Below are positions 1-22,485 of a stretch of 22,485 nucleotides of DNA, piece after piece. The stretch comes from a virus. The notes below the pieces were generated by a model. The model was not told the origin of the DNA and searched no databases. It saw nothing but the letters and a program-made list of their open reading frames with translations. The number at the start of each line of letters is the position of its first letter. The stretch's first letter is position 1. The position numbers and the translations under genes are program-made. The stretch spans positions 1-22,485 of IMG/VR virus record IMGVR_UViG_3300037882_000635, one strand, 5' to 3'.

Positions 1-133
1 CGGCGCCGAGGTCGAGCAGCAGGCGCGCCATCACTTCAACGTCTCCAATACGAGGAACGTTGGTGAGGACGCACTCGTCCTCTGTCAGCAGGCACGCCGC
101 AAGCAGCGGGAGTGCGGCGTTCTTATTGCCTTC
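1..133 (-). other. MurA-like segment fused in frame to the phage tail gene
   Basis: The last 44 codons of the leftmost frame, starting at Glu192, match the N-terminal part of UDP-N-acetylglucosamine 1-carboxyvinyltransferase. [19 protein letters not shown] is followed by [11 protein letters not shown] and LLLDLGA. The Lys-Asn pair corresponds to the conserved Lys22-Asn23 of the E. coli enzyme, and about half the residues agree with that protein as remembered. The roughly 20 residues that normally precede this block are absent and replaced by phage sequence. The join lies near 128-145. Either a bacterial fragment recombined into the phage or, more likely, the assembly is chimeric at this end. 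Confidence 0.85.
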
Positions 134-706
134 GACCGCCACGCACTTGTAATAGAAATTATTGTCGGCAGTCGGAATGATTTCATCGTTAAGCGCGCGC
201 ACCACACCTGCCGCCCAGCGTGGGCGCGTAGTCGGCGCGGCCTGCGCAACGTACAACCGGCCATTCGCAACGGTCGGGCGCACAATGTCGCCAGCCTTGT
301 ATTGCGTTTCGGCCTGCCATGCCGAATGGTTATTGAGGTAGAAGTGGTACACCGAATCATCATCGTATTCGGCCACAACATACAGATACCCAGCGAAGGG
401 CTGGGCAAAGTGAATCTTGCGGAGCTTGGCAGTTACATTCGATGGATGCACCAGAATCTTGATGTCAACAAGCGCCGAACCACCAGCGGTCGAGTTGTGA
501 TGAAACGTCACCAGCTTGCCGCCGAATACCGTCAATCCTTTGGTATCGGCTGGAAGGGTCAACTCACGCACTGTGCCGCCACGGCTTTTAGGCGTACCGG
601 CAAGCGTCAGGTATCCATTTTTGAAGTTGTACAGGCTCTCAGGATTCGCGCCGCCCTTGGTACGCATCCGGTTAATGCCTTGCTTCAGCATCGTCAAAGA
701 TGTCAT
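1..706 (-). CDS. Phage tail/DNA-stabilisation protein (P22 gp10-like), 3' end replaced by MurA-like sequence, partial
   Basis: The reading frame opens at the ATG at 706-704, which overlaps the stop of the upstream adaptor gene (ATGA), and stays open to the window edge (235 codons). Codons 1 to about 190 look like a podoviral tail or packaged-DNA stabilisation protein: an N-terminal [20 protein letters not shown] segment, then [14 protein letters not shown], then a [20 protein letters not shown] carbohydrate-binding-like repeat at about residues 136-155. From about residue 192 the frame reads [16 protein letters not shown] and onward, which is the N-terminal region of MurA and not a phage tail protein. 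The gp10-like call rests on position after a gp4-like gene and on general resemblance. The C-terminus is outside the window. Gene reality is sure; exact function is not. Confidence 0.7.
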
Positions 707-1431
707 GTGAATCCTTCGACAGTGACAGGATAGATGACGCTGACAGGCTCTTGCCCATGCACGTAGCGCTTGGTTAAATGCGTACCGGCAATCTCGCCGC
801 GAATCATGGCTTCCATGATTTGCAATTGGTCGTTTGCGTCAGGCTGATTGTAATGGCGCTTACCCAGATACAGCGCCATCAGAAACAGGATTTCATCGTT
901 GACGCTCGGCGTGTCGCTATCAGCAGTGAAGGCCGAAAGCTCAGCGCCGGAAAGCACACGAAGGAATTGTCCGGTGACTTCAGGCACAGGCCACACTTCG
1001 ATGCTTTGGCGGATGTCGTAGTGAGTCGGAGTGCCAGTCTGGTCGGTGCTGTACATTTCAGGCCGAATGCCTGCATGTAGCGCGCGCCAGTTGCCGTTCT
1101 CATCTTCGATGCCCACCCACTCGACTTTGCGCCAATCCATCGGCTTGTTCGCACCAGTGCCGCCTTCTTCATTGGTCTTCAGGCCGTAGAACTTTTGACC
1201 GGCAGTAATCGTCCAAGTGAATATGCGCTTCTGGCGCGGCACGGCTGGGCGAAGGAATAGGGCGCGATGCGCGGTATCAAGGAAACTATTCAAAAGTTCC
1301 GCCATGCCGACAGGCGGCACAGCGGCTAAGGCCGCAAAACCAAGACGCTTCATGAGGTCTTGGCGAAGTTGGAGTTTTGTGCGATACCCAAGCACTTCAG
1401 CTATCTGGCTATTGTAATCAACGATAGGCAC
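703..1431 (-). CDS. Head-to-tail adaptor protein (P22 gp4-like)
   Basis: This 242-residue protein lies between the capsid block and the tail gene, where podoviruses encode the adaptor or head-completion protein that sits under the portal. The N-terminal third is helical ([20 protein letters not shown]). The middle carries [13 protein letters not shown] followed by a beta-rich stretch, and [16 protein letters not shown] near residue 180 is the late helix common in these adaptors. The start is GTG at 1431-1429 with GGAG six bases upstream. The 3' end overlaps the next gene by four bases (ATGA). The family call is from residue pattern and gene order, not from a search; a T7 gp11-like tail tubular protein is the alternative. 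Confidence 0.65.
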
Positions 1432-1441
1432 GGGTTACTCC

Positions 1442-1465
1442 AAAAAAAGGCGGCGAACCGCCTTT
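1442..1465 (-). terminator. Intrinsic terminator upstream of the adaptor gene
   Basis: Read on the minus strand, AAAGGCGG, a TTCG loop and CCGCCTTT form a perfect 8-bp stem followed by a run of seven T. It lies between the 124-residue gene and the adaptor gene. The adaptor's GGAG ribosome-binding site follows directly after the T run. Confidence 0.85.
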
Positions 1466-1471
1466 GCGTTA

Positions 1472-1846
1472 TTAGGCTTCTACCGCTTTTGGTTTTTCAG
1501 TAGCGGCTTTCGGTGCGGCTGGCGCTTTTGGTTTTGCAGACGCTGGCGCTTTTGGTTTTGGTGCAACACCCGCCGATTCGTCAATCAGCTCGCCGAGTGT
1601 CTTTGGATTTCGGTGAATCATACGAATGGCGTCCGCATACTTTGGATAACATTCGAGCAGGCGGTTAAACTCTTCTTCATTGGTCGCTGGTGACTCGACA
1701 TAGCCTGCATCTTCTTCGATGACATGGCATCGGTCGTCATCGCCATGGATAGCCTGAAGAATCGGCACTTCATGGGAGTTCACCAACTTCTGAATGGTGT
1801 TCGTGTGAATCTTGACTTCGATAAGACTTTGTTTGAACTGGCGCAT
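1472..1846 (-). CDS. Small virion-region protein with Ala/Pro/Lys-rich tail
   Basis: No family is recognised for this 124-residue protein. Residues 1-40 (QSLIEVKIHTNTIQKLVNSH, then EVPILQAIHG) look like a small globular domain. Residues 41-90 are acidic with a YPKYADAIRMIHRNPKTLGEL helix pair. The last 35 residues are a low-complexity linker of repeated PKAPA units. Position between the small head protein and the adaptor, with terminators on both sides, suggests a virion or head-completion component. The start is supported by GAGAG upstream of the ATG at 1846. Confidence 0.7.
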   Translation of the reverse strand: MRQFKQSLIEVKIHTNTIQKLVNSHEVPILQAIHGDDDRCHVIEEDAGYVESPATNEEEFNRLLECYPKYADAIRMIHRNPKTLGELIDESAGVAPKPKAPASAKPKAPAAPKAATEKPKAVEA

Positions 1847-1867
1847 AGTTTCTCTCTCTGTGCGTGG

Positions 1868-1896
1868 AAAAAAACTGGCCTCAGTTAAGAGGCCAG
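1868..1896 (-). terminator. Intrinsic terminator after the small head protein gene
   Basis: On the minus strand CTGGCCTC, a six-base loop (TTAACT) and GAGGCCAG form a perfect 8-bp stem followed by seven T. It lies five bases past the stop of the 87-residue gene. Confidence 0.88.
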
Positions 1897-1900
1897 CAGA

Positions 1901-2164
1901 TTACAGGTTGGCAATCAAGACAACCGTACCGGCAGACGACAAGCGCACGTAGCGCTTCAAGCCCACGATGGTATCGGCTGGCGTAACGCCGGTCGCGGCA
2001 GACAATACAACCGCCGTGCTGAAGGATGAGTTGTCGTCCGAGTGCTGGACAGTCAACGCACCGGCAGTCAGGTTAATGGCAACGGCATCGCCGCCGTTCA
2101 AAAACGGGCTGACTTCAGCAAGGTCGATGGCGGTAGCCGACAGGATTTTGTGTTTCAGTGACAT
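1901..2164 (-). CDS. Small beta-rich head-associated protein, decoration-like
   Basis: This 87-residue protein is encoded directly downstream of the major capsid gene. It is rich in Ala, Val, Thr and Ser with few charges, in short alternating strands (AGALTVQHSDDNSSFSTAVV, then RYVRLSSAGTVVLIANL at the C-terminus). That composition and position fit a capsid decoration or head-stabilising protein, but no specific family is recognised. The ATG at 2164 has GAGGA upstream. Terminators flank the gene on both sides, so its expression may be set separately from that of the capsid. Confidence 0.7.
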   Translation of the reverse strand: MSLKHKILSATAIDLAEVSPFLNGGDAVAINLTAGALTVQHSDDNSSFSTAVVLSAATGVTPADTIVGLKRYVRLSSAGTVVLIANL

Positions 2165-2190
2165 AAATAATTCCTCAATTTGGCGAAGGG

Positions 2191-2213
2191 AAAACCCCCG
2201 CCCGAAGGCGGGG
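2191..2213 (-). terminator. Intrinsic terminator after the major capsid gene
   Basis: On the minus strand CCCCGCC, a loop (TTCG) and GGCGGGG form a 7-bp GC-only stem followed by GTTTTC. The short T run suggests a leaky terminator, allowing some read-through into the small head protein gene. Confidence 0.75.
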
Positions 2214-2221
2214 ATTCGCGC

Positions 2222-3280
2222 TTAGGCGATGGACATCACAGCATGAGCCGTGCGCTTGTTGGTGGTCATGGCGTAGCTTGAGCGAGTGCCCCAGTACGTC
2301 ACATAACGGTCGGGCAAGCGAGCTGGCTTCGAGTCCTGCATCCAGCGGCCTTTCATTGGCTTCAGGCTGATATGCTTGCTGTTCAGGAAGTAGCAACGCT
2401 TCGTCCAAGGGTGAGTGATTGCGCCCTTGATAACGTCCATTGCTTCAAACGAAGGATTCCATACCAGCGGAACGCCTTTGAAGAACAGGCCGGAAACAGA
2501 ACCATCCAAACCAACGCCACCTTTTTCCGGCACGATGATTTGACGCTGGATAGCGCCTGCGCCCACGGTTGCCGAGCAGGCAGTGCGATAAGCGTCTAGG
2601 AAGGTTTCGCCGCATACGATGTAGTCCGGCGCGCCTGCGCCGAACTGCGAGCAACGCCGCCACATGATTTCCATCTGTGCCAGCAAGTTTGCGGCAGAGA
2701 TAGCCATCGAAGCATAGTTGCGCCAGTAAGTAGCGGTTGCAGAGTCGATAGTGCCGACAACGCCAGTGGTCGGAGTGGTATCAACCAAGGCATCCAAGCC
2801 AACGCAACCTTTCGGATTTGCAACACCGTCATCGAGCAACTCGATGTCGAGGCCGGTCTGGACGGATTCACGCAAAGCCATGTAAGCGGATTCGAGCTTG
2901 CCAGCCAGAATCTGTGCTTCTTCCAAGGTTTGAGTGGCGCTACCATCATCGGTCATGATGATGCCAGCGGCGGCGAGTTCATCGTCATCGAACCAGAAGC
3001 CGTCATGGTAGTTGGCATACTGGTACTTGGCTTGACGCACACCGTCACGCTTGTTGAAGGTCACAGCATCTGCGCCAAAATAGTTTTGGTAGTTGCTGTT
3101 GTTGGTTACGAAAATGTTTTCGGTGCATTGACCGTTGCCGAAGGTGGTCGGCTTTTTGTTCTTCATGAACCACTGCAACAACGGACGTGCGTTGTTGATT
3201 TGGTCAATCGGAGCATTACGCTTGTGCGTTTCAATGGCGTATCGAGCGCCATTGGTAAGCTGGGTTTGGGTAAATGGCAT
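2222..3280 (-). CDS. Major capsid protein
   Basis: This 352-residue protein follows portal and scaffold in the head gene cluster and is expected to form the icosahedral shell with an HK97-type fold. It has an N-terminal helical segment (QLTNGARYAIETHKRN), a long acidic region with paired Tyr/Phe residues (YANYHDGFWFDDDELAAAG), an A-domain-like Gly-rich beta region (VPEKGGVGLDG, then GLFFKGVPLVWNPSF) and a C-terminal strand set (PDRYVTYWGTRSSYAM). The ATG at 3280 has GAGGA upstream. A 160-base leader with two hairpins precedes it and a terminator follows. The call rests on order, length and residue pattern; the exact capsid family was not identified. Confidence 0.85.
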   Translation of the reverse strand: MPFTQTQLTNGARYAIETHKRNAPIDQINNARPLLQWFMKNKKPTTFGNGQCTENIFVTNNSNYQNYFGADAVTFNKRDGVRQAKYQYANYHDGFWFDDDELAAAGIIMTDDGSATQTLEEAQILAGKLESAYMALRESVQTGLDIELLDDGVANPKGCVGLDALVDTTPTTGVVGTIDSATATYWRNYASMAISAANLLAQMEIMWRRCSQFGAGAPDYIVCGETFLDAYRTACSATVGAGAIQRQIIVPEKGGVGLDGSVSGLFFKGVPLVWNPSFEAMDVIKGAITHPWTKRCYFLNSKHISLKPMKGRWMQDSKPARLPDRYVTYWGTRSSYAMTTNKRTAHAVMSIA

Positions 3281-3301
3281 GAGAGTGTCCTCAAAGAAAG
3301 T

Positions 3302-3405
3302 GATGAATGGGATTCATCCACGTTCGAGGGCGCGATTCTCTTACATGCGCTACTGGCGGCGAACCCAGCTTATCAGCCATCGTGGCATGGGTATTTCTAC
3401 CCATG
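3302..3405 (-). promoter_or_regulatory. Two perfect hairpins in the capsid gene leader
   Basis: On the minus strand, CATGGGTA-GAAA-TACCCATG (3405-3386) is a perfect 8-bp stem with a GNRA loop. GATGAAT-CCC-ATTCATC (3318-3302) is a perfect 7-bp stem just before the capsid ribosome-binding site. Neither is followed by T, so they are not terminators. They could stabilise or process the capsid mRNA. A weak TTGCAA / CAGACT promoter-like pair lies at about 3434-3406, too poor to call. Confidence 0.5.
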
Positions 3406-3446
3406 TGCAAAAGTCTGAACCGATTAAATACTGTTTGCAATAGGGC

Positions 3447-3497
3447 AAAAAAATACCCCGCCGAAGCGGGGCGAAAGCCAAGCTCTCTCACTTGGCT
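3447..3497 (-). terminator. Tandem hairpin terminator after the scaffold gene
   Basis: Reading the minus strand from the scaffold stop, AGCCAAG and CTTGGCT form a 7-bp hairpin (3497-3476). It is followed at once by CCCCGC-TTCG-GCGGGG and TATTTTTTT (3471-3447). The second element is a classic intrinsic terminator; the first may strengthen it. It separates scaffold transcription from the capsid gene. Confidence 0.8.
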
Positions 3498-3503
3498 AGG
3501 GGG

Positions 3504-4556
3504 TCAGGCAACCTCACCATTGGCGGCGGCGATACCGGCGCGCAATGCCGCCAGCGGGTCAGTGAACTCAGGCACTATATTCTCACGCACTGGCACTGGT
3601 CGTAACGGGCGAGCCGTTGCTGGCGCTTGTGCTGGCGCGACAGGGTTTGGAATGTTCTGATAGGCGCGATATGCCGCCATTTCCCAGCGGTCGGGCGGCG
3701 TGTTTTCCATGATGGAAATGAGCGCGGCCTTCAGTGCTGGATACTTCGCTTGATAATGCGGGTCTTTGGATGCAAGCTCATTACCCAAGGCGGTCAGGCG
3801 CTGGCGCGCTTCCTGTTCGACCTGTTCGTACTGCTCAGCCTGCTCGGTTTGCTGTGTGACCTGTTGCGCACGGGCTTCCTGCAAACGTTTCTGTGAGCGA
3901 TTCTGGGCAAGCTCAAGCGCATGAGCCTTGGTAATCTCGCCAGAATCAACGGCATTAGCCAAGTCAGGATGGCCTTCGAGCAAGTCAACGATTTCAATCG
4001 GCTTGCCCAGTAGTGGTGACCACTGCTTCACAACGTTGTTTAATGCATCGAAGCCACGTGTTTGCCGTGCAATGTCGCCGGAGTTCAGGTCTGCCAAGAT
4101 GTCCAGCGCTTGAGCAAAGTCGCTCGGTGGCGCGCCGGTCGCTCTAATGGCTTCTTCAAACACCGTGCCAGCTTCAGCACGGGCAATCAGCGCCGGAACG
4201 TCCGCCATGTCCTTCAGGCCAGCGGCTTCGAGTGCGGCCTTCAGTGGTCGCAGTTCGTTATTCTCACGGGTCAAGGCTTGAAAGCGTGTGCGCGAGCGCT
4301 CTTTCAGGCCGAGCGAATCCATTTCAGCTTCCAGCTCAGCGTTAGGCTTGTCAGCATCATCGGCTGGATGCGCATCGGCAGACTTTGACTCATCGGCCTT
4401 CGGCTCTTCATTCGGCGCTGGCATCGCTTCAGGTTCTTCGCCTTTCTCAATGGCCTGCATCATGCCTTCGGCGATGCTTTCCGGCTCTTGCGGCGTTTCC
4501 ACATTGGCTGGGTTTTCTGCTGGGTTATCAACATTTGGCTTGGTAGTATCAGTCAT
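3504..4556 (-). CDS. Capsid scaffolding protein
   Basis: The 350-residue protein sits between portal and major capsid genes, the standard place for the assembly scaffold. Residues 1-85 are acidic, Pro/Glu/Asp/Ala-rich and probably disordered. Residues 85-130 begin a helical region (KERSRTRFQALTRENNELRP). Residues 220-275 form a Gln/Glu-rich coiled coil (QVTQQTEQAEQYEQVEQEAR). The tail carries a Pro/Arg segment (ATARPLRPVPVREN) and a terminal helix (DPLAALRAGIAAANGE), a likely coat-binding end. The ATG has GAGAGAAG upstream and lies ten bases after the portal stop. Scaffold assignment is inference from order and composition. Confidence 0.8.
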   Translation of the reverse strand: MTDTTKPNVDNPAENPANVETPQEPESIAEGMMQAIEKGEEPEAMPAPNEEPKADESKSADAHPADDADKPNAELEAEMDSLGLKERSRTRFQALTRENNELRPLKAALEAAGLKDMADVPALIARAEAGTVFEEAIRATGAPPSDFAQALDILADLNSGDIARQTRGFDALNNVVKQWSPLLGKPIEIVDLLEGHPDLANAVDSGEITKAHALELAQNRSQKRLQEARAQQVTQQTEQAEQYEQVEQEARQRLTALGNELASKDPHYQAKYPALKAALISIMENTPPDRWEMAAYRAYQNIPNPVAPAQAPATARPLRPVPVRENIVPEFTDPLAALRAGIAAANGEVA

Positions 4557-4566
4557 GGCTTCTCTC

Positions 4567-6693
4567 TCATGGCATCGGTGGTAATTGACCGGCTGGCGCG
4601 GCTGGCGGTGCAGTCGGGTCGGCAGGCATCATGGGTTGCGGGGTTGTCGATGCTTGCGGCATCAGTGAATCAATATCCAAGCGCTCGCCATTGCGCTCGG
4701 CGGTCAAGCGCACCAAGTCTTCCAACTTGTCGGCAAGGTCGCTTTGGTCGGCTTGGCGGAGCTGTCCAATCTGCATCACGGCATTGGTGAGTTGCGGCAA
4801 CAGGATGCCCCAGCTTTGACGCTCAAGTTGCGTATTCGGCTTGCCTGTACTGCCTGCTCGGATACTGATTCGGCACATCATTTCGATGTCTTCGGGCTTG
4901 GTTATTTTAGGCCACAGCGAGTCTTCACCGGCAATCACGCGCACCTCATCGGCGTTCAGGTGCGTCAGTGCCAGCTCGCCCGTGTATTGCGCCAGCTCGG
5001 TCATCATGTCTTCGATGGCTTCGCGCTTGTCACTGGTGCGCGAGCTGAAGCCCTGTTGCTGGATGTCGGCTTCGGTCGCCGTCTTTGCAACCGATACCGA
5101 GCCGCCGAGCGCTTCTTGCACTGCCCATACACGCTCAAGCTCGGTGATAATCGGTTGGCGATTGTAAAGCGATGCATCCATTTGCGGATAGGCCATCGGC
5201 GCGAAAATGGTGCGGATGTCGGCTTCAGGGCTTGTGAGTTCAACGCCCACATATTCTACCGTACCAGCGCTCATCAGCTTTTCCATTTGCCCTGCGGCAA
5301 GCGCGCCAGCATTGAAAATCATCTTCGGACGAATGCGGCGGCGATGCTCAGCTTCAGCCGAGCCGATACGGTTGTATTCGTCTATCAGCTTTATGGTGCG
5401 CGTTACCAGCGATTGCGGATGGCGTTCGTTGTCGATAATGCCAATCGGAGTCAGGAAAAACGGGTAGAAGCGTGTAGTCGGCGCTGGGATTGCTGGCTCT
5501 TTTGCCCATTGGCTTGTAATGCCTTCAATCGCAGTAAGCACATGGTTTGAGCCTTTATCCCAAATTTCCCAAGCCATCACCCAGCAATCAGCGTCCGGCG
5601 CTTCAGCATTCACGCCGTTTGACTTGGTAAATGTTTCAGCGTCATCAATGCCAACAGTTGACTGCATCAGCCCTTCGTTGCTGTTCTGTATGCCTATTGG
5701 AGTGCGCGGATAAAAGCGCGTAGCCTTCGACCAATCGGCGATATTCGGACACATCGCCTTCGCGTCATCAATCGGCAACGGTATCTTGTGCGCAATCCAC
5801 GGCGCGGTTAGGTAATCAACCAGCGGAACGCCCTTCGCAACAACGATGTCTTCGGCCTTCGTGCAGTCGGCGACAAAGCCCTGCGATTTCTGCGATTCGG
5901 CTTCGGCTTGCACGGCGGCAATCTGGCGCTCAAGGTCGGCAATCTCTGCGGCCTCATCGGAGTCTTGCGCGCTGTATTCGTAGTTCTCTTCGGACAACTT
6001 GACTTGCTTGGCCTTAATGCGCGCGATGTTATCCTTCAGGCCGTTCAGGCGTTGAGTCGTCATCGGCGAGTCCATGCCGGTAGTTTCCTGCCAGCTCGCC
6101 TTAATCCAGCCGACTGAGATAGTCAGAGCCGAGCGCGTGGTCTGATTGATTCGGCGCTTGATGTTGGCCTTCGACCAAAGGCTTGAAATAACCAGCTCCA
6201 TCGTTTCGGTGAAAACTTTAGCATCACGCTGGCGACTGCTAAATTTCTTGCGAAGCGCATCATATTCGGCGCGGATTTCCTTTTCAACCATTGCATCCAC
6301 GGTTTGCTGGGCAATTGCCACGGCATTCGGGTCTTCCATGGCGGTCGCGGCCTGAAGTGTCGCGGTGGCGGCTTGCTGAATCTCAGGTTTCTGGCGAACA
6401 ATATCTTCCGACATGTCACGCAATGCATCCAGACTCGGCGGCTCGACACTGCGCGCCGGATAAACGTCAACGTCCGGTTGCTTGGCGGCAAGGAAGCTGG
6501 CGGTAATATCGACATAAGTGCCGACAAGGTTTGCCGTAACGGATTCACCGGAATCGCCGCGCGCGTATCGCCGGTCAATGGCGTACTGCTTTCGTGCAGA
6601 CTCATCGAATTTCACGGCACTCTTGATACGGTTCATCCACTTCCCGACATCGCCGGTTTGTGCGCCGTCATTCAGTTCATTTTCGTTGTTCAT
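4567..6693 (-). CDS. Portal protein (P22-type)
   Basis: At 708 residues this matches the size of P22-like portals, the dodecameric ring through which DNA enters and leaves the head. An N-terminal helical segment (ARKQYAIDRRYARGDSGES) leads into ANLVGTYVDITASFLAAKQP. A charged coiled-coil insertion lies at about 225-285. The central wing/stem part includes IGIIDNERHPQSLVTRTIKL and EAEHRRRIRPKMIFNAG. The C-terminus is Pro/Ala/Met-rich, as in the barrel ends of this group. It overlaps the terminase stop by four bases (ATGA), so translation is probably coupled. Confidence 0.9.
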   Translation of the reverse strand: MNNENELNDGAQTGDVGKWMNRIKSAVKFDESARKQYAIDRRYARGDSGESVTANLVGTYVDITASFLAAKQPDVDVYPARSVEPPSLDALRDMSEDIVRQKPEIQQAATATLQAATAMEDPNAVAIAQQTVDAMVEKEIRAEYDALRKKFSSRQRDAKVFTETMELVISSLWSKANIKRRINQTTRSALTISVGWIKASWQETTGMDSPMTTQRLNGLKDNIARIKAKQVKLSEENYEYSAQDSDEAAEIADLERQIAAVQAEAESQKSQGFVADCTKAEDIVVAKGVPLVDYLTAPWIAHKIPLPIDDAKAMCPNIADWSKATRFYPRTPIGIQNSNEGLMQSTVGIDDAETFTKSNGVNAEAPDADCWVMAWEIWDKGSNHVLTAIEGITSQWAKEPAIPAPTTRFYPFFLTPIGIIDNERHPQSLVTRTIKLIDEYNRIGSAEAEHRRRIRPKMIFNAGALAAGQMEKLMSAGTVEYVGVELTSPEADIRTIFAPMAYPQMDASLYNRQPIITELERVWAVQEALGGSVSVAKTATEADIQQQGFSSRTSDKREAIEDMMTELAQYTGELALTHLNADEVRVIAGEDSLWPKITKPEDIEMMCRISIRAGSTGKPNTQLERQSWGILLPQLTNAVMQIGQLRQADQSDLADKLEDLVRLTAERNGERLDIDSLMPQASTTPQPMMPADPTAPPAAPAGQLPPMP

Positions 6694-8033
6694 TTGAAAT
6701 GCGCCTCTTCACGTTGTCTGGAGTCTTCGTCTTGTTTGTATAGCTTGTCGAACCACTCTTGAGTAAACACCTTGGCTGGCTCTTTCGCAGGCTTGTCCGG
6801 CTTCGATGCATTGTGCATTTCATCCAGCGCTCGGCCTATCAGCGAGCATACGTCCACGGCGTCATCAATCTTGCCAGCTTCGCCCGTGAATCGGCATAGC
6901 TGGTCGATAACCCTGTCCGCCCATTGAGTCTTGGGGAAATACACCAGCCCAGCCGAAGCGCGAGCTTGGAAGCCTAACGCCCTTATATTCTTATTAGTCG
7001 CAGAAGGCAATCCTTCGCGGACAACGTAGCAGTTTGCCTCTTTCATGGCCTTGTTGATTGCACCATCCACGGCTCGAAGAATAGCGCCCTTTTCTTCAAA
7101 CGCTTTCAGAATCGGCTTGTGCGTTTTGATGAGCTGAATCCATGCCTCAATCCACACGTCCGGCGCGGTCTGCCCGTGCCACCACGCTTCGGCATACAAC
7201 CTGCCTTCATCATCGAGCGCCCATACGCCATGCTCTGTGCTGTCGCCACCGTCCGGTGTAACTGCGTAGTCGCTGGCAATGTAGCGGTTGCGCTTGGCTG
7301 GTAGCACGTCATAGCGCTTGAACCACTCGCGCTTGAACATGATGCCGAGCGCCGAACGGTACTTGCCAAGCCAAATATGCTCATGAAGGTCTGGATTTTG
7401 GGCGAGCATACGCTTGCGCTCTTTTTCCAGAACTTCAGGAAACCATGGATTGTCCAGATAGTTGATTTCAGTAATCAGGAAGTCGGGGTCGTTTGTGGCG
7501 ATAGCATCACGAACAATAACGTCTATCGGGTCGGACTCATCATCGGGGTTGTAGGTCGCCCAGATTTCCGAAGCCGCCTGCCCAGTTTCGGGGTTAGCAT
7601 CGCGCCTGAAAGTTGGAATTAAAACTTCCCAGCTTTGGGCGCTAACACTGTGCGCCTCTTCTACCCAAACGCCATCGTAATTTTCATACGATTTCAGGCT
7701 GTCTTTGGTATGCTCCCGAAGGCCGGTGAATGTGAAGGTCGCGCCCGTGTATTTGCCGATAATGCGATTCTTCAGGATGTCGTAATGCGCGGTAAGCTTT
7801 TGTCGCCGAATCTCATCGACCAGCAGGACGTAAACGGACTCTTCAATCGACTTCTGAATCTCACGCGCAAATAGCCATCGGATAGGCTCTCGCGCGCCGC
7901 GCCTTACCAAAATACCAGCGGCGGCTCTCGACTTGCCGCCACCGCGTCCGCCTTTTGCAATCTTGTACCGGCGTGGATGCACCCATTTCGCCATCTTGGC
8001 AGGCAATTGAACTGGCGGGTATTGGTCTTCCAT
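6690..8033 (-). CDS. Terminase large subunit
   Basis: This 447-residue protein is the ATP-driven DNA packaging motor with its headful nuclease. The ATPase domain has a Walker A GGRGGGKS at residues 28-35, a Walker B GVWVEEAH at 121-128 with the catalytic acidic pair, and a coupling motif ATYNP near 159-163. The C-terminal RNase H-like nuclease shows Asp255 in IASDYAVTP and the acidic cluster KIDDAVDV (Asp390, Asp391, Asp394). The length is normal for the family and all key residues are present. The start overlaps the preceding stop as TGATG and the end overlaps portal as ATGA. Confidence 0.95.
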   Translation of the reverse strand: MEDQYPPVQLPAKMAKWVHPRRYKIAKGGRGGGKSRAAAGILVRRGAREPIRWLFAREIQKSIEESVYVLLVDEIRRQKLTAHYDILKNRIIGKYTGATFTFTGLREHTKDSLKSYENYDGVWVEEAHSVSAQSWEVLIPTFRRDANPETGQAASEIWATYNPDDESDPIDVIVRDAIATNDPDFLITEINYLDNPWFPEVLEKERKRMLAQNPDLHEHIWLGKYRSALGIMFKREWFKRYDVLPAKRNRYIASDYAVTPDGGDSTEHGVWALDDEGRLYAEAWWHGQTAPDVWIEAWIQLIKTHKPILKAFEEKGAILRAVDGAINKAMKEANCYVVREGLPSATNKNIRALGFQARASAGLVYFPKTQWADRVIDQLCRFTGEAGKIDDAVDVCSLIGRALDEMHNASKPDKPAKEPAKVFTQEWFDKLYKQDEDSRQREEAHFK

Positions 8034-8311
8034 CAGTGCAACATGCGGCTCGGAACGTGAATCAGCGTTCGAGCGTTATCGTACAGCTCGGATTTCTTAG
8101 GCTTTGGTCGGCCTCTGCGCAAGCACCACAACTCGAACGTGCGCCACCATACGTCAGCCCAAAAGTCAGGCGGCGGAACGTCAGGCTCATCCTGCTGGTA
8201 ATCCATGCAGTTAATGTCGGCAATTACACGGTAACGAAGCAGTTCTTCGTCCGTCATGCCGTGAAGCTTGAGCTGAAGCTCTTTAACCCATTCTGGGGTT
8301 GTATCATCCAT
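8033..8311 (-). CDS. Hypothetical protein upstream of terminase
   Basis: This 92-residue protein is not recognised. It opens with an acidic helix (PEWVKELQLKLHGMTDEELL). The central part is aromatic (PPPDFWADVWWRTFELWCLR) and the C-terminus basic (RRGRPKPKKSELYDNAR). The stop shares one base with the terminase start (TGATG) and its start overlaps the upstream gene by eight bases. It is therefore co-translated with the packaging genes and may be an accessory to them, but no function can be assigned. Confidence 0.75.
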   Translation of the reverse strand: MDDTTPEWVKELQLKLHGMTDEELLRYRVIADINCMDYQQDEPDVPPPDFWADVWWRTFELWCLRRGRPKPKKSELYDNARTLIHVPSRMLH

Positions 8312-8516
8312 TGCGAATCATCGCCTCAGTTTCTGCCTTAATGCTCTCAGAAATTTCAATCAGCTTATGTGCAATATCTGGATAATCGTCAGACACATCG
8401 CGGTTGCAATCTGCACAGTTAATCGCCACTAGAGGCTCGGAAGCAGACGTAAAAAAAATAGAGCCTACCGGCATATGATAGCCAAATAAGCACCACAGCT
8501 TGCGGAATAGTTTCAT
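8304..8516 (-). CDS. Small CxxC protein, DUF1660-like
   Basis: This 70-residue protein begins MKLFRKLWCLFGYHMPVG and has a CADC knuckle near residue 34-37, then an acidic helix. The opening plus a CxxC pair recalls the small prophage proteins grouped as DUF1660, a resemblance from memory and not a search. With only one clear CxxC pair plus Cys9 and His14, metal binding is possible but unproven. Overlaps with neighbours on both sides put it in the packaging operon. Confidence 0.65.
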   Translation of the reverse strand: MKLFRKLWCLFGYHMPVGSIFFTSASEPLVAINCADCNRDVSDDYPDIAHKLIEISESIKAETEAMIRNG

Positions 8517-8974
8517 CGAGTGATTACCTGCACAGGGACAACTGTCATAGGTGGCGGGGCTGGACGGTCATTGCCGTCACTGTCAGTTTCAGCGGTAGGC
8601 TGTACGGGCTTGCCGAAGGAACGGTCGAGAATCATTTGAGCGGCAGTCTGTGCTACGCGCTCATCAGTGCTGTTCAGGTTCTTTTCTAGAACCTTCATGG
8701 CTTTATCCACCAGCGTTTGCGCTCTTGTTACCATGTCGGCCTTAGCGCTGGTCGAGCCGTTAATCCCCTTCGGGTTGCGCACTTCGCCTTTTTTTGCTGG
8801 ATTTAAGCCTTTCAGTCTTTCGACTGAATACTGGCTTTTGCGCACTTTGCCGGTTCTGTGATTTACTAAACCAGCCGGTATAGTATTTAAGCTTTCCGTC
8901 TTTCCCTTTGGATTGACGGATTTTTTTGACTTGGCGAGGGTCGTGTTCTGGCTCATGGATATATTCAGCACCAT
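8513..8974 (-). CDS. Candidate terminase small subunit
   Basis: First gene of the leftward late block. The protein (153 residues) has a basic Lys/Ser-rich N-terminus and a KGEVRNPKGINGSTSAKA element like that of DUF5681 phage proteins. A helical segment ends RVAQTAAQMILDRSFGKPVQ, a motif frequent in proteins encoded just before large terminases. Small-terminase identity is therefore plausible by position and motif. The start is uncertain: neither the ATG at 8974 nor the ATG at 8956 (MSQNTT) has a good ribosome-binding site, and the latter gives a more natural N-terminus. Confidence 0.65.
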   Translation of the reverse strand: MVLNISMSQNTTLAKSKKSVNPKGKTESLNTIPAGLVNHRTGKVRKSQYSVERLKGLNPAKKGEVRNPKGINGSTSAKADMVTRAQTLVDKAMKVLEKNLNSTDERVAQTAAQMILDRSFGKPVQPTAETDSDGNDRPAPPPMTVVPVQVITR

Positions 8975-9003
8975 TTAATGGGTTTTTGCAATAAGGGGCA
9001 TTT

Positions 9004-9075
9004 GCCGACTTATGAATACGTATGCAAAGGTCTTGACTTGTGACAAGTAACGGGCTATTCTGTACCTAAGTCGGC
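9004..9075. repeat. 9-bp inverted repeat bracketing promoter P1
   Basis: GCCGACTTA at 9004-9012 and its exact complement TAAGTCGGC at 9067-9075 flank the P1 promoter and both of its palindromes, with 54 bp between the arms. It sits in the gap between divergent blocks. It could be a paired protein-binding site or a transcript 5' element. Confidence 0.6.
9012..9061 (+). promoter_or_regulatory. Promoter P1 with overlapping operators
   Basis: TTGACT (9033-9038), a 17-bp spacer and TATTCT (9056-9061) form a sigma70-type promoter for the plus-strand genes starting at 9111. The palindrome ACTTGTGACAAGT (9036-9048) and the 12-mer GTGACAAGTAAC (9040-9051) cover the -35 and spacer, as a repressor site would. 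Upstream, ATGAATACGTATGCA (9012-9026) is near-palindromic and recurs inverted at promoter P3. No convincing leftward promoter for the late genes was found in this gap. Confidence 0.7.
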
Positions 9076-9110
9076 GGCATTCCGCTACCGGCAATAAGCA
9101 GGAGTTACCC

Positions 9111-9368
9111 ATGAACGTATTATCAATCAAACCAAGGCATGATTTTATTTCTAAAGAATTTTCTGGGTTTATTGTGCGCTGTGCTGATTTAGATTCCGCT
9201 TACAAGATGACCTCTGAGCTTATTAACTTAGGGATTGCCGTCTTTCCGAAGCTGGATTTAGGTTTAGATATACCCATGAAAACTGTCGTTCAAAAGAAAA
9301 AGCACTATGAATTCATCAAATACTGCGAAAAACACGGCCTAATCATCGAATCAGGCCAGAAAGCCTAA
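9111..9368 (+). CDS. Hypothetical early protein
   Basis: This 85-residue protein is not recognised. It is a compact alpha/beta sequence with SGFIVRCADLDSAYKMTSEL, a hydrophobic strand (LGIAVFPKLDLGL) and a Lys-rich C-terminal helix (KKKHYEFIKYCEKHG). The start is well set by AGGAG seven bases upstream. It is the first gene after P1, with a leader of about 43 bases. A 7-bp hairpin (GAATGCC/GGCATTC, 9376-9399) follows the stop but lacks a T run, so read-through to the next gene is expected. Confidence 0.75.
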   Translation: MNVLSIKPRHDFISKEFSGFIVRCADLDSAYKMTSELINLGIAVFPKLDLGLDIPMKTVVQKKKHYEFIKYCEKHGLIIESGQKA

Positions 9369-9444
9369 CCTTTTAGAATGCCTTGGCAACAGGGCATTCA
9401 ATAAAGGTCGAGCATCCCGCTTACCTTCAGCCGGAGTAACAGTT

Positions 9445-9666
9445 ATGAAAGTAAACACAATGGATAAAAAACCAGCTCGATACTTTGTCAACCAGCCGTC
9501 CATGTTACAGCCTATGCACAAGTATCACGGACTGAACGTGCTTGCTATTAAAGAGCCGTCATCGGATGACGCAATGCGGGTATATTTCCTGTCCGGCGAT
9601 TGCGTATCAATGATTATGCCGAAGCTGGCGCTGTCTAAAGGCTGGCGCACAACCACCGCCACATAA
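9445..9666 (+). CDS. Hypothetical early protein
   Basis: This 73-residue protein is not recognised. It contains MHKYHGLNVLAIKEP, an acidic turn (SSDDAMRVYFLSGDCVSM) and a short C-terminal LALSKGWR. The mix of strands and turns suggests a small single-domain protein. Its ATG has CCGGAG upstream, nearly the same leader as the next gene (CCGGAGTAA), so the genes after P1 share translation signals. No metal site, signal peptide or membrane segment is visible. Confidence 0.7.
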   Translation: MKVNTMDKKPARYFVNQPSMLQPMHKYHGLNVLAIKEPSSDDAMRVYFLSGDCVSMIMPKLALSKGWRTTTAT

Positions 9667-9712
9667 ACTTACTAAACCCTTTTGTCCACAAAAACCAACC
9701 GGAGTAAAAACT

Positions 9713-10294
9713 ATGAAAGCCGCATTTGCACATAATCAACTCAAGGCCGCGCTGTTGTTTGCGGCGAAAAACGATGTCCGCTATTACCTGAACGGCGTAT
9801 TGTTTCGTGGCGAAACTGGCGAACTGGTAGCCACTGACGGGCATCGCTGTATTGTCATCGAAACAGGCTGGCGAGCTGAAGGGGATGTCATCATCCCGCG
9901 CGAGCTTATTGAAAAAGTTTTGAAGGTAACCAAGGCCGAAGACACGGCAATTGAAATGTCGCTTGATGAATCCTCTAGAAAAATGGCATTAGGCGGGATT
10001 GTTGATTTTAAAATTGATGGAAAATACCCAGACTATTCAGCAATATTTGTGCAAGAAGATGGGTGTGTGCCGTCGCCAGCAATTCTAAATACATCATACA
10101 TTGTCGATGCCGCCAAAGCCAGAGCCTTGATAGCTGGCCTGAGTTCATTCAAAAACACAGGGCTTGCTTTCTGCGCTAAAGCGCCTAATGAAGCTGGCAT
10201 CGGTTATCTTGAAACTGTTGCTATCCTGCGGAATCATACCGCCTTTTATTTTGGCAACGGGCTTAAAATCGCAATTCAGCCGCTACGTGTTTGA
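9713..10294 (+). CDS. Shortened DnaN-like sliding clamp
   Basis: Residues 20-45 (NDVRYYLNGVLF, then ELVATDGHR) match domain II of the bacterial DNA polymerase III beta clamp, where E. coli DnaN has QDVRYYLNGMLF and ATDGHR. IDGKYPDYSAI at 101-111 matches the end of domain II. LNTSYIVDAAKARAL at 126-140 matches the last half of domain III (FNVSYVLDVLNAL), and the protein ends PLRV where DnaN ends PMRL. Domain I and the first part of domain III are missing: 193 residues against about 366. It probably tethers a polymerase or repair enzyme to DNA. The start has CCGGAG upstream. Confidence 0.85.
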   Translation: MKAAFAHNQLKAALLFAAKNDVRYYLNGVLFRGETGELVATDGHRCIVIETGWRAEGDVIIPRELIEKVLKVTKAEDTAIEMSLDESSRKMALGGIVDFKIDGKYPDYSAIFVQEDGCVPSPAILNTSYIVDAAKARALIAGLSSFKNTGLAFCAKAPNEAGIGYLETVAILRNHTAFYFGNGLKIAIQPLRV

Positions 10295-10313
10295 AGCCAA
10301 TTCCCGTTTAAAC

Positions 10314-10341
10314 AAAAAGCCCCAGCAATGGGGCTTTTTTT
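10314..10341. terminator. Bidirectional intrinsic terminator
   Basis: AAAAAGCCCC, a six-base loop and GGGGCTTTTT form a 10-bp stem with T runs on both strands (seven T on plus, TTTTTGTTT on minus). It ends the P1 operon after the clamp gene. It also ends minus-strand transcription coming through the tRNA, where the two blocks converge. Confidence 0.92.
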
Positions 10342-10446
10342 ATTCGGCATGGGATAGGCTCACTCTTTCATGGTCGCATCCTCAAGAAGGGTTATGTTCA
10401 TGAGAACTTAGTATGGCTGTGCTTTCGTTCGATGTCAATGAATTGC

Positions 10447-10524
10447 TGGAGCGCTAAACAGGAATCGAACCTGCAACCCCCTGCTTGGAAGGCAGGCGCT
10501 CTACCTAAATTGAGCTATTAGCGC
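10447..10524 (-). tRNA. tRNA-Gly (anticodon UCC), CCA encoded
   Basis: The minus strand folds as a full cloverleaf. The acceptor is GCGCTAA/TTAGCGC and the D stem GCTC/GAGC with GG in the loop. The anticodon stem is CCTGC/GCAGG with loop CTTCCAA (anticodon TCC), and the T arm is GCAGG-TTCGATT-CCTGT. The discriminator base is T and the terminal CCA is encoded. It would read GGA and GGG codons. From 10342 to 10446, between it and the terminator, nothing else is supported. Confidence 0.93.
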
Positions 10525-10532
10525 GGATTGAA

Positions 10533-10617
10533 GTGGTGAAAGACGCGATTCTCTTGGATTTTATCTGCGCCGATACCTCACTAAAACAAAATCCCAAGCA
10601 AGGGCTTGATTCACCAC
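10533..10617 (-). ncRNA. Cloverleaf-like structured element next to the tRNA
   Basis: On the minus strand, eight bases upstream of the tRNA-Gly, GTGGTGAA and TTCACCAC close an 85-base unit. Inside are an arm CAAGC-CCTT-GCTTG, a long arm GGATTTT/AAAATCC (extended by CTTGG pairing with one bulge) and a small arm AAGA/TCTT. The four-arm topology recalls a tRNA, but there is no TTCRA T-loop and no seven-base anticodon loop. It could be a decayed tRNA, a tRNA-like RNA or a processing element. The strand is inferred from the tRNA. Confidence 0.45.
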
Positions 10618-10728
10618 ACGACTAACTACTCGTACTCTAAGCCTGTTATGACTATTGGAATCAGGTGTCACGCAAATGCGTTGAACTGGTCTGCTTTCTG
10701 AGTAGCTATGCGTCTAGTGAATAAAACC

Positions 10729-10892
10729 GACCGTCTTTCCGGCCTGCCAGCAAAGCCTTCAAGCAACCCCGTCAGCCATCCCTGTCGGGTCTATTGCTGT
10801 CCAGCTCACGGTACGGCGGCATAGGCTATGGAGTTGCCGCCCGTGGCGTCTGAAGATTATTTGAACGCTCATCTTCAGCTAAGCGTCCGGTC
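10729..10892 (-). ncRNA. Candidate structured RNA with pseudoknot
   Basis: A 5-bp helix (CGGTC 10888-10892 with GACCG 10729-10733) encloses three elements. The first is an H-type pseudoknot: CTGAAGAT 10850-10857 with ATCTTCAG 10871-10878, interlocked with AGCGT 10882-10886 and ACGCT 10865-10869. The second is a long hairpin pairing 10807-10811 with 10841-10845 and 10816-10821 with 10835-10840. The third is a hairpin pairing 10762-10766 with 10794-10798 and CCCG with CGGG. On the minus strand the pseudoknot stem extends to 7 bp through a G-U pair. No protein frame fits. From 10618 to 10728 nothing is recognised. Confidence 0.45.
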
Positions 10893-10941
10893 TATCTGGC
10901 ATAACCAGCCCCACCGACTAGGGTTGCAATGATTAGTATTA

Positions 10942-11229
10942 TCACGCACTCTCTTTAAAATTACCAGTGCGGGAAAAAATTATTTTCAGCGCCTCTTCAG
11001 TGCTTCGGATGATGTCGTATTGTCCTCGCCATTCCTTTTGCAATTTAATCTGCGATGGTTTTAGCTTGCCCTCGCTTGTCTTTATTTCAAATGCAAAATT
11101 CATGCCTTTACAGCCAACCAAGATGTCTATCTTGTTTAACTGAAGAACACTGCATCCAACTTCACAAAGCTCTCTGATAATATCTGCTTCATTCCCATCG
11201 CGGCGTGTGGCATAGCGATTTATTGTCAT
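10942..11229 (-). CDS. VRR-NUC-like PD-(D/E)XK nuclease
   Basis: The 95-residue protein carries the compact nuclease core of the VRR-NUC / Holliday-resolvase-like group. Glu14 lies in DGNEADIIREL, Asp35 in NKIDILVGC, the Glu-Ile-Lys motif in AFEIKTSEGKL (Glu48, Lys50), and Gln60 in KPSQIKLQKEW. This is the usual order of active-site residues, so the enzyme is probably active, cutting flap or branched DNA during replication or recombination. It is the last gene of the leftward replication operon and overlaps the HNH gene by four bases (ATGA). Confidence 0.82.
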   Translation of the reverse strand: MTINRYATRRDGNEADIIRELCEVGCSVLQLNKIDILVGCKGMNFAFEIKTSEGKLKPSQIKLQKEWRGQYDIIRSTEEALKIIFSRTGNFKESA

Positions 11230-11702
11230 TCCGACCGCCCAAACTTACCCGCCTCAACCGACAACCTGTTGCGGTACGCTTCATGGGCTTCTTTAGCGGC
11301 AACAAAAACACCAAGATATACCGTTCTGTAATTCAGGTGAATGAATGCCTTGTAACGGCCTGTTTGAGCGCAAAAGGATACGCCCTTCAATCCAGACTTG
11401 TTGCTTTTCCTAGCTCTGGTGTTGAAGCAATTCTGTTGGCGCGTAGCTTCACGCAAATTCGCTGGTCGGCAGTTTAGCCGGTTGCCGTCAATATGGTCTA
11501 TCTCGGCGGCTGGCTCGCGCCCATTAACCATTGTCCATATCACACGATGCAATGGAACTGTTCTGCCATCGACCGAAACCTGATAATACCCTGCGTTGGA
11601 AATTGACCATTTATTTCTGCCGTTTTTCTTTCTGGTCAACTTGCCGGATTTATGGTCTAAGTCAAATATTTCATACAGCCTTTTTGGGTCTAATTTACTC
11701 AT
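11226..11702 (-). CDS. HNH homing endonuclease with AP2 domain
   Basis: The 158-residue protein has an HNH core: PLHRVIWTMVNG with His52, then EIDHIDGNRLNCRPANLRE with Asp69-His70 and Asn81. A C-terminal AP2-like DNA-binding domain follows (KSGLKGVSF...RYKAFIHLNYRTVYLGVF...EAHEAYRNRL, residues 101-146). This architecture is typical of free-standing phage homing endonucleases, which cut a target lacking the gene and spread by repair. It lies between DUF1364 and the VRR-NUC gene with eight- and four-base overlaps, so it is co-transcribed. No intron is evident. It could equally serve in packaging or host DNA cleavage. Confidence 0.88.
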   Translation of the reverse strand: MSKLDPKRLYEIFDLDHKSGKLTRKKNGRNKWSISNAGYYQVSVDGRTVPLHRVIWTMVNGREPAAEIDHIDGNRLNCRPANLREATRQQNCFNTRARKSNKSGLKGVSFCAQTGRYKAFIHLNYRTVYLGVFVAAKEAHEAYRNRLSVEAGKFGRSE

Positions 11703-11979
11703 CGCCGATAGCTCCAGTTGTTATCCAAATTTTGATTGTTCTTGCCATGCCGCGCGCAAATGCGGCATCTATTTCCTGTTGTGTCATCTTGCCAGCGCGC
11801 CGGTCAACAAGCTCATGGCAGTTGTAGCATGATATTGCGCCGATTAAATCCGGCGATTTCATACCCATTCCCGAAACACCGATAACCCGATAATGCGCAA
11901 GGCAACACGGCTCGGTGTTGCAACCGTCCAGCCGCAAAGTGCATTGGTGATACTGTGCCTCATTGCGTAAGTTTTTCAT
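11695..11979 (-). CDS. DUF1364 family zinc-binding nuclease-like protein
   Basis: The 94-residue protein from the ATG at 11979 matches DUF1364, a family of phage early proteins with an HNH-like zinc fold. Cys13 and Cys20 lie in HQCTLRLDGC, CCLAHYRVIG contains His29, GMGMKSPDLIGAISC has Cys51, and YNCHELVDRR has Cys54 and His55. The start is set by AAGGA five bases upstream and overlaps the previous gene by 20 bases. Longer upstream frames lack a site. In lambdoid phages such proteins lie in the nin region and are thought to help recombination; its activity here is inferred. Confidence 0.82.
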   Translation of the reverse strand: MKNLRNEAQYHQCTLRLDGCNTEPCCLAHYRVIGVSGMGMKSPDLIGAISCYNCHELVDRRAGKMTQQEIDAAFARGMARTIKIWITTGAIGDE

Positions 11980-12403
11980 GCTCATCCTTTGGGAACTCAA
12001 GCGCCACCTTGCCAGCGTAACCGGCCTGCACGGCCTCAAGGTACTGCTTAATCTGCGGATTCGTCATCAGGCTGGTGACTGGAAAGCTTTCCATGATGAT
12101 GAGCTTTTGCTCATACGTGAATCCGGCCTTTATTCTGGTGTCGTAGTTTTCCCTGAACACCGCGCACTCGGCGCGCATGATTGGTACGCCATAGTGAAGC
12201 TTGCAAAATGCCTTCGCCTGAATCGGTGTCATTTCACGAAGCTCACGCGATATTTGACAGTACCAAGTATGGCTTAGTTTGTTGATTGGCAGACCACGAT
12301 GCTTGCCATGCTTCACCGTGACCGTAAGATATCGGTACTGGGCATACAGCGCCCGAATCTCGCCGATAGCTTCCTGCAAAGCAGTGTCTGAATCGACTAT
12401 CAT
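11960..12403 (-). CDS. Conserved phage protein of the replication block, NinB-like by position
   Basis: The 147-residue protein has a pattern seen in many phage replication blocks: an N-terminal helical segment, LTVTVKHGKHRGLPINKLSH, then AFCKLHYGVPIMRAE, FRENYDTRIKAGFTYEQKL and PVTSLMTNPQIKQYLEAVQ. The basic GKHRGLPINKL stretch suggests nucleic-acid contact. By size and place it parallels NinB-type recombination proteins, but the resemblance is by position and I cannot confirm homology. It starts four bases inside the upstream gene (ATGA). Confidence 0.7.
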   Translation of the reverse strand: MIVDSDTALQEAIGEIRALYAQYRYLTVTVKHGKHRGLPINKLSHTWYCQISRELREMTPIQAKAFCKLHYGVPIMRAECAVFRENYDTRIKAGFTYEQKLIIMESFPVTSLMTNPQIKQYLEAVQAGYAGKVALEFPKDEHEKLTQ

Positions 12404-12777
12404 TTTTTGCCAACTAGGCGCGAGTTCGCCACGCCACGCTTGGCGGCTAATCGACCGGCGCGCTCAACCTTAACTTCAGAATCAACAAATTCTTTAACCG
12501 TTGTACAGCCCATTTTGATGTACTTTGATACATGCATGTCCGAGCGATGAGGAAACCACTCGCGGCGGATTGCTGAAACGCTGGAGTATTCCTTGCCTTC
12601 AAAAATGTATGATTTCATTTGCTTTCCCTTCACTTCCTTTTTGAGTGTTTTGTTAAAAGCCCAGCGCTTTGCTTCCGACACCATGACCTGCGCGGCATCT
12701 TCGGTGACTTTGAAATACTCGGATATTTCTGTCAGGTTACAACCGGCTTCGACTAACCGCCATACCTTCTCGTTCAT
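12400..12777 (-). CDS. Hypothetical HTH-containing protein
   Basis: The 125-residue protein has an N-terminal helix-turn-helix-like segment (RLVEAGCNLTEISEYFKVTE, residues 7-26). A basic middle follows, then KSYIFEGKEYSSVSAIRREW, which resembles the small DNA-contact modules found beside homing nucleases. The C-terminus is basic (ERAGRLAAKRGVANSRLVGKK). ATGA overlaps on both sides place it inside the replication operon. A DNA-binding role is likely by composition; the target is unknown. Confidence 0.65.
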   Translation of the reverse strand: MNEKVWRLVEAGCNLTEISEYFKVTEDAAQVMVSEAKRWAFNKTLKKEVKGKQMKSYIFEGKEYSSVSAIRREWFPHRSDMHVSKYIKMGCTTVKEFVDSEVKVERAGRLAAKRGVANSRLVGKK

Positions 12778-13319
12778 GACAGTAATTCCTTGGCGGCGGC
12801 GATGCTGGCCTTGATGCTCTCGACCTGTTCAGGCGTAGGCGGCGCTTTGTTGCGCTTGACCGGCTGAGCCTCAATCATCACCGGAACTTCCGGCAAAGCC
12901 GCGCCATGCTCCACAGCTTCACACGAAAGCCAGTATGCGCGCTCGGTCAGCGCGTCATGCTCCTTGGCGCTGGCAAGCTTGAGCCGGTAAGCATCCAGAA
13001 ATGAGTTCGCCAGCAACGTGAATGGTGTTACTTGTCCGGTTGCAAGCAAATGCCGGTAGGCATTCAGGCTCGGCAAGCCAAGCGCCTGAAGCCGGAACTC
13101 AGGGAGCGATGGAGGCCATACCGCCGACAGGCTGTTGTTTTTGTAATGCTGTATGGCCTCGGCAATCTGCGGTATCTCAAGGCTCGACAGGCCATCACGC
13201 CAAACGCGAGCGGATATGCCGTCAGGATTCGTGCCGACTTGGGAAATCCACTTGTGACCGAATATGCCCGACATCACGGCGAAGAACTCGGCAAACTTCT
13301 GGTCGCTCATGGCTGGCAT
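12774..13319 (-). CDS. Replication protein P-like helicase loader
   Basis: The 181-residue protein follows the O-like initiator and resembles lambda P-type proteins, which bring the host DnaB helicase to the origin. It has FAEFFAVMSGIFGHKWISQ, ARVWRDGLSSLEIPQIAEAI and AVWPPSLPEFRLQALG, the order seen in this family (aromatic N-terminus, Trp-Arg-Gly-Leu, then Pro-Pro-Ser-hydrophobic-Pro-Glu-Phe). The C-terminal half is helical and ends in TPEQVESIKASIAAAKELL. The ATG at 13319 has AGGAG eight bases upstream; the ATG at 13310 (ATGA with the O stop) is a possible alternative. Confidence 0.78.
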   Translation of the reverse strand: MPAMSDQKFAEFFAVMSGIFGHKWISQVGTNPDGISARVWRDGLSSLEIPQIAEAIQHYKNNSLSAVWPPSLPEFRLQALGLPSLNAYRHLLATGQVTPFTLLANSFLDAYRLKLASAKEHDALTERAYWLSCEAVEHGAALPEVPVMIEAQPVKRNKAPPTPEQVESIKASIAAAKELLS

Positions 13320-13981
13320 TGTTTCAGCTCCTGATTTCGATAGTGGGTTTGCATCACTTGGTCTGCAAGCCCAAGCACTTCTTTCGTAATGGCATTCGGG
13401 CTTGCGCCTTTAGACTTCCGCATCCAGTTACGCCAAGTGCCTTCCCAGTCGGTTCTGGCTGTCTTGAACGTGTAATCCATGAAAGCTTCAGTTTCACGCC
13501 TTGCAACGGCTTCAGGTATGCCTTGAGCATAAGCCCATTCAAGCAATGCTGGGGTCAATTGAAAATCGGCTGGCGCTTTTTTGCTCGGTCGCGGCTTTAG
13601 CGCGACAAGGCTCTTCTCTTTCTCTTCTAGATTTATATGCTTTATATCCTCTTCTCTAGGCAAGCATTCTGCTAGCACGTTGCTAGCATCTTGATTGAGA
13701 AGGAAGAAACCTGATTTAATTAAAGGACTTAGCGCACTTTTCAGGTCTTCAACATTGGTTCTGAGGCGAAATGAAATCAGGTCGTAATCTAGCGGTATTT
13801 TGCCTTCATCGTACTCGCTCGCTAGCAACCATAACATCGGTGCTAGCGCTTTGCTAGCAAGCGGCAAGCGTTGATAATCGTAATTATCCAGAATGGATTT
13901 ATGCAACTTAATCCATGTCGGTGAACGGTCTTTGTAGTGTTGAAACTCGCCCCAATTTTTGGGCTGAATGACGGCATTCAT
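13307..13981 (-). CDS. Replication initiator, O-like with DnaT-like C-terminal domain
   Basis: The 224-residue protein starts at the ATG at 13981 (AGAGGA upstream). The N-terminal half is a winged-helix-like domain: SPTWIKLHKSILDNYDYQRL, then LDYDLISFRLRTNVEDLKSA and SPLIKSGFFLL, the arrangement of phage initiators that bind origin iterons. A charged linker follows (EEKEKSLVALKPRPSKKAP). The C-terminal domain (FQLTPALLEWAYAQGIPEAV ... DWEGTWRNWMRK) resembles the DnaT/primosomal module of many phage O proteins. The gene contains repeated GCTAGC sites and an AT-rich stretch, as lambda O contains its origin. Confidence 0.85.
   Translation of the reverse strand: MNAVIQPKNWGEFQHYKDRSPTWIKLHKSILDNYDYQRLPLASKALAPMLWLLASEYDEGKIPLDYDLISFRLRTNVEDLKSALSPLIKSGFFLLNQDASNVLAECLPREEDIKHINLEEKEKSLVALKPRPSKKAPADFQLTPALLEWAYAQGIPEAVARRETEAFMDYTFKTARTDWEGTWRNWMRKSKGASPNAITKEVLGLADQVMQTHYRNQELKQCQP
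13611..13858. other. Candidate replication origin inside the O-like gene
   Basis: Five GCTAGC sites, four of them GCTAGCA, start at 13671, 13682, 13821, 13842 and 13853. Spacings of 11, 21 and 11 bp put neighbours on the same helix face. The sites fall in different codon frames, so protein constraint does not explain them. Beyond them in the O reading direction lies a T/A- and pyrimidine-rich stretch (13611-13660) suited to unwinding. Iterons followed by an AT-rich block inside O is the lambda arrangement. Confidence 0.6.
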
Positions 13982-14160
13982 AATAAATCCTCTGCTAACT
14001 TGCGGGGTAAAACACCACAATTGCATACGGATTGTGGCGAACATACAGGCGAACAAAAAGAAGTGTGCCAAGCGTGTTCGCTCGCCTGTCCTATCCGCAT
14101 GACCAGATAGTAAGGCACACCATGATTCTGCCGCATGACAATTTTGATGTCAATAGGCAT
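13978..14160 (-). CDS. Small Cys-rich protein between repressor and initiator genes
   Basis: This 60-residue frame starts at the ATG at 14160, five bases after the repressor stop, and ends with an ATGA overlap onto the O-like start. The C-terminal half has Cys at three spaced positions (SFCSPVCSPQSVCNCGVLP), which could bind metal. The ribosome-binding site is weak (GAG ten bases upstream). Operon spacing supports a real gene; residue composition is not decisive. The DNA here also carries repeated GGCGAACA and TGTTCGC motifs (14034-14085) that may be regulatory instead. Confidence 0.45.
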   Translation of the reverse strand: MPIDIKIVMRQNHGVPYYLVMRIGQASEHAWHTSFCSPVCSPQSVCNCGVLPRKLAEDLL

Positions 14161-14165
14161 TTTTA

Positions 14166-14384
14166 CTATCTCAAAGCCGCCGACTGTTTATCTTCGACAT
14201 CTTTAAGTTTTGCTCGATATTTCAGGCAAAGAATAGTCAGTACTTCGTTTGGAATGCCTGTGCGCCGCCAGTTCGATACTCTCTGTTTCGAGTATTTCAA
14301 AAGCTTTGCAGTGGCTACCGTACCGCCCAGCGCGTCAATTATTTCCGATGCTTTGATGTTATTCATGCGCTCAATATAGTTCAT
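14166..14384 (-). CDS. Cro/CI-like HTH repressor
   Basis: The 72-residue protein has a single helix-turn-helix: ASEIIDALGGTVATAKLLKY then SKQRVSNWRRTGIPNEVLTI, with RVSNWRRTG as the recognition helix, as in small Cro-type regulators. There is no cleavage or dimerisation domain of the large CI type. It opens the leftward replication operon and diverges from the gene at 14489. Sites TTTACCTGTCAA and TTGACATGTAAA lie just upstream, so it probably regulates itself and the rightward promoter P2. The start is the ATG at 14384 with AGGT upstream; an internal ATG (MNNIK) is possible. Confidence 0.82.
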   Translation of the reverse strand: MNYIERMNNIKASEIIDALGGTVATAKLLKYSKQRVSNWRRTGIPNEVLTILCLKYRAKLKDVEDKQSAALR

Positions 14385-14389
14385 GTCAT

Positions 14390-14455
14390 TTTACCTGTCA
14401 AGCCTAAAATAAATTTAATTTACCTATTGACATGTAAAACTAGCTGTACTATTGT
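14390..14455 (+). promoter_or_regulatory. Divergent control region: promoter P2 and operators
   Basis: TTGACA (14427-14432), a 17-bp spacer and TATTGT (14450-14455) form a strong rightward promoter. Operator-like 12-mers are TTGACATGTAAA (14427-14438, over the -35) and, inverted, TTTACCTGTCAA (14390-14401, six bases before the repressor start). A third related sequence, TTTACCTATTGA, lies at 14419-14430. A leftward promoter must exist in the AT-rich middle but cannot be fixed. Confidence 0.75.
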
Positions 14456-14488
14456 AGGGTTGTTCACAGTGACTAGCAGGAAATAAAG

Positions 14489-14779
14489 ATGACGATTTCA
14501 AGGCAAAAAGCGCTCGACATTGTGAATGCTTACACCGAAAGACAGATACTGGATTATGTGGTCGATTTCATTGAAAACGTGCCGAAGGCAATGGCCTACG
14601 TCACTCAAGATGAAATATCAGATAACCCAGTGTTTTTAAAGCTTCACGCTTTTGGGCTAATTAAAAATGATGACTCTTTTTTAAGGCCGTTGTTTGAAAG
14701 CTACCGAGTCAAGGTTGAATCGAAAGGTTCTGGAATTACAGATGACTTTAATGAAACACTACCGGAGTACGAATCATGA
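14489..14779 (+). CDS. Hypothetical early protein
   Basis: First gene of the P2 transcript, 96 residues, not recognised. It is mostly helical: SRQKALDIVNAYTERQILDY, then VVDFIENVPKAMAYVTQDEI, then a segment with DDSFLRPLFESYRV. The net charge is acidic, with no Cys cluster or membrane segment. Its place opposite the repressor is where lambdoid phages encode cII- or Cro-like regulators, but no HTH is evident. AGGA lies seven bases before the ATG. The stop overlaps the next gene by four bases. Confidence 0.75.
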   Translation: MTISRQKALDIVNAYTERQILDYVVDFIENVPKAMAYVTQDEISDNPVFLKLHAFGLIKNDDSFLRPLFESYRVKVESKGSGITDDFNETLPEYES

Positions 14780-14991
14780 AAGAATTTACTGAAAGTGAGA
14801 TATTCAACGCATCGAACGTCATTGTCCTGACTCATGCGCAAACCCAGCAGATTGTCGAAATGTTCCAGCAAAACAATCATGCTGGCATCGGTCAAATTAT
14901 CTGCCGCCACATCCAAGATGATATGCTCGCCAGCCGCGCGCGCTGGGTTGAAATCCTGAAGAGCCTGTTTGTAGGGGGGGCAGGCCGATGA
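14776..14991 (+). CDS. Hypothetical early protein
   Basis: A 71-residue protein, not recognised. It contains LTHAQTQQIVEMFQQNNHAG, a Gln-rich helix, and CRHIQDDMLASRARWVEILK. The C-terminus ends FVGGAGR. It is coupled by ATGA overlaps to the genes on both sides. Nothing indicates a function. The codon use resembles its neighbours, which supports coding. Confidence 0.7.
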   Translation: MKEFTESEIFNASNVIVLTHAQTQQIVEMFQQNNHAGIGQIICRHIQDDMLASRARWVEILKSLFVGGAGR

Positions 14992-15143
14992 GCGCCGACC
15001 AACGAGGAAGTCTTTTGGCTGAGCGCTTCGCCCATGAAGCTACCAAAGCGAGCCGCGACCTTTGGCGCGTTCTGGCCTTGTTTTGCATGGCTGGCTACGT
15101 GGTACAAATGATTAACGTGTATGTCTTTGGCGTTAAGTTTTAA
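14988..15143 (+). CDS. Small single-pass membrane protein
   Basis: A 51-residue protein whose ATG overlaps the previous stop (ATGA). The first half is soluble and charged (MSADQRGSLLAERFAHEATK). The second half is one hydrophobic span (LWRVLALFCMAGYVVQMINV) followed by YVFGVKF. No signal-peptidase site is obvious, so it probably sits in the inner membrane with the N-terminus inside. Small early membrane proteins of phages often act in host takeover or exclusion; that is inference only. Confidence 0.6.
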   Translation: MSADQRGSLLAERFAHEATKASRDLWRVLALFCMAGYVVQMINVYVFGVKF

Positions 15144-15173
15144 AAATCAATCAACCAATTGAAGGGAATAATT

Positions 15174-15464
15174 ATGAATGCTAAAACTAACCAAGCAGGC
15201 GCTGGATGCGCCGAAGTTATGCGCCCAATGTCCCCAGTCGAAGCCGCAATCGAAAGGCTTAACGAAAGCGTTAAAAATCTTCACTGCGCCATTGATATTT
15301 CAGAAACTAAATTCGAGTCCGTGCTTTGCCCACCTTTGCCGCGCCTGAATGATGAATCAGTGGATTCAAACTCTCCGCTTGAAAGAGAGTTAAATGACCT
15401 AGATGAGTGCATTCGTAGAGCGACTGGGCGGCTGTCCGAAATATGTCAGCGCTCAACCCTGTAA
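15174..15464 (+). CDS. Hypothetical protein
   Basis: A 96-residue protein, not recognised. It has a disordered, Gly/Ala-rich start, a helix SPVEAAIERLNESVKNLHCA, a Pro-rich turn (CPPLPRLNDE) and an acidic C-terminal helix (ERELNDLDECIRRATGRLSE). Two helices around a turn suggest a coiled-coil dimer. The ATG at 15174 is chosen because AAGGGAA lies at the right distance; a TTG five codons earlier lies inside that site. Confidence 0.7.
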   Translation: MNAKTNQAGAGCAEVMRPMSPVEAAIERLNESVKNLHCAIDISETKFESVLCPPLPRLNDESVDSNSPLERELNDLDECIRRATGRLSEICQRSTL

Positions 15465-15473
15465 GGCGCAACC

Positions 15474-15758
15474 ATGAGCAACAATCCCGCCCATGACGAC
15501 TACGCCGAGCAAGCCAAGCTTGAGGATATGCTCAAAGACCCTGAATGGGTTAAGGAGGCTGTCGAGAACTCAGACATGAGCAAGATTGCGGAGCTGTATA
15601 TAAAAAACAGAGCCGCAAAAACCAGTTTTTCATGTTTGAAGTTGTCGATGGAAATGGTAAGTGAAATAGGCAGGCTGGTTAATAAATACCTTTCCGAGCG
15701 CGTTGATGTAGAGCTTGAGAAAGACCGAAACAATAACGAAGTGGATAATGCTACATGA
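15474..15758 (+). CDS. Hypothetical protein
   Basis: A 94-residue acidic, helical protein, not recognised: YAEQAKLEDMLKDPEWVKEA, VENSDMSKIAELYIKNRAAK, then a helix ending RVDVELEKDRNNNEVDN. It has few hydrophobic residues and no Cys pair. It starts ten bases after the previous stop with AAGGCG upstream. A 24-codon frame at 15748-15822 overlaps its end and is not called. The next gene is the ERF recombinase, so this may be an accessory of the recombination block. Confidence 0.7.
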   Translation: MSNNPAHDDYAEQAKLEDMLKDPEWVKEAVENSDMSKIAELYIKNRAAKTSFSCLKLSMEMVSEIGRLVNKYLSERVDVELEKDRNNNEVDNAT

Positions 15759-15836
15759 GCGCCTAGGCAATGCCGAACATGCGCTGTATGTATGGTGGAC
15801 TCTGTTACAACCATCCGAATAATTAAGGAGTGCAAA

Positions 15837-16589
15837 ATGAGTAATGAAATCGCAACACAAGCAAGCCCAAGCACATTGATTGAAATGGCTATCAATAAGC
15901 AAGCAAGCATTGAAACGCTTGAGCGCTTGTTCATTCTGCAAAAAGATTGGGAAGCCAACGAGGCGCGCAAGGAATTTGTCAAGGCTATGGTTGATTTTAA
16001 GTCCGAGCCTATGGTCATCGAAAAGCGTAAACTGGTATCGTTCACCAACAAAGCGGGAACTACCACCAGCTACTTACACGCCGAGCTGTCGGACGTAGTG
16101 GCTGTCATGATTCCTGCGATGGCAAAGCATGGCTTGTCGCACCGCTGGACGGTCGGGCAAAAGGAAGCTGACATCACCGTTGCTTGCATTGTGACTCACG
16201 CACAAGGCCATAGCGAATCGGTGTCCATGACCGCAAGGCCGGATGACTCTGGTGGCAAGAACGCCATTCAGGCTATCGCCAGCGCCGTTTCGTACCTTCA
16301 GCGCTATACCCTGTTGGCGGCTGGCGGCATGGCAACTGGCGGTGATGATAATGACGGTCGCGGCGCTGAAACCAGCGCCGAAGAATCTGGCGAAGCATTG
16401 GCGCTTTACATGGAAGGCTTGGTCGTGGCCAAAAAAGGCACTGATGAACTGGTCGGATGGTATCGCAACAAGTTGACTGAAAGCCAGCGCGCTGTTGCCA
16501 ATTCGTTTATTTTGGAACTCAAGGCCACCGCCAAAGCCGTTGCCGCTGAGCCGGTTGATGTGGCATTCGCAGAAGAGGTGAAACAATGA
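15837..16589 (+). CDS. erf: ERF family single-strand annealing protein
   Basis: The 250-residue protein anneals complementary single strands during phage recombination. The ERF domain covers about residues 10-170. It includes ERLFILQKDWEANEARKEFV, the core TSYLHAELSDVVAVMIPAMA followed by KHGLSHRW, and the Gly-rich turn with IASAVSYLQRYTLLAAGGMA near 150. A charged C-terminal tail follows. The start at 15837 has AGGAG seven bases upstream; an earlier in-frame GTG-type opening at 15792 has none. It is coupled by ATGA to the next gene and lies with YqaJ exonuclease and SSB, a standard recombination cassette. Confidence 0.92.
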   Translation: MSNEIATQASPSTLIEMAINKQASIETLERLFILQKDWEANEARKEFVKAMVDFKSEPMVIEKRKLVSFTNKAGTTTSYLHAELSDVVAVMIPAMAKHGLSHRWTVGQKEADITVACIVTHAQGHSESVSMTARPDDSGGKNAIQAIASAVSYLQRYTLLAAGGMATGGDDNDGRGAETSAEESGEALALYMEGLVVAKKGTDELVGWYRNKLTESQRAVANSFILELKATAKAVAAEPVDVAFAEEVKQ

Positions 16590-17449
16590 GCGCCGTAACT
16601 GCGATTACCGAAATGGAAGACTTGGTTTCCTATGCGGTTGGACAGCGCACTCTCGCAGAATTGTTCACCGTGGAAGGCGCTCTTATTCCGATACTGGAAG
16701 CGGTCAAGTCGGTTGCGCTGGACGGATACAGCGCTGACGTATCAACGGCCAAGGGAAGGAAAGAAATCGCTTCCATTGCCGCCAAGGTGGCGAAGGCTCG
16801 CGTTCGACTGGACAACGTGGGCAAGGACTACGTTGCTGAGCTGAAAGAAATGCCGAAGCGCGTTGACGCTAACCGTAAGCAGGCGCGCGAGTGGCTTGAG
16901 AAGCTTCAAGACGAACTGCGCGCACCGCTGACCGCCTATGAAGAAGCCGAAGCCGCGCAAATTGCGGCAGTCAAGGCCAAGGCCGAAGCCGAACAACGCG
17001 CACTGGAAGCCGAGCGTGAGGCAGAACTGGCAGAGCTACGTAAGCGCGTAGAGGCCGCTGAAGCCGCTGAGCGCGAACGTGCCGCCGAAGCTGAGCGCGT
17101 AGAGCGTGAACGCCGCATCGCTGAACAGGCGGCGCGTGAGGCCACTGAGCGAGCCGAAGCGGCTGTCAGGGAAGCGGAGCTTGCCAAGCTTGCCGCTGAG
17201 CGCCGCGCTGAAGAGGCTGAAGCCAAGGCCGCAATGACGCCAGTTGTTTCTGAGCCTGTCGCAGAGCCTCTAGCCGTAGAATCCGCCCAAGCTTTGTCTA
17301 AAGCCGCAGAAGCTTTATCTGAAGCCGTCATAAACCGTGTGATTTTGACCGCATTGGTATCGGCTGGCGGAATAACCATAGAGCAGGGCAAGGCAATTGT
17401 CATTGCAATTGTGCGCGGCAAAATCCCAAACATTCGGATTGATTACTGA
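16586..17449 (+). CDS. Long coiled-coil protein of the recombination cassette
   Basis: The 287-residue protein has an N-terminal helical domain (residues 1-120) like the DUF1351-type proteins found beside phage recombinases. A very long charged coiled coil follows (about 120-225, repeated AEAEQRALEAEREAELAELR-type heptads), then an Ala/Glu/Pro linker. The C-terminal module ITIEQGKAIVIAIVRGKIPN at 264-283 is a short helix pair seen in several recombination-block proteins. TolA-like labels often given to such proteins reflect coiled-coil composition only. It overlaps ERF by four bases and the exonuclease starts one base after its stop. A partner or adaptor role is inferred. Confidence 0.75.
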   Translation: MSAVTAITEMEDLVSYAVGQRTLAELFTVEGALIPILEAVKSVALDGYSADVSTAKGRKEIASIAAKVAKARVRLDNVGKDYVAELKEMPKRVDANRKQAREWLEKLQDELRAPLTAYEEAEAAQIAAVKAKAEAEQRALEAEREAELAELRKRVEAAEAAERERAAEAERVERERRIAEQAAREATERAEAAVREAELAKLAAERRAEEAEAKAAMTPVVSEPVAEPLAVESAQALSKAAEALSEAVINRVILTALVSAGGITIEQGKAIVIAIVRGKIPNIRIDY

Positions 17450-17450
17450 C

Positions 17451-18089
17451 ATGACCGAACAAGGCACAGCAGAATGGCATCAAGAGCGCGTAGGCATCAT
17501 CACGATGTCGCGCGCCAGCGATGTGAACGCATTTGATTCGCGGTCGAAAACCAAGGATAAGCCGCTGAAGGCCAGAACTGATTATATCCTTGAGCTTGCA
17601 ACCGGCAGAATCACCGGCAAACCAAAGGTCGAGATTAAAGCAAAAGCATTGGAGCATGGTAAGCTGGCCGAGCCAAAGGCGCGCGCCGCTTATCAAGCAA
17701 AGACCGGCAACTTGGTCGATACGGTAGGGTTTATATTGCATCCAAGGTATCCGTACATCGGTGCTTCGGCAGACTGGATTATGGATGATGATGACGGCGG
17801 GGAAATCAAGTGTCCGATTGACCCCAAAGTACATCTTCAAACCCTGATTGAAGGAATGCCGGAAGAACATATCGCCCAATGCCAAGGCAATATGTTTGTT
17901 TCAGGAAGGAAGCGGTGGCATTTTATCAGCTACAACGAATCATTTCCGCCGCACCTTCAGCTCTACATCGAAACCATCGAGCGCGATGAAGAGTACATTA
18001 AAAAGCTCGAAGTAAACTGCGTCACACTGAACTGGGAAGTCGAACAGATTGTCCAGCAAATTAAATCCAAATATGAGGTACAGATATGA
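17451..18089 (+). CDS. YqaJ / lambda exonuclease family 5'-3' exonuclease
   Basis: The 212-residue protein degrades one strand from double-strand ends to feed the annealing protein. It has EWHQERVGIITMSRASDV at the N-terminus, then ALEHGKLAEPKARAAYQAKT. The catalytic core is IGASADWI (Asp108) and GGEIKCP (Glu118, Lys120), with EEHIAQCQGNMFVSGRKRWH behind it. All PD-(D/E)XK residues are present. The start is ATG at 17451, one base after the upstream stop, with only a weak ribosome-binding site, so translation is probably coupled. It overlaps SSB by four bases. Confidence 0.92.
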   Translation: MTEQGTAEWHQERVGIITMSRASDVNAFDSRSKTKDKPLKARTDYILELATGRITGKPKVEIKAKALEHGKLAEPKARAAYQAKTGNLVDTVGFILHPRYPYIGASADWIMDDDDGGEIKCPIDPKVHLQTLIEGMPEEHIAQCQGNMFVSGRKRWHFISYNESFPPHLQLYIETIERDEEYIKKLEVNCVTLNWEVEQIVQQIKSKYEVQI

Positions 18090-18535
18090 GCAAGGGAGTC
18101 AACAAAGTAATTGTCATCGGCTCGGTCGGCAAAGACCCCGAACTGCGATATTTCCAGTCCGGTGATGCGTACTGCACCCTGTCGGTCGCCACCAGCGAAA
18201 GCTGGAAGGATAAGAACGGCGAGAAGCAGGAAAAAACCGAGTGGCATCGCGTAAAGTTCACACGCAAGCTGGCTGAAATTGTCGGCGAGTATGTGAAGAA
18301 GGGCGCGCTCATCTATGTCGAAGGTAAGCTGGAAACCAGAAAGTACACCGACAAGCAAGGTGTCGAGCGCTACGCCACGGACATCGTGGCGAACCAGATG
18401 CAAATGCTCGGCGGCAAAAAGCCATCAAGCGAACATGGGTATATACAGTCTGACGGATTCAGTACGCCGAAGCCAGCTCAGAAAGCGGCACAGCCATCGG
18501 CTGACCCGTTCGATGATGAAGAAGTTCCATTTTAA
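18086..18535 (+). CDS. ssb: Single-stranded DNA-binding protein
   Basis: The 149-residue protein has the OB-fold of bacterial SSB in its first ~110 residues: NKVIVIGSVGKDPELRYF, then LSVATSESWKDKNG, EWHRVKFTRKLAEIVGEYVK and GALIYVEGKLETRKY. A short Pro/Gln/Ser linker leads to the acidic tip DPFDDEEVPF, which binds partner proteins. It covers single strands during replication and annealing. The ATGA overlap with the exonuclease gene joins it to the recombination cassette. The sequence is complete with no missing element. Confidence 0.96.
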   Translation: MSKGVNKVIVIGSVGKDPELRYFQSGDAYCTLSVATSESWKDKNGEKQEKTEWHRVKFTRKLAEIVGEYVKKGALIYVEGKLETRKYTDKQGVERYATDIVANQMQMLGGKKPSSEHGYIQSDGFSTPKPAQKAAQPSADPFDDEEVPF

Positions 18536-18560
18536 TCAATAAACCAAAAGGGGTTTTATT

Positions 18561-18791
18561 ATGGCTCGCAAAAAGATTCATAAAGTAACAATTCGGGAAC
18601 AAGAATATTTCATCTACGCCGAAACCAAGCAAGGCGCAGTGCGTGACGTGTTGGCAAGCCTGAAGTCCGAAGTCAAGTGTGAAGTGGCTACCGGCGAAGA
18701 CCTTTTCTATCACGGTATGCACGGCGGAAAAATAATCGGCGAACCTGAACCGGAAAGTCCGCAAAATCAAATCGAATTTACAGAGGCTTGA
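18561..18791 (+). CDS. Hypothetical protein after SSB
   Basis: A 76-residue protein, not recognised. The N-terminal half is basic with alternating strands (KKIHKVTIREQEYFIYAETK) and the middle is a short helix (QGAVRDVLASLKSEVKCEVA). The tail is acidic (EPEPESPQNQIEFTEA), reminiscent of small nucleic-acid or SSB-interacting proteins but not assignable. AAAAGGGG lies upstream of the ATG. It is the last but one gene before promoter P3. Confidence 0.72.
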   Translation: MARKKIHKVTIREQEYFIYAETKQGAVRDVLASLKSEVKCEVATGEDLFYHGMHGGKIIGEPEPESPQNQIEFTEA

Positions 18792-18793
18792 AA

Positions 18794-18973
18794 ATGAAAA
18801 TAATCGCCGCCGCATTCTGGGCATTCATTCGCTTTGCTGTGGCGGTGATTATCCTTGCCGGATTCGTTGGATTCCTTAAGTCATTCGGCGCAACGCCGAC
18901 TGACTGGACTGCATTCGTTATTATTGCGTTATCAGCGCTTATGGCCTACTTCACAAAGCCAGAAAAATCCTAA
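18794..18973 (+). CDS. Small membrane protein with two spans
   Basis: A 59-residue hydrophobic protein. The first span covers about residues 2-28 (AAAFWAFIRFAVAVIILAGF) and the second about 38-54 (WTAFVIIALSALMAYFT), separated by a short polar loop (GATPTDW). The C-terminus is PEKS. The start is ATG at 18794 with GAGG upstream; a TTG two codons earlier is less likely. No holin-specific pattern or lysis partner lies next to it, so holin is not proposed. Confidence 0.65.
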   Translation: MKIIAAAFWAFIRFAVAVIILAGFVGFLKSFGATPTDWTAFVIIALSALMAYFTKPEKS

Positions 18974-19028
18974 TGCATACGTATTCATTGACAAACTTGT
19001 TGACAAGTTACAAGTAACGGTTTAGCAT
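18974..19028 (+). promoter_or_regulatory. Promoter P3 with overlapping operators
   Basis: TTGACA (19000-19005), a 17-bp spacer and TAGCAT (19023-19028) make a sigma70-type promoter for the last rightward block. AACTTGTTGACAAGTT (18994-19009) is a perfect palindrome over the -35, and GTTACAAGTAAC (19007-19018) fills the spacer. Upstream, TGCATACGTATTCAT (18974-18988) is the exact reverse complement of the element at P1. Confidence 0.72.
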
Positions 19029-19076
19029 TAACACATGACCGAAGCATACCGCTTAGGCATGAATGGAGTTAGTGAA

Positions 19077-19394
19077 ATGAAAAGCGCAAACTGGAAAGTC
19101 GGTAAGGCAATAATTATGAATGACGGCGCAGTTGCGGTTGTGTCGCCGGACACCGAACAGCATATTGCTTTCGTAACGTGCCAAGCAAAATTTAAGCGAG
19201 GCGAGGGGTACAAAGCGCAATGCGCTGAACGCGATGCCAACGCCCGTCTAATCGCCGCCGCGCCTGATTTGCTTGAGGCGCTGGAAATAGCAGACGCATG
19301 GATTCGAGAGGCTCGTTCACTCGGCTCAAACATACCGTGTGAGCGCACATTAGAAATGAATAGCGCCGCCATAGCCAAGGCGCGGGGTGAATAA
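19077..19394 (+). CDS. Phage protein with NARLIAAAPDLLEALE motif
   Basis: A 105-residue protein. The N-terminus is beta-rich (NWKVGKAIIMNDGAVAVVSP). The middle holds YKAQCAERDANARLIAAAPD and the following LLEALEIADAWIRE, a helix pair very common at the ends of small phage early proteins of unknown role. The start is ATG at 19077 with GGAG eight bases upstream. An earlier ATG at 19035 would lie within about seven bases of the P3 -10 box and lacks a site. The stop overlaps the next start as TAATG. Confidence 0.78.
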   Translation: MKSANWKVGKAIIMNDGAVAVVSPDTEQHIAFVTCQAKFKRGEGYKAQCAERDANARLIAAAPDLLEALEIADAWIREARSLGSNIPCERTLEMNSAAIAKARGE

Positions 19395-19918
19395 TGAATA
19401 TCGAGCAAGCCATCGTGGATGAGGTCGAAAAGGTATTGAAAGTTGCGCGCGAAAAGTTCCCATCGTACGATGCGCCAGCGCCGGAAATAAAGTTCTATAC
19501 CAAAGGCCGCGCGGCAGGCAAGGCAACAAGTGGCATTCTAGTTTCATTCAATACCGCCATATTTGCCCAAGACCCTGAGCGATTCATCAGGGAAACAGTG
19601 CCGCATGAAATAGCCCATATCGTATGCTTTTATCTTAGGATTGATAGAGGTCACGGCAAAGCGTGGAAGCGCGTGTGCTTGGCTCTCGGCGGTAACGGCG
19701 AGCGACTGTACAAAGCCGAGTGCGCCAATGGCGAAAAGATTAAGTTCGATGGCATATCTCGAACCACAAAACGATACCAGCATATCGCAACATGCGGCAG
19801 ACAGATTATGCTGACCAGTGTTCGCCATAATCGAATCATGCGCGGCGCAACCTATACCGTCCTAGAAACTGGCGGGGAGTTAAACAAACAAACCTTTGTC
19901 GGAAATTCTGGGCAATAG
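19394..19918 (+). CDS. SprT-like zinc metalloprotease
   Basis: The 174-residue protein belongs to the SprT/Spartan group, which in eukaryotes cleaves DNA-protein crosslinks. The active site is VPHEIAHIVCFYLRIDRGHG with His71, Glu72, His75 and third ligand His87, followed by KAWKRVCLALGG. The C-terminal part keeps the family layout (YQHIAT, then SVRHNRIMRGATYTV) but only one Cys remains where a four-Cys zinc ribbon is usual, so that ribbon is probably lost. It is coupled to the upstream gene by TAATG. A role in clearing protein from phage DNA is inference. Confidence 0.88.
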   Translation: MNIEQAIVDEVEKVLKVAREKFPSYDAPAPEIKFYTKGRAAGKATSGILVSFNTAIFAQDPERFIRETVPHEIAHIVCFYLRIDRGHGKAWKRVCLALGGNGERLYKAECANGEKIKFDGISRTTKRYQHIATCGRQIMLTSVRHNRIMRGATYTVLETGGELNKQTFVGNSGQ

Positions 19919-19924
19919 ATACTT

Positions 19925-20104
19925 ATGATGAACTCAACTGAAAGACAGCGCGCGTATCGTGAGCGAATCGCAAAGAACGGCGGAGCTACTGTCACTTTCG
20001 TATTATCGAAAGAGGCGGCGGATAAACTAAAAAAGCTGACTTACTCTATGTCAAAAACAAAAAGAGAGCTTATTAACTCAATAATATTGGAGTATAAAAA
20101 ATGA
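19925..20104 (+). CDS. Ribbon-helix-helix regulator
   Basis: A 59-residue protein with the RHH pattern: a basic lead (STERQRAYRERIAKNG), a short DNA-contacting strand GATVTFVLSKEA, then helix A (ADKLKKLTYSMS) and helix B (KTKRELINSIILEYKK). Such proteins bind DNA as dimers and usually repress transcription. The start is ATG at 19925 (or the next codon, also ATG); the ribosome-binding site is weak. The stop overlaps the next ATG by four bases (ATGA). Target sites are unknown; it is a second candidate regulator of the operators here. Confidence 0.72.
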   Translation: MMNSTERQRAYRERIAKNGGATVTFVLSKEAADKLKKLTYSMSKTKRELINSIILEYKK

Positions 20105-20241
20105 ACATCGAGCAACAAATTGAACAAACGGAAGCAAAACTCGCTGAGCTCGAAATTGTGCGAACTGGGGTGTTTTGTGAAGAAGGCTGTAATGTTAATG
20201 GCGCTTGCCGCAGGGCTTTCCGTAACCATGCCGCCGCTTAA
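20101..20241 (+). CDS. Short hypothetical protein overlapping the next gene
   Basis: A 46-residue frame whose ATG overlaps the RHH stop (ATGA). It begins with a charged helix (NIEQQIEQTEAKLAELEIVR) and continues TGVFCEEGCNVNGACRRAF with three Cys residues. It has GGAG about nine bases upstream (within TTGGAGTATAAAAA). Its last 65 bases are shared in another frame with the following gene. Coupling and the site support translation; no function is seen. Confidence 0.5.
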   Translation: MNIEQQIEQTEAKLAELEIVRTGVFCEEGCNVNGACRRAFRNHAAA

Positions 20242-20335
20242 ACATTCAATCCCGCACTTTTTGCCTGACAGCCGCGAACGAAACACTGGCGCGGCTAAAC
20301 AAAAACGTGCGGCTAAAAGGGGTAAAAAGAAATGA
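20177..20335 (+). CDS. Short basic protein with hydrophobic N-terminus
   Basis: A 52-residue frame from a GTG at 20177 (GGGGTG just upstream) to a stop that overlaps the next ATG by four bases. It opens KKAVMLMALAAGLSVTMPPL, which looks like a signal or membrane-insertion segment. The tail is strongly basic (AAKQKRAAKRGKKK). It lies in a different frame from the gene at 20101 over 65 bases. A TTG at 20120 would give a 71-residue version. Both readings are tentative. Confidence 0.45.
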   Translation: MKKAVMLMALAAGLSVTMPPLKHSIPHFLPDSRERNTGAAKQKRAAKRGKKK

Positions 20336-20610
20336 CCGCGCCTACATTGCAGGAAGTTACTTCATTGATTGATGGGATTTTGGAATCGGATTCGCTAATG
20401 GGTAGGATTTCGGACGCTCAGATTCTAAATGCTAACGTAATGCTTACGCGCCTGCGTGCCCACGGCATAGCACCGCCTGATGGGATGATTTTGGTTGATT
20501 GGCAAACGCTAGACGATGCTTGTGAGTTGCTCGAACTACATGGCGAACATGAACATCATTATTACAAAGCGCTAAAAGCTACAACTGCCGCCGCGCAGGT
20601 GAAGCCATGA
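20332..20610 (+). CDS. Hypothetical protein
   Basis: A 92-residue acidic helical protein, not recognised: PTLQEVTSLIDGILESDSLM, DAQILNANVMLTRLRAHGIA, a PPDGMILVDWQTLDDACELL stretch and a His-rich GEHEHHYYKALKA end. The PPDGMILV turn followed by a helix recurs in small phage proteins that vary between relatives. AAGGGG lies upstream of the ATG. ATGA overlaps both neighbours. Confidence 0.7.
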   Translation: MTAPTLQEVTSLIDGILESDSLMGRISDAQILNANVMLTRLRAHGIAPPDGMILVDWQTLDDACELLELHGEHEHHYYKALKATTAAAQVKP

Positions 20611-20972
20611 ACACTGAACAGAAAGCGCGTGAGTGGTTTGTGTTGATGGATAGCTTTAGTGCCCCAACGCTCACTGAAAAAGAAGCCAAGGATATCATCA
20701 TCGCCCTACTCGCAGAGAACAAGGAAATCCGCCTATGCACTGATGCTTTTGAATTTGATGCTGAATGCAGAAAGGCTATTATTGAGATAAAGGAAGCGGA
20801 ATTGGCAAAACTACTCGCAGAGCGTCAGGCGTTGTTGGGTGCTGTCGAATTGTATAAAAAAGCTGGGTTTGGGAATAGCACTTGTTTTGAGTTGCAGGCG
20901 AATGCTTTTAACGAATCTCAAAGAGCCATAGCACTATGCGAGGGCAAGTCACAAGGAGCAATCAATGAGTAA
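20607..20972 (+). CDS. Hypothetical coiled-coil protein
   Basis: A 121-residue protein, not recognised. Most of it is predicted helix: TLTEKEAKDIIIALLAENKE, then ECRKAIIEIKEAELAKLLAE, where a Lys/Glu/Leu heptad suggests a coiled coil. The C-terminal part (YKKAGFGNSTCFELQANAFN) is less regular. The ATG is coupled to the upstream stop (ATGA) and the 3' end overlaps the next gene by eight bases. It may be a small structural adaptor or regulatory protein; nothing more can be said. Confidence 0.7.
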   Translation: MNTEQKAREWFVLMDSFSAPTLTEKEAKDIIIALLAENKEIRLCTDAFEFDAECRKAIIEIKEAELAKLLAERQALLGAVELYKKAGFGNSTCFELQANAFNESQRAIALCEGKSQGAINE

Positions 20973-21204
20973 CATAAAAGAATTAGGGTCAATTGGCTAT
21001 CACACGGACGATGATGCCGGAATGTACAAAATCGGCGAGGTTGATGGCGGCTGGAATAGCACATTGCTTGAGAACTATGTTCGCAGATACGGAGTTAACG
21101 GGATTCTGTATCAGTTGGCGTTCATGACAACATCTTTAATTGAAGCCCAGAGAAAAATTAACGCAGAGAAATATCAAGCGTATAGCGCGGAGCAAAGCCC
21201 ATGA
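20965..21204 (+). CDS. Hypothetical protein
   Basis: A 79-residue protein, not recognised: ELGSIGYHTDDDAGMYKIGE, then VDGGWNSTLLENYVRRYGVN and a helix LYQLAFMTTSLIEAQRKINA. The gene has a strong AAGGAG upstream and overlaps the previous gene by eight bases. The stop overlaps the following ATG (ATGA). The repeated use of such junctions marks these as one operon downstream of P3. Confidence 0.7.
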   Translation: MSNIKELGSIGYHTDDDAGMYKIGEVDGGWNSTLLENYVRRYGVNGILYQLAFMTTSLIEAQRKINAEKYQAYSAEQSP

Positions 21205-21521
21205 CTTACGAGGGACTCGCCTTTCAGAAGCATGATTACTTGAGGTTTGACCCTTTTGCTGGAGAGCGCGACAACAACATCCGTTGTCAACAGGTGTCAC
21301 TGCGACGTGCGCGTGAGCGTTACATCTGCTTCGGACTACTGGGCGAGCAAGAGCATGAGATACAAAAAGGCTACCTGTACAGGTACGAGAAGGGCTTTTC
21401 GCAAGGCCGCTGGGGTTGCTACAGACTTTGCATTGGGTGCATGGATAAGTGGCTTTCCGAAATTGGCTGTCAACGCCGTGTAGAATCTGTGTCACACATT
21501 AAAGGAATAACCCATGACTGA
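21201..21521 (+). CDS. Cys-rich, likely zinc-binding protein
   Basis: A 106-residue basic protein. A charged N-terminal half (YLRFDPFAGERDNNIRCQQV, then SLRRARERYICFGLLGEQEH) leads to EIQKGYLYRYEKGFSQGRWG. Closely spaced Cys residues follow in GCYRLCIGCMDKWLSEIGC; Cys-x3-Cys-x2-Cys and a later Cys resemble a small zinc knuckle. It may bind nucleic acid. Family not recognised. The 3' end overlaps the next gene by eight bases and GGAG precedes its ATG. Confidence 0.7.
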   Translation: MTYEGLAFQKHDYLRFDPFAGERDNNIRCQQVSLRRARERYICFGLLGEQEHEIQKGYLYRYEKGFSQGRWGCYRLCIGCMDKWLSEIGCQRRVESVSHIKGITHD

Positions 21522-21909
21522 CAACAACGAACTGATTAAGCGGATTGATGCCGCGCTGTATGACGATGCCGACCCGTACCAAGCATTGCGCGACTGCCGT
21601 GCCGCGCTACTGCAACAACAGGCCGAGATTGAATTTAAGCAACAGTTTAATGACAACTTGCGCGATCATTTGGCAGAAAAACAGGCCGAAATAGCATCAT
21701 TAAATGATGCGGCACAACAGCAGGCTGTTGTTATTGAACGCCTAAGCAAGCCCTATGTGCCGATGACGGATGATGAGCTTTTGGATGTGTTTTTAATAGC
21801 TCCATATTATTCTTATGATAATAGCCAATGGGACTATGAGAAATCATTTGAACGCGCAACAGCCGAGCGCATGGGCTACAAGTGGGGCGGTATGTCGAAA
21901 AAGCCGTAG
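21514..21909 (+). CDS. Hypothetical protein with coiled coil
   Basis: A 131-residue protein, not recognised. Residues 1-80 are helical and Gln/Ala/Glu-rich (RDCRAALLQQQAEIEFKQQF, then AEKQAEIASLNDAAQQQAVV), a coiled coil shared by many phage early proteins. The second half is more globular: PMTDDELLDVFLIAPYYSYD, then SFERATAERMGYKWGGMSKK. That end resembles the C-terminal piece of several Ead/Ea22-type proteins. AAAGGAA lies before the ATG. Confidence 0.72.
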   Translation: MTDNNELIKRIDAALYDDADPYQALRDCRAALLQQQAEIEFKQQFNDNLRDHLAEKQAEIASLNDAAQQQAVVIERLSKPYVPMTDDELLDVFLIAPYYSYDNSQWDYEKSFERATAERMGYKWGGMSKKP

Positions 21910-21923
21910 TAAAACGCGCCGGT

Positions 21924-21988
21924 CTAATCCTCACCACCACGGGGATTAGCGATTAAATTTGCTCAAAATGCGGATTGTCCGCATGAGC
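21924..21988 (+). promoter_or_regulatory. Two hairpins between the coiled-coil gene and the next gene
   Basis: CTAATCC / GGATTAG (21924-21930 and 21943-21949) is a 7-bp stem with no T run, so at best a weak terminator. GCTC-AAA-ATGCGGA-TTG-TCCGCAT-GAGC (21961-21988) is an 11-bp stem with one three-base bulge, 40 bases before the next gene. It may shape the leader of that gene or be a palindromic binding site. Confidence 0.45.
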
Positions 21989-22028
21989 GTGCGAACTAAA
22001 CAAACCAACCACCAACCGAGGAAACACC

Positions 22029-22397
22029 ATGAACATTGACAATCTAACAATCGCAGAAGTAAAACAAATTGCACAATTGGCGAGTAGTTTTTCAAGCCCA
22101 GTTGAATCAAAAAATCATCATCCATTTGTAGGCCGTTACGTAATAGCACGTTGCTATTCCGCAGGGGTACATGCCGGAACGGTAGTATCTGTAGATGGCG
22201 ATACTGTGATATTAAAAGACAGCCGTCGCCTGTGGCAATGGAAGGCACAAGATGGAATTGCCCTGTCCGGCGTTGCACAAAGTGGCATCAAAAAAGACTC
22301 AACAGTTGATACTACAAACCCAGAAATTTATTTGACTGGTGTATGTGAGTTGATACCTTGCTCTAAAAAGTCTGAGGATTCTATCAATGGCGCTTAA
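22029..22397 (+). CDS. DUF6948-like phage protein
   Basis: A 122-residue protein with the pattern of a common small phage family. A short N-terminal helix (NIDNLTIAEVKQIAQLASSF) is followed by a beta-barrel-like core: HPFVGRYVIARCYSAGVHAG, then TVVSVDGDTVILKDSRRLWQ, a Trp-rich turn and a C-terminal strand (YLTGVCELIP). The name DUF6948 is from memory and should be treated as tentative. Members I recall are often followed by Gly-rich mini-genes, as here. AACCGAGG lies upstream of the ATG. It overlaps the next gene by 11 bases. Confidence 0.72.
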   Translation: MNIDNLTIAEVKQIAQLASSFSSPVESKNHHPFVGRYVIARCYSAGVHAGTVVSVDGDTVILKDSRRLWQWKAQDGIALSGVAQSGIKKDSTVDTTNPEIYLTGVCELIPCSKKSEDSINGA

Positions 22398-22485
22398 GTT
22401 CGTAAATGGCTCTGGCTCTGGCTATGGCTATGGCTCTGGCGATGGCTCTGGCTATGGCGATGGCTCTGGCTCTGGCTCTGGCTAA
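22387..22485 (+). CDS. Gly-Ser/Tyr/Asp repeat mini-protein
   Basis: A 32-residue frame, MALKFVN followed by alternating Gly and Ser, Tyr or Asp, ending in TAA at the window edge. The start is ATG at 22387 with a strong GAGGA eight bases upstream, overlapping the previous stop, so it is translated. Every Gly codon is GGC, and the variable codon is TCT, TAT or GAT. The composition suggests a flexible or surface-adhesive peptide. No function is known to me. The TAA is one base from TAT, so longer forms may exist in relatives. Confidence 0.75.
   Translation: MALKFVNGSGSGYGYGSGDGSGYGDGSGSGSG
22408..22485 (+). repeat. Tandem hexamer repeat, GGC plus TCT/TAT/GAT
   Basis: Thirteen 6-bp units in register. 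The second codon runs Ser, Ser, Tyr, Tyr, Ser, Asp, Ser, Tyr, Asp, Ser, Ser, Ser, stop. All change falls in the first two bases of the second codon, except the final TAA. The array is prone to slippage and may be where an assembly stopped. Confidence 0.95.

What the first reader, a model, noticed from the sequence alone, without database searches (positions are those of the whole stretch)
22387..22485. Translated gene built from a three-letter hexamer code
A strong ribosome-binding site leads into a 32-residue peptide made of GGC alternating with TCT, TAT or GAT only. Gly codons never vary, and Ser/Tyr/Asp differ by substitutions in two codon positions. Such regularity suggests slippage or recombination generating length and residue variants, for example a tunable surface or condensate-forming peptide. 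The final stop TAA is one base from the TAT unit, so the frame could open into a longer array.
Basis: partly seen in the sequence, partly recalled or inferred. Interest (0 to 1): 0.75.

Follow-up and report, generated by a model that had tools for sequence, protein, structure and literature searches.

The report
Phage Sm-like protein with shuffling Gly-X peptide
The repeat looks like a real, translated mini-gene that almost always sits beside a phage gene predicted to be shaped like the RNA-binding Sm/Hfq proteins, and its three-letter repeat is rearranged even between phages that are otherwise identical around it; what the pair does is not known.

Summary
Window 22387-22485 encodes MALKFVN, then (GGC-TCT/TAT/GAT)x12, Gly and stop, starting inside the 3' end of the preceding gene (DUF6948, 22029-22397). 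It is not a one-off: of 69 DUF6948 loci fetched, 65 carry an overlapping (Gly-X)n ORF (X mostly Ser/Tyr/Asp) and the other 4 have <30 nt of contig left. Conversely, 68 of 74 mixed Gly-X arrays found by DNA pattern follow a DUF6948-related ORF, against 2 of 23 simple arrays. AlphaFold/Foldseek models of two divergent branches both match Sm/LSm proteins. So the module is a predicted Sm-like protein plus a translationally coupled, acidic Gly-X peptide. Array order and length turn over fast: isolates Ymer and Amona differ by 12 units, with no difference in 1,705 and 4,046 nt of flank. Conservation is at peptide level: embedded start, stop directly after the array, Ala depletion (17 vs 176 expected), Ser kept while its codon changes. 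Function is inferred: an in-trans disordered partner of a nucleic-acid-binding Sm-like protein. The closest look-alike, VIPR guide RNA, fails its defining tests.

The parts
22029..22397 (+). DUF6948 gene, predicted Sm/LSm-like protein, 122 aa
   Evidence: Pfam PF22253 E 3.4e-27; AlphaFold pLDDT 90.5; Foldseek top hits Sm/LSm
22374..22378 (+). Shine-Dalgarno-like GAGGA embedded in the DUF6948 gene
   Evidence: Sequence; SD-like words at the same place in nearly all relatives
22387..22485 (+). Gly-X mini-gene, 32 aa plus stop; record ends on the stop, so its true length is provisional
   Evidence: Translation; counterpart in 65 of 69 relatives
22387..22397 (+). 11-nt overlap of the mini-gene start with the DUF6948 stop (translational coupling inferred)
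   Evidence: Overlaps of 8, 11, 14 or 17 nt in all but three relatives
22387..22407 (+). Non-repeat leader MALKFVN
   Evidence: relatives have leaders of 5-14 residues, mostly basic
22408..22482 (+). Array: 12 hexamer units GGC-TCT/TAT/GAT and a final GGC

Best explanation
A two-gene phage operon. Gene 1 (DUF6948) makes a predicted Sm/LSm/Hfq-like protein, probably a ring-forming RNA (or ssDNA) binder. Gene 2, started at a Shine-Dalgarno and ATG embedded in the end of gene 1, makes an acidic, presumably disordered Gly-X peptide (X = Ser, Tyr, Asp, sometimes Asn/Phe/His). The peptide acts as a detached, in-trans disordered tail of the Sm-like protein: through composition and length, not exact order, it tunes nucleic-acid binding (as the acidic disordered tail of Hfq does) and/or lets the protein cluster into a condensate through Tyr/Gly contacts. 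Because only composition and the G-X rhythm matter, the DNA array is free to expand, contract and reshuffle by slippage or recombination in 6-base units. Shown here: the gene pair, the overlap, peptide-level conservation, array turnover, predicted Sm-like fold. Inferred: disorder, ring formation, nucleic-acid binding, physical contact of the two products, tail-like or condensate role.
For: Linkage both ways: 65/69 DUF6948 loci, the rest truncated, and 68/74 mixed arrays vs 2/23 simple arrays. Same pair in isolated Pectobacterium, Iodobacter, Vibrio and Chlorobiaceae phages and gonococcal prophages; reversed order in L079 and one in-frame Sm-GX ORF in L112. Fold: pLDDT 90.5, top 50 Foldseek PDB hits Sm/LSm domains, prob 1.00, best E 1.1e-3; divergent branch modelled separately with nearly the same hits including 3by7; branches homologous by hhalign, E 2.4e-5 and 3e-14. 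Peptide-level selection: start overlaps and SD words, stop within 5 codons of the array in 50/51 (25% by chance), Gly at 1885/1910 phased positions, Ser as AGC in gonococcus but TCC/TCT elsewhere, Ala 17 vs 176 expected. All 51 complete peptides net negative, median -8. Order free. Precedents: Hfq acidic CTD (PMC5606850); Borg Sm proteins with tandem-repeat disordered extensions (PMC9879509).
Against: No direct evidence of expression, binding or interaction. Foldseek E-values are borderline (about 1e-3) and sequence search against the PDB finds nothing; only one divergent member touches the Hfq family, at E 0.023. Near-absence of G in third codon positions (no TCG, few GGG) hints at an additional nucleic-acid-level constraint or shared history. 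6 of 74 mixed arrays lack a detectable Sm-like ORF upstream.
Confidence: 0.45

Rival explanations
1. VIPR-like guide: the transcript of the array, not the peptide, is the product; constant GGY and variable NN positions are read non-contiguously by the RNA-binding partner to recognise DNA of competing phages.
For: VIPR guide RNAs are tandem GGY/NN repeats beside a phage RNA-binding protein gene with hypervariable NN (PMC13142463). Here too GGY is constant, two positions per unit vary, arrays differ between phages with identical flanks, and the partner has an RNA-binding-type fold.
Against: Period 6, not 5; embedded start and SD and stop right after the array; about 3 of 16 NN dinucleotides make up nearly all units, too few to address arbitrary targets; Ser is kept while NN changes from TC to AG in gonococcus; partner models as Sm-like, not RAMP; no exact match of the window's 12 NN in viral contigs with 0, 1, 2 or 3 skipped bases.
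Confidence: 0.06
2. Composition-only spacer or decoy with no specific tie to the Sm-like protein: a flexible polymer of free order whose gene merely rides in the same operon.
For: Order and length vary freely; Gly/Ser-rich sequence is expected to be flexible (general knowledge); in some phages the array is the N-terminal part of another, larger protein.
Against: Partnership with the Sm-like gene is nearly exclusive in both directions and spans very distant phages; the start-stop overlap is kept; one fusion ORF.
Confidence: 0.25
3. DNA-level element: the hexamer array is a recombination, replication or packaging site and the ORF is a by-product.
For: Array turnover is high; the window's early region carries ERF, YqaJ and SSB genes.
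Against: DNA dialects differ (GGC+xxT, GGC+xxC, GGT+xxC, gonococcal AGC for Ser, mixed GGA/GGT/GGC in L078) while the Gly-[S/Y/D/N] pattern stays; start and stop are placed tightly. Recombination genes were detected beside only 9 of 61 loci in a limited tblastn test.
Confidence: 0.08
4. The apparent variation is an assembly artefact: repeat collapse or chimeric assembly.
For: Ymer-genus phages were assembled from Illumina 300-cycle reads with metaSPAdes (PMC11445585); many metagenome contigs end inside arrays.
Against: Differences are in unit order and identity, not just length; Ymer and Abuela, two separate isolates, have identical arrays; gonococcal records given as complete sequences show different arrays between prophage copies with identical near flanks.
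Confidence: 0.07

Closest known systems
Hfq with its intrinsically disordered acidic C-terminal domain (PMC5606850)
   Same: Sm-type core paired with a disordered acidic segment that competes with nucleic acid; the segment varies widely in length and composition between bacteria.
   Different: Here the acidic part is a separate, coupled gene product made of strict Gly-X repeats; binding is untested.
Sm proteins with amino-acid tandem repeats in archaeal Borg elements (PMC9879509)
   Same: Mobile element, Sm-like protein, fast-evolving in-frame tandem repeats giving a disordered region.
   Different: Borg repeats are fused at the N terminus, in 5 of 19 Sm proteins, units of 4-17 aa; here 2-aa units, usually a separate ORF, near-universal.
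VIPR systems (PMC13142463)
   Same: Phage module; constant GGY plus two variable bases per repeat; RNA-binding-type partner; hypervariable array.
   Different: VIPR has 5-base noncoding repeats, a RAMP protein and free NN; here 6-base coding repeats, an Sm-like protein and three main letters.
DUF6948 (PF22253) and PHROG 18306
   Same: The upstream gene belongs to DUF6948; 25 of 49 relatives match PHROG 18306.
   Different: Neither record as shown by the tools names a function, a fold or the Gly-X partner.
Sm-like protein structure PDB 3by7 (cyanophage origin recalled from memory)
   Same: Among the best structural matches of the divergent branch.
   Different: Whether it has a Gly-X partner was not examined.

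Membership tests
DUF6948 (PF22253) | Match to the Pfam model over its gathering score (27 bits) | tested here: met
   22029-22394: 94.9 bits, E 3.4e-27, model 1-85/85
Sm/LSm/Hfq superfamily | Sm fold (bent five-stranded SH3-like barrel) | tested here: met
   Two separate AlphaFold models; top Foldseek PDB hits nearly all Sm/LSm, prob 1.00. Predicted fold only; E-values about 1e-3
Sm/LSm/Hfq superfamily | Recognisable Sm sequence motifs | tested here: inconclusive
   One divergent member hits Pfam Hfq at E 0.023; no PDB sequence hit
Sm/LSm/Hfq superfamily | Hexa- or heptameric ring and RNA binding | not testable with these tools
   Needs biochemistry
VIPR | RAMP (RRM-fold) Vipr protein at the locus | tested here: not met
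   The adjacent partner models as Sm/LSm; other window genes were not folded
VIPR | 5-base YNNGG repeats with freely variable NN | tested here: not met
   Period 6; NN almost only TC, TA, GA
VIPR | Repeat RNA is noncoding | tested here: not met
   Embedded SD and start overlap, stop within 5 codons in 50/51
VIPR | Gapped NN match to a competing element | tested here: inconclusive
   0 exact matches in viral contigs for skips 0-3; one array, exact matches only, no host genomes
Phase-variable contingency loci | Repeat unit not a multiple of 3, switching the frame on and off | tested here: not met
   Unit is 6 bases
Borg-type amino-acid tandem repeats | In-frame, fast-evolving tandem repeats | tested here: met
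   Unit 6 nt; turnover. Likeness of process, not a claim of common descent
Borg-type amino-acid tandem repeats | Repeat region is intrinsically disordered | not tested
   Inferred from composition only; no disorder predictor was run

The most novel reading that the evidence does not exclude
The array is both message and tool: its RNA (constant GGY, two variable bases per unit) is bound unit by unit by the Sm-like protein encoded just upstream, while the same hexamers encode the Gly-X peptide, making a hypervariable, phage-specific RNA-protein identity tag or recognition element of a kind not described before.
Probability: 0.05. Interest if true: 0.95.

Novelty: new variant of a known kind. Interest (0 to 1): 0.72.

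Why it matters
It turns two overlooked phage 'hypothetical proteins' into one widespread, testable module: a predicted Sm/Hfq-like protein with a near-obligate, separately encoded, rapidly reshuffling low-complexity partner. Near-isogenic isolates already exist, so one can ask directly whether the composition of a low-complexity protein, rather than its sequence, is what selection sees. It also explains why many phage contigs break at this point, and warns that gene calls and lengths there are unreliable.

Tried and rejected
Pfam, PHROGs and PADLOC on the Gly-X peptide: nothing meaningful. blastn of the window end against phages: no match. VIPR-like guide reading: four gapped target scans, all empty. 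RNA structure in the array: MFE does not differ from unit-shuffled arrays (mean z -0.14, 49 arrays). Rfam: only a tRNA in the window. Association with recombination genes: 9/61 loci by tblastn with a few queries, so not claimed as general. A GX-Sm fusion in MW202478 (L079) was rejected: the annotated ORF starts inside the array in a wrong frame (MAMALAMA...), and the Gly-X ORF lies in another frame upstream of the Sm-like gene. Within-array heterozygosity at Gly codon positions 1-2 is zero by construction of that test and is not used as evidence. The extra C-terminal domain fused to the array in gut phages was remembered as DUF7666, but Pfam gave no such hit, so it is left unnamed.

Full report
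Observation. The ORF at 22387-22485 translates to MALKFVNGSGSGYGYGSGDGSGYGDGSGSGSG*. After a 7-residue leader come 12 six-base units GGC-TCT/TAT/GAT and a last GGC. Tandem Repeats Finder reports a 6-base array. A run of 12 Gly-X units was never approached in 100 dinucleotide shuffles of the window (maximum 5). The uniform wobble base is not codon bias: TCT makes up 12% of Ser codons in other window genes but 7 of 7 here, so the units probably arose by copying. The start lies inside the 3' end of the preceding gene, with GAGGA 8 nt upstream and an 11-nt overlap. The record is a 22,485-base linear IMG/VR contig that ends on the stop.

The partner gene. 22029-22397 is DUF6948 (PF22253, E 3.4e-27). 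A scan of IMG/VR returned 69 relatives. In 65 of them a (Gly-X)n ORF starts at or near the end of the DUF6948 gene; the four without have 2-26 nt of contig left. Overlaps are 8, 11, 14 or 17 nt in all but three cases, so the relative frame is nearly always the same; a Shine-Dalgarno-like word of three or more bases is present in all but three. The same pair is present in isolates: eight Pectobacterium/Dickeya phages, Iodobacter phage PhiPLPE, Vibrio phage IKEMa6-1, Chlorobiaceae phage CV-1-33, and in Neisseria gonorrhoeae prophages. In the gut phages MT835900 and MT836871 and in a Monoglobus plasmid the array is the N-terminal part of a longer protein, again directly after DUF6948.

The converse. 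Of arrays with Tyr, at least two kinds of S/Y/D/N and at least 350 nt upstream, 68 of 74 follow a DUF6948-related ORF; of simple arrays (GSGSGS, GAGAGA), 2 of 23 do. This test uses profiles that include the divergent relatives found by inspecting these same loci, so the first-pass figure with the DUF6948 profile alone (59 arrays with an upstream hit, 42 with none, 21 without context) is the unbiased lower bound. The divergent relatives are homologous to DUF6948: hhalign E 2.4e-5 for DUF6948 against the first divergent branch and 3e-14 between the two divergent branches, and 4 of 10 members match the Pfam model, best 1.2e-8. In most of them, too, the Gly-X start overlaps the upstream stop.

Fold of the partner. 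AlphaFold on 49 DUF6948 proteins gave pLDDT 90.5. Foldseek against the PDB returned Sm/LSm domains throughout the top 50, probability 1.00, best E 1.1e-3, TM-score by target up to 0.72. The divergent branch, modelled from its own 10 sequences (pLDDT 81.9), gave nearly the same list including 3by7, an Sm/LSm-like protein. Sequence methods alone do not reach this, so the fold is a prediction, supported twice.

Selection is on the peptide. (i) Stops fall within 5 codons of the last repeat in 50 of 51 complete ORFs, against 25% for random codons. (ii) Gly is kept at 1885 of 1910 phased positions. (iii) If the first two bases of X varied independently, 176 Ala codons would be expected; 17 are seen. 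(iv) DNA dialects differ (GGC+xxT, GGC+xxC, GGT+xxC), and gonococcal arrays write Ser as AGC where others write TCC/TCT: the residue is kept while the bases change. (v) All 51 complete peptides are net negative, median -8. The near-absence of G at third positions remains unexplained.

Turnover. Ymer and Amona have 31 alignment differences in the array ORF and none in 1,705 nt on one side and 4,046 nt on the other; in units the edit distance is 12. L047/L048 have identical flanks and differ by six units; L050/L081 have identical flanks and differ by one unit, Asp to Ser. Gonococcal prophage copies differ in array with identical near flanks, though further upstream they diverge. The array ends are better kept than the middle in the Ymer-Amona pair. 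Caveat: the Ymer-genus genomes come from Illumina reads assembled with metaSPAdes (PMC11445585); long reads are needed for exact lengths.

Mechanism. The best reading is an Sm-like nucleic-acid binder with a detached acidic, presumably disordered partner. Hfq's own acidic disordered tail competes with nucleic acid for the Sm core (PMC5606850), and Borg elements carry Sm proteins with tandem-repeat disordered extensions (PMC9879509). Here the low-complexity part is usually a separate gene, coupled by overlap; one locus (L112) has both in a single ORF, though a sequencing indel cannot be excluded. Free order with fixed rhythm and composition fits a polymer whose composition is what matters, so a tail-like or condensate-forming role is plausible; neither is shown.

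VIPR. The recently described VIPR guide RNAs (PMC13142463) share the look: constant GGY, two variable bases. They fail as a home for this array on period (5 vs 6), coding nature, partner fold and alphabet, and four gapped target scans were empty. A dual RNA role is not fully excluded and is given as the novel case.

Verdict. Real, widespread, and not found described as a pair in the papers searched, with a well-supported anatomy and an inferred function.

Noticed in passing
window 22485 and loci L013, L015, L019, L021, L029, L031, L043, L049, L051, L056, L063, L065, L066: Contigs end inside or at the Gly-X array: it seems to break short-read assembly, so this gene is often truncated in viral metagenomes.
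   Followed up: yes
L079 1505-2077 (MW202478.1): The annotated CDS starts inside the array in a wrong frame (MAMALAMA...); the Gly-X ORF lies upstream of the Sm-like gene, i.e. reversed gene order.
   Followed up: yes
L112 4912-5622: Single ORF joining the Sm-like domain to a Gly-X array, with a second array just downstream after a partial duplication.
   Followed up: partly
L076, L078, L080, L101, L134, L136, L141, L165, L184, L187; L107 stand-alone: A domain of about 140 aa (FAHGETL...HRLTGSC...GG) without Pfam match is fused behind the Gly-X array; in L107 it is a separate gene upstream of the Sm-like gene.
   Followed up: partly
L094 about 810-1720: Three Gly-X ORFs in tandem, each starting MNIKIS(R/K)G, with no Sm-like ORF detected before them.
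   Followed up: no
L142, reverse strand, reverse-complement positions about 1650-2100: Two tandem Gly-X ORFs (MKYPKGYGYG...) after a large ORF that looks, by eye, like a metallopeptidase, in place of an Sm-like gene.
   Followed up: no
plasmid records NZ_CP119142.1 and NZ_CP119140.1: Listed as plasmids but 2.17 Mb long: evidently gonococcal chromosomes, with three copies of the module each.
   Followed up: partly
window 10450-10524 (-): A tRNA gene in the phage, by Rfam.
   Followed up: no
window 9713-10294: Short ORF matching the central domain of the DNA polymerase III beta clamp.
   Followed up: no
window 19394-19918: SprT-like family gene in the early region.
   Followed up: no
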